A stretch of DNA of 64,000 bases from Desulfobacteraceae bacterium. Its GTDB lineage: Bacteria > Desulfobacterota > Desulfobacteria > Desulfobacterales > Desulfosalsimonadaceae. This document shows positions 1 to 64,000 of the stretch, piece after piece. The notes under the pieces are model-generated. The model worked only from the letters and a program-made list of their open reading frames with translations, was not told where the DNA came from and made no database searches. Numbering within the stretch: position 1 is the first letter of the stretch; each line of letters opens with the position of its first letter. The stretch is taken from contig JAABSH010000006.1 in NCBI GenBank assembly GCA_011390465.1, forward strand, positions 1 through 64,000, in the 5' to 3' direction. The translations under genes were made by a program, and so were the position numbers.

Positions 1-2127
1 CTTGCCGCCATTCACAGCCTGGAATCGTGTTTTCTGGATCCAGTGGGATACACGACGTTTGAAGTGCGCGCAAGCGATGCCGGCGGCAGCAAAACCGCTC
101 TGATATTGCCGGACATCCGCACCTGCCCGGACTGCCTGGCGGAAATTTTTGATCCGGAAAACCGCCGCTATCTCTATCCCTTTACCAACTGCACCAATTG
201 CGGCCCCCGGTTCAGCATCATCCAAAAACTTCCCTATGACCGGCCCCACACCACCATGGCCGGATTTGAAATGTGCAACAGATGCCGGGCCGAATACACT
301 GATCCCGGCAACCGGCGATTCCACGCCCAGCCCAATGCCTGCCCGGACTGCGGGCCCCGGGTCCAGTTGTGGGATGCCGCAGGCGCTGTTTTATCTGAAC
401 ACCACGCTGCCATGACAAGCGCGGCAGATGCCCTGAAAAAAGGCAGAATTGTGGCGGTCAAAGGAATCGGCGGGTTTCACCTCATGGCACACGCCGGAAA
501 TGCGGCGGCTGTAAACCGGCTGCGCCGAAAAAAACACCGGCCCCACAAGCCGCTTGCCATGATGTTTCCGGCCACGAATACGCTGGACGCGGTGAATGCT
601 TTTTGTCACGTGAGTGCCCTTGAAAAGCGGCTGCTCCTGTCCCCGGAGGCGCCGATTGTATTGCTCCGGTCCAAAGGGGCATCGGCAGCTTATAAAAATC
701 AAACCATCACCGCCTCTGTGTCCCCGGAAAATCCGTATTACGGCGTAATGCTTGCCTATACTCCCCTGCATCATATCCTGATGGCCCTGCTGACGTTTCC
801 CGCTGTGGCCACCAGCGGAAATCTGTCCGATGAGCCCATCTGCACGGATGAAACCGAGGCAATCCACCGTCTTGCCGGCATCTGCGATTTTTTTCTGGTG
901 CACAACCGGCCCATTGCCCGGCATGTGGATGATTCCATTGTCTGCATCCGCAGCCACCGGCAGCAGGTACTGCGGCGGGCCCGGGGATTTGCGCCCCTGC
1001 CCGTGGCCCTGCCCCATGAGGGAGCCCCCTGTATCTGCACCGGCGCGCACCTAAAAAACGCCATTGCGCTCACTGTGGGGAAAAATGCGTTTATCAGCCA
1101 GCACATCGGGGATCTGGAATCCCCCAAGGCCCTGGATGCCTTTAAAAAGGTAATTTTCGATTTTCAGGACCTCTATGATGCACCGGCAAAACAGATTGCA
1201 GCCGACCTTCACCCCGGATACGCCTCCACGCGGTTTGCCTTAGATTCAGGGCTTCCTGTTATATTGGTTCAGCATCATTATGCCCATATTTTATCCTGCA
1301 TGGCGGAAAACCATCTGGCCCCGCCCCTTTTGGGTCTGGCCTGGGACGGCACCGGATACGGGCCGGACAATACGGTCTGGGGCGGTGAATTTTTAAAAAT
1401 TTCCCCACATGGATTTGATCGCTTTGCCCATTTCCGGACCTTTTTGCTGCCCGGCGGTGACCAGGCCGTGAAAGAGCCCCGCCGGTCCGCTGTCGGGCTG
1501 TTGTATGAAATATTCGGGGAGGAGGTGTTTTCCCTGCCCGGCCTTGCGCCCGTGGCCGCGTTTTCCGAACAGGAACGGCATCTGCTGCGGCCGATGATGC
1601 AAAAACGCATTAACACACCAGCCACCTCCAGCCTGGGCCGCCTTTTCGATGCCGTGGCCGCACTGCTTGATATCTGCCAGATCAGCCAGTTTGAAGGCCA
1701 GGCCGCCATGAACCTGGAATTTCTGGCGGAAACCGCACACACGGATGCGGTGTATCCCCTGGCCCTGATCCGGCCCGATTCGTCCGCCCTACCCCGCCCA
1801 TCCAATCCTCAGGGCCCCGTGATTGTGGACTGGGAACCCATGATCCGGAAAATTTTAGAGGATATGGCCGCCGACGTTTCATTGGCCCGGATAGCGGCAA
1901 AATTTCATAACACCGTTGCCGAGGCCGGCGTGGAAATCGCTGAAATAGCCGGGGAAACCCGGGTGGTGTTGAGCGGGGGGTGTTTTCAGAACCGGTATCT
2001 CACGGAAAAGACCATTGCCCGTCTGTCAGACGCCGGTTTCAGCGTGTACTGGCATCAGCGGGTGCCGCCCAATGACGGGGGCATTTCCCTGGGACAGGCC
2101 GTGGCGGCGGTGATGCAGGGCTGTTAA
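1..2127 (+). CDS. hypF: HypF carbamoyltransferase, 5' partial
   Basis: The frame is open from base 1, so the gene enters from outside the window and only the tail of the N-terminal acylphosphatase-like domain is present; an internal GTG at 43 is not the true start. Two zinc fingers follow, each with exact Cx2Cx18Cx2C spacing (CPDC/CTNC, then CNRC/CPDC). Next come a YrdC-like nucleotide-binding domain (KGIGGFHL) and a Kae1-like domain with the metal motif HHYAH, GTGYGPDNTVWGGEF, and the C-terminal GGCFQNR and PNDGG motifs. HypF converts carbamoyl phosphate and ATP to carbamoyl-AMP and transfers the carbamoyl group to HypE, supplying the CN ligands of [NiFe] hydrogenase. No other hyp or hydrogenase gene lies downstream; partners may lie upstream of the window. 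Family assignment is very secure. Confidence 0.97.
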   Translation, partial: LAAIHSLESCFLDPVGYTTFEVRASDAGGSKTALILPDIRTCPDCLAEIFDPENRRYLYPFTNCTNCGPRFSIIQKLPYDRPHTTMAGFEMCNRCRAEYTDPGNRRFHAQPNACPDCGPRVQLWDAAGAVLSEHHAAMTSAADALKKGRIVAVKGIGGFHLMAHAGNAAAVNRLRRKKHRPHKPLAMMFPATNTLDAVNAFCHVSALEKRLLLSPEAPIVLLRSKGASAAYKNQTITASVSPENPYYGVMLAYTPLHHILMALLTFPAVATSGNLSDEPICTDETEAIHRLAGICDFFLVHNRPIARHVDDSIVCIRSHRQQVLRRARGFAPLPVALPHEGAPCICTGAHLKNAIALTVGKNAFISQHIGDLESPKALDAFKKVIFDFQDLYDAPAKQIAADLHPGYASTRFALDSGLPVILVQHHYAHILSCMAENHLAPPLLGLAWDGTGYGPDNTVWGGEFLKISPHGFDRFAHFRTFLLPGGDQAVKEPRRSAVGLLYEIFGEEVFSLPGLAPVAAFSEQERHLLRPMMQKRINTPATSSLGRLFDAVAALLDICQISQFEGQAAMNLEFLAETAHTDAVYPLALIRPDSSALPRPSNPQGPVIVDWEPMIRKILEDMAADVSLARIAAKFHNTVAEAGVEIAEIAGETRVVLSGGCFQNRYLTEKTIARLSDAGFSVYWHQRVPPNDGGISLGQAVAAVMQGC

Positions 2128-2162
2128 TGTTGAGGAAGAAAAAATGATGGCTTCGCAAAAAA

Positions 2163-2234
2163 CCTTATCTCGCGCAGAGCCGCAGGGCTCGCAGAGAAAA
2201 AAAGCTCAGCGCCTCTGCGTCTCTGCGGGATAAA
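2163..2234. repeat. GCAGAG-type palindromic intergenic repeat
   Basis: The arms are imperfect inverted copies: the left begins TTATCTCGCGCAGAG and the right ends CTCTGCGGGATAA. Each contains several CGCAGAG/CTCTGCG heptamers. I recall this type of element recurring in many bacterial genomes, but copy number cannot be judged here. It lies just after hypF and could form a hairpin in the transcript. Confidence 0.6.
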
Positions 2235-2272
2235 AAAATTATGGATCAATCCGGCATTGTGCGCAAAAAAAA

Positions 2273-2296
2273 GCGGGGCCCGTTTCCGAACCCCGC
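2273..2296. other. GC-rich hairpin before membrane-protein gene
   Basis: GCGGGG and CCCCGC pair across a 12-base loop. An A-run precedes the stem on the plus strand, so the U-tract of a terminator would exist only on a minus-strand transcript, where no gene needs it. Function unclear. Confidence 0.3.
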
Positions 2297-2419
2297 CCAA
2301 AAAAGGAGAGAACATGCGATAACACCCGCTTGTTAAATTTATTGTAAAGGGTCCAAAAAATTCGTCAAGGAAAAAAATAAATAACTTTTCCGTTTTGATT
2401 GCAACCAAAGGATATACCC

Positions 2420-2950
2420 ATGCTGAAAACATTTCGATACCGTTTTGCCCACACCCGGGTGATTGTTTTTTTCGGCCTGCTCTATGCTGTTTCGCAAATT
2501 TCGCTGGCCATAATTATCCATGACCTGGACACCCTCCTGTTTCTGAAAGCCCAGACCACGTTTTCCGCCGATGTCCTGAAGGACCTGCTCACCCAGTGGG
2601 ACCAGGCCGGCCTGATGCCCCATTACCGGCACCATTTCTACCTCGATTTCTTTCACCCCTTCTGGTACGCCATGTTCCTGGCGGCTTTTCTGGCAAAGGC
2701 CATGAACCTGAACCAGCTTCCGGACAAATTCACGCCGCTGCTGCTGATGCCGGTGGTGGCCGGCGGGATGGACCTGGTGGAGAACTGTTTTCATGTTTTC
2801 TATATCGCGGATATGGACGCCATCGCGTCCTGGCAGGTAGGGGTCAGCGCCCTGGCCGCCAATATCAAGTGGGGGCTTGCCGGCCTCTCGGTTGCCGGCA
2901 TTGTCTTTCTTCTGGTGCGTTATTTAAGAACACCCCATAACCAAATTTGA
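2420..2950 (+). CDS. Unknown 176-aa inner-membrane protein
   Basis: I do not recognise this family. The ATG at 2420 follows an AAAGGA ribosome site at good spacing and is preferred to an upstream in-frame TTG at 2399. About four hydrophobic segments are visible: roughly residues 13-35 (VIVFFGLLYAVSQISLAII), 80-95 (WYAMFLAAFLA), 105-125 (LLLMPVVAGGMDLVENCF) and 145-170 (WGLAGLSVAGIVFLLV). A polar loop rich in His/Asp (HYRHHFYLDFFH) sits between the first two. It is monocistronic, flanked by the hypF repeats on one side and the tail of the RND operon on the other. A real gene is likely from its codon use and ribosome site; no function can be assigned. Confidence 0.7.
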   Translation: MLKTFRYRFAHTRVIVFFGLLYAVSQISLAIIIHDLDTLLFLKAQTTFSADVLKDLLTQWDQAGLMPHYRHHFYLDFFHPFWYAMFLAAFLAKAMNLNQLPDKFTPLLLMPVVAGGMDLVENCFHVFYIADMDAIASWQVGVSALAANIKWGLAGLSVAGIVFLLVRYLRTPHNQI

Positions 2951-2978
2951 TGCTCAAGAGGTTATCTGCTGAATCTGC

Positions 2979-3083
2979 AAGCGGTTACAGGGTGCTGCAG
3001 ATGCAAGGCATCGGCCTGCGCAGCGTACAAGTCGTACGTGACCAGGCCGATAACACAGCAGGTGCAGTGCCCTGTGACCGCTT
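2979..3083. repeat. Palindromic element with GTAC-N5-GTAC core (copy 1)
   Basis: The outer arms AAGCGGTtACAGGG and CCCTGTgACCGCTT are inverted, enclosing a second inverted pair (CATCGGCCTG/CAGGCCGATA) and a central GTACAAGTCGTAC. It lies between two convergent genes, where a folded RNA could end transcription from both sides. A related element occurs at 18724-18856. Confidence 0.6.
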
Positions 3084-3084
3084 A

Positions 3085-3675
3085 CTATAGCGCCCTCAAT
3101 AATAGATCCGTGATGTGATCGGAAATCGTGTCCAGGTCATTGTGAGCGGGCCGGGCCCCGGGCAGGAAAATGCGAAGGGGCTTGAGCAGAAAATGGTAGG
3201 CCACCAGGGACAGGATGGAAATTCCCGTTAAATGGGGATCTTTATCCGGTGCCAGCTCTCCGGCCAGGGTCATAACAGCGCCGGCAAAATTCTTGAACAC
3301 CTGGTCCGCAAGCAGACGAAGCCGGGTTTCATCTTCCTGGCTGTCCAGGACTTCCCGATGGATCAGCTTGCTGAAATCCGGGTCATTGATGATGAACTCA
3401 CAAATCCGCCGGACGAACAGCCGCAGTTTTTCCCGAACCGGCAGGTCCATGGCCAAAATTTCGGACAGCATGAACTCCCGGGACATAAAGGCCTGCTGAA
3501 TGGCTTTAATGTAGAGGGTCTGCTTGTCCGGAAAGTGATGGTATAAGGATGCGGCAGTGATGCCGACGGCTTTTGCAATCTGGCGCATGGATACGGCAGA
3601 ATACCCGGATGCCGCAAACAACGAAATGGCTTTTTCCAGAATATCCGCTTTTGTGCTGGATGATTCTGTTGTCAT
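3085..3675 (-). CDS. TetR-family repressor of the RND operon
   Basis: The 196-residue protein has the standard TetR layout. The N-terminal HTH spans roughly residues 10-56 (FAASGYSAVSMRQIA, VGITAASLYHHFPDKQTLY), and a helical ligand-binding and dimerisation domain follows. It is the last gene of the efflux operon: its ATG sits one base after the tolC stop codon, so it is probably translationally coupled. The expected role is repression of the operon through the palindrome at 9169-9188 and release on binding a pump substrate; this is inferred from arrangement. The inducer cannot be read from sequence. Confidence 0.92.
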   Translation of the reverse strand: MTTESSSTKADILEKAISLFAASGYSAVSMRQIAKAVGITAASLYHHFPDKQTLYIKAIQQAFMSREFMLSEILAMDLPVREKLRLFVRRICEFIINDPDFSKLIHREVLDSQEDETRLRLLADQVFKNFAGAVMTLAGELAPDKDPHLTGISILSLVAYHFLLKPLRIFLPGARPAHNDLDTISDHITDLLLRAL

Positions 3676-3676
3676 A

Positions 3677-4957
3677 TCAAATATCTCCGGTGGCCCGCTT
3701 CAGCCGCATAACGGCCAGGCCAAAATCATATACGGCATTTTCATAATTGACCCGGCTGGTGATTCTCAGGGTTTCGGCATTCAGAACGTCCGTATTGGTG
3801 CCCACCCCTTCCTGGTAGCGGTTTCGGGACACACTCAAGTTTTCCTCTGCCTGTTTCAGGGCGTCTGCTGCCACGTTTATCCGGGCCTGGCTTTCCTGCA
3901 TCTTCAGCCAGGCATCCCGCACCCGGAGCCGGATAACGGATTCCAGGTTGCGCCGCTGCTCGCGGACCGAATCCGCGCGGCTGAGGGCGGCCCGGCTTTT
4001 GTGTCTGGCAACGTTGCCGTCAAACACATCCCAGGACAAATGAATGCCCGCGGACCACAAGTCCTCATGCACCTGGTGGCTGTTTTCCGTGTATTCCGTG
4101 CCCCCGCTCAAAAACACCTTGGGCCCGGTGGCTGCTTTGGTGGCTGCGGCTGTTTTTTCAAGGGCGGTCATTTTTTCGGCCAGGGCCGCAAGTTCCGCCC
4201 GCTGGGCAACCGCCGTTTCCACAAGCGCCGCAAGAGATCCTTCGGGCGCTTCAAATGCAATGGGGTCCAGTTGAACCGGCGCATCCAGGGGCCGGACCAG
4301 GAGCCGGTTGTAAGCGGCCCGGGCCGTGTCCAGCTGATTGCGGGCGCTCAATTCCGTCTGCCGGGCATTGGCGAGAGATACCCGGGCCGCCAGGAGATCA
4401 TTCTTCGCCACCATTCCCTGGTCATACATATTTTCAATATCTTCCGCAATGGCCGTCAGGCTGGCCACATGGCTTTCCGCCACCGTGAGCTGCTTTTCCG
4501 CCAGCAGAACCGAAATATAGGTTTCCGCCACCTGAAGCCGGAGATCCCGAACCCGCACCTGTTGCTCATAGCCGGTGGCATCGAGACCGGCGGTGGCGGC
4601 ATCAATGGTGTGGGAAATCTGGAAATGGGTGTAAACCGGTACCATGAGCCGGGCCTGATAGGTCAGGAATTCATCTTCCGCGGTGGTGAGCGGGGCACCG
4701 TTAAAAAATGCGGCCGGCTCTTCATTCAGAAACGTATATCCCGAAGAAAGGTGCAGGGTCGGCAATCTTGCGGATTTTGCGGCCCGCAGATCGCTTCGGG
4801 CCGCTTCAATGGTTTTCTCCCCGGCTTTAAGAGAGTGATCCGCGGCAAGGGACGCGGCCCAGGCCGCTTCAAGGGTCTCTCCCGCGGCCGGGTCCGTCAC
4901 CACCAGATGGGCGAGCAAAAGAACGGTCAACATACCACATACATTCAAACAGCGCAT
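3677..4957 (-). CDS. TolC-family outer-membrane efflux protein
   Basis: This 426-residue protein starts with a signal peptide (CGMLTVLLLAHLVVTDPAAGET). It carries two tandem outer-membrane-efflux repeats made of long amphipathic helices (for example QTELSARNQLDTARAAYNR and SVSRNRYQEGVGTNTDVLNA), the pattern of a trimeric TolC/CusC-type channel. The ribosome site AAGGA lies inside the last codons of the pump gene 5 bases upstream, and the stop is one base before tetR. It should provide the exit duct for the adaptor and pump encoded just before it. The C-terminus is slightly short for TolC but typical of operon-encoded homologues. Confidence 0.94.
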   Translation of the reverse strand: MRCLNVCGMLTVLLLAHLVVTDPAAGETLEAAWAASLAADHSLKAGEKTIEAARSDLRAAKSARLPTLHLSSGYTFLNEEPAAFFNGAPLTTAEDEFLTYQARLMVPVYTHFQISHTIDAATAGLDATGYEQQVRVRDLRLQVAETYISVLLAEKQLTVAESHVASLTAIAEDIENMYDQGMVAKNDLLAARVSLANARQTELSARNQLDTARAAYNRLLVRPLDAPVQLDPIAFEAPEGSLAALVETAVAQRAELAALAEKMTALEKTAAATKAATGPKVFLSGGTEYTENSHQVHEDLWSAGIHLSWDVFDGNVARHKSRAALSRADSVREQRRNLESVIRLRVRDAWLKMQESQARINVAADALKQAEENLSVSRNRYQEGVGTNTDVLNAETLRITSRVNYENAVYDFGLAVMRLKRATGDI

Positions 4958-4962
4958 AGGGG

Positions 4963-7900
4963 TTAATCCTTGTCTGTGCGTGTATTTCGTAATGCCAGTT
5001 TGAGGCGGACTTTTTCAAAGGCATTTTCAACCAGGGAATAAACGGCCGGCACCACCACCAGGGTGAGCAGGGTGGAGCTGAGCATGCCCCAAATCACCGC
5101 TACGGCAAGGGGAGCATTGGTGTCCGCGCCCGCGCCGTATCCAAGGGCCGCGGGCAGCATGGCGATGACGACGGTAAAAGAGGTCATGAGCACCGGCCGC
5201 AGCCGGTTGGGACAGGCCTCCTGCAGGGCCTGGTCAATGCCTTTACCCTGCTCCCGGAGCTGGTTGGTGAGATCCACCAGCAGAATGGCATTTTTGGCCA
5301 CCAGTCCCATGAGCAGCACCAGGCCCACCATGGAAAAAATGTTTAACGTATAGCCAAATAACCAGAGCCCGAAAACCCCGCCGATTATTGCCAGGGGCTG
5401 GGCCACCATAATGACCAGGGGCTGGATGAATGAATTGAACTGACTGGCCAGGACCATATACACCAGCAGGATCGCCATGACAAACGTAAAGCTGATGTAA
5501 TGCACGGTTTTGGCAAATTCCGCGGCCCGGCCGGTCATTTGAACACCATACCCGATGGGCATAATCCCTTCTGCCAGTTGAAATACTTTTTTCATGGCAT
5601 CGCCTAGGGATACGTTGGGGTTGGAATAAAAATCCGCTGCATACTGAAGATCATACCGGGAAATCACGGCCGGCCCCAGAATTTTTTGAACCTTGACCAC
5701 GGTATCCAGGCGCACCAGATCGCCGGACCGGGAACGCAGATAAATCCGCCGAAAATCACCGGGCTGGGTAATGGTGCCTTCCGCGGCTTTCAGACGGATA
5801 TCGTAGCGCTCGCCGTCTCCGGGTTCATCATTGTATTTAGCAATATCCAGGCCCCCCACCAGGGCATTCACTGCATAGGCGATATCAATGCCGGCAATGC
5901 CCAGTTCCGCGGCCCGGGTCCGGTCGATCATGAGTTTCAGCTGGGGCAGGTCCAGTTTCAGGTCCAGGTCCACCTGGCCGATATCCGGGTCCGCCAAAAG
6001 CCGCTGGTGGAGCTGACCGGCGCAGGCGGCCACTTTTTCCAGTTCCGGTCCGGTGACTTTAAACTGCAATTTTTCATCCCGCTGCCCGCCCACGGCGGAA
6101 ATCTGATTGGGAAACGCCTGAATACCCGGAATATTGGCAAACTCTTTCCTTAATAAGGGCAGCAGTTCATACTGCTTCCGGTCGCGCTGGCCCATGGGGA
6201 CCAGGCGCACGGTAACGGTGCCGGAAGAGACCTGGCCCGTGGCGTCTGTGCCGATGGAGGAGAGATACCCTTCGATTTCATCATAGGTTTTCAGAATTTT
6301 TTCAATTTCCGCCAGCCGCTCATTGGTGTAATCCAGACTGGACCCCAGAGGGGTTTTAAAGGTGATTTTAAACTGGCCCTTGTCTTCATCCGGCATGAAT
6401 TCCTTGCCCAGCTGGCCGAACAGGGGCAGGGCCAGATATACGATAACAACGGTGATGATCACAACGCCCAGCCGGAAATTCAGTGAAAACCAGAGTGCTT
6501 TGGCGTACAGCCATTCCAGGGACTGAAGCAGCTTTTCCCAGATTTGATAAAACCGGCTGTGCTGTTTTCTGACCACCAGATACCGGGAACACAGCATGGG
6601 GGTGAGCGTAATGGAGACAAACAGGGAAACCATTACCCCAATGGTGACCACCACGGAAAAGGCCTGAAAAAACCGCCCGATAATCCCTTTCATGTAAATC
6701 ACGGGCGCAAAAATACAGGCCAGGGCAAATGTGGCCGCCAGCACCGCAAACACCACCTGGTTGGTACCGTTCAGGGCCGCTGTTTTGGGGTCGACTTCAC
6801 CCCGTTCCCGCTGTTTAAAGATATTTTCAAGCACCACAATGGCATCGTCCACCACAATGCCGATCAAAAGCAGCAGCCCGAGCATGGTCATTTTATTGAA
6901 CGTGTACCCGGCAAAATACATGACCATAATGGCCCCGAGCAGGGACACGGGAATGGCCACGGAAATAATCAGGGTGGACCGCAGGCTTTTCAGAAACGCA
7001 AACACCACAAGGGCCGCAAACAACGTGCCGAAAAGCAGATGTTCCTTTAATGCCGTGACCGCCTCCCGGATATAGTCCGTGTCATCGGCAGCAATTTTGA
7101 TGGACAAGCCCGGCGGGAGCTGTGGAAGGATATCCGTTTCCAGCCTTTCCCGGACCGCATCCACAATGGCAACAGAATTGGCGCCGGTGACCTTGACAAT
7201 GCCCAGGCTGACGCAGGGGGTGTCATTAAACCGGGACAGTTTTCGGAAATCTGCCAGGCCGTCTTCCACATCCGCCATCTGGTGCAGCCGCACCGGGGCG
7301 TTGCCGCGATAGGCAACAATCAGATTGCGGATGTCTTCCACCCGGTGAAACTCGATATCCAGCTTGAGCAGGTCCTCATGATTGCCCCCCACCAGAAACC
7401 CGCCCGGCATCTGGATGTGTTCCCGCTTAAACGCGGCAATGATTTCCGGCACGGTAATGGACAGGGCTGCCATGCGGTCCGGTTTCAGATGGACCCGGAT
7501 AGTGCGCTCCCGTTCGCCGCCAATCCGCACTTCCCCCACCCCGTCAATACTCTCAATTCGCTTTTTCAGTATATTGTTGGCATACAGATTGAGCTGCTGC
7601 AGGGTCCGGTCCCCCTGAAGGCTGAGCCACATGATCGGGGTGGTACCGAATTCTATCTTGGCAATTACCGGCGGGTCCGCGTCTTCCGGAAGATCCCGCA
7701 GCACTTCATTGACTTTGCTCTGCACCTCGTTAAAGGCCACATCAATGTCTTTGTCCAGATGAAACATAACCGTGACAACGGATACACTGGGCGCGGATTT
7801 GGACTGGATGTGCTCGATTCCCGGCGTGGAGTTGACCGCGGTTTCAATGATATTGGTCACGGTGGCGTCGATGATGTCCGGGTCCGCCCCCACCAGGGTG

Positions 7901-8046
7901 GTGGTGATGGTAATGTAGGGAAAATCAATGTCCGGATATTCATCAATCCCGATTCTGTTGTAGCTGACAATGCCGAATAAGATGATCACCGCGCTCAGCA
8001 TAAAGGCAAACACATGGCGCCGGATGGATATTTCCGGAATATTCAT
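4963..8046 (-). CDS. RND (AcrB/HAE1-type) efflux pump
   Basis: At 1027 residues it has the full length of a hydrophobe/amphiphile RND transporter with 12 predicted membrane helices and two large periplasmic loops. The proton-relay residues are present: adjacent Asp400-Asp401 in TM4 (GIVVDDAIVV) and Lys918 in TM10 (LVAKNAILLVD). The N-terminus (RRHVFAFMLSAVIILFGIVSY) and the DEYPDIDFP segment are typical. The start overlaps the adaptor gene by 4 bases (ATGA), so the two are translationally coupled. The SIRRHVFAFML opening and the GIDEYPDID segment match drug/lipid-type pumps rather than CusA-type metal pumps; the substrate is unknown. Confidence 0.97.
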   Translation of the reverse strand: MNIPEISIRRHVFAFMLSAVIILFGIVSYNRIGIDEYPDIDFPYITITTTLVGADPDIIDATVTNIIETAVNSTPGIEHIQSKSAPSVSVVTVMFHLDKDIDVAFNEVQSKVNEVLRDLPEDADPPVIAKIEFGTTPIMWLSLQGDRTLQQLNLYANNILKKRIESIDGVGEVRIGGERERTIRVHLKPDRMAALSITVPEIIAAFKREHIQMPGGFLVGGNHEDLLKLDIEFHRVEDIRNLIVAYRGNAPVRLHQMADVEDGLADFRKLSRFNDTPCVSLGIVKVTGANSVAIVDAVRERLETDILPQLPPGLSIKIAADDTDYIREAVTALKEHLLFGTLFAALVVFAFLKSLRSTLIISVAIPVSLLGAIMVMYFAGYTFNKMTMLGLLLLIGIVVDDAIVVLENIFKQRERGEVDPKTAALNGTNQVVFAVLAATFALACIFAPVIYMKGIIGRFFQAFSVVVTIGVMVSLFVSITLTPMLCSRYLVVRKQHSRFYQIWEKLLQSLEWLYAKALWFSLNFRLGVVIITVVIVYLALPLFGQLGKEFMPDEDKGQFKITFKTPLGSSLDYTNERLAEIEKILKTYDEIEGYLSSIGTDATGQVSSGTVTVRLVPMGQRDRKQYELLPLLRKEFANIPGIQAFPNQISAVGGQRDEKLQFKVTGPELEKVAACAGQLHQRLLADPDIGQVDLDLKLDLPQLKLMIDRTRAAELGIAGIDIAYAVNALVGGLDIAKYNDEPGDGERYDIRLKAAEGTITQPGDFRRIYLRSRSGDLVRLDTVVKVQKILGPAVISRYDLQYAADFYSNPNVSLGDAMKKVFQLAEGIMPIGYGVQMTGRAAEFAKTVHYISFTFVMAILLVYMVLASQFNSFIQPLVIMVAQPLAIIGGVFGLWLFGYTLNIFSMVGLVLLMGLVAKNAILLVDLTNQLREQGKGIDQALQEACPNRLRPVLMTSFTVVIAMLPAALGYGAGADTNAPLAVAVIWGMLSSTLLTLVVVPAVYSLVENAFEKVRLKLALRNTRTDKD

Positions 8047-9125
8047 GGGGTCTTCTCCTGCACCCGGACCCGTACCCGTACCTGGTCCGTTAGATATCCC
8101 GCGCCCAGCACGGCGATGGTCTCGCCGCCGGCAAGGCCCTGAACAATCTCCACCATTGTACCGTACCGGACCCCGGTGCAGACCACCCGTTCCCTGGCCA
8201 TATCCTGGTCAACAATATAAACCACTTCGCCCGCGGGCCGACGGACAATGCTTTTGTCCGGCACCATCACCGCATCCGGCCGGGTATCGACAATCACGGT
8301 GCCGTTTACCGATGCCCCCGGCCGCCACCCGCCGGGGTTGTCCAGGTCCACAAGCACTTCAACGGCCCGGCTGCCGACATTGACAGAAGGCCGGATCTTG
8401 GTGATGACGCTTTCAATGACAGCATCCGGGGATGTGGGCGTGGTAAGGCTCACGGCCTGGCCTTTTCTGAAATCCGATGCCGTGGATTCGGGAAACGGCA
8501 GAACAATCCGCAGTTTTTCACCACCGGTGATTTTAAACAGAGGTTTGCCCGTGTTCACAAAATCGCCGGTGGTGACAAACCGCTGTTCAATCCATCCGGA
8601 CACCGGGGCCAGGCACTGGGTTTTTCCCTTGCGGCGTGTTGAATCCGCCAGGGCCGCGGTGGCCGCGGCCAACTGACTCTTTAAAGAGGATAGCTGCACA
8701 TCCGCCGCATCCATGCGGTCCTGGGGGATGGATTTTTCATCCAGCAGGTGCTGGTACCGCTCCACGGTTTTCTCCTGGTTGGCGATCAGGGACTTCAGCC
8801 GCCGGACATCGGCTTGTTTGGCATCTTCCGCCAGGCAATAGGCCTGATTGTCAATGCGGGCCAGCAGGTCGCCGGCTTTGACATACTGGCTGATGCCGGC
8901 GTGGATTTCCACAATCACGCCGGTTTCTTCCGCCGAAACCACCGGCGCAAACCGGGCCTCAATCCGGCCCACCGCTTCTTCAATAACGGATATGGGCCGG
9001 GTTTCCACCATGGCTACCGTTACCGGCGTAGCATGGCCGGCGGTCTCTTCCGCTTGCGCCAATGTGAGGGATATCAGGCACAGGCATCCGGCCGTGACGA
9101 TCTCCCTGAATAATCTGTTGAGCAT
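8043..9125 (-). CDS. RND periplasmic adaptor (membrane fusion protein)
   Basis: A signal peptide (CLCLISLTLAQAEE) is followed by the barrel-sandwich/lipoyl half-motif (VVSAEETGVIVEIHAGISQYVKAG), a helical hairpin (about residues 95-150) and beta-barrel segments, giving the 360-residue AcrA/HlyD-like plan. No lipobox Cys is evident at the cleavage site, so it may be a soluble periplasmic rather than lipid-anchored adaptor. It is the first gene of the operon, with a strong ribosome site (AGGGGGAC) and the TetR-like operator about 45-65 bases upstream. It should bridge the pump and the TolC channel. Confidence 0.95.
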   Translation of the reverse strand: MLNRLFREIVTAGCLCLISLTLAQAEETAGHATPVTVAMVETRPISVIEEAVGRIEARFAPVVSAEETGVIVEIHAGISQYVKAGDLLARIDNQAYCLAEDAKQADVRRLKSLIANQEKTVERYQHLLDEKSIPQDRMDAADVQLSSLKSQLAAATAALADSTRRKGKTQCLAPVSGWIEQRFVTTGDFVNTGKPLFKITGGEKLRIVLPFPESTASDFRKGQAVSLTTPTSPDAVIESVITKIRPSVNVGSRAVEVLVDLDNPGGWRPGASVNGTVIVDTRPDAVMVPDKSIVRRPAGEVVYIVDQDMARERVVCTGVRYGTMVEIVQGLAGGETIAVLGAGYLTDQVRVRVRVQEKTP

Positions 9126-9155
9126 GTGTCCCCCTGAAAACCATCGTCAAAAAGA

Positions 9156-9188
9156 ATTATCAATCCTGCCAACCAAACGTTTGTTAGG
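9156..9188 (-). promoter_or_regulatory. TetR-like operator and -10 of efflux operon
   Basis: A 20-bp palindrome at 9169-9188 (centre AAACGTTT, 16 of 20 positions symmetric) lies immediately upstream, on the minus strand, of a GATAAT -10-like hexamer at 9156-9161. Binding there would cover the -35 region. The position suits autoregulation by the distal TetR gene; this is inferred. Confidence 0.6.
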
Positions 9189-9238
9189 CGATCCTGCCAA
9201 AAAAAAATGACTTCGTCAATTTTTTATTCATTCCCCCG

Positions 9239-9284
9239 CAAAAAGCCCAAACGGCCGCCTGGTGCCGGCGACCGTTTGGGCCAA
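9239..9284 (-). terminator. Rho-independent terminator of ilvE
   Basis: A perfect 10-bp stem (GCCCAAACGG with CCGTTTGGGC, 9245-9281) is followed on the minus strand by TTTTT. It lies 25 bases after the ilvE stop codon and separates that gene from the efflux operon. Confidence 0.9.
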
Positions 9285-9307
9285 CAAATAAGTGCGCTGA
9301 AACAGTC

Positions 9308-10387
9308 CTAATCCAGGGGCACCATCCATCCGTCTGTATCCTGGTCAACGCCATATTGAAGGTCGGTAATGGCGTTAAAAAATTTTTGGGACCACTTGCC
9401 CACACTGCCGTCCCCCACTTTCAGGGTTTTTCCTTTGTAGTAAACTTCACCCACCGGCGAAATCACGGCTGCCGTGCCGGAGCCGAACATTTCCTGGAGT
9501 TTTCCGGATTCATGGGCCGCCATCAGTTCATCAATGCTGATACGCCGTTCCGTGACCGGATGTCCCCATTTTTCAGCCAGCAGTTTCACCGTATCCCGGG
9601 TAATGCCGGACAGAATGCTGCCGCTCAGGGCCGGGGTAATGATTTCATCGTCAATCACAAAAAAGATATTCATGGAGCCGACTTCTTCAATGTACTTCAG
9701 TTCCACCCCGTCCAGCCACAGCACCTGGGTGTATCCCGCATCATGGGCTTCTTCCCCCGCATACAGACTGGCCGCGTAATTGCCCGCGGTTTTCACCTCC
9801 CCCATGCCGCCGCGCACGGCCCGGACATGCTTATCCGTGACCCAGATTTTAACGGGATTAAAGCCTTCCTTGTAGTAAGCCCCCACCGGACTCATGATGA
9901 TAAAAAACCGGTAGGTATAGGACGCCCGCACGCCAAGGAACGGGTCCATGGCAATGATGGTGGGCCGGATATACAAAGACGTGCCATGAGTGGACGGCAC
10001 CCAGCGCTGATCCACCCGCAGCAGCTCCTGCATGGCCTTGAGGGCAAAGGCTTCATCCAGCAGCGGAATACAGAGTTTGTCCGCGGACCGGTTGAACCGT
10101 TTGAAATTCTCCTGGGGCCGGAAGACCTGCACCCGGCCGTCAGCCGTTTTAAACGCTTTCAAGCCTTCAAAAATGGACTGGCCGTAATGCAGCACCATGG
10201 TGGACGGATCCATCACAATGGGCTGATACGGCTCGATGCGCGGATTGTGCCAGCCCTTTTCCGGATTGTAATCCATATTAAACATGTGGTCGGTAAAAAT
10301 CGTTCCAAAGGAAAGATCCGCGTCTTTGGGCGGCTGCTTCAGCACATCAGCCTTTTGTATTGCTATCTCCATAACCTTCTCCGTCAT
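9308..10387 (-). CDS. ilvE: Branched-chain amino acid aminotransferase
   Basis: A fold-type IV PLP enzyme of 359 residues, the longer group that includes mitochondrial-type BCAT. Visible are the PLP Lys199 (GEVKTAGNYAAS), LHYGQSIFEGLKAF near residue 70, the EEVGSMNIFF segment, and GITRDTVKLLAE near the C-terminus. It interconverts Leu/Ile/Val and their 2-oxoacids with 2-oxoglutarate. The annotated ATG at 10387 lies upstream of the best ribosome site; GGAG sits 6 bases before a second in-frame ATG at 10372 (MEIAIQKAD), which is the more likely start. The gene is divergent from the 2-oxoacid:ferredoxin oxidoreductase operon, which suggests a shared amino-acid catabolic role although biosynthesis is equally possible for the enzyme alone. 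Confidence 0.96.
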   Translation of the reverse strand: MTEKVMEIAIQKADVLKQPPKDADLSFGTIFTDHMFNMDYNPEKGWHNPRIEPYQPIVMDPSTMVLHYGQSIFEGLKAFKTADGRVQVFRPQENFKRFNRSADKLCIPLLDEAFALKAMQELLRVDQRWVPSTHGTSLYIRPTIIAMDPFLGVRASYTYRFFIIMSPVGAYYKEGFNPVKIWVTDKHVRAVRGGMGEVKTAGNYAASLYAGEEAHDAGYTQVLWLDGVELKYIEEVGSMNIFFVIDDEIITPALSGSILSGITRDTVKLLAEKWGHPVTERRISIDELMAAHESGKLQEMFGSGTAAVISPVGEVYYKGKTLKVGDGSVGKWSQKFFNAITDLQYGVDQDTDGWMVPLD

Positions 10388-10417
10388 TAAATAATTGAAT
10401 CATATCGCAATATAAAC

Positions 10418-10443
10418 GCATGGGGCAGCTGCTGCCCCCATGC
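10418..10443 (-). other. Near-perfect palindrome in ilvE leader
   Basis: GCATGGGGCAGC and GCTGCCCC-CATGC form a 26-base near-perfect palindrome about 30 bases ahead of the ilvE start. It could be a dimeric repressor site or an RNA hairpin in the 5' leader. No U-tract follows, so a simple terminator is unlikely. Confidence 0.4.
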
Positions 10444-10593
10444 CGGAAACCAGCCAAAAATAAGAGCATAAACCGGATCAAAAATCAAGGCGTACATACC
10501 TGGCGATGACATGACAACCGGACAGCGATTTTCACTGCCGCATTTTTGGGCAATAATTTTTTTTTGTAAAGGTTTTATCTGGCTTGTTCAAGA

Positions 10594-10617
10594 AAAATTA
10601 ACTTTAACGTTAATTTT
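10594..10617. promoter_or_regulatory. Palindromic operator candidate upstream of oxidoreductase operon
   Basis: Perfect 9-bp arms AAAATTAAC and GTTAATTTT flank six bases, with AACGTT inside. It lies in the 440-bp intergenic region between ilvE and the oxidoreductase operon, about 95 bases upstream of the best promoter. It vaguely resembles the TTxACxTTAACGTxAA sites of MerR-type branched-chain-catabolism regulators; the regulator is not encoded in the window. The rest of 10388-10828 holds the hairpin and promoter listed separately and nothing else I recognise. Confidence 0.5.
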
Positions 10618-10709
10618 ATCCAGTGGTTTTCGAACCTTCCACCCTCCCCAGGACCTGCCCGGAACCTTCGGAAATCCTTTCATGCCGGGTCCGGGATGTT
10701 TCAAAAGGG

Positions 10710-10737
10710 TTGACAAACCCAAGATTATTCATAATGT
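10710..10737 (+). promoter_or_regulatory. Sigma70-like promoter of the 2-oxoacid oxidoreductase operon
   Basis: TTGACA is followed after 16 bases by TAATGT, about 90 bases before the first gene of the operon. Confidence 0.6.
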
Positions 10738-10828
10738 ACTTTAAAGCCGCCTGCGGCTGCTGTACTCTAATAAAAACATATATTTAACCCACTAACGATC
10801 AAATTGACCATCAAAAAAGTGACTTATT

Positions 10829-11392
10829 ATGAACCAGGACATTATTAAAATACGATGGCACGGCCGGGGTGGACAGGGAGCCATTACCGCCGCCAAAATT
10901 GTGGCCAACGCCGCGTTTGTTTCCGGATTTTCCGGCGTTGTCATGGCGCCCACTTTCGGCACGGAACGCCGGGGCGCTCCGGTGCTCACCTCCCTGCAGA
11001 TATCCCGGCAAAAAATCTACGACCTGTCCCCCATTACCCAGCCGGACATGGTGGTGGTACTGGATCACCTTATCATAGAAGAAGTGGATGTGACCGCCGG
11101 TTTAAAATCCGGCGGGCTTGTCATTATCAATTCCACTGAAAAACCCGAGTTCTTTGATTTTAAAAACATGACCGTGGCCACCGCGGATGTCACCCACATC
11201 GCCGCCAACGCCGGACTGCCCCGGGGCATTGTCAACACCGGCATCATCGGTGCGTTTGCAAAAGCCAGCGGCCTGATCGGCATGGACATCCTCACCCGGG
11301 CCATTGAAGATGAATTCACCGGCAAACATCCGGAAAAAAATTCCCTGGCCGCCAGGGCCACCTATGAAAAAACCCTTGTTGGAGGCAAATAA
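10829..11392 (+). CDS. 2-oxoacid:ferredoxin oxidoreductase, gamma subunit
   Basis: The 187-residue protein opens with the gamma-domain signature IRWHGRGGQGAITAAK and has APTFGTERRGAPV, typical of PorC/VorC/KorC. In this family the gamma domain takes part in CoA binding. It is the first of four genes in gamma-delta-alpha-beta order, the arrangement of separate-subunit pyruvate or branched-chain 2-oxoacid:ferredoxin oxidoreductases. The start lacks a clear ribosome site. Substrate cannot be decided from this subunit; the neighbouring ilvE points to branched-chain 2-oxoacids, though pyruvate remains possible. Confidence 0.94.
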   Translation: MNQDIIKIRWHGRGGQGAITAAKIVANAAFVSGFSGVVMAPTFGTERRGAPVLTSLQISRQKIYDLSPITQPDMVVVLDHLIIEEVDVTAGLKSGGLVIINSTEKPEFFDFKNMTVATADVTHIAANAGLPRGIVNTGIIGAFAKASGLIGMDILTRAIEDEFTGKHPEKNSLAARATYEKTLVGGK

Positions 11393-11698
11393 ATGAAAAA
11401 AGACACGTTCGGCTGCCGGAAATCCCACAGCGAACCCGGACCGGGAGACGGCGGACGCACAGGCTCCTGGCGGGTGCGGCGGCCGGTTATTGATCCGGAA
11501 AAATGCATTCCGGCAAAACTCAACAAACCCGCGTGTTTTACCTGCTGGCTGTTTTGCCCGGACAGCGTGATCAAACGCACCATACCGCCGACCATTGACT
11601 ATGAGTATTGCAAAGGCTGTGAAATCTGCTGCGAAGAATGCCCGGCAGGGGCCATTACCATGGTTGATGAAACCGAATTCATAAAAAAGGAGAAATAA
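11393..11698 (+). CDS. 2-oxoacid:ferredoxin oxidoreductase, delta (ferredoxin) subunit
   Basis: A 101-residue two-cluster ferredoxin subunit directly joined to the gamma gene, with a GGAGG ribosome site inside the gamma stop region. The second cluster motif is canonical (CKGCEICCEECP). The first is not: the sequence runs C-IPAKLNKPA-C-FT-C-WLF-CP, giving Cx9Cx2Cx3C where Cx2Cx2Cx3C is usual. The four Cys are still present, so a [4Fe-4S] cluster with an extended first loop is plausible. It passes electrons from the catalytic subunit to free ferredoxin. Confidence 0.93.
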   Translation: MKKDTFGCRKSHSEPGPGDGGRTGSWRVRRPVIDPEKCIPAKLNKPACFTCWLFCPDSVIKRTIPPTIDYEYCKGCEICCEECPAGAITMVDETEFIKKEK

Positions 11699-11702
11699 CC
11701 TG

Positions 11703-12896
11703 ATGCATATTATTGAATCCGGCAATGTGGCGGCGGCCAGCGGCGTCAAACTGGCCAGGGTCCAGGTCATTGCCGCCTATCCCATCACACCCCAGACCCC
11801 GCTCACGGAAAGATTGTCCGAATTTGTGGATTCAGGGGAAATGGATGCGGAATATATTCCCGTGGAAAGCGAACACAGCGCCCTTGCGGTGTGCATTGCA
11901 GCGGCCAGCACCGGGGCCCGGGCATTTACCGCCACCAGCGCCAACGGGCTGCTGTACATGAATGAACAGCTTCACTGGGCCGCCGGCGCGCGGCTTCCCA
12001 TCGTGATGTGCGTGGTCAACCGCGGCATCGGCGCCCCCTGGACCGTATGGAACGATCACCAGGACGCTATTTCCCAGCGGGACACGGGATGGATCCAGCT
12101 TTATTGCGCCGACCACCAGCAGATCATTGATACAGTGCTCAAAGCCTTCTATCTTGCGGAAACCGTGAGCGTGCCGGTCATGGTCTGTTATGACGGCTAT
12201 ATTCTGTCCCATACTTACATGCCCTTTGATGTGCCGGATCAGGCCGCGGTGGACAAATTTCTGCCGCCGTTTACCCCGGCCTATGCCCTGACCCCCGGCC
12301 AGCCGGCAAACCTAAACACCGTGACCCTGCCGGACATCCGGCCGGATGTGCGCGGAAACATGGCGCCCGGGTATATGGAAATCCGGCAGAACCTGCATGC
12401 GGATATGCGCGACGCCATTGATGTGCTGGCAGATGTCAACAAAAAATTTGAAACGGTTTTCGGCCGCAACGGCGATCCCTACATCGAATCCTACCAGTGC
12501 GAAGACGCGGAGTTTGTGGCCATTTGCCTTGGGTCGCTTTCCTACCATCTCCGGGATGTGGTGGATATTCTGCGAAGCCAAAACATTTCCGTCGGCGTCA
12601 TGGGGCTTCGCCTGTACCGCCCGTTTCCGGATCAGGCCATCATAGATGCCCTGTCCGGTCGAAAAGGCGTGATTGTTTTTGAAAAAGCCCTCAGCTACGG
12701 CAACCAGGGCGCGCTTTACGGGGATATCAAAGCAGCCCTGTATCCGGCGGCTGCCCGGCCCGTTATCCATAACTATATTCTGGGGCTGGGCGGACGGGAA
12801 ATCAAAACCGATCAACTGGTTGAAGCATTGAAAAATTCGTGTACCCAAGCAGATGCCATTGGCGATGCACCCCAGTGGATCGGGCTTAAACTTTAA
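11703..12896 (+). CDS. 2-oxoacid:ferredoxin oxidoreductase, alpha subunit
   Basis: A 397-residue alpha subunit with the opening GNVAAASGVKLARVQVIAAYPITPQTPL, the VESEHSALA segment, and a central NRGIGAPWTVWNDHQDA motif close to that of PorA. The C-terminal third (VGVMGLRLYRPFP, VFEKALSYGNQGALYGDI) is the alpha domain II. It forms, with the beta subunit, the TPP-dependent decarboxylating active site that makes acyl-CoA, CO2 and reduced ferredoxin. RBS AAGGAG overlaps the end of the delta gene. Annotated in many genomes as pyruvate oxidoreductase; branched-chain specificity is inferred from context. Confidence 0.95.
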   Translation: MHIIESGNVAAASGVKLARVQVIAAYPITPQTPLTERLSEFVDSGEMDAEYIPVESEHSALAVCIAAASTGARAFTATSANGLLYMNEQLHWAAGARLPIVMCVVNRGIGAPWTVWNDHQDAISQRDTGWIQLYCADHQQIIDTVLKAFYLAETVSVPVMVCYDGYILSHTYMPFDVPDQAAVDKFLPPFTPAYALTPGQPANLNTVTLPDIRPDVRGNMAPGYMEIRQNLHADMRDAIDVLADVNKKFETVFGRNGDPYIESYQCEDAEFVAICLGSLSYHLRDVVDILRSQNISVGVMGLRLYRPFPDQAIIDALSGRKGVIVFEKALSYGNQGALYGDIKAALYPAAARPVIHNYILGLGGREIKTDQLVEALKNSCTQADAIGDAPQWIGLKL

Positions 12897-12921
12897 AAAT
12901 CACAGACGGGTTTTGAAAAAA

Positions 12922-12945
12922 ATTCCCGCATTTTTTTTCGGGAAT
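12922..12945. other. Hairpin between alpha and beta subunit genes
   Basis: ATTCCCG and CGGGAAT pair across a ten-base T-rich loop in the 132-base alpha-beta spacer. It may modulate the ratio of the subunits by partial termination or protect an mRNA end. The U-tract is inside the loop, so it is not a classical terminator. Confidence 0.35.
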
Positions 12946-13028
12946 CCCGTCACTTGAGCCATAGCCATGACGAGACATGATGAACACAGACATCCAATAC
13001 CGACTTTTTTACGGAGACAATATCGATA

Positions 13029-13925
13029 ATGACTGAAAAAACAACCATATTAAATCTGCCGGAAGATGAACTGGTCCATCCGGGAAACCGGGCCTGTGCC
13101 GGATGCGGTCTCAGCATTGTATATCGCATCGGCCTCAAAGCCCTGGGCCGAAACACCATTCTGGTGGTGCCCCCGAGCTGCCTGACCGTGCTGCAGGGGC
13201 TGTATCCCATTGCCGCCACCCAGCTGCCGTGCCTGAACGTTACATTTGCCTCAACCGCTGCCGCTGCCACCGGTGTGCTGGGCGCATTGCGGGCTCTAAA
13301 AAACAAGGATACCACTGTCGCGGCCTGGGCCGGAGACGGCGGCACCAGCGACATCGGCCTTCAGGCGTTGTCCGGGGCCTGCGAACGCGGGGAAGATCTG
13401 ATTTTTATCTGCTATGACAATGAAGCCTACATGAACACCGGGGTCCAGCGCTCTGGCACCACTCCCCAGGGGGTCATCACCACCACCACCCCGTTTTCCG
13501 GCAAGGCCCAGATAAAAAAAGACGTGCCCGCCATTATTGCCGCCCATGGCATTGATTATGTGGCCACTGCATCGGCGGCCTACCCCCTGGATCTTTACGA
13601 TAAAATCGTCAAAGCAAAAACCATCAAAGGCCCCAAGTACATCCATGTCCATACCCCGTGCCCGGCCGGGTGGGGATTTGAACCCCGATATACCGTCAAA
13701 CTCGGAAAAATGGCCGTGGAAAGCGGGCTCTTTGATCTTTATGAAATCGAAAACCACACCTTCCGCCTCACCGGGGCATCGGAAAAACTCCTTGGCAAAA
13801 AACGCAAGCCGGTGGCGGATTATTTCAAGGCCCAGGCCCGGTTCAGAGCCCTGGACGACGCAAAAATCGCTGCGGTTCAGCAGGAAATTGACGAAAAATG
13901 GGCCGCTTACAGCCCCCCGGCCTAA
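13029..13925 (+). CDS. 2-oxoacid:ferredoxin oxidoreductase, beta subunit
   Basis: The 298-residue beta subunit carries HPGNRACAGCGLSI, whose Cys residues are those of the proximal [4Fe-4S] cluster, and the TPP/Mg motif GDGGTSDIGLQ (about residue 102) ending in NEAYMNTGVQRS. HTPCPAGWGFEP near residue 203 is also typical of PorB. With alpha it makes the catalytic core. It follows a 132-base gap that contains a hairpin but no obvious separate promoter, so it most likely shares the operon transcript. Confidence 0.96.
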   Translation: MTEKTTILNLPEDELVHPGNRACAGCGLSIVYRIGLKALGRNTILVVPPSCLTVLQGLYPIAATQLPCLNVTFASTAAAATGVLGALRALKNKDTTVAAWAGDGGTSDIGLQALSGACERGEDLIFICYDNEAYMNTGVQRSGTTPQGVITTTTPFSGKAQIKKDVPAIIAAHGIDYVATASAAYPLDLYDKIVKAKTIKGPKYIHVHTPCPAGWGFEPRYTVKLGKMAVESGLFDLYEIENHTFRLTGASEKLLGKKRKPVADYFKAQARFRALDDAKIAAVQQEIDEKWAAYSPPA

Positions 13926-14053
13926 ACACTTTTTATTTCACCCCTTGAACAGTGTTGATTTTATAAAAAACTGTTTTTTTTCATATCTAAAAATGCTACA
14001 CAAAAACGACTGGCTGAGGCATAAACCATAAAATCAAACACAAGGACGCTGCA

Positions 14054-15850
14054 ATGAAAAACAATGAAAAGTGGTATGAGTATCCCACCAACCTGGTGGA
14101 CCTGCTTGAAGACAGTGTGAAAAAATTCCCGGATCGTCCCTATGTGGGCATGAAAAATGCCGACGGTGAGTACGAATTCAAAACCTACGGCGAGGTGGCT
14201 GAACGGGTGAACAACCTCCGGGGGGGACTGGCCCAGCTGGGCGTTGGCAAAGACGACGGCGTCGGCCTGATCATCAGCAATTCCGAAGCCTGGACCGTGA
14301 TTGCCTTTGCCACTTATGGCAGAGGGGCGCGCCTGGTGCCCATGTATGAAAAGGAACTCAAGAAAACCTGGCGCTATATCATTGAAGACAGCGGCATCAA
14401 GGTACTGTTTGTGGTCAATGAAGACGTTTATAACCAGGTAAAAGGCTGGGTGGATGAAATCGACGCCCTGGAAAAAATCTTTATCATCAATGCGGACGGC
14501 AAAGACAGCATGGCCGCGGTGGAAGAAATGGGCCGGAAAAATCCGGTGCCCCCTGTAAAACCCCATTACAACGATATTGCCTCTCTCATCTACACCTCCG
14601 GCACCACCGGCGATCCCAAGGGTGTGCTGCTCAGTCACGGCAACTTCACCACCAATGTCCAGGCCGCCGCCAGGATGTTCCCCCACGCTGATGAAAACGT
14701 TGTCACCCTGTCCATTCTGCCCTGGGCCCACAGTTTCGGCCAGACCGCAGAGGTTTTCCTGGGCACGTATATCGGCGGCTCCACCGGCATTATGGGGTCT
14801 GTAGACACCCTTGTGGATGACATGGGGAAAGTGCGACCGACAATGCTGATTGCCGTGCCCCGGGTGTTCAACAAAGTGTATGCCAGCATCCACAACATGA
14901 TGCGGGAAAAAGGCGGGCTGGCGGAAAAACTGTTCAATGCCGCCAAAAAAGAGGCTGTAAAGAAACGGCAGACCGGAAAAGCCTCTCTTAAACTTAAAAT
15001 TCTGGACAAAGTGGTGTTCGGCAAAATCCGGGCCCGGTTCGGCGGCCGGCTCAAAGAAGCGGTTACCGGCAGTGCGGCCATGAATCCCGAAATTGCGCAG
15101 TTCTTCATTGACATCGGAATTCCCACCTATGACTGCTACGGCCTGACCGAAACCACTCCGGCCATGACCATGAACTCCCCGGCAGCCAACAAGCTGGGTA
15201 CGGTTGGCCGGCCCATTGAAAAAGTTACCGTCATTATTGATAAATCCTTTGTCGGCAAAGAAAGCGAAGACGGGGAAATTGTCTGCTTTGGCCCCAATGT
15301 GATGCAAGGCTACCATAACAAGCCGGAAAAAACCGCAGAAGTGACCGTCAATGATCCTGACCTGGGCAGGGGATTCCGCACCGGCGACCGGGGACGGCTG
15401 GATAAGGACGGATTTCTTCATATTACCGGCCGGTTCAAGGAAGAATACAAACTGGAGAACGGCAAATACGTGCATCCCGCTTCCATTGAAGAAGATATCA
15501 AGCTGAGCGACTATGCGCTGAATGTCATGCTTTACGGTGATGGCAAGCCCTATAATGTGTGCCTGCTGGTGCCGGATTTTGATGCGCTGAAACCGGTGGT
15601 GGCGGAAATGAGCCTGGACGGCAAATCTCCCAAAGAACTGATCAAAGAGGCAAAACTTCAGGATTTTATCCAAAAAGACATAACCGCCCACCTGAGAAAA
15701 ACCTATGGCGGATATGAAATCCCCAAAAAATTTATTTTCGTGCCCGAAGATTTTTCACTGGAAAACGGAATGATGACCCAGACCATGAAGCTGAAACGGG
15801 GCAAGGTTTTTGAAAAATATCTCGACCAGCTTGAGGCGCTTTACGATTAA
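14054..15850 (+). CDS. AMP-forming long-chain-type acyl-CoA synthetase
   Basis: This 598-residue member of the ANL superfamily has the P-loop-like YTSGTTGDPKGVLLSHGN (about residue 180), the adenylate motif YGLTETTPA, GFRTGDRGRLDKDGF and the C-terminal catalytic Lys region QTMKLKRGKV. The helical insert around residues 285-335 and overall length match the FadD/ACSBG group rather than acetyl-CoA synthetase. It activates a carboxylic acid with ATP and CoA. It follows the oxidoreductase operon in the same direction after 128 bases, so it may act on the acids formed from, or fed into, the same branched-chain pathway; the actual chain length is unknown. Confidence 0.93.
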   Translation: MKNNEKWYEYPTNLVDLLEDSVKKFPDRPYVGMKNADGEYEFKTYGEVAERVNNLRGGLAQLGVGKDDGVGLIISNSEAWTVIAFATYGRGARLVPMYEKELKKTWRYIIEDSGIKVLFVVNEDVYNQVKGWVDEIDALEKIFIINADGKDSMAAVEEMGRKNPVPPVKPHYNDIASLIYTSGTTGDPKGVLLSHGNFTTNVQAAARMFPHADENVVTLSILPWAHSFGQTAEVFLGTYIGGSTGIMGSVDTLVDDMGKVRPTMLIAVPRVFNKVYASIHNMMREKGGLAEKLFNAAKKEAVKKRQTGKASLKLKILDKVVFGKIRARFGGRLKEAVTGSAAMNPEIAQFFIDIGIPTYDCYGLTETTPAMTMNSPAANKLGTVGRPIEKVTVIIDKSFVGKESEDGEIVCFGPNVMQGYHNKPEKTAEVTVNDPDLGRGFRTGDRGRLDKDGFLHITGRFKEEYKLENGKYVHPASIEEDIKLSDYALNVMLYGDGKPYNVCLLVPDFDALKPVVAEMSLDGKSPKELIKEAKLQDFIQKDITAHLRKTYGGYEIPKKFIFVPEDFSLENGMMTQTMKLKRGKVFEKYLDQLEALYD

Positions 15851-15918
15851 CCGAATTTTCAAAAATAAATGTTAACATATCGCCGGCGATGAGATGTCGC
15901 GACAGCAATTAACGTCAG

Positions 15919-15966
15919 TCATCCCCCGGGGGGTTTCAAAAATCCGGGGGATGATTTTTTTTTTTG
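15919..15966 (+). terminator. Strong rho-independent terminator
   Basis: CATCCCCCGG and CCGGGGGATG form a perfect 10-bp stem (15920-15953) followed by eleven T. It ends the oxidoreductase/acyl-CoA synthetase unit. The remaining 200 bases to 16179 are AT-rich, presumably the promoter region of the cytochrome genes; I see no convincing -35/-10 pair. Confidence 0.92.
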
Positions 15967-16179
15967 CTTCCCGCCTTCCAGAATTTTAGATTTTTTACAA
16001 AGCCGTCAAGTTTTATTCTTTCTTTTCTGCACCACCACGATAAGCCCTGTCTTCTCCCTGAGATTTCCCCTTACCGGTAATTTGCTCTTGATTTAACCAC
16101 AAAATTATGTTTTTGAACCTATTCATGTTAGTTTATGCTTATTTTTAGGAATAAAAAAAGATTATAAAGGATTTTCACA

Positions 16180-16692
16180 TTGAAGACGGGCAATCTGTTT
16201 TTAAAAAAATTCTGGCATTGCGCCTTGATTGCCTGTCTTTTGTGGATCATTTTTCCTTATACCGCATCGGCATTAAAAAAGCTGAACAATGAAGAACTGC
16301 AGCAAAATTCGCCGGCCTTAAAATCAGAAATGGAAAAAACACCTGACAGTCAGGATGCTGGCGAAAACATCTTCTTGCCCGTTCTGGATCCCGTATCTGC
16401 CAATTATTTTCCTGAAATCCCGCAGCCATCGTCCCTTCCTTTAATGCGGCCCGCGTCCGGGAAAGTTTTTTCTGGTTCCGTGTGTTTTAAATGCCACGGC
16501 CCGGCGGATGTTAACCCATCCGACAAAACCCGCAAACAATGGTGGCTGCTGATCGAAGAAAACGGTCACGCCATTTTCGCGGAAATCCCCTGGTCCACAC
16601 CGGACGAAAAAAAATCGATCCTGCGATATTTACTTTTTCACGCCAAAAAAACAAATCCGCAGATCGAAGGCATCGGCCTCTGGAATGAATAA
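16180..16692 (+). CDS. Exported monoheme c-type cytochrome (paralogue 1)
   Basis: A TTG start at 16180 with AAAGG nine bases upstream gives 170 residues. The N-terminus is a signal peptide (FWHCALIACLLWIIFPYTASA). The mature part has a low-complexity linker and one CFKCH heme site near residue 107, then RKQWWLLIEENGHAIF and an IPW motif, and ends EGIGLWNE. The conserved NGH His is a candidate distal heme ligand. The next gene encodes a shorter paralogue with the same blocks, so this is a duplicated family that I do not recognise by name. Expected location is periplasm; the partner is unknown. Confidence 0.82.
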   Translation: MKTGNLFLKKFWHCALIACLLWIIFPYTASALKKLNNEELQQNSPALKSEMEKTPDSQDAGENIFLPVLDPVSANYFPEIPQPSSLPLMRPASGKVFSGSVCFKCHGPADVNPSDKTRKQWWLLIEENGHAIFAEIPWSTPDEKKSILRYLLFHAKKTNPQIEGIGLWNE

Positions 16693-17062
16693 TCCCATGA
16701 AAAGGGTGCAAATACTCGTAAAAACAGCCTGTTTTATTCTTTTTTGCCTTATATTACTGCCGGGGGTCTCTGTTGCTGAAACACTTCCGGATCATGGCCC
16801 GGATCATGACCCGGATCAGTCCCCGAAAGCCATTTCTCAAAACACATTTCACCGTTCCATTTGTTTCAACTGCCACCGGCAAAATTCCGTTTCCGCTGAA
16901 GACAGAACCCGGGACCAGTGGGAACTTTTGATCCACCGGAACGGGCACCGTATTTTCAAAAAAATTCCCTGGGAAAATGAGCAGCAGAAACAGCAAATAA
17001 CCAATTATTTGCTTGAGAATGCCAAAGGATTCAGGTCCGAAGGCATCGGTGTCTGGAGATGA
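16685..17062 (+). CDS. Exported monoheme c-type cytochrome (paralogue 2)
   Basis: The gene overlaps the previous stop codon by 8 bases (ATGAATAA), indicating coupled translation; a second ATG at 16697 is also possible. A signal peptide (CFILFCLILLPGVSVAET) leads to a short repeat of Asp-His-Pro residues (DHGPDHDPDQ), then CFNCH, RDQWELLIHRNGHRIFKKIPW and a C-terminal EGIGVWR. The block order matches paralogue 1 at roughly half identity by eye over the last 75 residues. It presumably carries electrons in the periplasm, perhaps to or from the barrel protein encoded next. Confidence 0.82.
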   Translation: MNNPMKRVQILVKTACFILFCLILLPGVSVAETLPDHGPDHDPDQSPKAISQNTFHRSICFNCHRQNSVSAEDRTRDQWELLIHRNGHRIFKKIPWENEQQKQQITNYLLENAKGFRSEGIGVWR

Positions 17063-17090
17063 GACCACCAAAATTTAAGCGGAGGCCACT

Positions 17091-18716
17091 ATGCATCAAA
17101 CGAAATGGGTGATACTTGTGAGTGCGGTAGTCTGTTTTCTTTTTTCAGCCCCCTGCGTGCTGGCGCAGGAAAAAAACAGGCCCGTAGAAATTGACCAGCT
17201 CCGGAAAGAAATACAAACCCTGAATTCACAACTGTCCCGCCAGCAGAAAGATATTGAGTTGATGAAGCAGTATCTGGATAACGGGGATATCGAAGCCATT
17301 CAGGCAGATAATCAGGCGGATAGCAGCATCTATGAACAGCTGGAAGAAAAGATGGCGAATCAGGACGCAAAAATCGCATCCTTAAAAGAAAACCTGGCAT
17401 TCGTTTACAAACAAACCATCCGGGATACCGGCATCATTGAACAGTATAAGCTGGGAAATGAAATTTACTTTCGCAGTTCCTATTTTGACATGAACCGGGA
17501 AAACAATCTGACAGGAGAAGATTCCTATGAAAACGCTTTTGTCAATCTTTTTGACCTGAAATTCTCTGCCCATCCCGTGACCGAAGTTCAGTTCAATGCC
17601 ACCATTTCCATGTACAAGCTCTGGGGGACCTGGAATTCACCGGAAAGCATCCGGAGTTCGGACTTCACGTATTCCACCACGCCGTCTGACAGCGCGATCA
17701 AGGTAAAAAAAGCCTATGTGGATTATCGGCCCGCATGGCTCGGAGGCCGTCTGAACATGACCTTTGGCCGTCTGCCCACCGTAGATGGCTATTTGACCAA
17801 ATACCGCTATGGCCGCCCCAGCCAGTCCTCTTATCCGGATCTGGCGTTTAACGCGGAATCAGATGGGTTGGCCTTCAGTTTTTATTTTCAATCGCCTTTG
17901 CTCCAGTCCCTGAACCTGGTGTATGCCAGAAGCGAAGACGACACAGACATGAATCCGTTTGAAACCGACCCGCTGGGACTGGAAGACATTGATTTTTATG
18001 CAGCCCAGCTCAACACCACGATTCCCTTTCTGGATTCAGCCGCTTTTTCCCTGCAATGGCTCCGGGTGGATGATGTCCGGATTTCCGGTGATGACGTTGT
18101 CCGGGGTCTTGCCCGGGTTCACCTGCCCGCAGTGGCGGACATGCTGATTTTTCCCGATTCCCTCGGAAAAGTAGACAAATACACAGTGCAGCTGGACAAG
18201 GAAAAATTTTTCGGCACGCGGTGTGATTTTTTCTTTTCCGCTTCATGGAGCGACGTGGACCCCAATAAGAAGCAAATCCTTGTGGCCGGCCAGCCCCTTG
18301 ATCCGGCCGGTCTTCCGGCGGAAATCACCCCTTACACAAAATATCTTTACCTGGGATCAGCGGACAATCAGAAATCCGATACCGGATGGGCCATCTATAC
18401 CGGAGCCCGTTATCATATTGATGCCGAAAACTTCAAAAATCCCAAAATCGGAGTGGAATATTTCAAGGGATCGGAATACTGGGTCGGCCTGAATGTCGCG
18501 GGGCTGGATCCGTTTCAGAAACTGAACACCCGGGGGGAAGTCTGGGAAATATACTGGATTCAGCCCCTGATCACGCCCCTGCTCCAGTGCCGCCTGGGGT
18601 ACCAGATTGTGGAGCGCGATTATACCTCTACCCTGTTTGGCGGGCTTTATGGCGCACCGGAAAAAGCCGATCAGGACGATGCCCTGGCCTATGTAAGCAT
18701 GGAATTCATGTTTTGA
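17091..18716 (+). CDS. Outer-membrane beta-barrel protein, DUF3373/porin-like
   Basis: A 541-residue protein with a signal peptide (VCFLFSAPCVLAQEK), an N-terminal coiled coil (about residues 35-100: IDQLRKEIQTLNSQLSRQQK) and a long region of alternating hydrophobic and polar strands with many aromatic ends, finishing in EFMF as outer-membrane barrels do. The coiled coil resembles trimerising stalks of some porins. I associate the body with DUF3373-type proteins, with moderate certainty. It lies 28 bases after the cytochrome pair with a GGAGG ribosome site, so the three form an apparent operon. Confidence 0.78.
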   Translation: MHQTKWVILVSAVVCFLFSAPCVLAQEKNRPVEIDQLRKEIQTLNSQLSRQQKDIELMKQYLDNGDIEAIQADNQADSSIYEQLEEKMANQDAKIASLKENLAFVYKQTIRDTGIIEQYKLGNEIYFRSSYFDMNRENNLTGEDSYENAFVNLFDLKFSAHPVTEVQFNATISMYKLWGTWNSPESIRSSDFTYSTTPSDSAIKVKKAYVDYRPAWLGGRLNMTFGRLPTVDGYLTKYRYGRPSQSSYPDLAFNAESDGLAFSFYFQSPLLQSLNLVYARSEDDTDMNPFETDPLGLEDIDFYAAQLNTTIPFLDSAAFSLQWLRVDDVRISGDDVVRGLARVHLPAVADMLIFPDSLGKVDKYTVQLDKEKFFGTRCDFFFSASWSDVDPNKKQILVAGQPLDPAGLPAEITPYTKYLYLGSADNQKSDTGWAIYTGARYHIDAENFKNPKIGVEYFKGSEYWVGLNVAGLDPFQKLNTRGEVWEIYWIQPLITPLLQCRLGYQIVERDYTSTLFGGLYGAPEKADQDDALAYVSMEFMF

Positions 18717-18723
18717 CGGCCTT

Positions 18724-18856
18724 GTAAAAAGTCCAAATTCTTTGTTGCGCTGCATCCCCAGCTGCTTCAACGTACGTCAGGTACGCCTCATTGATAGGGA
18801 TTTGCGCGCCTTGAATTTGAATCTTTTTTCTTTGCCGTCTGAATTCGACTTTTTAA
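18724..18856. repeat. Palindromic element with GTAC-N5-GTAC core (copy 2)
   Basis: Outer arms TAAAAAGTCcaAATTC and GAATTcGACTTTTTA are inverted; inner parts include GCGCTGCATCCC and GGGATTTGCGCGCC and a central GTACGTCAGGTAC. It sits between convergent genes, as copy 1 (2979-3083) does, and shares the core spacing but not the arms. Confidence 0.6.
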
Positions 18857-18863
18857 GAGAACA

Positions 18864-19496
18864 TCATTCGTGCAGCACGGCCAGAATCACGGCCTGGGCT
18901 TTTTTTGCGGTGATCAGGTGGGGCGTGGTGGAAAGATAGTAGACACTGTCCCCGGGTTCCAGCTCAAATTTATCTTCATCAAGGGTAACGCACACGGTTC
19001 CTTCCAGCACATAGATAAATTCTTCCCCCTCATGCACGGACAGTTCCTGATCCGGATTTTCTTCAAGGGTAACCATCAGTGCTTCCATGTGCCGTCCCCG
19101 GACTTCCGGGGCCATGCTGAAATAAGTATAGAGTTTTCGGCCCCTGGCGCTGGAAGACCGGGACACCTTTTTACGGTCACCTTTCCGGGTCACAGAATAC
19201 AGCTTGTTCCCCACCCCGGATACCAGCCCGCTGAAGGCGCTTTCAAGGGCTTTGGACAACCGGACCAGGGTGCCCAGCTGGGGCTGAATCTCATTGTTTT
19301 CAATTTTTTTCAGCAATGCCACGTCAAATCCCGTGATATGGGAAAGTTTTTCATAGGAAATATGCTTTGCTTCCCGCAGTCCCCGGATGCGATCGCCAAC
19401 GGCTTCAACACTGATCTGCGCGGATGGCGGAATATCGCCGGTCAGCATTGCATAGCGGTCCGCTGTTATTTCTGATGCCTGATTCTTTAGTTTCAT
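18864..19496 (-). CDS. XRE-family regulator with C-terminal cupin domain
   Basis: The ATG at 19496 is preferred because AGGAA lies 6 bases before it; a further ATG at 19502 would have no spacing. An HTH_3 domain occupies about residues 30-85 (GDRIRGLREAKHISYEKLSHITGFDVALLKKIENNEIQPQ), and a cupin_2 domain the C-terminus (VHEGEEFIYVLEGTV, LEPGDSVYYLSTTPH). Such two-domain proteins bind DNA and sense a small molecule through the cupin. It follows yhbY after 66 bases on the same strand. Target genes are not evident. Confidence 0.9.
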   Translation of the reverse strand: MKLKNQASEITADRYAMLTGDIPPSAQISVEAVGDRIRGLREAKHISYEKLSHITGFDVALLKKIENNEIQPQLGTLVRLSKALESAFSGLVSGVGNKLYSVTRKGDRKKVSRSSSARGRKLYTYFSMAPEVRGRHMEALMVTLEENPDQELSVHEGEEFIYVLEGTVCVTLDEDKFELEPGDSVYYLSTTPHLITAKKAQAVILAVLHE

Positions 19497-19562
19497 AACC
19501 ATTTCCTGTAATGAACGGTTTTCTGATTTTCACCCCGGGTCCAACCTGCGGCCCCAATAAAA

Positions 19563-19874
19563 TTAACGCCGGGGGATCACAATTTTTCTTTTTTCCGGGT
19601 CTTTTTGTTCCCGGTAAAAAATTGCCATGTGACCGATCATACCGACAAGCTGGGCCCCGGTTTGCGTTTCAATAATCTCAGAAACTTCGGTTTTCTGGTC
19701 TTTTTCCTTGAATTCATTAAATTTTACTTTAATCAGCTCATGGGTGTCAAGGGCCTCGTCCACCGCGGCGATCAACGATTCAGACACCCCTTTCTGCCCC
19801 ACGAGCACCAGGGGTTTTATGCCGTGGGCCAGTCCCCTGAGATATTTTCGCTCATATCCTTTCAGTTTTTCCAC
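19563..19874 (-). CDS. yhbY: YhbY-type CRM-domain RNA-binding protein
   Basis: A 103-residue single CRM domain: RKYLRGLAHGIKPLVLVGQKGVSESLIAAVDEAL, with the GxxG loop GQKG, then ELIKVKF and the strand TGAQLVGMIGHMAIFYR. Homologues associate with pre-50S ribosomal particles and act in assembly. Length and motif order are standard; only the C-terminal tail (EKRKIVIPRR) is basic and free. It is transcribed before the cupin regulator. Confidence 0.93.
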   Translation of the reverse strand: MEKLKGYERKYLRGLAHGIKPLVLVGQKGVSESLIAAVDEALDTHELIKVKFNEFKEKDQKTEVSEIIETQTGAQLVGMIGHMAIFYREQKDPEKRKIVIPRR

Positions 19875-20128
19875 AGATCCTCCTTTTGGTTAAAAATCCC
19901 CCGCTGAGCAACCGCCTCTATGCCGGCAGCGTTAAGGGCATTTGCATTTACCAAAATAGTTGAAACAGAAACAAACCGCAATCAATTAAATGAAGCCAGC
20001 CGCCCGGATTCTGTTTTCCGTCTTGCATGCCGGGGCCGGCAGTGATAGAGCTGGTGTACGGGGGCGATGTTCAGATCATGTCATTTCCCCCGTCGTTTGA
20101 ATCACTGATACGCGTTCAAACACTGAAA

Positions 20129-20287
20129 ATGACGAAAAAATCTTTGAAAAAGAAAAATGACAGCCCCTACATTACCTGCCCGTTTAAAAAAGGGCGGCCC
20201 AGAAAACACATCACGGTTTGCCAGGAATGCCCGCGCAGAGGCAGGTGCAAGCCTTTTCTGGACTATATTCAACCGGGCCTGTTTTAA
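20129..20287 (+). CDS. Small Cys-rich (zinc-ribbon-like) protein
   Basis: A 52-residue basic protein with CPFKKGRPRKHITVCQECPRR-type spacing: Cys residues at about 17, 30, 33 and 39 (C-x12-C-x2-C-x5-C), suggesting one metal site. The start is uncertain: ATG 20129 (MTKKSLKKK) begins the conserved-looking part; ATG 20078 is another option, and neither has a good ribosome site. It lies 20 bases ahead of the MoxR gene in the same direction. I recognise no function. Confidence 0.6.
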   Translation: MTKKSLKKKNDSPYITCPFKKGRPRKHITVCQECPRRGRCKPFLDYIQPGLF

Positions 20288-20307
20288 AAATACCGAAAGG
20301 ATCCCCC

Positions 20308-21219
20308 ATGAAATGGTTTGAAAGTGTGGAAGCGGTGGAACAAAAACTGGAAAGCGTGGATTATATCCCGTCCCGGGAAATCGCCACCGTGGTTTATCTG
20401 GCCACTGCCACCGGAAAACCGGTGCTGGTGGAAGGCCCGGCCGGGGCCGGCAAAACCGAACTGGCCCGGGCCATTGCCCGGAGCCTGAACCTTCGCAAAA
20501 TCCGGCTGCAATGCTATGAGGGATTGGATGAAGCCAAGGCCCTGTATGAATGGGAATATGCCAAACAGCTTCTCTACACCCAGATGATCAAAGAAAAAAT
20601 CAATGACCTGATTTCCGCCTCATCTTCCATTGCCGAGGCCGTGGAAAAAATCGCGGAACAGGAAAACGCGTTTTTTTCCGAGCGGTTTCTCCTGGCCCGG
20701 CCCCTGCTCCAGGCCATTACATCTGATGCGCCCGTGGTGCTGTTAATTGACGAAATCGACAAGTCCGACCCGGAATTTGAAGCATTCCTGCTGGAGCTCT
20801 TAGGGGATTTTCAGGTATCCATTCCGGAAATCGGCATCTGGAAAGCCAAACACATTCCCATTGTCATTCTCACCTCCAACAATTACCGGGACATGAGCGA
20901 CGCGTTAAAACGGCGGTGCATCCACCTGTATATTGATTATCCGGAAAAAGACCTGGAAAAACGCATTGTGGAGCTGAAAATTCCGGAAATTGACAAGCGC
21001 CTTGCCGGGCAGCTGGTGGATGCCATCAACCGCATCCGGGATCTGGACCTTAAAAAACAGCCCTGCATTTCTGAAACCATTGACTGGGCAAAGGCCCTGA
21101 TGGTGCTTCAGGCCAATGATCTGTCGCCGGAAGTGCTCTCCGACACCCTGAATGTCATCTGCAAATACCAGGTGGACACAAAAATGGTGAGGGAAAACCT
21201 GGACAAGGTCTTAACATAA
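20308..21219 (+). CDS. MoxR-family AAA+ ATPase
   Basis: The ATG at 20308 follows GAAAGG; earlier in-frame Met codons overlap the small gene upstream and are not used here. The 303-residue protein has Walker A (GPAGAGKTELARAIA), Walker B (VVLLIDEIDKSD), sensor 1 (VILTSNN) and the arginine-finger region (ALKRRCIHLYIDYP). MoxR ATPases act with VWA-domain partners as chaperones, often in metal-cofactor insertion; the VWA partner is the next gene. A CoxD-type role is possible, but no carbon monoxide dehydrogenase or similar target is visible here. Confidence 0.94.
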   Translation: MKWFESVEAVEQKLESVDYIPSREIATVVYLATATGKPVLVEGPAGAGKTELARAIARSLNLRKIRLQCYEGLDEAKALYEWEYAKQLLYTQMIKEKINDLISASSSIAEAVEKIAEQENAFFSERFLLARPLLQAITSDAPVVLLIDEIDKSDPEFEAFLLELLGDFQVSIPEIGIWKAKHIPIVILTSNNYRDMSDALKRRCIHLYIDYPEKDLEKRIVELKIPEIDKRLAGQLVDAINRIRDLDLKKQPCISETIDWAKALMVLQANDLSPEVLSDTLNVICKYQVDTKMVRENLDKVLT

Positions 21220-21239
21220 AACTGGTCTTAACATAAAAA

Positions 21240-22622
21240 ATGCTCACCCTGCTTTTAAATTTTGTGGCAGCCTGCCGCACGGCTGATCTGCGGATATCCA
21301 CCGCAGAAGTGCTTGATGCCGCCGGCCAGCTGGAGCTGATCAACCTACTGGAAGAAGACCAGTTCCGCGCGGCCCTGCGGGCCAATTTTGCCAAAAGCCG
21401 CAGGGAACAGCGGGATTTTGACCGGCTTTATGATCTTTTTTTTCACGACATGCAGCCGGATGCGGAGTTTGACCCGGAAAACATTTCTCAGGCAGCAAAA
21501 AAAGCCGCCCTTGACAAGATGCGCCAGGACACGCCGGATGATGATATTACCCAGGCGATTTTTGATTTTCTCGGCGGCGATCCCATCCCCTATTTAAAGG
21601 AAATCCAGCGCCTGGAAACCCAGGAAGAAAAAAATTCCAAAGCCCTTAAATCCAATCTCAGCCAGTTGTCCAGCCGGCTGGAAGTCATGCTCCGCATCAA
21701 TCAGGTGCGCAACCGGCTGCTTCAGTTTCAGGGCAGCCATCAGGACCCCGGCGCCCCGGGAAAAAATCAGGGCCTGGCCTCCCGGCTGCTTGCGCGCCTG
21801 GAACGGGCCAATCAGATGCTCACCCAGGAAACCCGGCCATACAACGACGGCCTGAAGCAGGTCAACACCTATGACCGGCAGTACAGCGGACTGGGGGAAC
21901 GGCCCTTTTCCAACCTCACTCAGAAAGAGATTGAACAGATGCGCACGGTAATTGATCAGCTTGTGCGCAAAATGAAAGACATCATGAGCCGGCGGTATGC
22001 CTCCCGCAACCGGGGAACGCTGGATGTCAGAAAAACCCTGCGCACGGCCCAGCGGTACCTGGGGGTGCCCATAGAAATCAACTATCGCCAGCGGCCCCTC
22101 CGAAAAACAAAAATCGTGGCCCTGTGCGATGTGTCCGGGTCTGTCTGGTCCGCGGCCCGGTTTATGCTCAACATGATTTATGCCATGCAGGACTGTTTTG
22201 CCGATGTTCAGAGTTTCGCCTTTGTGGGCGGGCCCACCAACATCACGGATATTTTTGAAAAACACGACATCAACCAGGCCATTGAAAAAGTCATCACGGA
22301 CACCAATATTAATTTTGATGCCCATACCGACTACGGCGAAATGCTGACCCGGTTTCACCGGGATCATCTCCATCTGCTGACCCAGAAAACCACCCTCATC
22401 ATCGTGGGGGATGCCCGCACCAATTACCACAACCCCTGCGAACAGCTTCTGGACGCCATGCGCGCCCGATGCCGGCGGGTGATCTGGCTGAACCCGGAAC
22501 CAGAGCAGTTCTGGGGCACCGGAGACAGCGAAATGAGCACTTACAAGGCCTACTGTCACGAAGTAAGGCCCTGCCGGAATCTGAACCAGCTGGTTTATTT
22601 TATCGAAGATCTTGTCTTTTAA
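21240..22622 (+). CDS. VWA-domain (CoxE-like) protein, MoxR partner
   Basis: A 460-residue protein with an N-terminal helical region (CRTADLRISTAEVLDAAG) typical of CoxE-like proteins and a C-terminal von Willebrand A domain. The MIDAS motif is DVSGS at about residue 299, with later metal-ligating Thr (GGPTN) and Asp (GDARTN). It starts 20 bases after the MoxR stop, with no own ribosome site, and a 15-bp direct repeat spans the junction. The pair is expected to form a MoxR-VWA remodelling complex. The target is unknown. Confidence 0.92.
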   Translation: MLTLLLNFVAACRTADLRISTAEVLDAAGQLELINLLEEDQFRAALRANFAKSRREQRDFDRLYDLFFHDMQPDAEFDPENISQAAKKAALDKMRQDTPDDDITQAIFDFLGGDPIPYLKEIQRLETQEEKNSKALKSNLSQLSSRLEVMLRINQVRNRLLQFQGSHQDPGAPGKNQGLASRLLARLERANQMLTQETRPYNDGLKQVNTYDRQYSGLGERPFSNLTQKEIEQMRTVIDQLVRKMKDIMSRRYASRNRGTLDVRKTLRTAQRYLGVPIEINYRQRPLRKTKIVALCDVSGSVWSAARFMLNMIYAMQDCFADVQSFAFVGGPTNITDIFEKHDINQAIEKVITDTNINFDAHTDYGEMLTRFHRDHLHLLTQKTTLIIVGDARTNYHNPCEQLLDAMRARCRRVIWLNPEPEQFWGTGDSEMSTYKAYCHEVRPCRNLNQLVYFIEDLVF

Positions 22623-22660
22623 CTGTTTTTATCTTTTACCGGTATTTTACGCTGAAAATA

Positions 22661-23578
22661 ATGACACAAATTTCCCAATCCAAAATCGAAAAAAAACGCT
22701 TAGAGATCTTGTGCCGGCAACATCAGGTGGCCCTGCCGGGGAACCTGCTGGTGGCATTTTGCACGATGGCGTTTTTTTTCCGGCAGCTCCCCCGCCCCAT
22801 CCTGGCAGGATGGTTTCTGGCCATGGCCGTGGTCCTTTTGATCCGGTTTTTCATTATCCGCCTTTATGAAAAACAACCCGCTAAAACCCTCACCCCCAGG
22901 CCCTGGCTGATCAAATTCGGTATGAGCATTTTTCTAAACGGCCTGCTCTGGGGCGTTCTGGGCGTCTATACCCATCTTCATGTGCCGCTTGTTTATTTTT
23001 TTATTGCGCTGATCATCATTGCAGGGGTTGTGGCGGCGGCCCTGGCCATCAACTCGGTTTCCATTTTTCTTTTTTTGAGTTTTGTCCTTCCGGCCACGCT
23101 GCCGGCCAGTTTTTCCCTGCTGATAAGCGCGGATTTTGAACAAATGGTGATGGGAATTTTGCTCCTTGCCTATGTCGGGGTGATGACCCGTTCGGCCATC
23201 GGATTGAACCGCGTTATCCTGACTTCCATCCAATACCGGTATGAAAACCTGAAACTGCTGGACCATCTGAAAGAAGAGCAGATTCAGATTCGGGCACTGA
23301 ACGCGCGGCTGGCTCAGGACATTGAAAAACGCAAAAAAACAGAAATGGAAAAGGAACGGCTGATCCAACAACTTCAAAAAGCCCTGAAGGATGTCAACAC
23401 CTTAAGCGGAATGATCCCCATTTGCGCCAATTGCAAAAAAGTGCGGGATGACAAGGGATACTGGGATCAGATCGAGAGCTATATTCACAAACACTCGGGC
23501 GCGGATTTCAGTCACGGCATTTGTCCGGAATGCGCAAAAAAACTTTATCCGGATGTGGATTTATCAGAGGATGAATAA
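22661..23578 (+). CDS. Membrane protein with C-terminal zinc-like sensor-tail domain
   Basis: The ATG at 22661 gives 305 residues; an earlier in-frame start would overlap the VWA gene. Four to six hydrophobic helices (residues 28-200) lead to a coiled coil (about 210-255), then a Cys-rich block beginning GMIPICANCKKVRDDKGYW and ending HGICPECAKK. I know this block as the tail of many PAS/histidine kinases and response-regulator proteins of Deltaproteobacteria, but here no kinase, GGDEF or receiver domain is present. It may be a stand-alone membrane input or adaptor module. Confidence 0.75.
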   Translation: MTQISQSKIEKKRLEILCRQHQVALPGNLLVAFCTMAFFFRQLPRPILAGWFLAMAVVLLIRFFIIRLYEKQPAKTLTPRPWLIKFGMSIFLNGLLWGVLGVYTHLHVPLVYFFIALIIIAGVVAAALAINSVSIFLFLSFVLPATLPASFSLLISADFEQMVMGILLLAYVGVMTRSAIGLNRVILTSIQYRYENLKLLDHLKEEQIQIRALNARLAQDIEKRKKTEMEKERLIQQLQKALKDVNTLSGMIPICANCKKVRDDKGYWDQIESYIHKHSGADFSHGICPECAKKLYPDVDLSEDE

Positions 23579-23596
23579 CGTCCCGGCCTGAAACAG

Positions 23597-25402
23597 GTGA
23601 TTGCAACGTCCAAAAAAATCATGTCTGACAAGAAAACTACGCCGTTTCGCTTGTTTTTTCAGATATTCCCATTTATCCGGTGGCTGCGGCATTACAATCT
23701 GAAAACGCTACAGGCGGACAGTCTTGCCGGCCTTACGGTGGCCGTGATCCTCATTCCCCAGGCCATGGCCTATGCCATGCTGGCCGGTCTGCCGCCGGTT
23801 TACGGGCTGTATGCGGCGGCGGTCACCCCTGTCATCGGCGGACTGTGGGGAAGCCTCCGGCAGCTGGCCACGGGTCCCATTGCCATTACCAGTCTTCTGG
23901 TACTGGTGACCCTTTCCCCCCTTGCAGCGCCGGGAAGCCCCCGCTATATTGAACTGGCGCTCCTTCTGTCCATTATCATCGGCATTCTATACCTGTGCAT
24001 CGGTTTTCTGCGCATGGGACAGATTATGGCCTTTGTTTCCCATTCCGCGGTCAAAGGATTCACCGCAGCCGCGGCTCTGATTATTATTGCCTCCCAGCTG
24101 CCCCAGTTTTTGGGTATCAGTGTCAGGCGCCATGAATACATTTTTTTCATGGTTCTTGAGATCAGCGCCAAAATTCGGGAGAGCCATCTGTTAAGCGCAT
24201 TGATCGGCATTCTCTGCTTCGGGTTTATTTATACCATGAAAAAACACCGGCCGGCGTTTCCGTCATCCCTTACCGCCCTGACCATTGCCACCGGCAGTGT
24301 TTTCTGGTTCGGCCTGGATGCCCGGGGCGTGGCCATCATCGGCAAAACCGCCGGCGGGCTGCCCGGTTTCCATCTGCCGGTATTTAACCCGGAAATCATC
24401 AGCACCCTTTTCGGACCGGCCATGGTCATTGCCCTGGTGTGTTTTGTGGAAACCTACAGCGTGGGCAAGGCCATTTCCGATGAAACCCGGCAAAAAGTAA
24501 ATGTGAATCAGGAATTTATCGGTCAGGGAATGGCCAATCTGATCGGCGGCTTTTTTCAATGCTACCCGGTCAGCGGGTCTTTTTCCCGGACGGCCATCAA
24601 TTTTTCATCAGGCGCCCGAACCGGCATTGCCAGTGTCATCTCCGGCATTCTGGTGATTGTCACCCTTTTATTTTTCACCCCTGTGCTGACGTATATCCCC
24701 CGCGCCGGACTGGCTGCCGTGGTGATATCCGCGGTGCTCACCCTGTTTCACCCGTCCCAGGTATTTAAATTATGGAAGATGAACCGGGACGACGGCATTG
24801 TGGCCCTGACGGTGTTTATGCTGGCCCTGCTGGCAAAACCGGATTATGCCCTGCTCATCGGCGTAGTGATGTCTTTGATGTTTTTCTTCTGGAAAACCAT
24901 GCACCCCCGGATTGTGGAGATGACCCGGGATCCGGAGCATCATGTCCTGGTCAATGCCGAAGTTTCCGGCAGTCCTGCCTGCCCTCAGATTCTGCAGCTC
25001 CGGATCGACAACGTCATTTTTTTTGCCAATGCCGAATACACCATGGAACATATCATGGCACGGGTAAATGCCGTCAACACCCCGCTGAAATTTCTGCTGA
25101 AGGATTTTCAGGCAGTGGGATACATCGACATCACGGGCATTGATGAACTGCGGCGGCTCAAAGAGTTGCTCCGACAGCAGGGCATCCGCCTGGCCCTGTT
25201 TAACGTTCACGCGCCCGTGTTGAAAACCTTTATTTCCTCAGGATTTTACCCTGAAATGCAGACTGACGGCATTATTGAATCCTCCGGCCGCCTGCCGGAT
25301 CTCAGCCAGATCCTGACACGGCTGGTGGACGCCGTGGATCATGACTACTGCCGCGACAATTGCCCTTATTCCCTGTTTGAGGAATGTAAAAATTACAAAT
25401 AA
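23597..25402 (+). CDS. SulP-family anion transporter with STAS domain
   Basis: A 601-residue SulP/SLC26-type permease. The N-terminal signature follows the conserved pattern LKTLQADSLAGLTVAVILIP, then AMAYAMLAGLPPVYGLYAA. About 11-14 membrane helices span residues 35-440, followed by a cytoplasmic STAS domain (residues 470-560; LKDFQAVGYIDITGIDELRRL). The start is GTG 23597 or ATG 23621. The substrate could be sulfate, bicarbonate or another anion. Sulfate uptake would be attractive in a sulfate reducer, but sequence does not decide it. A Cys-rich C-terminal tail (CRDNCPYSLFEECKNYK) is unusual. Confidence 0.93.
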   Translation: MIATSKKIMSDKKTTPFRLFFQIFPFIRWLRHYNLKTLQADSLAGLTVAVILIPQAMAYAMLAGLPPVYGLYAAAVTPVIGGLWGSLRQLATGPIAITSLLVLVTLSPLAAPGSPRYIELALLLSIIIGILYLCIGFLRMGQIMAFVSHSAVKGFTAAAALIIIASQLPQFLGISVRRHEYIFFMVLEISAKIRESHLLSALIGILCFGFIYTMKKHRPAFPSSLTALTIATGSVFWFGLDARGVAIIGKTAGGLPGFHLPVFNPEIISTLFGPAMVIALVCFVETYSVGKAISDETRQKVNVNQEFIGQGMANLIGGFFQCYPVSGSFSRTAINFSSGARTGIASVISGILVIVTLLFFTPVLTYIPRAGLAAVVISAVLTLFHPSQVFKLWKMNRDDGIVALTVFMLALLAKPDYALLIGVVMSLMFFFWKTMHPRIVEMTRDPEHHVLVNAEVSGSPACPQILQLRIDNVIFFANAEYTMEHIMARVNAVNTPLKFLLKDFQAVGYIDITGIDELRRLKELLRQQGIRLALFNVHAPVLKTFISSGFYPEMQTDGIIESSGRLPDLSQILTRLVDAVDHDYCRDNCPYSLFEECKNYK

Positions 25403-25432
25403 CATGAAATGGGGTGCTTTTCATCTCACGGC

Positions 25433-25460
25433 TTGACTTTTGATTTTTCATATTTATCTT
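25433..25460 (+). promoter_or_regulatory. Sigma70-like promoter before FKBP gene
   Basis: TTGACT and TATCTT are separated by 16 bases, 39 bases upstream of the FKBP-type isomerase start. Confidence 0.5.
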
Positions 25461-25498
25461 GTGTGGAATTTTTAATTTTTAAAAAAAAGGAGATTCCA

Positions 25499-25993
25499 AT
25501 GGTAAAAGTTGCAAAAGACAAGTTCGTCAGTGTTGAATATACCGGTACCCTTGAAGATGGTGAGGTTTTCGACACCAGCCAGGGCCGCCAGCCTTTAGAA
25601 ATTCAGATGGGCGCCGGACAATTGATCAAGGGATTTGAAGACGCTCTGGACGGCATGGCCTTAAACGAGAAAAAAACCTTTACCCTGGCGCCGGAGGAAG
25701 CCTACGGCCACCGGGACGAAAGCCTGACCCGGGACTTTCCCCGGAAAGATGTGCCCCCGGAAATGAACCCCCAGGCAGGCCAGACCGTGGCCCTTCATGA
25801 CGGCCAGGGCCAGCAGATACCCGCCACCATCGTGGATGTAAATGACGAACACGTGACCGTGGACCTGAACCATCCCATGGCCGGAAAATCCCTGACCTTT
25901 GACATTGAAGTGGTCAACATCAGTGACGCCCCCACTCAGATGCCTGCGGGATGCGGTGAGGGCTGTGATTGCGCTTCCGGGTGCGGCCAATAG
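25499..25993 (+). CDS. FKBP-type (SlyD-like) peptidyl-prolyl isomerase
   Basis: The start at 25499 follows AAGGAG. The 164-residue protein has the SlyD layout: FKBP half (VSVEYTGTLEDGEVFDTS, MGAGQLIKGFEDALDGM), an inserted IF chaperone domain (EEAYGHRDESLTRDFPRKDVP), and the return to FKBP (VDLNHPMAGKSLTFDIEVVNI). The C-terminal tail CGEGCDCASGCGQ has five Cys and probably binds metal, as the His/Cys-rich tail of SlyD does. SlyD helps nickel delivery to hydrogenase in E. coli; a link to the hypF in this window is possible but speculative. Confidence 0.94.
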   Translation: MVKVAKDKFVSVEYTGTLEDGEVFDTSQGRQPLEIQMGAGQLIKGFEDALDGMALNEKKTFTLAPEEAYGHRDESLTRDFPRKDVPPEMNPQAGQTVALHDGQGQQIPATIVDVNDEHVTVDLNHPMAGKSLTFDIEVVNISDAPTQMPAGCGEGCDCASGCGQ

Positions 25994-26020
25994 CAGAACA
26001 TTAACGATCCATCAAAAAAA

Positions 26021-26070
26021 GCAGGCGTTATTTTCACTCTTTCGAGAATGGGAATAACTGCCTGTTTTTT
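26021..26070 (+). terminator. Rho-independent terminator after FKBP gene
   Basis: Arms GCAGGCgTTATT and AATAAcTGCCTG enclose a 20-base loop and are followed by six T. Confidence 0.8.
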
Positions 26071-26122
26071 AACTTAAAGACAGATATGGCAGGAGCAGAA
26101 ACCGCCCCTGCCGGCTCCAGCC

Positions 26123-27073
26123 ATGAATCAGATTCCGGTCATAGATGTTCAGAATGTCCATAAATCCTTTGACCATGTCCATGCGGTACGCGGCATTGAC
26201 TTCAGGATAACCAAGGGACAGTCAGTGGCGCTGCTGGGCCCCAACGGGGCCGGAAAAACCACCCTCATGGAAATGATTGAAGGCATTCAGCAGCCGGACA
26301 AAGGCGATATTTTCATCAAAGGCAAAAAATGGAAAGGCAATGAATCCGACCTCCACCGAATCATCGGGCTGTCCCTTCAGGAAACCCGGTTTATCGACCG
26401 GCTCACGGTTTCAGAAACCCTGGCCCTGTTTGCCGCTTTTTACGGGCTGGGGCAGCAGCGGGTGGATGATATTATTGACACCATCAGCCTGAGGGCCAAG
26501 TCCCGCTCCTATGTGGTCAATCTTTCCGGAGGCCAGCGGCAGCGGCTGGCCCTGGGCATCGCCCTGCTGAACCGTCCGGAAATCCTGCTGCTGGATGAGC
26601 CCACCACCGGTCTGGACCCCAATGCCCGGCGGGAAATCTGGTCCATCCTGAAAGGCCTTAAAACCCACTCCCATACCTCCCTCGTGCTGACCACCCACTA
26701 TATGGAAGAAGCAGAGCAGCTTTGCGAACATATTATTATCATTGACAGCGGCCGGATATTGAAACAGGGCACCCTGGATCAGCTGGTGGCAGGAGACGGA
26801 ACCGACAAAATCATTGAATTCACCCTGAATGAATCCTCATTGTCCCAAAAACCGGCCGCCGGAAAAATTGATTTCACAGCAGCCGGATTTGATATTTTCT
26901 GGGAAACACAGGGCAAAAAAGGGACAATTGCCATGTCCGCCATGGAACAAGAGCTGCCCCGGTTTCTCGATTTTCTCACCCGGCACCGGCTGAGTCTCCA
27001 GCATCTGGAATGCCGGCGCAAAACATTAGATGACATTTTCACTTCCATGACCGGCCGGCGTCTGGTTGGCTAA
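26123..27073 (+). CDS. ABC exporter ATP-binding subunit
   Basis: A 316-residue ATPase of the drug-export (DrrA/CcmA) type with Walker A GPNGAGKTT, Q-loop SLQETRF, signature LSGGQRQR, Walker B ILLLDEPTTGLD and the H-loop TTHYMEEAE. A C-terminal extension of about 90 residues is typical for this group. The permease gene starts within or just after its stop codon, so the two form one transporter. Substrate unknown; antibiotic, lipid or polysaccharide export are all possible. Confidence 0.95.
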   Translation: MNQIPVIDVQNVHKSFDHVHAVRGIDFRITKGQSVALLGPNGAGKTTLMEMIEGIQQPDKGDIFIKGKKWKGNESDLHRIIGLSLQETRFIDRLTVSETLALFAAFYGLGQQRVDDIIDTISLRAKSRSYVVNLSGGQRQRLALGIALLNRPEILLLDEPTTGLDPNARREIWSILKGLKTHSHTSLVLTTHYMEEAEQLCEHIIIIDSGRILKQGTLDQLVAGDGTDKIIEFTLNESSLSQKPAAGKIDFTAAGFDIFWETQGKKGTIAMSAMEQELPRFLDFLTRHRLSLQHLECRRKTLDDIFTSMTGRRLVG

Positions 27074-27092
27074 ACAAACGGGTGACCCCCCC

Positions 27093-28232
27093 ATGCTTTT
27101 TCACATCCGACAATCACAATTGTTTCAGCTGATTTCAGCCCATTTCAAAGAAATCATCCGCCAGCCTGCCGTCATTTTCTGGGGAATTATCTTTCCCATT
27201 CTCATGGCCCTGGGACTGGGCATCGCCTTCAGCCGGCCGGCGGATATTGTCCGTCATGTGGCGGTTATTGAAAATCATCCGGCAGGGTTTGAAAACACAG
27301 GAGAAATTTCTCCGGTGGATGCGGTGCTTGAAAAATATGCCGAAAACCCGGCTCCTCCAGGCCAGGAAGATCAAATCACCCTCTTAGATGACACCCTGGG
27401 CACCACTACCTTTATTTTTGAAAAAACCGACTGGCGCAGCGCCATTGTCGGCCTGAAGCGGGGCACCATGGGAATCATCATGGAAGTCCGGGATCAGGAC
27501 ATTTACTATCATTTTGATCCGGCCAGCACGGATGCCCATTTCATCTATCTCAAACTTTCCCGGCTGTTTGATCAAACCGCGGCCGCCAAGGACCCGGCAT
27601 CCGGCCGGAATGTTCAGCCCTTAACCGTTCCCGGCACCCGGTATATTGATTTTCTGGTGCCGGGACTCATGGCCATGAGCATCATGATGTCCTGCATGTG
27701 GGGGCTGAGCTACGGCATGATCGACAAGCGCGCAAAAAAACTGCTGCGCCGCATGGTGGCCACCCCGATGAAAAAATCTTATTTCCTGATTTCGCTCATG
27801 ACGGTGCGGATCACCATGAACCTGATTGAATGCGCGCTGTTGTTTCTTGTGGCATGGGTGGTGTTTGACATCACCATTCAGGGAAGCATTTTCGGGCTTT
27901 TTGCAATTTTTCTGAGTGCCAATATCGCCTTTTGCGGGATTGCGATCTTTGTTTCCTGCCGCACCGCGAATACGGAAATCGGAAACGGCCTGGTCAATGC
28001 CGTGGTCATGCCCATGATGGTGCTGTCCGGTGTTTTTTTCAGTTATCACAATTTTCCGGAATGGAGCATTCCCGTTATCCAAAAACTGCCACTGACCATG
28101 CTCACGGACGGTTTGCGCGGCATTTTTATTGAAGGGGCCACCCTGGTGGAAATGCTTCTGCCCGCGACGGTGCTTCTGGTGATCGGCAGTTTCTTTTTTT
28201 CAGTAGGGCTCCGGTTGTTTAAATGGCACTGA
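27093..28232 (+). CDS. ABC-2 type permease
   Basis: A 379-residue membrane partner with one N-terminal helix (IFWGIIFPILMALGLGIAF), a periplasmic domain of about 150 residues, and five C-terminal helices, the ABC2_membrane plan. The ATG at 27093 and a TTG at 27066 (overlapping the ATPase gene) are both possible starts; no clear ribosome site distinguishes them. The segment MVATPMKKSYFLIS at the cytoplasmic face is typical of the coupling region. Works with the preceding ATPase. Confidence 0.93.
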   Translation: MLFHIRQSQLFQLISAHFKEIIRQPAVIFWGIIFPILMALGLGIAFSRPADIVRHVAVIENHPAGFENTGEISPVDAVLEKYAENPAPPGQEDQITLLDDTLGTTTFIFEKTDWRSAIVGLKRGTMGIIMEVRDQDIYYHFDPASTDAHFIYLKLSRLFDQTAAAKDPASGRNVQPLTVPGTRYIDFLVPGLMAMSIMMSCMWGLSYGMIDKRAKKLLRRMVATPMKKSYFLISLMTVRITMNLIECALLFLVAWVVFDITIQGSIFGLFAIFLSANIAFCGIAIFVSCRTANTEIGNGLVNAVVMPMMVLSGVFFSYHNFPEWSIPVIQKLPLTMLTDGLRGIFIEGATLVEMLLPATVLLVIGSFFFSVGLRLFKWH

Positions 28233-28358
28233 ACAGGTTTTCGAATCAGCCATTGCCTTGAGACCGGGATTCGTGTAGAGAATATCCCATTTATACACAC
28301 CAATTCACATGAAGTTTAAATTCAAGTTTAATCGCAGTTTAATTTAAGGAGGCAGCGA

Positions 28359-28724
28359 ATGAATGAACAGCAGAATATTCAGAATATCAATTTTACCATT
28401 GATACCAATACCCTGTATCGTGAGGAATCCATTACAGACTTAAAAGTCGGGGCCATCCGGCGCCTTGTCCCGGTAAAACCCGATGGCGCAGCAGATGATA
28501 CCAGAACCGAAAAATTCCTCGGCCATACCCAGCTCATGTCCCAGGAAGGCCCCATCCCCATCCAGGCGGAACTTCCCGCAAAAACATTAGAAGAAGCCCT
28601 GGCGGCGTTTCCGGCAGCCATGAAACAGGCCCTGGCAGAGATGGTGGAAAAAATTCAGCAGCTTCAGCGGCAGGAACAGCTGAAACCCACCGCGGATAAC
28701 CGGATTATTGTGCCGGGAAGATAA
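28359..28724 (+). CDS. Conserved small cytoplasmic protein, unknown function
   Basis: A 121-residue soluble protein with a perfect AAGGAGG ribosome site. The blocks TIDTNTLYREESITDLKVGAIRR and FLGHTQLMSQEGPIPIQAELP are the kind I recall from an unnamed protein conserved in Geobacter and sulfate reducers, which supports a real, lineage-conserved gene. The C-terminal half is helical (LEEALAAFPAAMKQALAEMVEKIQQLQ). No catalytic motif is visible. It is separated from the ABC exporter by 126 bases and probably has its own promoter. Confidence 0.85.
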   Translation: MNEQQNIQNINFTIDTNTLYREESITDLKVGAIRRLVPVKPDGAADDTRTEKFLGHTQLMSQEGPIPIQAELPAKTLEEALAAFPAAMKQALAEMVEKIQQLQRQEQLKPTADNRIIVPGR

Positions 28725-28751
28725 AAATCTGGAAAAAAATCAGGAAAGACC

Positions 28752-29192
28752 ATGAAACACATCCCCCGGCTGATCCGGCAAATCATCATTATTACCCCGA
28801 TTCTATGGCTGCTGGAACTTTTTCAGAACCGGCTTTATCACAGCGCCACGGGAAAGTGGGGATGGGTTTATCCCGGCTCCCCCCATGGCTGGTTCAGTTT
28901 TGAAACACTGGGAAACTGGGCCCTGGCCGTGGTGGTGATGTACCTGTTGTACCGGATCTGGTTTATTCCCCGGTATTCCCGCCTGTTAACCCGCATTTTC
29001 ATCATCGGTATCATCGGGGTTTTCCTGGAATATACCAGCGGCCTGCTTTTTCATCACCTTACGGACAGCTATTTTTTTATCTGGGAACATTCCCGGTTCA
29101 GGTATATTGATTTTATCGCGCTTCCCATGTGGTGGGTCAATGCAGCGGTATACCATTTCATGAGCCTGGGGCTGGTGAATCTGCACCGATAA
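28752..29192 (+). CDS. Unknown 146-aa membrane protein
   Basis: Four hydrophobic segments (ITPILWLLELF, LGNWALAVVVMYLLYRI, IFIIGIIGVFLEYTSGLLF, LPMWWVNAAVYHFMSLGL) with aromatic loops (WGWVYPGSPHGWF). The pattern recalls small integral proteins related to ABC-transporter CmpB-like families, but I would not name it. CAGGAAAG is a good ribosome site. It may form a unit with the two small membrane genes that follow. Confidence 0.72.
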   Translation: MKHIPRLIRQIIIITPILWLLELFQNRLYHSATGKWGWVYPGSPHGWFSFETLGNWALAVVVMYLLYRIWFIPRYSRLLTRIFIIGIIGVFLEYTSGLLFHHLTDSYFFIWEHSRFRYIDFIALPMWWVNAAVYHFMSLGLVNLHR

Positions 29193-29235
29193 AGGGTGAA
29201 GGGTGAAGGGAAAAGACAGAAGGTGAAAAACTGAA

Positions 29236-29562
29236 ATGACGCTGCGGCTGACGATCCACCTGCTGCTTCATGTGCTGGTGCCCGGTATTGCGGCCGGCCT
29301 GGTTTTCAGAAACCAGTGGAAAAAAGCCTGGCTTGTCATGATAGCGGTCATGGTAGTGGATCTGGATCATCTGCTGGCCACGCCTGTTTTTGATCCAGGC
29401 CGCTGCAGTATCGGCTTTCACCCCCTGCACAGCTATGCAGCCATTTTCTGTTACCTGGTCATGACTGCAATCCCGCAATCCCGCCTTATCGGAACCGGAC
29501 TTCTCATTCACATGGCAGTTGACGGCCTTGACTGTTTTTGGATGGACTGTTTTTGGAGGTAA
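29236..29562 (+). CDS. DUF6122-like membrane protein
   Basis: A 108-residue protein with the recognisable string of conserved residues LHVLVPGIAAGLVF, WKKAWLVMIA, MVVDLDHLLA, FDPGRCSIGFHPLHS and ending in a HMAVDGLDC segment. These Asp/His residues in membrane helices (DLDH, HPLHS, HMAVD) look like a metal or lipid-phosphate site similar to other DUF457-like putative hydrolases. The function is unknown. Its stop lies next to the GGAGGT ribosome site of the following gene. Confidence 0.78.
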   Translation: MTLRLTIHLLLHVLVPGIAAGLVFRNQWKKAWLVMIAVMVVDLDHLLATPVFDPGRCSIGFHPLHSYAAIFCYLVMTAIPQSRLIGTGLLIHMAVDGLDCFWMDCFWR

Positions 29563-29565
29563 AAA

Positions 29566-30054
29566 ATGGATTTTGGCGCCATTGCCCTCTGGTTCTTTTC
29601 CGCTGTGTTTATGGTTGCCGGACTGGCCGGACTGATTGTTCCGGTGATTCCCGGACCGGTGATGCTGCTGGCGGGCCTGGTGCTGGCGGCCTGGGCTGAA
29701 CAGTTTGTATTCATCGGCCCGTGGATCATCGCTGTTTTGACGGTGCTTGCCCTTGTGGCCCACGCTTTGGATTTTATGGCGGGTGCTGCCGGGGTCAAGC
29801 GGTTTGGGGCCAGCCGGTCCGCGGCGGCCGGAGCCCTCATCGGCGCCACTGTCGGCTTGTTTTTCGGTTTTTTTGGCATCATTGCCGGTCCGTTCATCGG
29901 CGCGGTGATCGGCGAAATGAGCGTCCGGCGCGATATCCGGGCCATCGGCATAGCCGGCTACGGCGCCTGGATGGGCATGGTCATCGGCATCGCAGCCAAG
30001 GTGGCCATTGGCTTTTCCATGATTGGCATTTTTGTAATTGCCCGGTTATGGTAA
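29566..30054 (+). CDS. DUF456 family membrane protein
   Basis: A 162-residue protein with glycine-rich helices: VAGLAGLIVPVIPGPVMLLAG, a central KRFGASRSAAAGALIGATVG, then GIIAGPFIGAVIGEM. This is the DUF456 pattern, thought to be several short helices with glycine-zipper character. It is coupled to the DUF6122-like gene (4 bases apart). Function not known. Confidence 0.86.
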   Translation: MDFGAIALWFFSAVFMVAGLAGLIVPVIPGPVMLLAGLVLAAWAEQFVFIGPWIIAVLTVLALVAHALDFMAGAAGVKRFGASRSAAAGALIGATVGLFFGFFGIIAGPFIGAVIGEMSVRRDIRAIGIAGYGAWMGMVIGIAAKVAIGFSMIGIFVIARLW

Positions 30055-30160
30055 CCCATGCCGACCGATTCAATTCTCCCAACCCCCGGAAAAGGATAAC
30101 GGATATCTGCCGCACTGACGAAAACCGCTAAAGACCCCTTCCGGCCGGCCGAGCTTTTGT

Positions 30161-30190
30161 TTGACAAGATTTGCAAAATTGCAGTAGTTA
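30161..30190 (+). promoter_or_regulatory. Sigma70-like promoter before reductase-like gene
   Basis: TTGACA and TAGTTA are 18 bases apart, about 140 bases upstream of the start at 30328. The rest of the 273-base gap shows nothing else I recognise. Confidence 0.5.
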
Positions 30191-30327
30191 TAAATTTGTA
30201 TTTTTCCGGTTTCACTTTTTCCGACACTGTTTGGCTTCCCGCAGTCTGTGGGGCCGCTGTCCGGAAGTCAGATGAAATGATGTCCTGACCCATAGGTTCC
30301 CCGAATCAATAAGGATAAATATACAAA

Positions 30328-32424
30328 ATGAAAACCATTGTTAACATCAGCCTCGGACCCAGCAAAGACGACTATGACTTTACCCCCCGGTTCATGGGTA
30401 TGGACTTCCGGGTCATCCGCCTCGGCACGGACGGCAGCATTGATATTGTCGCGGATCTTCTCAAGGAATGGGACGCCAAAGCAGATGTTATCGGACTGGG
30501 CTCCATCCAGTTTCCGTTTACCATTGGCAAAAAAACCAGCTCCCAGGAACAGACCAAAATTCTTTATCAGCTGGGCAGCAAACTGAACACCCCTTTTACC
30601 ACCGGCGATTCCCTGCGCAGTGTGGGCCATGAATGGACCATCCGCCACCTGCAGTACAGCTTTGGCAATAACTTTTTCAACAACAGCCGGGTGGTCTTTT
30701 TTTCCGGCATGATCAACTCCGGCACGGCCGGGGCCATCAGTGAATACACCACGAACCTGAAATTCTGCGACCCGATTCTGGAGCACGGCATCCCCAAATT
30801 TTTAACGTCCATTGAAGACCTGGCCCTTTATGCCAATGAGCTCCACAGCGTCCTGAAATGGGTGCCCGGCCGTAAATTTTCGGATTTTACCATGCCCCTT
30901 CGGGTATACAATGAATTTATTGTTCAGCGGGCCGTGCAGCAGGCCCATATTATCGTGGTTCCCTATTACAATTTTTACCAATACCTTAAAAACTGCGGGG
31001 TCAAGGAACTTTTCGGAAAAACCGTCATTACGGCCACAGCCTATGACGATCGGGTAAAATTTCTGCGGGAACGGGGAGTGGATATGATTATCGACTCCAC
31101 CCCCAAAATTCTGGAAAATGTGGTGGGCGTAAGTGTTCTGGAAGCCATGATCATGGTGGCCCTGGATAAAACCCCGGAAACCCTGACCCGGGATGACCTG
31201 CTGGAGGTGATTTCGGAACGGCGCATGGATCCCCGGGTAATTTATCCATCCGGCGAAAAAAAACGCATCAACCGGTTCGCCTTTGTGGTCCATCCCCTGA
31301 CCCGGGATTATCTAAAAAAAATCAAGCCGGTTAACTGGATTTCCCGGCTCCGGCCCACGGCCCGACTGGATACCGTGGAAAAAATCATGGCCTATGCCCC
31401 GCCTTTTGTCTACTCCAAAGTCACGGGCATCAAATCCCCCACCGGCACGGAGGCGGAGGGATGGCTCATTGCCATTGGCACCACCCCGAAGCAGATGCTG
31501 GCCCACAGCCCGGAGTTCATCAATTCCCGATTGCTCAAAGCCGCGGAAATCGCCAAAAAACTGGGGGCTCAGATCATTGGTCTGGGGGCCCTGACCCGGG
31601 CCATGGGAGATGCCGGCGTTACCGTGGCAAAATTTTCCGATCTGCCCATCACCACGGGAAACTCCTATTCCGCATCCGCAGCCCTGTGGGCCACAGCCGA
31701 GGCGGTGCGGCAGATAGGGCTTATTGATATCACCAAAGGCAAAAAGCTCAAAGGCAAAACCATGGTCATCGGCGCCACCGGGGCCGTGGGATCGGTGTGC
31801 TCCAAACTGCTGGCCACTGCATTTGATGATGTGTACATGGTGGATGTTCACGATGCCAAATTGCTGGCCCTTCGGGAGTCCATTCTCAATGAAATCAAAA
31901 ACGTCAATGTCCACATCACCACCCGGAGCGACAAATACATTGAAGACATGGACGTGATTGTCACGGCGGCATCCGCCCGGCCGGATGAAAAAATTCTGGA
32001 CATTGAAAAGGTAAAACCCGGATGCGTGATCACCGATGTCAACCGGCCCCTGAATTTCACCATCAAAGAAGCCAGACAGCGGCCGGATGTACTGATCATC
32101 GCGTCCGGGGAAATTGCATTGCCCGGAGAGCCGGAAATGAAAAACATCGGTCTGCCGCCGGGCGTGGCCTATGCCAGTCTGGCGGAAACCATTGTGCTGG
32201 CCCTGGAAGGCCGGTATGAAAATTTCAGTGTGGGCAGAGAGATCAGCTGGGAAAAAGTCAGTGAAATTTACAAAATGGGATTAAAACACGGCATGAAACT
32301 CTCGGCCATTTCCGGCCTTGAAGGGGTGCTGAAAAACGATGATTTTGTCCGGGTCCGGGATCTGGCCAAAATCGCCCGCCGCACTGCCGGCAAAACCATT
32401 GCCACGGAAATTGAAAGCAACTAG
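30328..32424 (+). CDS. Two-domain protein, acyl-ACP-reductase-like C-terminal half
   Basis: A 698-residue protein. Residues 1-310 form an unnamed N-terminal domain (opening MKTIVNISLGPSKDDYDFTP). Residues 315-698 resemble cyanobacterial acyl-ACP reductase: FAFVVHPLTRDYL, a Gly-rich region with FSDLPITTGNSYSASAALWAT, a Rossmann motif VIGATGAVGS (about 480), TAASARPDEKIL, and the late segment AETIVLALEGRYENFSVGREI. At Ser617 (YASLAET), cyanobacterial enzymes have the Cys that I recall as the thioester nucleophile, so the same chemistry may not run. An NAD(P)-dependent dehydrogenase with another substrate, or a regulatory role, are alternatives. It stands alone. Confidence 0.7.
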   Translation: MKTIVNISLGPSKDDYDFTPRFMGMDFRVIRLGTDGSIDIVADLLKEWDAKADVIGLGSIQFPFTIGKKTSSQEQTKILYQLGSKLNTPFTTGDSLRSVGHEWTIRHLQYSFGNNFFNNSRVVFFSGMINSGTAGAISEYTTNLKFCDPILEHGIPKFLTSIEDLALYANELHSVLKWVPGRKFSDFTMPLRVYNEFIVQRAVQQAHIIVVPYYNFYQYLKNCGVKELFGKTVITATAYDDRVKFLRERGVDMIIDSTPKILENVVGVSVLEAMIMVALDKTPETLTRDDLLEVISERRMDPRVIYPSGEKKRINRFAFVVHPLTRDYLKKIKPVNWISRLRPTARLDTVEKIMAYAPPFVYSKVTGIKSPTGTEAEGWLIAIGTTPKQMLAHSPEFINSRLLKAAEIAKKLGAQIIGLGALTRAMGDAGVTVAKFSDLPITTGNSYSASAALWATAEAVRQIGLIDITKGKKLKGKTMVIGATGAVGSVCSKLLATAFDDVYMVDVHDAKLLALRESILNEIKNVNVHITTRSDKYIEDMDVIVTAASARPDEKILDIEKVKPGCVITDVNRPLNFTIKEARQRPDVLIIASGEIALPGEPEMKNIGLPPGVAYASLAETIVLALEGRYENFSVGREISWEKVSEIYKMGLKHGMKLSAISGLEGVLKNDDFVRVRDLAKIARRTAGKTIATEIESN

Positions 32425-32448
32425 TTTCTTGTTTCGAGTTTTTTCGGA

Positions 32449-33171
32449 TTATGCGTCCGGAAAACTTTCCAAAACCTCCCCGCACGCCCGCCGCCGCAGC
32501 ACTCCCAGCGTACCGGTCATGGGCAGCACCGCAAACAGCCCGGAGGTTGCCGCCAGGTTGTAAATATAATGCGGGGCCTGCCCGCCGGCTGCCGGATCTT
32601 TAAAAATATCATGAATCAGCAGGTACCCGCCGGGCAGAATATGACCGGCCCAGGCACTGTAATCCGTAAACGCCGCAGCAAAGGTGTGGCCGCCATCGAT
32701 GAACACCAGCGACAGCGGTGTGGCCCAGTGGCGGGCCGCCACCGCGGATTTTGCCAGCACGGGCACTACGGTATCCAAAAGACCACCGTCTGAAAGGGTT
32801 TGCCGGAACAACGGCAGGGTATCCATCCGGCCCTGGCGGATATCCCAGGTTTCCGGATCAAAATACCCTTCCCCGGGCTGCTGCTCTTCAGAACCCTCAT
32901 GATGATCCACCGCAAACAGGGTGCTGTGATTTTTTTTACAGGCCGCGCCGATATACAGAGTGGATTTTCCGCAGTAACTGCCGATTTCAAGACAAGGTCC
33001 CAGACGGCTTGCCTCCAGGGCCACCTGAAACAGGCGGCGGCCTTCTGCCGGCTCCAGAAACCCTTTGGTGCGAAAAATCAGGGCCGGGTCAATCCCGGTG
33101 ACGTCGGTTTTTTCACGATCCGGGGTTTCCACCGCTGCCATTTCCGGTTCCCGTGATGGGTGATGATTCAC
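32449..33171 (-). CDS. Class I SAM-dependent methyltransferase (Methyltransf_24-like)
   Basis: A GTG start at 33171 with AGAGG nine bases ahead gives 240 residues. Motif I is CLEIGSYCGKSTL and the post-II motif LSLVFIDGGHTFAAAFTDYSAW, both as in CmcI/Methyltransf_24 proteins that often act on sugars or small molecules of surface polymers. The region LLIHDIFKD after motif III is also typical. The substrate is not evident. The gene lies just downstream of ftsK on the same strand, 40 bases after its stop. Confidence 0.85.
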   Translation of the reverse strand: MNHHPSREPEMAAVETPDREKTDVTGIDPALIFRTKGFLEPAEGRRLFQVALEASRLGPCLEIGSYCGKSTLYIGAACKKNHSTLFAVDHHEGSEEQQPGEGYFDPETWDIRQGRMDTLPLFRQTLSDGGLLDTVVPVLAKSAVAARHWATPLSLVFIDGGHTFAAAFTDYSAWAGHILPGGYLLIHDIFKDPAAGGQAPHYIYNLAATSGLFAVLPMTGTLGVLRRRACGEVLESFPDA

Positions 33172-33211
33172 TGCTAATATACCTCTTTTTATTTTTTAAC
33201 ACGGTGCCATC

Positions 33212-35590
33212 CTATGGCATGTCATCATAATTTTTTGCCAGAACTTCCCGGGGCTTGACCCCGTCGGACGGGCCCACCACGCCATCTTCCTCCATGACTT
33301 CAACGATCCGGGCCGCCCGGTTGTATCCGATGCGCAGATGCCGCTGAATCATGGAAATGGATGCCTGGCCGGATTTGGTCACCAGGGCCACGGCCTCATC
33401 ATAGCGGTCATCATATTCCTTTTCCGCATCTCCTGCGGCGGCTTTTTCCGGGGCTTCCAGAATTTCATGGTCATAATCCGGGGCTTTCTGTTCTTTTAAA
33501 AATTCAATGATCCGCATGAGTTCATCTTCTGAAATATAAGCCCCGTGAATTCGCTGAAGCTTTGCCGTGCCCGGCGGCAGAAACAGCATATCCCCCTGGC
33601 CGAGCAGAGTTTCCGCGCCATTGGAATCAATAATGGTCCGGGAGTCGGTTTTGGATGACACCTGAAACGAAAGCCGGGTGGGAAAATTGGCCTTGATCAC
33701 ACCGGTAAGCACATCCACGGACGGCCGCTGGGTGGCAATGATCAGGTGAATGCCGGCGGCCCGGGCCATCTGGGCCAGCCGGGCCAGTCCCACCTCCACA
33801 TCCCGGGAGCCGACCATCATGAGATCTGCGAGTTCATCAATAATAATAACAATGTAAGGCAGTTTTTCCGGCGGCGGCACCGCTTCGGAAACCGCGGTAT
33901 CCGCTTCCGCGGGCGGTGCCGGGGCTTCGGCCTGCTTTTCGATTTTGGTGTTATACTGCCGGATATTGCGCACCCGGCATTCAGACAGCAGCTTGTAGCG
34001 CCGCTCCATTTCCCGGACCGCCCAGAACAGGGCATTGGTGGCTTTTTTCATATCCGTCACCACCGGTGTGATCAAATGGGGAATCCCGTCATACACGGAA
34101 AGCTCAATGCGTTTGGGATCAATCATGATCATTTTGACATCTTCAGGCATGGATTTATACAGCAGGCTGCAGATCATGGCATTAAGGCCCACACTTTTGC
34201 CGGTGCCGGTGGCCCCGGCAATGAGCAGGTGGGGCATGTCTTCCAGGTTGGCCACCACCGGGTTGCCCACGATATCTTTTCCCATGCAGAGGGTCAGGCT
34301 GGATTTGGACTGGTGAAACGCCCGGGAGCTGACAATGTCTTTGAAAACAACAATTTCCCGTTTCGCGTTCGGTAATTCAATGCCGATAGCGGCACGGCCG
34401 GGAATGGGGGCGATAATGCGGATGCTGATGGCCCGAAGGGCCAGGGCCAGGTCATCGGTCAGGTTCACCACTTTATTGATTTTAACCCCAGGGGCGGGTT
34501 TCAGTTCAAAACGGGTGATCACGGGCCCCGGCACAACCGTCTGCACTTTTCCCTTGACCCCGAAATCATCGAGTTTCTGCTCCAGAAGCCTGGACTGGAA
34601 CTTCAGGTTTTCATGGTCTACGGCCGCGTCTACCGCCACCTCGGCATCATTTAAAAATTCAATGGATGGCAGCTTGATGCCGCTGTCAAACCGCATGTTT
34701 TCAAACACCTGCTGCTTGAGCACCGGCACTGACCGCAGGGACCGGGGCAGCAGGCTTTCCTTGATAACAATATCCTGTTCGTCAATTTCGGTAACCGCGG
34801 GCGCGGCACCCTTCGGGGCCGGGCCGGGGGAATGAGCAGAAGCGTGAGCCGAAGCATCCGGCGACACGGAGGAATCTGAATGACCGGAACCTGTTTTTTG
34901 AATCGAAGGAAACGGTTTTTTAGCGGCGGTCTGCTTTTTCTTTTCCGCAGTCTGCTTTTTCTTTTCCGCAGCCTGCTTTTTTGCCTGTCGGGCCGCCTGT
35001 ATCTGCTGAAACCTGTTTTTGACCGCGGCAACAAAGGAAGCCGCTGTTTTTCGAATCCACGCCGTCACTGCCTTGCCTGCCCTTGCGGCATTGCGCCCAA
35101 AGGCGGCCACGGAAATACCGGTGGCCAGAATAAACCCGATAATCAGCAGAAACGCCAGAATAACAATGCCGCCGGTCCAGTTGGCATAGGCCAGCAAAAA
35201 GGATTTGACCGGCAGCCCCAGCATGCCGCCGGCAGTGAATTCATGCCCGAACAGAATATAGCTTTCATTGAAAAAAGACAGAAAACTGCCCATGGACACG
35301 GTCAGAATAATGCCGCCCACACCCATGACGGACAGGGCCTGGCCGGAGCGTTTGCGGGAGAACTCCAGAAAAACAATAAAAAACAGAAACGGAATCAAAA
35401 ACGCGCCCAGCCCGAACAGGCCAATCAGAAATCCCGACAGGTGCGCGCCGAAAAAACCGAAAAAATTATGAATTTCTTCCGGGGTGCCGGCATGATGAAT
35501 GGAAGGATCGGCCGGGCTGTAAGTCATCAGGCTGACCATTGAAAAAACAATAATAAAAAGCAATATAATACTGATAACTTCCTTGCGCAT
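33212..35590 (-). CDS. ftsK: FtsK/SpoIIIE DNA translocase
   Basis: Of 792 residues, the first 170 hold four membrane helices (ISIILLFIIVFSMVSL and others). A Lys/Gln/Pro-rich linker spans about 175-275, and the motor follows: Walker A LLIAGATGTGKSVGLNAMI near residue 455, Walker B (VIIIDELADLMM) and ATQRPSVDVLTG. The C-terminal gamma winged helix (QASISMIQRHLRIGYNRAARIVE) should read KOPS-like sites. FtsK pumps DNA at the septum and activates XerCD at dif. AGGAGA is the ribosome site. The linker DNA contains a tandem 21-bp repeat. Confidence 0.96.
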   Translation of the reverse strand: MRKEVISIILLFIIVFSMVSLMTYSPADPSIHHAGTPEEIHNFFGFFGAHLSGFLIGLFGLGAFLIPFLFFIVFLEFSRKRSGQALSVMGVGGIILTVSMGSFLSFFNESYILFGHEFTAGGMLGLPVKSFLLAYANWTGGIVILAFLLIIGFILATGISVAAFGRNAARAGKAVTAWIRKTAASFVAAVKNRFQQIQAARQAKKQAAEKKKQTAEKKKQTAAKKPFPSIQKTGSGHSDSSVSPDASAHASAHSPGPAPKGAAPAVTEIDEQDIVIKESLLPRSLRSVPVLKQQVFENMRFDSGIKLPSIEFLNDAEVAVDAAVDHENLKFQSRLLEQKLDDFGVKGKVQTVVPGPVITRFELKPAPGVKINKVVNLTDDLALALRAISIRIIAPIPGRAAIGIELPNAKREIVVFKDIVSSRAFHQSKSSLTLCMGKDIVGNPVVANLEDMPHLLIAGATGTGKSVGLNAMICSLLYKSMPEDVKMIMIDPKRIELSVYDGIPHLITPVVTDMKKATNALFWAVREMERRYKLLSECRVRNIRQYNTKIEKQAEAPAPPAEADTAVSEAVPPPEKLPYIVIIIDELADLMMVGSRDVEVGLARLAQMARAAGIHLIIATQRPSVDVLTGVIKANFPTRLSFQVSSKTDSRTIIDSNGAETLLGQGDMLFLPPGTAKLQRIHGAYISEDELMRIIEFLKEQKAPDYDHEILEAPEKAAAGDAEKEYDDRYDEAVALVTKSGQASISMIQRHLRIGYNRAARIVEVMEEDGVVGPSDGVKPREVLAKNYDDMP
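34930..34982. repeat. 21-bp tandem repeat in ftsK linker
   Basis: Two exact copies of TCTGCTTTTTCTTTTCCGCAG and a partial third (plus-strand reading) encode repeated Ala/Glu/Lys/Gln/Thr residues (AEKKKQT). It is in frame, so it only alters linker length and may vary between strains. Confidence 0.8.
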
Positions 35591-35633
35591 GGATCTCCTG
35601 ATATAAATAAAATTGCGCCTGCCGGCCCTGTGC

Positions 35634-35710
35634 CTTCAGCCTTTAACTTTCAACTTTGAACTTTGAGCTTTGAGCTTTGAGCTTCCAGCTTCCCGCTTTG
35701 AGCGTTTCGC
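35634..35710. repeat. Degenerate heptamer tandem array
   Basis: About eleven 7-bp units: CTTCAGC, CTTTAAC, TTTCAAC, TTTGAAC, three TTTGAGC, TTCCAGC, TTCCCGC, TTTGAGC and GTTTCGC. The array fills the gap between ftsK and the RNase J gene and overlaps no more than the last bases before the RNase J stop at 35715. Confidence 0.75.
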
Positions 35711-35714
35711 CCAT

Positions 35715-37370
35715 CTATACCTGCAGAATAAAGGGCAGGATCACCGGCTTCCGTTTGATGGTAAAACTGAAATATTCCCGAAGCTCGCGATGCAGGCGCT
35801 TCCGCAGGATTTCCACCCGGGTGGCGGGATCCAGCAGACTGATTTCTTCAATAATTTCCAGAATCACACAGGTGGCGTCCTCGATGATATGACCGGTTTC
35901 GTGGCCGAACACAAATCCCCGCGAGGTCACCTCCGGGCCGTAAACAACGAACCCGGTCTCCTCGTCCAGGGCCAGGGTCACCACCACCAGCCCTTCTTCA
36001 GACAGCAGGCGCCGTTCTTTCAGCACCAGGCGCCCCACATCCCCCACCCCTTTTCCATCCACCAGAATCCGGCTGGTGGCAATGCGGCCGTTAATGCGCC
36101 CGCCGGTTTCATCCAGCTCGATAATCTGGCCGTTTTCCGCCAGCAGCACATGATCTGCGGCAATGCCAACTTCCCTGGCCAGCTTGGCGTGGTGGTAAAG
36201 ATGCCGGTATTCCCCGTGGATCGGGATAAAATAATCCGGCATGGTCAGATAAATCATATCCTTGAGTTCATCCCGGAAGGCATGGCCGGATACGTGAATC
36301 TCGGAGACTTTTTCATAAATCACCTCAGCGCCTTTTCTGAACAGGTTGTTGATGATTTTGGCGATGGCTTTTTCATTTCCGGGAATAAATTTGGAAGACA
36401 GAATCACGGTATCGCCGGATATCACCTGGATGTACTTGTGGGTGCCCGTGGACATCCGTGTCAGGGCGGACATGGGCTCGCCCTGGCTGCCGGTGGTCAT
36501 GATGAGGATTTCATCTGCGGGATACTGATCCAGCTGGTCCACGTCTATTTCCATGCCCGCCGGAATGTGAAGCATGTTCAGCTCGATTGCGGTTCTGACG
36601 CTCCACTCAATACTTCTGCCGTTAAATACGATTTTGCGGCCATCGCGCCGGATAATATCCACCACCTGCTGAATCCGGGCGATATTAGAGGCAAACAAGG
36701 CCACAATGACCCGGCCGGGGCTGTGAGAAATAATTTTTTCAAGGGTTTTTCCCACCACATCATCCGAGACCGTGCGGCCCTCTTTTTCCACATTGGTGGA
36801 ATCCGATAAAAGCGCAAAAACCCCTTCTTCGCCCAGGCGTTCAAACGCCTTGATATCCGTCATCATCCCCGGAATCACCGTATCGGAGAGCTTAAAATCC
36901 CCGGTATGGACAATCGTTCCCACCGGAGTGCGGGCGGCAAACCCGATCCCGTCCACCACACTGTGGTTCACCCGGATAAATTCAAACTCAAAGGGCGGCA
37001 GGGCCAATTTTTCCCCCGGCGCCACCTTATGCAAATCCGTAACTGCCAGCAAATCATGCTCCTCCAGTTTCCGATAAAGCATGCCCAGGGTAAATTCCGT
37101 TGCATACACCGGCGCCTTGACATCTTTCAGCAGATACGGCAGGGCGCCGATATGATCTTCATGGGCGTGGGTCAGAATAATGCCGGCCACCCGGCTTTCA
37201 TTCTCCCGGATATACTGCATGTCCGGAATCACATAATCCACCCCCAGCATGTAATCTTCGGGAAACATCAGGCCTGCGTCAATGATGACAAGGGTGTCAT
37301 CATATTCAAAGACCATCATGTTGAGCCCGATTTCACCGAGTCCCCCCAGGGGAATAATTTTCAGCATCAT
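35715..37370 (-). CDS. rnj: Ribonuclease J
   Basis: A 551-residue metallo-beta-lactamase/beta-CASP enzyme with THAHEDHIGALPYLL (zinc motif), the downstream HTGDFKLSD and SDSTNVE, beta-CASP residues (VIVALFASNIARIQ, TGSQGEPMSALTRM) and HVSGHAFRDEL. The C-terminal dimerisation domain is shorter than in Bacillus but present. RNase J processes and degrades RNA 5' to 3' and as an endonuclease. Start ATG 37370 or the adjacent ATG 37367. It follows a 110-residue conserved gene by seven bases, probably in one operon. Confidence 0.96.
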   Translation of the reverse strand: MMLKIIPLGGLGEIGLNMMVFEYDDTLVIIDAGLMFPEDYMLGVDYVIPDMQYIRENESRVAGIILTHAHEDHIGALPYLLKDVKAPVYATEFTLGMLYRKLEEHDLLAVTDLHKVAPGEKLALPPFEFEFIRVNHSVVDGIGFAARTPVGTIVHTGDFKLSDTVIPGMMTDIKAFERLGEEGVFALLSDSTNVEKEGRTVSDDVVGKTLEKIISHSPGRVIVALFASNIARIQQVVDIIRRDGRKIVFNGRSIEWSVRTAIELNMLHIPAGMEIDVDQLDQYPADEILIMTTGSQGEPMSALTRMSTGTHKYIQVISGDTVILSSKFIPGNEKAIAKIINNLFRKGAEVIYEKVSEIHVSGHAFRDELKDMIYLTMPDYFIPIHGEYRHLYHHAKLAREVGIAADHVLLAENGQIIELDETGGRINGRIATSRILVDGKGVGDVGRLVLKERRLLSEEGLVVVTLALDEETGFVVYGPEVTSRGFVFGHETGHIIEDATCVILEIIEEISLLDPATRVEILRKRLHRELREYFSFTIKRKPVILPFILQV

Positions 37371-37377
37371 CCCGCCT

Positions 37378-37710
37378 TCAGGCCATCACGCCGAGATGCT
37401 CAAAAATCGCATCAACCAGGCGGATCAGCCAGCGAAACTGGTCATCCGTGGCATACTGGATGCAGTCGGCCCGAACCCGGTTTTTGGTCCGTACCAGCAG
37501 TTCCGCCGCCAGCGCGGCCGGCTGCAGCTGAACCGCAAAGAAAAGCGGGTGACAGTCCGTGTGCGATGCCTGTTTCGGATCATAAAGATCCCTGTCCAGG
37601 GGAATCCAGTACAGATCGCCCAGCTCAGCCGGCCCGAAATGTTCATCCAGATAAGTTTTAATCTTCTCTTGATCCTGGGGCCGAAGTTCATCAATAACAT
37701 ATTGTTTCAT
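37378..37710 (-). CDS. Conserved hypothetical protein, RNase J neighbour
   Basis: A soluble 110-residue protein (start MKQYVIDELRPQDQEKIKTYL). Other blocks are LGDLYWIPLDRDLY, CHPLFFAVQLQPAALAAELLVRTK, and CIQYATDDQFRWLIRLVDAIFEHLG. No membrane helix, signal or catalytic motif is seen. The close coupling to RNase J (7 bases before its start) suggests co-expression and possibly a shared role in RNA metabolism, but this is only context. I do not recognise the family. Confidence 0.75.
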   Translation of the reverse strand: MKQYVIDELRPQDQEKIKTYLDEHFGPAELGDLYWIPLDRDLYDPKQASHTDCHPLFFAVQLQPAALAAELLVRTKNRVRADCIQYATDDQFRWLIRLVDAIFEHLGVMA

Positions 37711-37775
37711 AACTCAATCAATACCATAAGCAGGGTGAGGCGCGCAAGGGCGCGTATTTTTTTATTTTTTTCCGG

Positions 37776-39068
37776 CTATCCCGAGCGGCCGGACACATTG
37801 AAAACAGGGCGCAGGTTGCCGGCAGCATCAAATGCCAGGGGCGCCCATTCAGAAACCAGGGACAGCTGAGGCTGTTGCCGCAATTGGGCCGCCAGGGGCC
37901 GGGAAATCTGCATATATTCCAGGGATGCGGTGTGTTTAATCCGGACCACCCGCAGATTTTCAGGATCCGGGACCCCGGTGGTCCGGGCGCAGGCCCACAG
38001 GCATTCTCTGTCCGTATCAAAATAAACCGGAATAGCGGCTTTTTCCGGCGAAATCGCGGTAATGGCGTTCACCCGGGTTTTATTCAGATCCATCCGCTCC
38101 ACCAGCCGCCGGGTGGTAACATCCGCCAGCCCGATACCGTTGGCATTGCCGTCTGAACCCGGGGACAGATCCCGGACAAAAATACGCCGCACATGCGGCG
38201 CCGTATTCATATCCCCGGTAATGTCCCGGTGCCGGCCGGTGACATTGGAATCCATGCCAATGCCGGAAATATCTTTTCCGAACTGATCGATAATCAGAAT
38301 ATCCAGCCGGTCAAAAGGAATGCGGCCCATCATCTGGCGGGCCTGTTTTAAAAGCTGTTTTTCACGGTCAACGAGCCCGTCCGGCGGCAGTGCGGCGATT
38401 TTGGCAAGACAGCCACAATTGTCCTCCACCAGACCCACGGCAAACAGCAGGTTCAGTTTTTGGAGAAGCACCCGGGCGCCTTGTTCAATAATGCCAAACC
38501 CCTGGTCCACGGCGTGCCGGTGAAATTCCGCGGCCCCGTCTTTTTTCCCCAGGCCGATGGTCATCATTTTGCAGATGCCGGACTCGATTTCAGCGGTAAA
38601 TTTTGTATGGGGCTTGATCCGGTTGATCACCACCAGATGGTCCGCATCCAGCACAGATGACGCCATGAAAAGGGTGGGCCCGCCGGGAAGCGCCGCCAGG
38701 GGGCGGGTTTCCATGTCCGCGGCCACCGGAACCCCCATGGATGCTTCCGTGATGCCATAACCGGCCAGAACAGACACCTGCCCCCGGGCCGTGCCGCCGC
38801 CGTGGCTGCCCATGGCCGGCACTATAAATGGGTGATACCCTTTTTGCTCCAGAAACCGCAGACACCGATCCACCACCGGCATAAGCCGGTCAATGCGCCG
38901 GCTGCCCACTGCCACGGCCACCCGATTGTTTATTTTGCGGGCAAACGGGCAGGAAAGGGCCTTTAACGCGGCATCTGCCGCACTGGCGGCGCAGGAAATG
39001 CCGGCAGCGGGAAATACCTGACGGACACAGGCCATTTCCGGAAATACCAAAGAATTAGAATCGTCCAT
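37776..39068 (-). CDS. LarA-like (DUF2088) protein
   Basis: The ATG at 39068 (MDDSNSLVF) is preferred over an in-frame TTG at 39080, giving 430 residues. The N-terminal half has VAVAVGSRRIDRLMPVVD and FIVPAMGSHGGGTARGQ, then ADHLVVINRIKPHTKF and CKMMTIGLGKKDGAAEFHR, blocks shared with the lactate racemase (LarA) N-terminal family. Classical LarA enzymes use a nickel-pincer cofactor made by LarBCE, none of which is visible here. Lar-family paralogues act on other 2-hydroxyacids, so the substrate is uncertain. It lies between the RNase J operon and a ferredoxin gene, with unclear connection. Confidence 0.78.
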   Translation of the reverse strand: MDDSNSLVFPEMACVRQVFPAAGISCAASAADAALKALSCPFARKINNRVAVAVGSRRIDRLMPVVDRCLRFLEQKGYHPFIVPAMGSHGGGTARGQVSVLAGYGITEASMGVPVAADMETRPLAALPGGPTLFMASSVLDADHLVVINRIKPHTKFTAEIESGICKMMTIGLGKKDGAAEFHRHAVDQGFGIIEQGARVLLQKLNLLFAVGLVEDNCGCLAKIAALPPDGLVDREKQLLKQARQMMGRIPFDRLDILIIDQFGKDISGIGMDSNVTGRHRDITGDMNTAPHVRRIFVRDLSPGSDGNANGIGLADVTTRRLVERMDLNKTRVNAITAISPEKAAIPVYFDTDRECLWACARTTGVPDPENLRVVRIKHTASLEYMQISRPLAAQLRQQPQLSLVSEWAPLAFDAAGNLRPVFNVSGRSG

Positions 39069-39148
39069 CACTGACGACAAAAAACGTAAAAAGGGTTATG
39101 ACAACAGGCAAGACACGGTATAAAATACCGCTGTGACAGGGAAAGGAA

Positions 39149-39184
39149 ACGGCTTTCCTGCCGCAGAACAGCCAGGAAAGCCGT
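39149..39184 (-). terminator. Hairpin after ferredoxin gene
   Basis: ACGGCTTTCCTG and CAGGAAAGCCGT form a perfect 12-bp stem with a 12-base loop, 16 bases after the ferredoxin stop codon. On the minus strand only TTTCCTTTCCC follows, a weak U-tract. Confidence 0.65.
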
Positions 39185-39199
39185 AAACATGCTACAATA

Positions 39200-39388
39200 T
39201 TAAATTTCTTCGACCGTGATGGCGCCGACTTCGCAAACTTCCACGCAGCTTTCGCAGCCCAGGCATTCTTCCGCGTTCACGGGAACGGATTTGCCGTCCT
39301 GCATTTCAAATACTTCCACCGGGCAAACATCGACACACTCTTCACAACCTTCACATTTTTCAGCATCTACGATAGGATTAAACGCCAT
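39200..39388 (-). CDS. 2[4Fe-4S] ferredoxin
   Basis: A 62-residue small acidic ferredoxin with motifs CEGCEECVDVCP and CLGCESCVEVCE. The second has Glu instead of Pro after the fourth Cys, as is common in clostridial and sulfate-reducer ferredoxins. It is cytoplasmic, and would serve as the soluble acceptor for the oxidoreductase encoded at 10.8-13.9 kb or related enzymes. AAGGAGAAGG gives a strong ribosome site. Monocistronic: a hairpin follows and a promoter precedes. Confidence 0.97.
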   Translation of the reverse strand: MAFNPIVDAEKCEGCEECVDVCPVEVFEMQDGKSVPVNAEECLGCESCVEVCEVGAITVEEI

Positions 39389-39517
39389 TTTTTCCTTCTC
39401 CTTTGTTAAATTGATCAGTTACACATTTTTGAATTTCAAACGATTCAACCTATTGGATATTAATCATTTTGCCATCTCTGGCAGTCTTTTCGGCAATCAA
39501 CAATCCCTGAAAAAATT

Positions 39518-39546
39518 TCCTTACCGTATTAAAAAATGGGAGTCAA
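39518..39546 (-). promoter_or_regulatory. Promoter candidate for ferredoxin gene
   Basis: On the minus strand TTGACT is followed after 17 bases by TAAGGA. The -10 is weak; the distance to the ferredoxin start is about 130 bases. A small palindrome (TGCCA-TCTC-TGGCA, 39470-39483) lies in the leader. Confidence 0.4.
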
Positions 39547-39567
39547 GAACTCTTATATTTTTTTATG

Positions 39568-40518
39568 TTATATCTCAATAAACACCACTACCGTGTTTAC
39601 CGTCTTCTTGACCGTACCGGCACCGGGCCGTGAAACCGGCTGTCCGGCGATCCGGCAGCAGAAATCCCCGGCATCCGCATCCGGCAGCGCATAGAAACGC
39701 AGCCCCACTTCCGGGCCAGTGCCGGCGATTAAATCCGGCAACACCCTGCCGCCGCTCAAAGGCCCGGCTGCCAGTTTTGCCAGGTATTTTTCAAGGGCCG
39801 CCCCCCCGGCTGCCGGCTGCCGGCAGGAAATTCTTTCAATGGCACCCACCGGCGCAAGCTCCGGCACCTGTTCCCGGATTTCTTCCACTGCCGCGCGGCT
39901 GTCCGTCACCAGAAAAAAAGAACCTGACGCCGGGGCCCACTCCTTGAAAAGACGGCACCACGCGGAAAGGCGGGGACCGGTGCGGTAACTCCCCGAATCA
40001 CCGGAAAACCGGGTTTTTACAGAATCATCTGAAGGCGTTTCATCGCCTTTAATCCGGGAAAACAGATGCTTTTCCGCATCCTCTGACGCAGCCAGATCAT
40101 GGGTGAGTTCATTCTGCCTGGCATCCAGATCCTGCGCCATCAGCAGAAAAAGCCGGGCCGGAAAAAGGGGATCCGGATCCGGAGCGTCCGGATTCCCGTT
40201 TTTCAGGATATCGGTTTTTATCTGAGCAGTAAACGAATCCTGAGATGTGCCGGTTTCAAAAAATGCTTTTAAGGATATTTCTGAGCCGTGATGCAGTCTG
40301 CCCCACTGGTAAAACGCTTCCAGCACCTGTACCAGTTTGTCCCCGTCTCCGGCGCAGGGAATCTGGAGATGAATGAGACCATCGGCCGCCAGTTTCCCCA
40401 GGGCTGGCGGCGGATTTTCAGCCACGGGCTGAAGCACGGTGACCGGCCCGAACAGGGAATGCAGCGCCTGTGCCACGGGCTCCGGGATATATGTCATGGG
40501 AAAATAAATGGGAATCAT
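39568..40518 (-). CDS. Unknown 316-aa protein downstream of the cysteine synthase fusion
   Basis: A soluble protein opening MIPIYFPMTYIPEPVAQALHSLFGPVTVLQP, with an acidic middle (ETPSDDSVKTRFSGD) and a Cys pair near the C-terminus (GDFCCRI). The first 70 residues read like a short Rossmann-like beta-alpha unit. I recognise no family. It starts 30 bases after the stop of the fused cysteine synthase gene with GAGAGG as ribosome site, so it is likely the third gene of the tmk operon and may cooperate with the fusion. Confidence 0.7.
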   Translation of the reverse strand: MIPIYFPMTYIPEPVAQALHSLFGPVTVLQPVAENPPPALGKLAADGLIHLQIPCAGDGDKLVQVLEAFYQWGRLHHGSEISLKAFFETGTSQDSFTAQIKTDILKNGNPDAPDPDPLFPARLFLLMAQDLDARQNELTHDLAASEDAEKHLFSRIKGDETPSDDSVKTRFSGDSGSYRTGPRLSAWCRLFKEWAPASGSFFLVTDSRAAVEEIREQVPELAPVGAIERISCRQPAAGGAALEKYLAKLAAGPLSGGRVLPDLIAGTGPEVGLRFYALPDADAGDFCCRIAGQPVSRPGAGTVKKTVNTVVVFIEI

Positions 40519-40548
40519 GGGCCTCTCTTTATTTTTTTCAGTTTCAGG

Positions 40549-42840
40549 TCAAATATCTTTTTTTTTCACGTCCCGCACACTGACGCCAAGGGAGCGCAAC
40601 TGGTCCCTGATTTGGTCCGCTGTTTCAAAATCCCCCGCTTTTCTGGCGGCTTCCCGGGTTTCCATTAATTCCCGAAGGGCCGGGTCCAGTTCCGGCGGGT
40701 TAAAATCAAAAATCCGGATCACCGCGTCAACGCCTTTAAAGGCGTCCAGCAGCATGGCGGCATTGGCCGCGCTGAGCTGCCGGCCTTTAATCAGTATATT
40801 GATTTTTTTTATGATATTAAAAAATTCGCTCAGGGCCCGGGGAAAATTCAGATCATCATCCATGGCCGAAACAAACACATGCCGGATATCATAGACGATC
40901 TGGTCAATATCCGGATACGCCTCACCGTCTGTAATGGCCATCAACGCATGAATGCAGGCATCAATCCGTTTCAGAGCCCGCCGGGTCTGAATTTTGAGGC
41001 GTTTTTCGGAAAAGACAATTGATTTCCGGTAATGATTGGAAATGATCCAGAAACGAATTTCCCTGGGGGTAAACCCTTGCCGGACCAGGGCGTCCAGGGT
41101 GGGCAGGGGCGGTTTTTCCAGGCGGTTGTCCCGGGTTTCCAAAAACACCTCGCCGCAATGAATCCAGAACCGGGCCAGGGGTTTGCCGGTCACTGCCTTG
41201 GCAATGGCCAGTTCGTTTTCATGGTGCGGAAACACCAGATCCCGGCTGCTGGTATGGATATCATAGGACTCGCCCAGATATTTCATGCTCATGGCCGCGC
41301 ACTGAATGTGCCAGGACGGCCGCACATTGCCCCATTCCGTCTGGATATAAATCCCCCGTTTCAGCTCGGACAGCCGGGCCCGTTTCATCAGGGTAAAATC
41401 CCGGGGATTGTTTTTTTCATATTCATCCAGATCCACGGTGGCCCCCAGCTTGATTTTGTTCAAATCAATGCCGGAGAGCCGGCCGTATTCGGGAAATCCG
41501 GCAATATTAAAATACAGAGAATGATACTTTTCATAGGCGATCCCCTTGTCCACCAGTTTTTTCACCAGGGCCACCATATCGTCAAAATGCTCGCTGGCCC
41601 GGGGATATTTCTCTGCCGGCTTGATGTTGAGCCGCGCCAGGTCCTCCTTGAAAAGATCAATGTATTTCCGGGTAAAATCCGAAAGATCCTCTCCCGCCGC
41701 CTCAGATCCCTGGATGGTCTTGTCATCATAATCCGTGATGTTCATGATGTGCCGGACGCTGTAGCCCCGGAATTCCAGGTAGCGGCACAAAAGATCGGAA
41801 AACAGAAACCGCCGGCATTCTTCAATATTCATCCGGGAATCCGCCGTGGGGCCGCAGGAATACACAGACACCCGGCCGGGCTGGATCGGCTCAAAGGGCT
41901 GCTTGGACCGGGTCACGGTATTGAACAGAAAAAGATCGGCTTTCTTTTTTTGGGCAAACAGCGGCGTGCTTAAATACCGTTCTCCGCTGTCCGGAAAAAT
42001 CACGACAAGGGTGCCGGTTTTCATTTTCGCAGCCTGCCGGGCCGCAACGACCATGGCCGCGCCGCTGCTCATTCCCACAAACAGGCCCTCTTCCCGGCCC
42101 AGGCGCCGGGTCATGTCAAAGGCGTCTTCATCCTCAATATTGACGATTTCATCCACCCATTTTTTGCTGAAAATTTCCGGCCGGTAAGCTTCTTTCAGAT
42201 TCTTAAGGCCCTGGAGTTTATGGCCCAGATAGGGTTCCACCCCGATAATCCGGATATTTGGATCATGCTCCCGAAACCGTCTGGCCACCCCCATGAGGGT
42301 GCCGGTGGTGCCGATGGTGGCCACAAGCGCGGAAATCCGGCCCTCTGTCTGCCGGATAATCTCTTCTGCGGTGCCGGTATAATGGGCCATCCAGTTGGCT
42401 TTGTTGTTGTACTGGTCGGTCATGAAATACTGGTCCGGGTTTTCCCGCACGATCCGGTAGACTTCCTCAATCGCACCGTCCGTGCCCAGATGGCCGGGAG
42501 TGAGCATGATTTCCGCGCCCCGGGCCGCCAGGATCTTGCGCCGCTCCTCACTCACCGCCTCGGACATGGCCAGCAGCAGCCGGTAGCCCTTGATGGCGCA
42601 GACCATGGCCAGGCCGATACCGGTATTGCCGCTGGTAGCTTCGATGACGATTTTATCCCGGGTCAGCTCGCCGGATGCCTCACCGTCTTCGATCATGGCC
42701 AGGGCTGGCCGGTCTTTGATGGACCCCCCCGGATTCACGTACTCCACCTTTGCCAGAATTTTTACATTCGGATTGGGGTTCAGTCGTTTTATTTCCACCA
42801 GCGGTGTATTGCCTACCGCCTGCAACAGGGAATACTGCAT
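40549..42840 (-). CDS. Cysteine synthase fused to catalytically altered cysteinyl-tRNA synthetase-like domain
   Basis: A 763-residue fusion. Residues 1-300 are a CysM/CysK-type PLP enzyme: Lys42 (PGGSIKDRPA), ATSGNTGIGLAM, IGTTGTLMG and PDSGERYLST. Residues 303-763 align throughout with CysRS (FNTVTRSKQPFEPI, CGPT, NITDYDDKTI, WHIQCAAMS, FPHHENE). The zinc ligands that select cysteine thiol are kept (Cys329, Cys514, His539, Glu543), but the HIGH motif has become NIEE (338-341) and KMSKS has become roughly NRLEK (572-576). Cysteine adenylation is thus unlikely. It is in one operon with tmk (18 bases upstream) and an unknown gene. Function of the second half: cysteine sensing, channelling or a new ligase, all inferred. 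Confidence 0.88.
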   Translation of the reverse strand: MQYSLLQAVGNTPLVEIKRLNPNPNVKILAKVEYVNPGGSIKDRPALAMIEDGEASGELTRDKIVIEATSGNTGIGLAMVCAIKGYRLLLAMSEAVSEERRKILAARGAEIMLTPGHLGTDGAIEEVYRIVRENPDQYFMTDQYNNKANWMAHYTGTAEEIIRQTEGRISALVATIGTTGTLMGVARRFREHDPNIRIIGVEPYLGHKLQGLKNLKEAYRPEIFSKKWVDEIVNIEDEDAFDMTRRLGREEGLFVGMSSGAAMVVAARQAAKMKTGTLVVIFPDSGERYLSTPLFAQKKKADLFLFNTVTRSKQPFEPIQPGRVSVYSCGPTADSRMNIEECRRFLFSDLLCRYLEFRGYSVRHIMNITDYDDKTIQGSEAAGEDLSDFTRKYIDLFKEDLARLNIKPAEKYPRASEHFDDMVALVKKLVDKGIAYEKYHSLYFNIAGFPEYGRLSGIDLNKIKLGATVDLDEYEKNNPRDFTLMKRARLSELKRGIYIQTEWGNVRPSWHIQCAAMSMKYLGESYDIHTSSRDLVFPHHENELAIAKAVTGKPLARFWIHCGEVFLETRDNRLEKPPLPTLDALVRQGFTPREIRFWIISNHYRKSIVFSEKRLKIQTRRALKRIDACIHALMAITDGEAYPDIDQIVYDIRHVFVSAMDDDLNFPRALSEFFNIIKKINILIKGRQLSAANAAMLLDAFKGVDAVIRIFDFNPPELDPALRELMETREAARKAGDFETADQIRDQLRSLGVSVRDVKKKDI

Positions 42841-42858
42841 TCACTTTTTCCTTAAATA

Positions 42859-43521
42859 TTAGTGGCCCGCCGGCACGGGGGGGTTGCCTGTATGAACAAT
42901 TTTTTCCAGATGCGACAGAATCCGCTTTTTTACCGCCTCGGGATCAGCCGACGCATCCACCACCACAAACCGGTCCGGAAACGCCCGGGCAAGGCTCAGA
43001 TAACCGGCCCGGACCTTTTCATGAAACACCAGGGTTTCGCTTTCAAACCGGGTTTCCGCCGCTGGCCGCGACCCGCTGGAAATCTGGGCCCAGGCCCGGC
43101 GCAAGCCTTCTTTTGGGGGAAGATCCAGCAAAAAAGTCACATCCGGCAGCAGCCCCCCCAGGGCCACCTCATTGAGCTGCCGGATCAGGGGCATTTCCAG
43201 ACCCCTGGCAAAACCCTGATACACCGTGGTAGCGTCGCAAAACCGGTCGCAGATAACCGTTTTTCCGGCTGCCAGCATGGGCGCTATGAGTTCCCGCACA
43301 TGCTGGGCCCGGTCTGCGGCATACAGCAAAAGCTCTGTCACCGGATGCATGCCGCTGTTTTCCGGATCAAGCAGCACGGCACGGATCTGACGACCCAGCA
43401 GGGTGCCGCCGGGTTCCCGGGTAAGGACCACGTCCCGGCCCCACTCCCGGAGATAGCCGGCCATATGCGCAATCTGGGTGGTTTTTCCCGACCCTTCAAT
43501 CCCTTCCAGTGTGATCAGCAT
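42859..43521 (-). CDS. tmk: Thymidylate kinase
   Basis: A 220-residue dTMP kinase with the P-loop EGIEGSGKTTQI, the TREPGGTLLGRQIR substrate segment, the DR motif ICDRFCDATTVYQGFARGL and a LID region (FLLDLPPKEGLRRAW). It phosphorylates dTMP to dTDP. In many bacteria tmk precedes holB; here holB is at 46.5 kb on the other strand and tmk instead leads the cysteine synthase fusion. The start is separated by 190 bases from the divergent lptD. Confidence 0.96.
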   Translation of the reverse strand: MLITLEGIEGSGKTTQIAHMAGYLREWGRDVVLTREPGGTLLGRQIRAVLLDPENSGMHPVTELLLYAADRAQHVRELIAPMLAAGKTVICDRFCDATTVYQGFARGLEMPLIRQLNEVALGGLLPDVTFLLDLPPKEGLRRAWAQISSGSRPAAETRFESETLVFHEKVRAGYLSLARAFPDRFVVVDASADPEAVKKRILSHLEKIVHTGNPPVPAGH

Positions 43522-43573
43522 CCGCGCATCCTGTTTCCATTGACTGTGATATCACTGTATAACCTTATAATAC

Positions 43574-43604
43574 TTGACTTTTTAAACCATTCAGGCTTTA
43601 TACT
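43574..43604 (+). promoter_or_regulatory. Promoter candidate for lptD
   Basis: TTGACT followed after 18-19 bases by TTATAC/TATACT, about 107 bases before the lptD start, within the 189-base divergent intergenic region. Confidence 0.5.
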
Positions 43605-43710
43605 CTATATTTTTGACGTCTTCAAGGGATTATCCGGATACCATCTTTTTCCCGCAACCCCATACCCCAAACGCCAGACGTTTAAACGGACACGGACAGA
43701 CAGCCGATTC

Positions 43711-46032
43711 ATGAGCGATAATGCCTTCATCACGCGAAAAGCCCATAGGATTTATTTTTGTTTCCTGTGCATGATCCTTTTGGTGATGTTCTTCCCGGAA
43801 AAAGCATTGTCCGCGGACAGCCCCCTTTCCGGCAGACTGGTGCAGCCGGGCATTTTGTATCACATCAGCGCCGATAAAATCGTGTATGACCGGGAAACCG
43901 GGATTTATACGGCCACCGGAGCGGTCAGCATCACCACTGCGGACCGGACCCTTTCCGCCCGGCGCATTGAATACCATCAGGAAACCGGCGCAGCCGAGGC
44001 TGCCGGCGATGTGACACTGGTTGCGGGCGATGACATCCTCCGGGGCGACCGGATTCACATCAATCTGGAAACCGGCACCGGCACCATCGAAAACGGCAGC
44101 ATTTTCATTAAGGAAAGCCATTTTTACATCCGGGGCGACCGGATTCTGAAAACCGGTAAAAATTCCTATACCGTGGACAATGCAAGCATCACAGCCTGCG
44201 ACGGCGATGTTCCGCCCTGGCGGATCACCGGAAAAGAGGTGGCCTTCACCATTGAAAAATTCGGCACGGTAAAGCATGCGGCCCTATGGGCCAAGAAGCT
44301 GCCCGTGCTTTATGTACCGTTTATGATATTCCCGGTCAACATCAAACGCCAGTCCGGGCTGCTGCCGCCCCAGGCCGGTTATTCCTCAAGAAACGGCATT
44401 GAATACCTTCAGCCGGCGTATTGGGTGATGGGCGACAGCGCGGACGCCACCTTTTATTATCACCACTTGCAGAACCGGGGGGAAAAAATCGGCGCGGAAT
44501 TCCGGTATGCCGCAAGCGAGGCCTCAAAAGGAACCCTTATGCACGATATCTTAGATGACCGGAAAATTGATGACGGCACTGATGATGCCGCAAGTGACTG
44601 GGGATATCCGGAAGACCGGTTTCTGAGAAAAAACAGTGACCGCTACTGGTTTCGCGCCAAAATAGACCAGGAACTGCCCTTTGATGCCTTTGCCAGACTG
44701 GATCTGGACATTGTCAGCGACCAGGATTATCTCCGGGAATTTTCATCCGGCTATACCGGATATGATGATACAAAACATTATTTTGAAGACGCATTCGGAC
44801 GCGATATTGACGACGACAATGACCGGGTGCGGGAAAACCGCCTCCTGCTTTCCAAAACCTGGGACCGGTACAGCCTGAACACCGAAATGCTGTGGTATGA
44901 CGACGTAATTCAGCGGCGGCAGCGCGACACGGACGATACCCTTCAGCAGATGCCCACTGTGACCTTTGACGTTCTCAAGCAGTCTGTTTTCAAAAACCGG
45001 GTGTTTATGGACATGAACAACGGGTTTGCCAATTTTTACCGCCGGGACGGGCTTACCGGGCAGCGACTGGATGTTCACCCAAGACTGTATCTGCCCCTGC
45101 ATTTTGACCGTTTTTTTACGTTTGAACCCTCTGCCGGGTTCCGTCAGACCTTCTGGTACGTGGACCGCACCGAAGCGGCGGCCCTGACCCGGGATGAATA
45201 TGCTTACGACCACAGGGAACTCTATGATCTTGCCGCGGATCTTTCAACAGATCTTTTCCGGATCTACCGTCTTCCCCGCAGCAAAGGCGATAAACTCAAA
45301 CATACCCTGACCCCCCGGCTGGAATACAGCTATATTCCGGATACCGACCAGACAGACTATCCGGAGTTTGATGATACCGACCGGATCAGTCCGGAAAACC
45401 TGCTCACCTTTTCCATTACCAATTTTTTAACCGCCAGAAGCATTAAAAAATCCGCCCATGACGGTTCTGATGATGCAAATGATGCAAATTACGATAAAGG
45501 GCCCTCACCCTATGCGTATCATCCGTTTCTCTGGTTTAAAATTTCCCAGTCCTATGATTTTAACACGGGAAAAACACCAAACGACATGCCGGATAACACA
45601 CCAAATGACACAACGGACAAAGCCCCTTTTCGTCCCCTGTTTGCGGAACTGAACCTGACCCCGGCCAGCCTGCTTTCCCTGCATGCGGAAACCGAATGGG
45701 ATCATGACCAGGGCCATTTCACCCTTTTTAACACCTATTGCAGAATCAGAAGCGAAAACCAGGATTTTCTCCTGATCGATTACCGGCACATCCGCGGCGA
45801 CAGCCAGTCCGTCAATGTCGCATTCCGGGCCGGCATTACCCGGACCCTGTCTCTTTTCGGCAATTATGAACGCAATATTGAAGATTCAGAAGATATTGAA
45901 AAAAAAATCGGGGCACGATATACAGCCCAGTGCTGGTCCCTGGATTGCTATATTGAAGACGAAGAAACCGACCGGAAGATCGGTTTCATGATCGGCCTCA
46001 AAGGGCTGGGGGAATTCGGCAGCGACCTGTAG
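43711..46032 (+). CDS. lptD: LptD, LPS-assembly outer-membrane protein
   Basis: The ATG at 43711 (MSDNAFITRK) is chosen; the frame is open further upstream, but that part is antisense to tmk. A signal peptide (FCFLCMILLVMFFPEKALSA) leads to the OstA/LptA-like jelly-roll (residues 45-170: ISADKIVYDRETGIYTATGAV, RADGDV-like repeats) and the barrel (from PVLYVPFMIFPVNIKRQSGLLPP). In the assembled transport system LptD with LptE inserts LPS into the outer leaflet. The protein is 773 residues and lacks a terminal Phe. Neighbours are tmk (divergent) and an HU-like gene. Confidence 0.93.
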   Translation: MSDNAFITRKAHRIYFCFLCMILLVMFFPEKALSADSPLSGRLVQPGILYHISADKIVYDRETGIYTATGAVSITTADRTLSARRIEYHQETGAAEAAGDVTLVAGDDILRGDRIHINLETGTGTIENGSIFIKESHFYIRGDRILKTGKNSYTVDNASITACDGDVPPWRITGKEVAFTIEKFGTVKHAALWAKKLPVLYVPFMIFPVNIKRQSGLLPPQAGYSSRNGIEYLQPAYWVMGDSADATFYYHHLQNRGEKIGAEFRYAASEASKGTLMHDILDDRKIDDGTDDAASDWGYPEDRFLRKNSDRYWFRAKIDQELPFDAFARLDLDIVSDQDYLREFSSGYTGYDDTKHYFEDAFGRDIDDDNDRVRENRLLLSKTWDRYSLNTEMLWYDDVIQRRQRDTDDTLQQMPTVTFDVLKQSVFKNRVFMDMNNGFANFYRRDGLTGQRLDVHPRLYLPLHFDRFFTFEPSAGFRQTFWYVDRTEAAALTRDEYAYDHRELYDLAADLSTDLFRIYRLPRSKGDKLKHTLTPRLEYSYIPDTDQTDYPEFDDTDRISPENLLTFSITNFLTARSIKKSAHDGSDDANDANYDKGPSPYAYHPFLWFKISQSYDFNTGKTPNDMPDNTPNDTTDKAPFRPLFAELNLTPASLLSLHAETEWDHDQGHFTLFNTYCRIRSENQDFLLIDYRHIRGDSQSVNVAFRAGITRTLSLFGNYERNIEDSEDIEKKIGARYTAQCWSLDCYIEDEETDRKIGFMIGLKGLGEFGSDL

Positions 46033-46094
46033 CGGTAGCCACCGGGTTTTTCCAGATGAAATTTGACCGGGCCAAAAAAAAGTCCCATAACTAC

Positions 46095-46121
46095 TTGACT
46101 TTTTATAAATTTGTATATAAT
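46095..46121 (+). promoter_or_regulatory. Promoter for HU-type gene
   Basis: TTGACT and TATAAT are 15 bases apart in a very AT-rich stretch 55 bases ahead of the start codon; a 17-base spacing with TAATTA is also possible. Confidence 0.6.
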
Positions 46122-46175
46122 TAGAAGCATTACCAACAACCAGATTTTGATTCCACGGAAATAACAGGAGGCAAT

Positions 46176-46451
46176 ATGAATAAACTGGAGCTAATCTCAG
46201 CGCTCAAACGGGAAGCGGATATATCCAAATCAGAAGCAGCAAAAATCGTCCAGATATTTTTTGACTCAATGTCTGAAGCACTGATTAATGGGGAAAGAAT
46301 CGAAATCAGGGGGCTTTGCAGCTTTTTTGTCAAAAATTACAAAAGTTATGTGGGCCGCAACCCGAAAACCGGGGAAAAAGTCCTTATTAACCCCAAGAAA
46401 CTGCCGTTTTTTAAATGCGGAAAAGAACTCAGGGAACGTGTTAACCCCTAA
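46176..46451 (+). CDS. HU/IHF-family DNA-binding protein
   Basis: A 91-residue histone-like protein: MNKLELISALKREADISKSEA at the start, RIEIRGLCSFFVKNY in the beta arm region, and VGRNPKTGEKVLINPKKLPFFKCG near the end, with the arm motif RNPKTGEKV conserved. The first-helix and beta-arm motif allow HU or IHF subunit; KLPFFKCG resembles IHF-beta-like proteins more than HU. AGGAGG is the ribosome site. It bends DNA and organises the nucleoid. Confidence 0.95.
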   Translation: MNKLELISALKREADISKSEAAKIVQIFFDSMSEALINGERIEIRGLCSFFVKNYKSYVGRNPKTGEKVLINPKKLPFFKCGKELRERVNP

Positions 46452-46486
46452 TCCGACTCTTGATCCTTTGATTTGCGGAAAATTTT

Positions 46487-47524
46487 GTGCCTTGTTTCTC
46501 TCCCCTGGTTGATCAGAGCCGGCCGGTCCGGCTTTTACGTTCCGTGCTGTCGAGCGGCCACCTTCCCCATGCCTTCCTTTTTACCGGAATTGACGGGATC
46601 GGAAAAAAAACAGCGGCCATGGCATTTGCCATGGCCTGCAATTGCGCCCGCCGGCAGACAGAACCGGGCAAAGACGCCCGCGGGAATTGCCCGGCCGACG
46701 ACGGCAATTCCCTGGGACTGGGGGCCTGCGGAACGTGTCCGTCATGCAAAAAAATCCGCTCCGGCAATCATCCGGACATCCTTTCCGTTAGTGCCAGTGG
46801 CGCCATCATTAAAGTCGACCAGATCCGTGCCCTGTGCGCCCGGCTGGCGCTGAAGCCCTATGAAGCCCGCACCCGGTTTGCCATTATTGCCGAGGCGCAC
46901 AAACTGAATGCGGAAGCCGGCAACACCCTGCTGAAAACCCTTGAAGAACCCCCTGCGTGCACGGTGTTTATCCTGACAGCCCCCCAGGCATCAGACCTGT
47001 TGCCCACCATTGTTTCCCGGTGCCAGCACATCCGGTTTCAGCCCCTTTCACCGGCATCGCTTATAGCCGGCATCCAGGCAGCCCACCGGCTGGACGCGGA
47101 TGCGGCCGCCGTGATAGCGGCCATGGCCGGCGGCAGCATGACCCGGGCCGGGACAATGGCACGCGCCAACTGGCTGGGCCGTCGGAACTGGATTATCCGG
47201 GAGCTGGACGCGTTACCGCACCAGTCCGTAAATTTGAGTCTTGCTTTTTCCGAAACACTGGCTAAAAACAGGAAGTGGCTGAAAACCGCCTTTGACATAA
47301 TGAAAAACTGGCTGCGGGACTGTGTCATATATCACTACGCCCCTCACCGGATCATCAATCAGGACTTAACAGATCAAATTAGAAAGACAACTCAACAAAC
47401 AACGGTTCCTGATCTTCTGAAAAAGATCAGGGCCCTTGAAAAAGCGGAAACCGCCATTGAATCCAATGCCAATCTGCGGCTGACCCTGGATGCTCTTGTG
47501 CTGGCGCTTTCCAAAGGATCGTAA
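46487..47524 (+). CDS. holB: DNA polymerase III delta' subunit
   Basis: A GTG start at 46487 gives 345 residues. The clamp-loader plan is visible: an opening GTGHLPHAFLF-like segment (SSGHLPHAFLFTG), a P-loop variant GIDGIGKKTAAMAF, the zinc module Cys residues (ACGTCPSCKKI), FAIIAEAHKLNAEAGNTLLKTLEEPP and the SRC motif (TIVSRCQHIRF). Delta' is the stator of the clamp loader; it lacks ATPase activity in E. coli. It is followed by ricT (5 bases after its stop) and metG in one apparent operon. Confidence 0.95.
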   Translation: MPCFSPLVDQSRPVRLLRSVLSSGHLPHAFLFTGIDGIGKKTAAMAFAMACNCARRQTEPGKDARGNCPADDGNSLGLGACGTCPSCKKIRSGNHPDILSVSASGAIIKVDQIRALCARLALKPYEARTRFAIIAEAHKLNAEAGNTLLKTLEEPPACTVFILTAPQASDLLPTIVSRCQHIRFQPLSPASLIAGIQAAHRLDADAAAVIAAMAGGSMTRAGTMARANWLGRRNWIIRELDALPHQSVNLSLAFSETLAKNRKWLKTAFDIMKNWLRDCVIYHYAPHRIINQDLTDQIRKTTQQTTVPDLLKKIRALEKAETAIESNANLRLTLDALVLALSKGS

Positions 47525-47529
47525 ATAAT

Positions 47530-48213
47530 ATGGATACTGTTGTAGGCATACGTTTCAATCCTGCGGGAAAAATTTATGATTTTTCCGGCGGCGCCTTTGT
47601 TTTAAAAGCCGGGGATCCGGTGATCGTGGAAACGGAAAACGGTCTGGGATTCGGCATGGTGGCGCGCCCCCCCCGGGAACCGTCAGGCACGGAAGGGTGC
47701 GGGCCTTTGAAAAAAGTGTTCCGCCCGGCCACGGAAAAGGATTTTCTTCAGCTCAAAAAAAACGCCCTGATCGAAACCCGGGCACTGGAATACTGCCACC
47801 AGTGCATCAAGGAGCTGAACCTGAAGATGAACCTGTTCAAAACGGAAACCAATTTTGACGCCAGCAAAATTACCTTTTTCTTTACCGCGGACGGTCGGGT
47901 GGATTTCCGAAAACTGGTGAAACTGCTGGTCAAGGAATTCCGGTCTAAAATTGAAATGCGGCAGGTGGGCATCCGGCACCAGGCAAAAATGTGCGGAGGG
48001 GTGGGCCGCTGCGGCCGGGAGCTGTGCTGTTCCGCATTTATGACAAAATTCGATCCGGTTTCGATCCGCATGGCCAAGAAACAGGGATTGTCTTTAAACC
48101 CCACCAAAATTTCCGGGGTGTGCGGCCGCCTGATGTGCTGCCTGACATTTGAAAATGACACCTATGAAAAAAGAGAACGCCCCAAAAGCCGAAAAGGACC
48201 CAAAGCCCAATGA
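47530..48213 (+). CDS. ricT: PSP1-domain protein, RicT (YaaT) homologue
   Basis: A 227-residue PSP1 protein: VVGIRFNPAGKIYDF at the start, FKTETNFDASKITFFFTADGRVDFRKLVK in the middle, and the Cys-rich stretch MCGGVGRCGRELCC, followed by SGVCGRLMCCLTFE. In Bacillus subtilis RicT, with RicA and RicF, forms a Fe-S protein complex that assists RNase Y and sporulation; those Cys residues are the likely cluster ligands. The tail is Lys/Arg-rich. It starts 5 bases after holB and overlaps metG by four bases (ATGA). Confidence 0.92.
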   Translation: MDTVVGIRFNPAGKIYDFSGGAFVLKAGDPVIVETENGLGFGMVARPPREPSGTEGCGPLKKVFRPATEKDFLQLKKNALIETRALEYCHQCIKELNLKMNLFKTETNFDASKITFFFTADGRVDFRKLVKLLVKEFRSKIEMRQVGIRHQAKMCGGVGRCGRELCCSAFMTKFDPVSIRMAKKQGLSLNPTKISGVCGRLMCCLTFENDTYEKRERPKSRKGPKAQ

Positions 48214-50210
48214 CCTCTCCTTTCTATATAACAACACCGATTTATTATGTTAACGCAAAACCGCACATCGGGCATACCTATACCACGGTGTCCGCGGATG
48301 TGGCCCGGCGGTTCCAGGCCATGACCGGCAGGGACACGTTTTTTCTCACCGGCACGGACGAACACGGCGACAAAATCGTCAAGGCCGCGGAAAAGGAAAA
48401 CATCACCCCCCGGGCTTACGCGGATCGCATCAGCCGGCTGTTTTCCGATTTGTGGCCGGAATTCAACATCACAAACGATTATTTTGTCCGTACCACAGAC
48501 CCCGCGCACATCGCGGTGGTGCAAAAAATTCTGCAACAGATTTATGACGCCGGCGACATTTATTTCAGCGAATATGAAGGGCTCTACTGCTTTGGATGCG
48601 AACGGTTCTACACGGAACGGGAACTGGTGGACGGCAAATGCCCGGACCATGAAACCCCGCCCGAATCCATCCGGGAGTCGAATTATTTTTTCAAAATGAG
48701 CCGTTACCAGCAGTGGCTTACGGATCACATCACCGCGCATCCGGAATTTATTCAGCCGGAACGTTACCGCAATGAGGTATTGGCCTTTCTGCGCGAGCCC
48801 CTGGAAGATCTCTGCATTTCCCGGCCCAAATCCCGGCTGGAATGGGGCATTACCCTGCCCTTTGATGAAAACTATGTTACCTATGTGTGGTTTGACGCCC
48901 TGATCAATTATATCTCTGCCCTGGGATTTCCGGACGGGGAAAAATTCAAAAAATTCTGGCCGCATGCCCGCCATGTGGTGGCAAAGGATATTCTGAAACC
49001 CCACGGTATTTACTGGCCCATCATGCTCAAAGCCGCGGGCATTGATATGTTTAAATCCCTTTATGTGCACGGCTACTGGAATATTGATGAAAGCAAAATG
49101 TCCAAATCGTTAGGCAATGTGGTGGATCCCCTTGAACTTAAATCCGCCTACGGTACGGATGCGGTGCGGTTTTTCCTCATGCGGGAAATGGTGTTCGGCC
49201 TGGACGCGGGTTTTTCCGAAGCCACCCTGGTGGAGCGGATCAACACGGATCTGGCCAATGACCTGGGCAATCTGTTTTCCCGGGTCCTGGCCATGTTTCA
49301 CAAATATTTCAAGGGCATTGTTCCTGAGATTGACCCGGCGGTGCGCACCGGCACGGCAGCGGACCTGTTTGACGACACCCGGCAGACCATCCAAGAATAT
49401 ACCGAAGAAATGGCCGCTTTCCGGTTTCACAAGGCCATCAGCGCCGTATGGAACCTGATCTCCCGGATGAACAAGTACGTGGTAACCACCGCGCCCTGGG
49501 AGCTTGCAAAGGACAAAGGCCGGGAAGACCGCCTGAAAGCGGTAATGGTTAATCTTCTCGAAGGCCTGCGGGTGATCAGCGGCCTGATTCTGCCGGTGAT
49601 GCCGGAAACCGCGCAAATCATGCAGAAACACCTGGGAATCGGGAAAAATACCCCGCTGTCCACCCTGGATCAGATTTCTCAATGGGGCACCTTTGCGCCC
49701 GGAACCGCCCTGCCCGGCCCGGTGACCCTGTTTCCCAGAATTGACACCAAAAAATCCAACACCGGAAAATCCAACACCAAAAAATCCAACAATGGAAAGG
49801 CAAAAAACCCGTCCAAATCCCAAAATGCCCCAATGCCGCAAAACGCATCCGAAACCCCGGAACCCCCTGTCCTGCCCGCCCTGAAACCGGAAATCACGTT
49901 TGAGGATGTGCTGAAGCTGGATTTACGGGCCGCTACCGTGGTACACGCGGAAACAATTCCCAAAGCCAAAAAACTGCTCAGACTGACGGTGGATCTTGGC
50001 ATGGAACAGCGCACGGTTGTGGCGGGTATTGCCAAAAGTTACACGCCGGAAGACATCATCGGCAAACAGATCATTGTGGTGGCCAATTTAAAGCCCGCCG
50101 TGCTCATGGGGGTTGAATCCCAGGGCATGCTGCTGGCGGCAGTGACGGACGCGGGATGCGCCACTGCTGCGTTAGACCGGGAAATGGCCCCGGGCACACC
50201 GGTTAAATGA
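48210..50210 (+). CDS. metG: Methionyl-tRNA synthetase with C-terminal tRNA-binding domain
   Basis: A 666-residue class I synthetase. The HIGH motif occurs in NAKPHIGHTYTT, the zinc module has CFGC with a second CPDH, KMSKS is in ESKMSKSLGN, and the anticodon-binding domain is helical. A low-complexity Lys/Asn/Ser linker (about 515-545) leads to an EMAP-like OB-fold (ITFEDVLKLDLRAATVVHAE) that strengthens tRNA binding and homodimerisation. All catalytic motifs are intact, in contrast with the CysRS-like domain at 40.5-42.8 kb. Confidence 0.97.
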   Translation: MTSPFYITTPIYYVNAKPHIGHTYTTVSADVARRFQAMTGRDTFFLTGTDEHGDKIVKAAEKENITPRAYADRISRLFSDLWPEFNITNDYFVRTTDPAHIAVVQKILQQIYDAGDIYFSEYEGLYCFGCERFYTERELVDGKCPDHETPPESIRESNYFFKMSRYQQWLTDHITAHPEFIQPERYRNEVLAFLREPLEDLCISRPKSRLEWGITLPFDENYVTYVWFDALINYISALGFPDGEKFKKFWPHARHVVAKDILKPHGIYWPIMLKAAGIDMFKSLYVHGYWNIDESKMSKSLGNVVDPLELKSAYGTDAVRFFLMREMVFGLDAGFSEATLVERINTDLANDLGNLFSRVLAMFHKYFKGIVPEIDPAVRTGTAADLFDDTRQTIQEYTEEMAAFRFHKAISAVWNLISRMNKYVVTTAPWELAKDKGREDRLKAVMVNLLEGLRVISGLILPVMPETAQIMQKHLGIGKNTPLSTLDQISQWGTFAPGTALPGPVTLFPRIDTKKSNTGKSNTKKSNNGKAKNPSKSQNAPMPQNASETPEPPVLPALKPEITFEDVLKLDLRAATVVHAETIPKAKKLLRLTVDLGMEQRTVVAGIAKSYTPEDIIGKQIIVVANLKPAVLMGVESQGMLLAAVTDAGCATAALDREMAPGTPVK

Positions 50211-50299
50211 GTGCAGGCGGATACAGGCGAAGAGGGTTTTGGGAAAACTTGCCGCCTTTTGGGATCCGTTACCAATAATATTACGGGATAACATTCGTT

Positions 50300-51175
50300 A
50301 TGAAAAAACAGGAAATCACCCTGTCCTGGGATGGCGAAAACAGTGCAGGGGTTTTATTTAAACCTGATGCCTCCGGCCCCGTGCCCCCCCCCTGCCTTGT
50401 CATCTGCCACGGGGCCTTTGAATACAAGGAAAATTTTTTTGAACTGGCGGCGTATCTGACGGAAAAAGGCATCAATGCTTTTGTCATGGACATGCCCGGC
50501 CACGGCCAAAGCTCGGGGGCGCGGTATCATATCAATCCGGATCTCTGGGTCCGGGCCATTCAGGCAGCCATTGATCGCCTGGAACAGGACCCGGAGATCA
50601 GTGATGCGCGCAGTGCCGCGCGCATCGGGGCCTTTGGCTTTTCCTCCGGCGGCACGGCCGTGCTGGAAGCCGCCCTGGCAGAACCCCGCATCAATGCCGT
50701 CATTACCCTGGACGCCACAGTGAGAAATTATCTGGGAAAATGGGACACCCTGGTGTTCAGACTCATCAACATGGCAGCGGCGGCCAAAAAAAAACTTACC
50801 GGCACGGATCTGCGCCTTAATCTGCTGTCTGAACTCAAAAAAGCCATTGTGGCCCATGATCCTGCCGTGAATCAGACCATTATCAATGATCCCGCCCTGG
50901 TGGCCGCTTATACGGCTTTTCCCCTGCCGGGGGCCGCGGCCACGGCATTTGTGGATACCATCCGCCGGGTGCACCGGATTGCCGTGCCCACACTGGTAAT
51001 GCACGGCGCGGAAGATCGGGTTGATCCGCCGGAAACCGCGCAATGCCTGTTTGACACCCTGACCTGTGAGAAATCCCTGGAATATATTCCCGGAAGCGGG
51101 CACTCCGGCCATCTGGACGCTCAGAAACAAACCGTCATGGAACTGACCGCAAGCTGGGCCCTGGCCCATCTTTGA
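50300..51175 (+). CDS. Alpha/beta hydrolase
   Basis: A 291-residue soluble hydrolase. The oxyanion/fold segment VICHGAFEYKENFFELAAYLTEKG precedes MPGHGQSSG, the nucleophile elbow GFSSGG, and the acid (MHGAEDRVDPP) and His (GSGHSGH) positions. A region rich in Lys (AAAKKKLTG) forms the lid. The order resembles lysophospholipase-like monoacylglycerol lipases or acyl-chain esterases; the substrate is not indicated. It is preceded by 90 bases without a clear promoter. Confidence 0.87.
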   Translation: MKKQEITLSWDGENSAGVLFKPDASGPVPPPCLVICHGAFEYKENFFELAAYLTEKGINAFVMDMPGHGQSSGARYHINPDLWVRAIQAAIDRLEQDPEISDARSAARIGAFGFSSGGTAVLEAALAEPRINAVITLDATVRNYLGKWDTLVFRLINMAAAAKKKLTGTDLRLNLLSELKKAIVAHDPAVNQTIINDPALVAAYTAFPLPGAAATAFVDTIRRVHRIAVPTLVMHGAEDRVDPPETAQCLFDTLTCEKSLEYIPGSGHSGHLDAQKQTVMELTASWALAHL

Positions 51176-51229
51176 TTTGTCCCCTTTGGACTGATTATAC
51201 CGGCACAAACCCGGGAGAAAATAATTTCC

Positions 51230-52978
51230 ATGAGCCGCAAACCATCACCACCCCGCTCTGACGTCACCGTCAGCCAAAAACCCAACCACCCGCTCAAAGA
51301 CCGGGATATCAACGAGCAGCTCCTGATCAAAGACCGGGCCATTGCCTCGTCACTTCAGGGCATTGGCATTGGCGACATGGAAGGAAACATCATTTACGTC
51401 AATGACGCGGCCCTGAAAATGTGGGGGGCGGACCGTCCTGAAGAAGTCCTGGGCCGATCTTCCCTTGAATTTGCCAAATCCCATGAAGAAGCCATCAACG
51501 TCATGCTGGCGGTACTGGAACACGGCCGGTGGGAAGGCGAAATTGAAGGCCGGCGCAAAGACGGCACCCCCATATTTGTGCATTTATCCGCCACCATTGT
51601 GTACAACGAAACGGGCGACCCCATCTGCACCATGGATTCCTTTGTGGACATCACGGACCGGAAAAAAATGGAGGAAGAGCTCCGCATCAAGGAATTTGCC
51701 ATTGCGTCCTCGGTTCACGGCATCGGCATCGGCGATCTTGCGGGCAATATCACCTATGTCAATGACGCGGCCCTGGAAATGTGGGGGGCGGAATCTTCTG
51801 CGGAAGTGCTGGGCCGCTCTGCATTAGAACTGGCCCAGTCACACACCGAAGCCCTGAAAATCATGCAGGCAGTGCTGGAACACGGCCGGTGGGAAGGCGA
51901 AGTCACGGGCCGTAAAAAGGACGGCACCCCGATTACCATTTTCCTGTCCGCCAATATCGTTTACAACCACCAGGGGGAACCGGTCTGCACCATGGATTCC
52001 TTTGTGGACATCACGGACCGGAAAAAAATGGAGGAAGAGCTCCGCATCAAGGAATTTGCCATTGCCTCTTCCATTGATGCCATGGTCATCGCAGACCTTG
52101 CGGGCAACATCACCTATGTGAACAAAGCCTTTCTCAACATGTGGGGCGGCAGCACTATGGATGAAGTCCTGGGCAAAGCCGCTGTCAGTTTTGCCAAAGA
52201 CCGGCTCCAGGGGGAAAAAATATTTGAACAGATACTGGATCACGGCAGCTGGTATGGTGAAGTGGAAGGGGTAAAAAAAGACGGCACCTCCCTTATTGTG
52301 CTTTTTTCCGCCAGCCTGGTCACGGATGGAAACCAGGCAGCCTGCTGCATAATGGGTTCTTTTGTGGATATCACGGACCGGAAAATCGCGGAAAAAAAAC
52401 TGGAAAGCATCAACGAAGCCCTGGAACAGCGGGTGGCGGAACGGACCCGGGAGCTGCTGACCGCCAACCGGCAGATGAAAAAAGAAATCGAAGACCGCAA
52501 GCAGGTGGAAGCCTCTCTGCGGCAGAAGGAAGAAGAGCTGCGCCAGCAGTCCGTCAATCTCCAGGAGACCAATACGGCCCTTAAAATCCTCCTGAAACAG
52601 CGGGACCAGGACAAAGAAGAACTTGAAAACAAAGTCCTGTCCAATGTCAGAGAATTGATTCTGCCCTATGTTGAAAAACTGGAGAACACCCGACTGGACA
52701 AGAACCAGGCTACCTATCTTGAAATTTTAAATGCCAATATCCATGAAATCATCTCCCCTTACCTGAAAAAACTGTCCGCCCAGTTTCAGACTTTTACGCC
52801 CATGCAGATTCAGGTGGCGGATCTGGTCAAAGCCGGCAAAACCACCAAAGAAATTTCAGACATGCTTCATTTATCCGACCGGGCCATTGAATTTCACCGC
52901 AACAATATCCGAAAAAAACTGGGGCTGAAAAATAAAAAGCTCAATCTGCGGTCCTATCTCATGTCCCTGACCCAGTAG
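51230..52978 (+). CDS. Triple-PAS regulator with LuxR-type HTH
   Basis: A 582-residue protein with three PAS domains (about residues 35-150, 155-270 and 275-390), each closed by a FVDITDRK motif, a coiled coil (395-475) and a LuxR-type HTH at the C-terminus (TKEISDMLHLSDRAIEFHRNNIRKKLG). The first two PAS units are 120 residues long and carry an 82-base identical DNA stretch, a recent tandem duplication. A receiver domain is absent, so the PAS domains are the likely inputs. It might sense redox or a small ligand and act directly on DNA; target genes are unknown. Confidence 0.93.
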   Translation: MSRKPSPPRSDVTVSQKPNHPLKDRDINEQLLIKDRAIASSLQGIGIGDMEGNIIYVNDAALKMWGADRPEEVLGRSSLEFAKSHEEAINVMLAVLEHGRWEGEIEGRRKDGTPIFVHLSATIVYNETGDPICTMDSFVDITDRKKMEEELRIKEFAIASSVHGIGIGDLAGNITYVNDAALEMWGAESSAEVLGRSALELAQSHTEALKIMQAVLEHGRWEGEVTGRKKDGTPITIFLSANIVYNHQGEPVCTMDSFVDITDRKKMEEELRIKEFAIASSIDAMVIADLAGNITYVNKAFLNMWGGSTMDEVLGKAAVSFAKDRLQGEKIFEQILDHGSWYGEVEGVKKDGTSLIVLFSASLVTDGNQAACCIMGSFVDITDRKIAEKKLESINEALEQRVAERTRELLTANRQMKKEIEDRKQVEASLRQKEEELRQQSVNLQETNTALKILLKQRDQDKEELENKVLSNVRELILPYVEKLENTRLDKNQATYLEILNANIHEIISPYLKKLSAQFQTFTPMQIQVADLVKAGKTTKEISDMLHLSDRAIEFHRNNIRKKLGLKNKKLNLRSYLMSLTQ

Positions 52979-53004
52979 CCGCAACACAGCGGATTAAAAA
53001 CCCT

Positions 53005-53033
53005 TTGACAGTCCACCGGCCAGCAGGTACATA
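53005..53033 (+). promoter_or_regulatory. Sigma70-like promoter before transpeptidase gene
   Basis: TTGACA and TACATA are separated by exactly 17 bases, 60 bases before the ATG at 53093. Confidence 0.6.
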
Positions 53034-53092
53034 TAAAAGGTGCTTCAACAGGGTGTTCTTGATTGATTTACAGCGGGATTATCATCACTTCC

Positions 53093-54490
53093 ATGATCAG
53101 GCGGCAACAAAACAGAGCTTCTCTTTACGTTAGAGACAATCAGTGGCGGAATTACCAGTCCACGCTGAGAAAAAAAGAAATCCAGCGCCGGGCGGTGCGG
53201 CGGCTGCCCTTTTACGGACTGGCGCTGGTGGTCCTGGTGATAATGACCCAGGGGATTTTTCTCCTGCTGGACAACTCCCTGATCGTACCTGCCGCAGACG
53301 ATAACCGCACCCGCATCCGCCAGGTTGAAACCTTTGACACGGCCTGGCTTCAGGCCATTTTTTGCCGACTGTCACCCTGGAATGGCACTGACAACCGCTT
53401 TTCGTATACAACAGCCGGCGAAACCTATCATGTCCAGTCCAGCCTGGACCCTTCGCTTCAGGAGTTTATCCGGAACCAGATTGACCGGAAAAATTCCCGT
53501 CACTTCGGGCTTGTGGCCATGGAACCGGATACCGGGCGGATTCTTTCCATGGTCAGCTTTGACCGGGCCGGCAGCGACACCAATATCTGCACCCTGCCGG
53601 CCTATCCTGCCGCCAGTCTCTTTAAAATCATTACCGCTGCCGCGGCCATTGAAAAATGCGGATTCAACTGCGCCACGCCGGTCACCTTTAATGACAACAA
53701 ATACACCCTCTACAAAATCCAGCTGAAAGACCGGACAAACAAATACACCAACCGGATTACCTTTGCGGAATCCTTTGCGGATTCGGTCAATCCGGTCTTT
53801 GGAAAACTGGGCCAGAACCGGCTGGGAAAATCCGTGCTGGAAACCTATGCAGAAGCCTTTGGTTTCAACCACAGGTTTGAATTTGAAATTCCCCTTGCCC
53901 CCAGCACCATCTCCCTTGCGGAAGATCCTTATCAATGGGCGGAAATTGCCTCGGGATTCAACCGGCAGACCCTGATTTCGCCCATGCACGGGGCGCTGAT
54001 GCTTGCCGCCATTGTCAACAACGGCGTGCTGGCGGAACCCACGTTTATCGATGAAATCAGCAAAGACCAGCAGGTGCTCTACCGCCGTCATTCCCGGACC
54101 GCATCCGATGTTATTGCGCCGGATACCGCTGTCACCCTGAAAAAACTGATGCAGCAAACCGTTAAAACCGGCACTGCCGCCAAATCCTTTTCCCGGTTTG
54201 AAAAAGATGCGGTACTGTCCCGGCTGTATATCGGCGGAAAAACCGGCTCCATCAACAACAATGCAAAACGGCAAAAATATGACTGGTTTGCCGGGTATGC
54301 CGAAGAAAAAAACGGTCCCGGCAAAATCGTTGTATCCGTTCTGGTGGTGCACCAGGATTATATCGGCACCCGGGCCGCCCATTACTCAAAAATAACCATC
54401 AAGGAGTATTTTAAAAACTACTATGCAAGTCGCAACCACAATCCAGCCCAAGCCTCCGATACCATCACCGAAACTGCTGCGGCCCTTTAA
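53093..54490 (+). CDS. Penicillin-binding transpeptidase
   Basis: The ATG at 53093 gives 465 residues (a TTG at 53063 is less likely). One N-terminal membrane helix (FYGLALVVLVIMTQGIFLLL) anchors the protein, and no large dimerisation domain is present. The catalytic motifs are SLFK (Ser175), SVN (Ser231) and KTG (about 383). It should cross-link peptidoglycan. The final bases overlap the start of a giant GlmS-like gene by 68 bp, suggesting a cell-wall context for that gene. Annotation may appear as PbpA-like. Confidence 0.9.
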   Translation: MIRRQQNRASLYVRDNQWRNYQSTLRKKEIQRRAVRRLPFYGLALVVLVIMTQGIFLLLDNSLIVPAADDNRTRIRQVETFDTAWLQAIFCRLSPWNGTDNRFSYTTAGETYHVQSSLDPSLQEFIRNQIDRKNSRHFGLVAMEPDTGRILSMVSFDRAGSDTNICTLPAYPAASLFKIITAAAAIEKCGFNCATPVTFNDNKYTLYKIQLKDRTNKYTNRITFAESFADSVNPVFGKLGQNRLGKSVLETYAEAFGFNHRFEFEIPLAPSTISLAEDPYQWAEIASGFNRQTLISPMHGALMLAAIVNNGVLAEPTFIDEISKDQQVLYRRHSRTASDVIAPDTAVTLKKLMQQTVKTGTAAKSFSRFEKDAVLSRLYIGGKTGSINNNAKRQKYDWFAGYAEEKNGPGKIVVSVLVVHQDYIGTRAAHYSKITIKEYFKNYYASRNHNPAQASDTITETAAAL

Positions 54491-57400
54491 ATCGCTGCTT
54501 TGCAAAATACGATACTGGTTTTCATGCCGGTTTTATGTTGGTGCGCATCCCGCCACCGTGCCTCCGGGATCTGTCATCTTTTTTCCGCTGACAGACACGG
54601 TGTTCACCTGCGGCCTGGCAGGGATTCTTCAGATCACCCGGAAAAAGGCGGATAAAAAATTCAAGATGCCGGATTTTGGCGCTATCATGGGCAGCATCAC
54701 TGCCGCCAATGATGAAATCTGTCCTGAAATCTGTTCGGGAAAAAAGCGTCACCCAAATGTTCCGGCTTCAGGCGGCAGCGACGCAGTGGACACCCTGCTT
54801 GATGCGGTGCGGTCCCTGAAACGCCATGCTGATTTTTACGCTGTCTATACAACCCCGTCCTTTCAGCACCAGCTGGAAGACCTGCTCGAAAACCTGAAAA
54901 ACACCATTGCCGCGGAATCCCAGATGCTTGCCCAGGCCATGGGACACCTGCCCGCGGAAAAGGTGGAAATTATTTCCACCCGCATTGAATCCCTTAAAGA
55001 CGCCGCATGGGTGCTTCAGGCCGAAATCCTGACAGCCATAAAAAAAATAAACGCCCTGCTGCCGGAGGCTTCAGCTGTCTGTTCCGCCCAGACACTGGCC
55101 ATTATCAAAGACATTAACACCACCTTAAACAATATCGACCGGCTGGAAGTAAGGGGCAGGGATTCCGCGGGCATCTCCCTGCTTTTTCATCTGGATGCCC
55201 CGGCCTGGCAGTTATTTGAAACCGCTCTTGACAAAGAAAACCTGGCAGCCGCGTTCACCGCCCGGGTCAATACCGAAGTGCTCTTAAACAACAGCATCAG
55301 CGTTCATCGGGCAGGTGATTTGGCATCCCAAAACCCTGCCGGCGCCGCACCCGCGGCCATTGCCTTTACCTATAAAGTGGCCGCGGAAATCGGACGGCTG
55401 GGAGACAACATTGCCTTTATCCGGGATCAAATTAAAAACGATCCCGTGCTGCACCTTGTCCTCGGCCTGCCCCTTCGGCATCACAGTGTGTCCGCCCATA
55501 CCCGATGGGCGTCCGTGGGGGCCATCAGTGAGGCCAACTGCCATCCCGTGGACAGCCGGGGACAGCTGCCGGATGCATCCGCCGGCATTGTCCACGTCTG
55601 CTTAAACGGGGACATTGATAATTTCCTGCGTCTTAAAACCCGATATGCGGCAGACGGAATCCTGCTGCCGGAGGCAATTACCTGCGATACCAAAATCATT
55701 CCGGTCCATATTCAGGAATTTTTGAAAAAAGGAATGTCCCTTACCCAGGCCTTCCGGCGGGCGGTAAATGATTTTGAAGGCTCCCATGCCATCTGCATGC
55801 ACTCGGATCTGGCCCCGGGCAAACTGTTTCTAGCCCTCAAAGGCAGCGGCCAGGCCATCTTCGTCGGCCTTGGCGAGGATCACTATGTCACAGCATCCGA
55901 AATCTACGGACTGGTGGAAACCACAAATGCATTTATCAAGCTTGACGGTGAAACCCTTCATCCAAATGCCGCCGGCAGCGGGGTAAACGGCCAGATATTT
56001 ATCCTGGACCAGGCCTGCGGGGGCCTTGACGGCATTTCCGCCATGAGCTATGACGGCACGCCCATTCTCCTGTCACCGGCCGATATCCGCAAAACCCCCC
56101 TGACTTCCCGGGATATCGACCGCCAGGAGTTTGATCATTATTTTTTAAAAGAAATTTCCGAAGCACCGGCATCCGTGCGCAAAACCATTGAAAACCGGTG
56201 GAAAATTGACGTTGCCAACGGCTCTGACCCTGAAAAACTCTCCATTTCCCTGGGCCGTGAAACGGTTCCGCCCGAGGTGGAAGCCGATTTCCGCCAATCC
56301 GCCATCAGGCGCATTATCCTCATCGGTCAGGGTACGGCCGGGGTGGCAGCCATGGCCTGCGCAGACATCATGCGCGTTTACCTGGCCGGCCTGGATCTGC
56401 GCATTGACGCCCTGAAATCTTCGGAACTCAGCGGATTTGTGCTGGATGATACCAACCACAGCCAGTTTACCGACACCCTGCTCATTCCCATCAGCCAGTC
56501 CGGCACCACCGCGGACACCAACCGGTGCGTGGACATGGTCAAAAAACAGGGCGCCCGGGTCATTGCCATTGTCAATCGCCGGGATTCGGATCTTTCGTTT
56601 AAATCAGACGGGGTGCTGTACACCAGCAGCGGCCGGGATATTGAAATGTCAGTGGCCTCCACCAAGGCCTTTTATTCCCAGATCATTGCCGGGTCCCTGC
56701 TGGGACTCTACCTTGCCCAGATCTCCGGCCTGCGCAACAGCGCTTATATTTCCCATGAAATCAAAGAAATGATCGCCCTGCCCGGGCACATGGAAAACGT
56801 TTTGGCCGCCAAAGCAAAAATAGAAGCATCTGCCCGGAACAATGCCACTCGGCGCACTTACTGGGCCGCGGTCGGGAGTGGTCCCAACAAGGCGGCAGCA
56901 GATGAAATCCGGATAAAGCTGAGCGAGCTGTGCTACAAAACCATCTCGTCGGACTATGTGGAAGACAAAAAACACATTGATCTGTCTTCCGAACCGCTGA
57001 TTGTAATCTGCGCCGCCGGCACCCGGCAAAGCGCCCTTGGCGACATCATCAAGGATACTGCCATTTTTCATTCCCACAAAGCCCTGCCCATTGTCATCTG
57101 CGACGCGCACGAAGACCGGTTTGACCCCTATGCCAAAGATATTATTCATGTGCCCCTGGTGAGCGAACATTTCGCGCCGGTGCTGAACACCCTGGCCGGC
57201 CATTTGTGGGGCTATTATGCGGCCCTTGCCATCAACGACGGATCCCGGTTTTTATATGATTTCCGCAGGGACCTGCGCGGTGCCATGGACCGGTTTGCCG
57301 CGGAAGGGTTGGATATTTATGAAATCGCCCTTGAACAGTCCTTTCGGGAACGCATTATCCGGTTTTACTATGAATTCCGCAGCCGCCAGGACCAGCACCA

Positions 57401-58229
57401 GATTTCCGCGGTCATCGGGATCACCACCGCCACCCACCTGCTGCTGCTGCTGAAATACCTGGGGGGAAAACTGCCCCTGGCGGATTTTGAGCTGGATTTC
57501 GGCATCAAGGGAACAGCGGCCAATATGTTCAACCAGCTGTTTGAAACCTTAAACGATGCCATCAACCGGCTGGCCCGGCCGGTGGACGCCATCAAGCATC
57601 AGGCCAAAACCGTTACCGTGGGCACCAGCCGGATTGAAGAAAAAGCCGAAGGCCTGCTGTTCGACCTGCTGGCGGAAAAAGGGTTTGCCCTGGCCCAGCT
57701 CACCATCAGCAACATTCTGGTGTTAAAAAATCTCCAGAAAATTATCGCCCGCATCAACGGCACCACCCTGTACCGCATCGCCGGCATCTCCCTGCTGGGA
57801 GACCCCACGGATGACACCACCATTGAACTGATGGAAAAAACCGGCTCCTCCGCTGCCATGCCGTCCCGGGCCGAGCAGGACAATCGCCTGAAAGGCACCA
57901 AAAAAATCATTGTCCGCCGGGGCAATGTCTATATCGGCAAGGGCCGCAAAGACGACCGGAGCATTCTGGTGGTGCCGCTGATGTCCGGGGACCCGGCCCG
58001 GCCCCATATCATTGAATTTCTGCTGCTTCTGGATATCGCGTTCAACCCGGCGGTCTCCCTGGCGGACAAGGTCCGGGCCCTGGGCGGCAAGCATGAACAC
58101 ATTAAAAATCTGGTGCAGGAAAATAATATGGTATGGCAGGACAAGTTTCTGGACCGGGTGGAGATGGCTGATCTGTTTGGATGGTCCGCGGAAAAAGTGG
58201 CGGAAACGATTATCGGTGCACTCAACTAA
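54423..58229 (+). CDS. Giant GlmS-like amidotransferase/SIS protein
   Basis: At 1268 residues it is about twice the length of glucosamine-6-phosphate synthase. GlmS-like blocks occur in order: TCGLAGIL (Cys63), RGRDSAG (244), HTRWASVGAISEANCHP, LNGDIDN, then a linker (DIDRQEFDHYFLKEI) and two SIS domains (LIPISQSGTTADTNR, VASTKAFYSQIIAGS; second from about 810). Between Cys63 and RGRDSAG is a helical insertion of about 155 residues, and the C-terminus has a further 320 residues. The nucleophile Cys is not N-terminal, so a propeptide would have to be cut, or the glutaminase is inactive. A GTG at 54600 would start at residue 60. It overlaps the transpeptidase gene. Confidence 0.82.
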   Translation: MQVATTIQPKPPIPSPKLLRPFKSLLCKIRYWFSCRFYVGAHPATVPPGSVIFFPLTDTVFTCGLAGILQITRKKADKKFKMPDFGAIMGSITAANDEICPEICSGKKRHPNVPASGGSDAVDTLLDAVRSLKRHADFYAVYTTPSFQHQLEDLLENLKNTIAAESQMLAQAMGHLPAEKVEIISTRIESLKDAAWVLQAEILTAIKKINALLPEASAVCSAQTLAIIKDINTTLNNIDRLEVRGRDSAGISLLFHLDAPAWQLFETALDKENLAAAFTARVNTEVLLNNSISVHRAGDLASQNPAGAAPAAIAFTYKVAAEIGRLGDNIAFIRDQIKNDPVLHLVLGLPLRHHSVSAHTRWASVGAISEANCHPVDSRGQLPDASAGIVHVCLNGDIDNFLRLKTRYAADGILLPEAITCDTKIIPVHIQEFLKKGMSLTQAFRRAVNDFEGSHAICMHSDLAPGKLFLALKGSGQAIFVGLGEDHYVTASEIYGLVETTNAFIKLDGETLHPNAAGSGVNGQIFILDQACGGLDGISAMSYDGTPILLSPADIRKTPLTSRDIDRQEFDHYFLKEISEAPASVRKTIENRWKIDVANGSDPEKLSISLGRETVPPEVEADFRQSAIRRIILIGQGTAGVAAMACADIMRVYLAGLDLRIDALKSSELSGFVLDDTNHSQFTDTLLIPISQSGTTADTNRCVDMVKKQGARVIAIVNRRDSDLSFKSDGVLYTSSGRDIEMSVASTKAFYSQIIAGSLLGLYLAQISGLRNSAYISHEIKEMIALPGHMENVLAAKAKIEASARNNATRRTYWAAVGSGPNKAAADEIRIKLSELCYKTISSDYVEDKKHIDLSSEPLIVICAAGTRQSALGDIIKDTAIFHSHKALPIVICDAHEDRFDPYAKDIIHVPLVSEHFAPVLNTLAGHLWGYYAALAINDGSRFLYDFRRDLRGAMDRFAAEGLDIYEIALEQSFRERIIRFYYEFRSRQDQHQISAVIGITTATHLLLLLKYLGGKLPLADFELDFGIKGTAANMFNQLFETLNDAINRLARPVDAIKHQAKTVTVGTSRIEEKAEGLLFDLLAEKGFALAQLTISNILVLKNLQKIIARINGTTLYRIAGISLLGDPTDDTTIELMEKTGSSAAMPSRAEQDNRLKGTKKIIVRRGNVYIGKGRKDDRSILVVPLMSGDPARPHIIEFLLLLDIAFNPAVSLADKVRALGGKHEHIKNLVQENNMVWQDKFLDRVEMADLFGWSAEKVAETIIGALN

Positions 58230-58394
58230 AACACGCAGGAAACCCGCAACCCATGAGCCAAATCAATAATAAGAATTCCAGATTTCAAGTGTGGAGTATC
58301 AGAATCGCTTTCCCTGACACCCTGAACATAGACACCTTATTCTACCCATTCCCCATTGCTTCATTACCAAACAACTTCGGTCATCTGCCGAACA

Positions 58395-59162
58395 TTAAAG
58401 GAGATCACTGGCCAAATCCGCCAATTCGGACCGTTCTCCCTTTTCCAGGGTAATATGGGCATACAGGTGCTGACCCTGCATTTTTTCAATCAGATAACTC
58501 AGGCCGTTTGAAAGGCAGTCAAGATACGGATGGTCAATCTGAAACACATCCCCGGTGAACACCACCTTGGTTCCTTCTCCTGCCCGGGTTATAATGGTCT
58601 TGACTTCATGCGGCGTCAGGTTCTGGGCTTCATCCACGATAAAAAAGATTTTCACCAGACTCCGGCCCCGGATATAGGACAAAGGGGAAATCAAAAGCTT
58701 TTCTTCTTCCAGCATTTCTCTGATTTTCTGGTGCCGGGCGTCATTTTCCGAAAACTGATTTTGAATAACCGCCAGGTTGTCATATAAGGGCTGCATGTAA
58801 GGATCCAGCTTGGCCGGGATATCACCGGGGAGAAACCCCATGTCCTTATTGCTTAAGGGCACAATCGGACGGGCCATTAAAATTTGACGATACTGCCGGC
58901 GCCTCTCAAGGGCTGCGGCCAGTGCCAGCAGGGTTTTTCCGGTGCCGGCTTTTCCGGAAATACTGACAAGATGGATGCTTGGATCCATCAATGCGTTAAG
59001 GGCAAATATCTGTTCCGCATTTTTTGGCAGAATGCCATAAGCCGGGGTTTTGTCCACCCGCCGCAAGTGCGCCATTACCCCGTCATAGCGGGCCAGGGCG
59101 GATTTTCTGCCATTGCGCATTACCAGATATTCATTGGCAATCAGGGGCTGTTTAACAAGCAT
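58395..59162 (-). CDS. PhoH-family ATPase without PIN domain
   Basis: A 255-residue PhoH P-loop ATPase: [13 protein letters not shown] (Walker A), [15 protein letters not shown] (Walker B), [16 protein letters not shown] and the C-terminal [16 protein letters not shown]. The N-terminus ([23 protein letters not shown]) is the linker that follows the PIN nuclease domain in PhoH2 proteins, but here the PIN domain is missing; an in-frame TGA lies five codons upstream of the ATG. It could be a natural short form or a remnant after loss of the PIN half. It follows the hybrid kinase gene by about 50 bases. Confidence 0.88.
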
Positions 59163-59211
59163 ACGGGAAACCGGTCAAGAAGCATGGCACGATTGCCTGA
59201 AAATATCTTTT

Positions 59212-61602
59212 CTAAGCGGGGGCGTCTTCGGCCAAAATTTCGCTGATTTTCTGGGACAATTCCTGAATACTGAAGGGCTTCTGGATAAATCCCCGGCATC
59301 CCTGCCGGAGAATGGCGGATGCCTGTCCGTCCATGCTGTAGCCGCTGGAAAGCAGCACCCGGACATCCGGATTGATGCGTTTAAGCTGGTCAAACACATC
59401 GCCGCCCCCCATTCCCGGCATGATCAGATCCAGCACCACCATATCAATTTGGTCTTTTTCCGCCGCATAGGTTTCAACGGCCGCTTTTCCGCCCCGGGCC
59501 GTCAGCACCTGGTATCCCAGGGCCTGAATCATTTCTTTGGCAACGCTTAAAATAATTTCCTCATCATCCACCAGCAGGATGGTGCCGGAACCTTTTTGGA
59601 CCGCTTCACTTTCTTTTCCTTTTTTTTCCGCTGTTCGGGAAGAGGCGGGAAGGTAGATCGAAAAAGTGGTGCCTTTGCCTTTTTCACTGTACACCGTGAT
59701 AAAGCCGTCATGATTTTTAATGATGCCATAGGCTGAGGCCAGTCCCAAACCCGTGCCCCGCCCTCTTTCCTTGGTGGAGAAAAAAGGTTCAAACACCCGT
59801 TTGGCCGTGTTTTTATCCATCCCCGTGCCGGTGTCGGTAATGGAAACCCGGATATAATCACCCGGGGTCACATCATAGGACCCGGCCATTTCCGGCCCCA
59901 GTTTCTGGTTCTGGGTCCGCACATACAAATCCCCGCCCCGGGGCATGGCATGGGAAGCATTCACGTAAATGTTGAGCAGCACCTGATCCATCTGGCGCTG
60001 ATCTACCTCAGCGGTGTGCAGGTCCTCCGCAAAGGCCTCATGAATAACGATTTCCTTGCGGGTGCGGCCAAAAAGCTGATTCTGGGTATGAATCAGGTTA
60101 TTGATATCCGTGGGGACCACCTCGTATTTGCCGCTTCGGGCAATGCCCAGCATCTGCCGGGTCAAATCCGAGGCCCGGAAAATGTATTCCTCCATCTCTT
60201 TAAGGTGTTTGTATTCAGGGGAATGAAGGTCTTTGTGAAGCAGCAGCAGGGACAGCCGGCCCTGGATTCCCATGAGCAGGTTATTAAAATCATGGGCAAT
60301 GCCCCCGGCCAGCGTGCCTAAAGATTCCATTTTCTGGGCCTGGGCCATATGATAATGGTAGCGCTTCATATCCGTAATATCCCGGAGAATCAGCAGAATG
60401 CCGGCCACATCCCCGGCATGATCCAGGTACCGCGACGCGCTGAGACTGACATCCAGAAGCCGGCCGTCTTTGGTGTACCGCTGGGTTTCAAACCCGTGGG
60501 TGGGGTGATCCTGGGCCATGGTTTTTTCCAGCAGTGCGGTAAACCGCTGTTTCATGGGTTTGGGCACATACTGATCATAGTGCTTTTTCATTTCAGCAAG
60601 GGTCCACCCGAAAATACGGACAAAAGCGGGATTGACAAACTGGATTCGAAAATCCGGGTCCAGCAGCATAATGGCATCCGCGGAAGAATTGAGCAGAGAC
60701 TGGTACAGCTCTTCCGCCTTGTGGGCTTCATTGTACAACTGCCGGTACCGGAGCCGGCTTTTTTTAAGGGCTTCTTCGGTTTTCCGGTAGGCGGATATAT
60801 CCCGCAGCTCCACCACCCGGGCACGGGAGCCGTGGTAAAGTATATTTCTGGCATGAATTTCAACAGGCAGGCGGTCCCCGTTTTTCCGAAGAATGGCGAT
60901 TTCATAAGCCTGTTCATCATCTGCCTGAACTTTTTTTACCACCTGGTTCCGAAATTCCGGCACACAGAAACGGATGCCGTCCGTGCCGATGATTTCATCC
61001 CGGTTGTACCCGGTCATGCGGCACAGCTCCCCGTTGCATTCCCGGACAATGCCCTTCTGGTGAATAAAAATGCCGGAAAAGGAAAATTCATTGAGCCGCC
61101 GAAACCGGTCTTCGCTTTCCAGCAGTTTTGTTTCCGCCTCGATTTTCGCGGTCACATCCCGGCCGATGCCGCAAAACCCCGCGGGATGACCGGCATTATC
61201 CCTGACCAGATACGCGGAAAGCTCCAGGGTCCGGACCTCGCCGTGGGTGTTCAAAATTTTATAGTCCGTAATTTCAGCCGGTTCGCCGGTTTCATAAATC
61301 CGGTTAAAAATCCTGAACATTCGCCTGGCCGTATCCGGCGGGGCATATTGCCGGTTGTTCATTCCTGTCAGCGCTTCCGGTTCGTATCCCAGCAGGGCGC
61401 ACAGGGCGGGATTGAAGTAGACCAGATCCCCTTTCAGGTCCACTTCAAAATACACCTCTTTCATGCTGTTGAAAATGGTTTCAAACCGGTGTTTGTCGGC
61501 CTGCAGCACGGCATTTAATTTTTTCAGGTGCTGAATTTCTTCTTTAAGCGCATTCATGCGTGCTTTTAATTTTTTTTCACCGCCAGTTTCCGGCATAAAC
61601 AC
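59212..61602 (-). CDS. Hybrid histidine kinase, three PAS and receiver
   Basis: A 796-residue protein (GTG 61602, or ATG 61596). After a short coiled coil there are three PAS domains (about residues 40-160, 170-280, 300-420), a HisKA segment with [15 protein letters not shown] (phospho-His), an HATPase_c domain ([33 protein letters not shown]) and a C-terminal receiver (LLVDDEE, phospho-Asp in [12 protein letters not shown], Lys in KPFSI). It is soluble by sequence and lacks an obvious partner regulator nearby. A sigma70-like promoter precedes it. Confidence 0.95.
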
Positions 61603-61662
61603 GACCCATGCAGTGGTTCAGATTGTTTGTTTTAAGAAAAATAAAAATTCTAAACAAAAATA

Positions 61663-61691
61663 AATCTAGACTAATTTTTTATATGTGTCAA
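61663..61691 (-). promoter_or_regulatory. Sigma70-like promoter of kinase/PhoH genes
   Basis: On the minus strand TTGACA is followed after 17 bases by TAGATT, in AT-rich DNA about 60 bases ahead of the kinase start. Confidence 0.7.
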
Positions 61692-61702
61692 GAAAAGGGA
61701 AT

Positions 61703-63847
61703 CTATCTGATGACAATCAGGGCATCCACCGCCACGGGCACAGTCCCGGCGCAGAGCAGGGGATTAATATCGATTTCCCGGATTTCCGGATGGATCAACG
61801 GCAGCCGGCTGATCACCGATAAAATTTCCGCCAGAGCCTCCAGGTCCATTGCCGGCATTCCCCGGTAGGCGGCCAGAAGTTTCTGGCTGCGCAGGTCCGA
61901 TATCATCTCCCGGGCATCCGCCGTGCTGAGGGGGGCCACCCGGTAGGTGATGTCGTTTAAGGCTTCGGTGAAAATACCGCCGACCCCAAACGCCACGCAA
62001 TGGCCGAACAGGGCGTCCCAGGTGATGCCGGCCAGAAATTCCCGCTGGCCCTGAATCATTTGGGCCACCAGAACCGGAACCGAACGGCCGGCCGCCTGCA
62101 GCACGGCATCAAAACAGGCTGCCGCAGCCCGGGCATCACGGATGTTCACATGCACCAGCCCCTGGTCGGTTTTGTGAAGAATGGCCGGGTCACAGGCCTT
62201 TATCACCACCGGGAACCCGATATCCGCTGCCGCCTGCGCCACCTGATCCGCTGTATAACACAATCTTTCCACCGGCACCGGCACACCATAGGCAGCCAGA
62301 ATCTGTTTGGCCTCAACTTCATCCAACGATTTCCGCCCTTCTGCCGCGGCCCGGGCCAGAATCTCCACAGCGTGATCATTTGCCGGAATCTCCGAAAAGA
62401 GCTCTGCCGGTCCCCGGTCCTGAACGCCCTTGTATTTTATCAGGGTTGCCATGGCCCGGGCCGCTTTTTCCGGAGCGTCAAACACGGGGACATTATTGTC
62501 TTCATACGCTTTTGTATAATGGTCCGACCGGTCAAAAAATGCAGACACCGTCATGGGCATATGGTTTTTAAAGGGCATCCGGACAGATTCCGTTATGTCT
62601 TTGGTCATTTTGCCAACCAGGTCTTCCAGGCGGGTTTCCGGCATAAGGTCTTTAAGATGGGGAAATACGGTTTTTATCCATCCCGTGGACATGGCACCGT
62701 GCATGATAATACCGTCCACTTCGCCGGAGTTCATCACCAGATCGGGAATGTCCCGGGTCATCACGTCCATGTCCAGGGCAAAGGTCAAATCCACGGGATT
62801 GCCGCAGGGGGCATGTTCCGGAATCAGGGGCTTGATTTTATTTTTCAGTTCCTGGGAAAACAACGGCACATCACCGCCCAGGCTGTCCAGGGTATCGGCA
62901 ATGGCAGACCCGGGACCGCCGGAATTGGTGATGATCCCGATCCGGTTGCCCCGGATGCGCGGCTGGGTGGCCAGGGCCCAGCCAATGCCGTACAGGTCCT
63001 CCACGGAATGGACCCGGATAATGCCGGCCTGCCGGAACAGTCCGTCATAGAGAAAATCCTTGCCCGCCATGGCCCCGGTATGGCTGAGTCCGGCCCGGCC
63101 CCCGGCTTCGGAACCGCCGATATACTGGGCGATCACCGGCTTGTGCGGGGTAATTTTCCGGGCTGCGGCCAGAAATCTCCGCACATCCCGGACCGCTTCA
63201 ATGTACATGGCAATGGCCGTGGTGTTCGGATCGGCTCCCATGTATTCCAGGGCATCAATGATATTGACATCTGCTTCATTGCCCAGGCTCACGGCCTTGC
63301 CCAGGCGGATGCCCCGTTTTTTAAGATAATCAACGGTCTGGGCCACATAGGTGCCGCTCTGGGAAATCAGGCCAAGGGGGCCGGCCGGCCCGGTAATGGG
63401 CGATACCGATGTGTTCAGGTTGATGTCGCGGTTGACAATGCCCATGCAGTTGGGACCCACAAACCGGATATGGTGTTTTTCAGCCAGGGCTTTTAATTCC
63501 GATTCCAGGGCAATGCCCGCGTCTCCGGCTTCCTTGAACCCGGCGGTAATCACAATGGCGTATTTTGTGCCGATCCGGCCGAATTCATCAAATACTTTCA
63601 GCAGATACCTTGCCGGCAGCACAAACATGGCCAGATCCGGCACCTCGGGCAGATCCAGAGGGGATTTATACGCCTTGTGCCCCAGCACCATCTCTTCAGT
63701 GGGATGCACCGGAAAAAATTTTCCCTGAAATCCGTCTTTTAAAATGCTTAAAGCGTGCATGGTCCCCATTTTCATGGGATTGTTGCTGGCGCCGACAATG
63801 GCAACGGAGCTGGGATTCATGAACGCGTGAAAAAATATTTTGGGCAT
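61703..63847 (-). CDS. ADP-forming acetyl/acyl-CoA synthetase (fused alpha-beta)
   Basis: A 714-residue NDP-forming acyl-CoA synthetase with the CoA-binding domain (NPSSVAIVGASNNPMKMG), succinyl-CoA-ligase-like domain (LGLISQSGTYVAQ), the catalytic phospho-His region (RAGLSHTGAMAG), and the C-terminal ATP-grasp (LDEVEAKQILAAYGVPVP, FPVVIKACDPAILHKTD). It makes acetate (or other acid), ATP and CoA from acyl-CoA, ADP and phosphate, or the reverse. It is preceded by a TetR-type palindrome at 63972-63983. AGGAGA is the ribosome site. In this organism it may conserve energy from acyl-CoA derived from amino acids. Confidence 0.95.
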   Translation of the reverse strand: MPKIFFHAFMNPSSVAIVGASNNPMKMGTMHALSILKDGFQGKFFPVHPTEEMVLGHKAYKSPLDLPEVPDLAMFVLPARYLLKVFDEFGRIGTKYAIVITAGFKEAGDAGIALESELKALAEKHHIRFVGPNCMGIVNRDINLNTSVSPITGPAGPLGLISQSGTYVAQTVDYLKKRGIRLGKAVSLGNEADVNIIDALEYMGADPNTTAIAMYIEAVRDVRRFLAAARKITPHKPVIAQYIGGSEAGGRAGLSHTGAMAGKDFLYDGLFRQAGIIRVHSVEDLYGIGWALATQPRIRGNRIGIITNSGGPGSAIADTLDSLGGDVPLFSQELKNKIKPLIPEHAPCGNPVDLTFALDMDVMTRDIPDLVMNSGEVDGIIMHGAMSTGWIKTVFPHLKDLMPETRLEDLVGKMTKDITESVRMPFKNHMPMTVSAFFDRSDHYTKAYEDNNVPVFDAPEKAARAMATLIKYKGVQDRGPAELFSEIPANDHAVEILARAAAEGRKSLDEVEAKQILAAYGVPVPVERLCYTADQVAQAAADIGFPVVIKACDPAILHKTDQGLVHVNIRDARAAAACFDAVLQAAGRSVPVLVAQMIQGQREFLAGITWDALFGHCVAFGVGGIFTEALNDITYRVAPLSTADAREMISDLRSQKLLAAYRGMPAMDLEALAEILSVISRLPLIHPEIREIDINPLLCAGTVPVAVDALIVIR

Positions 63848-63933
63848 TGTGTGTCTCCTGAAAAAATTATTCGGTAATTCCCATAACGGGAATCACCAGA
63901 AACCATCATTTGAAAAATGAATTTAAAAAATAC

Positions 63934-63983
63934 AGCTTAACAGGCAGGCCCCCGGCTTGCAATAAAAAACCGAACGCTCGTTC
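63934..63983 (-). promoter_or_regulatory. Promoter and GAACG-N2-CGTTC operator of acyl-CoA synthetase
   Basis: The perfect palindrome GAACGCTCGTTC (63972-63983), flanked by A6 and T6 runs, is upstream of a TTGCAA-17-TAAGCT pair (63934-63962, minus strand). Such palindromes are typical of TetR regulators of fatty-acid and acyl-CoA genes. The regulator is not in this window. Confidence 0.55.
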
Positions 63984-64000
63984 TTTTTTGAATCCCGGTT

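Follow-up and report, generated by a model that had tools for sequence, protein, structure and literature searches.

Several described proteins resemble the one reported here in part. Gcn2 is a eukaryotic kinase in which a pseudo-synthetase resembling HisRS, a class II synthetase, is fused to an effector and is thought to read uncharged tRNA. HisZ, a HisRS paralogue, forms a separate, histidine-dependent regulatory subunit of HisG; the excerpt of PMC9437257 presents it as a paralogue that has no adenylation activity and works for an enzyme of amino-acid biosynthesis. The cysteine ligase of mycothiol synthesis, MshC, is an ATP-dependent CysRS paralogue with a related catalytic fold (3c8z). A second CysRS-type protein also occurs in bacteria related to our organism: according to the same excerpt, the CysRS* of Desulfobacterales charges SelC*, is active and lacks an anticodon domain (PMC9437257). 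Finally, cupin-MetRS paralogues combine a class I synthetase paralogue with another domain, a cupin, beside a normal synthetase, and belong to mobile predicted peptide operons (PMC2922099, in excerpt).

The gene analysed here lies in a 64-kb stretch of DNA from a Desulfobacteraceae bacterium (the window, meaning the whole stretch) and joins a cysteine synthase to a CysRS-like domain. In contrast to HisZ, its synthetase part is of the class I CysRS type, is attached in cis and preserves the tRNA pocket. Whereas Gcn2 is a kinase, the fusion is a bacterial metabolic enzyme for the cognate amino acid. Unlike MshC, whose model stops before the anticodon domain, it has lost the ATP motifs and keeps that domain, which makes it the opposite of CysRS*. 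Unlike cupin-MetRS, it pairs the CysRS domain with the enzyme that makes cysteine, the cognate amino acid, and is located next to tmk in the window's order. We found no published description of the fusion in searches of open-licence PubMed Central. Tentatively, and with a probability of about 0.42, we propose that the protein is a working cysteine synthase carrying a dead CysRS in cis, which would bind tRNACys and couple the synthase to the state of this tRNA, in the manner of Gcn2 and HisZ.

Architecture and genomic setting of the fusion

The preliminary description of the locus had claimed an uninterrupted frame of 763 codons for a cysteine synthase and a full-length CysRS-like domain. We confirmed this frame, which ends in a stop codon, and assigned it to the minus strand, which had not been named; plus-strand frame 1 contains internal stops. 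The gene, its domains and its neighbours are as follows.

40549..42840, minus strand: fusion gene, CysM-like cysteine synthase plus pseudo-CysRS, 763 amino acids (single open frame)
41953..42840, minus strand: PLP cysteine synthase domain, residues 1-296 (profile match to the cysKM model TIGR01136)
42715..42717, minus strand: Lys42, the PLP lysine position, within GGSIKDR (alignment)
40993..41934, minus strand: CysRS-like catalytic domain, residues 303-616 (PF01406, tRNA-synt_1e, at 316-616, and fold)
40693..40992, minus strand: helical bundle of the DALR type, residues 617-716 (PF09190, DALR, at 656-699)
40558..40695, minus strand: CysRS anticodon-binding domain, residues 716-761 (PF23493, CysS_C)
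39568..40518, minus strand: adjacent gene of family A2, 316 amino acids, usually beside the fusion in the order (synteny)
42859..43521, minus strand: tmk, encoding dTMP kinase; upstream of the fusion, with the arrangement shared in the order (profile match and synteny)

The synthase part matches PALP at residues 6-284 and exceeds the cut-off of the cysKM subfamily model TIGR01136 (359.2 versus 344.15 bits), and misses the narrower equivalog models for cysM (343.6 versus 394.2 bits) and cysK (313.6 versus 350.95 bits). Lys42, reported earlier as intact, is indeed conserved, as is the substrate loop S70-G-N-T73, in 147 of the 148 orthologues; the one exception is a row truncated at this point of the alignment. 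The PLP domain is predicted to be active. In a homology search of the window's genome (3.9 Mb, 119 contigs), the fusion was the only full-length cysteine synthase matched, since the other CysK-like match is a fragment (contig C114, 1429-1782, covering query residues 44-139). This fragment adjoins cysE, looks truncated inside its locus, and is possibly a pseudogene or an assembly fault.

Residues 303-761 align over the whole of CysRS, i.e., the catalytic domain, the DALR-type bundle and the anticodon-binding domain. An AlphaFold2 model of the fusion reached a mean pLDDT of 86.8 with a pTM of 0.61; the domains are thus well defined while their relative placement is uncertain. The modelled fused domain superimposes on tRNA-bound E. 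coli CysRS (1u0b) with a TM score of 0.86 by target length over 475 columns, and the fusion model also matches MshC (3c8z) and cysteine synthases. No HisRS homology was found in Pfam, in the best 25 of 43 NCBIfam families or among the listed fold matches, all of which are of the CysRS or PLP type.

A first set comprised 79 non-redundant full-length orthologues, and a larger one 148. The latter were selected for length, with identical proteins counted once, from 154 two-domain frames. Among the six frames dropped, four are cut by the contig at the 3' end, one is cut at the 5' end, and one, L140, is frameshifted. In L140 (3692-6399; G070, a single-contig genome) the frame changes near residue 589 and the C-terminal part continues in an overlapping frame.

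In the window's order, the usual gene run is tmk, fusion and A2 gene; the surroundings differ in distant loci. The A2 gene adjoins the fusion as a rule in the order (exceptions G038 and G237) and in families f46 and f111, and elsewhere lies mostly apart from it. Among 14 regions chosen because the A2 gene lies apart, no neighbour common to most was found. The window copy of A2 belongs to no Pfam family, and none is consistent across 57 members. A fold comparison gave no Foldseek match at E ≤ 0.001 and no VIA-align match at Z ≥ 5 among 268 chains, a weak list that may miss a known fold. A gene for a nickel-pincer-cofactor isomerase of group 22 (37776-39080, minus strand; NF052515 above cut-off) is repeatedly found near the fusion in relatives as well, with 17 matching frames in the loci. 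No tRNA gene was found within the 64-kb window, and none of the 36 tRNA genes in loci L001-L187 is a tRNACys gene beside the fusion. Other tRNA genes (Ser, Pro, Arg, Leu and others) lie a few kb from the fusion in 19 loci outside the window's order (L126, L136, L138, L140, L141, L149, L150, L156, L157, L159, L160, L165, L167, L168, L170, L172, L174, L183 and L184).

Catalytic motifs, zinc site and anticodon pocket

Residue equivalences were set by alignment, with E. coli CysRS as the ruler. This placed the following elements.

41818..41829, minus strand: HIGH-equivalent segment, residues 338-341, reading NIEE
41116..41130, minus strand: KMSKS-equivalent segment, residues 571-575, reading DNRLE
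41854..41856, minus strand: zinc ligand Cys329 (E. coli C28)
41299..41301, minus strand: zinc ligand Cys514 (E. coli C209)
41224..41226, minus strand: zinc ligand His539 (E. coli H234)
41212..41214, minus strand: zinc ligand Glu543 (E. coli E238)
40606..40656, minus strand: G34-reading pocket R729, R733, F738 and D742, plus R745

The earlier reading of HIGH as NIEE (N338-I-E-E341) was correct. For KMSKS, given before as roughly NRLEK, the loss stands and the span shifts by one residue to D-N-R-L-E. The preliminary description had left room for a sequencing error or misalignment, which is ruled out because an H-x-G-[HN] motif and a KMSKS-like motif are both absent from 130 of the 148 fusions, the window's included. 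H-x-G-[HN] is present in five members, a KMSKS-like motif in 16, and both in three. These three carry H-x-G-N and KMSRS, two of them along with the zinc set, so that some members of the family may still adenylate.

How much of the HIGH motif was lost depends on the starting point. In seven of seven Verrucomicrobiota CysRS (L251-L257; six HIGN, one TIGN), the closest canonical relatives examined, the fourth HIGH position is Asn, with KMSKS intact. Since the three least-altered fusions likewise show H-x-G-N with KMSRS, the second His was probably never there, and HIGN is the likely starting state relative to which motif losses should be counted. This weakens the missing second His as proof of inactivation.

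The fused domain scores 335.9 and 337.7 bits in two scans with the CysRS model TIGR00435, just below the cut-off of 340 bits. The genome also encodes a separate, intact cysS (contig C22), whose existence had been an item to check in the preliminary description; it contains CHIGH and KMSKS and scores 580.7 bits against the same cut-off. This rules out the fusion as sole CysRS. A separate CysRS-length match was present in at least 55 of 60 genomes of the genus, family and order (among the matches listed, judged by length only), and the other five genomes are 61-86% complete. With both ATP motifs lost and an intact cysS elsewhere, a fused domain of the window's type is unlikely to charge tRNA, in support of the earlier claim.

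All four zinc ligands are present in the window fusion, as originally stated. Across the family, the CCHE set is complete in 99 of 148 members and incomplete in 49, with outright replacement in some lineages (MMHL, TAHV, IIHL). The fused domain could thus be pictured as a sensor resembling HisZ, in which the zinc site would capture free cysteine and exert feedback on the synthase while the tRNA-binding part is a relic. HisZ offers a precedent insofar as this HisRS paralogue without adenylation mediates feedback inhibition of histidine synthesis via HisG (PMC9437257, in excerpt). We consider such a cysteine sensor unlikely, as all 49 fusions without the full zinc set retain the anticodon pocket; a role of this kind may still apply to the 99 fusions with a complete site, the window's among them.

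The pocket residues R729, R733, F738, D742 and R745 correspond to R423, R427, W432, D436 and R439 of E. coli CysRS. There, as cited in the excerpt of PMC12684709, Arg427 and Asp436 form hydrogen bonds with G34 of tRNACys, Trp432 stacks, and Arg423 contacts G34 through water (PMC12684709, citing Hauenstein 2004). These four contacts are thus literature-derived for the E. coli enzyme and were applied to the fusion by alignment. R729, D742 and R745 are each found in 148 of 148 fusions and R733 in 145, with Lys in the other three; position 738 is always aromatic (W in 96, F in 45, Y in seven). The pocket is therefore complete in all 148 members when Lys is allowed at 733 and in 145 when it is not. 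Six partial frames extend over the C-terminal part, namely those of L073, L074, L076, L077 and L188 and the second frame of L140, and all six carry the motif.

Conservation within the protein is lowest in the C-terminal part, which has a mean identity to the window fusion of 39% versus 69% for the CysM part. Only eight of its 141 positions (617-757) reach 97% conservation, and three of the four G34-contact positions are among them (hypergeometric P = 5e-4). The same motif is found in 12 of 12 canonical cysS products, in E. coli CysRS and in all seven CysRS read from Verrucomicrobiota, with Lys instead of Arg427 in two cases. Hence, the pocket has been retained rather than gained, and its conservation could partly be structural. 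The contrast lies in what happened elsewhere: the catalytic motifs were lost meanwhile, and the MshC model TIGR03447, whose cut-off of 485.1 bits is not reached by the fusion (187.8 bits), matches only residues 299-704 and stops before the anticodon domain. The preliminary description had proposed binding of cysteine and perhaps tRNA. With the pocket kept in 148 of 148 members and the zinc site in 99, tRNA is the better-supported ligand, and the emphasis on zinc and cysteine has to be corrected.

The rapid divergence of the C-terminal parts, the erosion of motifs along lineages and the frameshift within the pseudo-domain of L140 would suit a decaying passenger, retained solely because the synthase needs it to fold or oligomerise. 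We regard this as very unlikely, because beyond residue 296 the alignment of the 148 fusions has 74 columns, including one gap column, with a conservation of 93% or more, the anticodon pocket persists throughout, and no natural end before the C-terminal domain was found among the 154 two-domain frames.

Remodelling, origin and distribution

R344, R487 and G496 occur in all 148 fusions and T468 in 144, and they are absent from both canonical sets, the cysS of the host phylum and the Verrucomicrobiota CysRS. R344 directly follows the HIGH segment and that segment's conserved Arg. The conservation of these fusion-only changes argues that the catalytic domain was altered under constraint. S441, Y474 and G589 were dropped as fusion-specific residues because Verrucomicrobiota CysRS share them.

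Two basic residues that are new and invariant in the catalytic domain, R487 and, adjoining the HIGH segment, R344, could belong to a repurposed enzyme that, for instance, passes cysteine from Cys-tRNACys to an acceptor or, in the least-degraded members, performs an ATP-dependent ligation. The KMSKS-like motif of 16 fusions, three of them also with H-x-G-N, would fit such a role, and a ligase resembling CysRS is already known in MshC (PMC9437257, in excerpt). A new reaction nevertheless appears quite unlikely to us given that the window fusion and 129 others lack the ATP motifs and that no neighbour resembling an acceptor pathway is common to most distant loci.

To place the fused domain, we used a maximum-likelihood tree (IQ-TREE) of 57 domains, among them 37 fusions and seven Verrucomicrobiota CysRS, five from better-scoring matches and two from lower ones; an earlier FastTree tree had left the root unclear. 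The fusions cluster, although support for them as a clade is weak (ultrafast bootstrap 50). Together with the Verrucomicrobiota CysRS they form a group with an ultrafast bootstrap of 100, from which the canonical cysS of the host phylum are separate. The fused domain thus groups with CysRS of the Verrucomicrobiota type rather than with the cysS of its host.

The fusion was found in 56 of the 60 genomes of the genus, family and order, as pieces only in G001, G007, G009, G027, G039 and G053, and was not seen in G030, G048, G054 and G055. Two phyla were sampled more broadly. Of 394 Desulfobacterota genomes with a completeness of 90% or more, 166 have the fusion (best E-value <1e-110; split or cut in G121, G306 and G433). 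It is carried by Thermodesulfatator autotrophicus (L068), in whose genome (G450) a second match, of CysRS length, lies apart from the fusion. For the Verrucomicrobiota, the phylum of the Verrucomicrobiaceae record L080, 115 genomes were searched; none of the matches listed spans both domains and none has a best E-value <1e-111.

Of these 394 Desulfobacterota genomes, 204 have dsrA (best E <1e-80). Both genes are present in 147 genomes, only the fusion in 19, only dsrA in 57 and neither in 171, an odds ratio of 23 with shared ancestry ignored. Family A2 has matches in 114 of these genomes, some of them weak (E up to 5e-4). Of the 114, 113 have dsrA and 105 the fusion; among dsrA-positive genomes, A2 is commoner with the fusion (104/147) than without it (9/57), a link that may be inflated because the A2 profile derives from copies adjacent to fusions. 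The earlier suggestion that the adjacent gene is the partner of the fusion finds no support here, since A2 follows dsrA more closely than the fusion. A2 seems to be a protein of sulfate reducers, not a subunit dedicated to the fusion. With neither a Pfam family nor a clear fold match, it is a candidate marker of sulfate reduction.

Sulfide is abundant in sulfate reducers. The association with dsrA would therefore agree with a simple tether that places the synthase on tRNACys or near CysRS or ribosomes for a local cysteine supply, without any signalling. The kept anticodon pocket and the domain spacing, identical in 121 of 148 fusions, point the same way. A pure tether, however, leaves R344, R487, G496 and T468 unexplained and is, in our judgement, improbable.

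A candidate reader of tRNACys

No activation of cysteine is expected, the G34 pocket is kept and the catalytic domain is changed; as a reader of tRNACys, the fused domain would be best explained. Because such a reader is joined to a cysteine-making enzyme, the control or placement of cysteine synthesis by the state of tRNACys would be its simplest use. The pseudo-synthetase would bind tRNACys via the anticodon, while the altered catalytic domain could meet the 3' end of the tRNA without loading cysteine. In this way it may distinguish free from charged tRNACys and set the activity or the place of the synthase, such that more cysteine would be made when uncharged tRNACys builds up. Binding, charge sensing and control of the PLP domain are all predicted from sequence. 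Among the roles named in the preliminary description, that of a sensor or feedback domain is the most plausible.

In a further scheme, the pseudo-synthetase would hold a tRNACys that carries an amino acid, and the PLP domain would act on that amino acid so as to make or repair Cys-tRNACys in situ. Mischarged seryl- or acetylseryl-tRNACys, for instance, might be converted to Cys-tRNACys, a tRNA-dependent route to cysteine in sulfate reducers that bypasses SepRS and SepCysS. Neither of these two scored above its cut-off in the window's genome (SepCysS best 21 versus 365.25 bits; sepS 27.3 versus 380.65 bits). We deem this scheme highly improbable.

For annotation, the fusion carries a warning: its fused domain lies just under the CysRS cut-off and could be misnamed cysteine--tRNA ligase. 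The orthologues form a series from near-complete to fully eroded motifs with an unchanged pocket, which makes tRNA reading without charging directly testable. For cysteine, we know of no biosynthetic enzyme that is coupled to translation in this way, through contact between protein and tRNA, and the searches of open-licence PubMed Central gave none. If the fused domain does read tRNACys, the fusion would be a bacterial biosynthetic enzyme tied directly, through such a contact, to the use of its product by translation.
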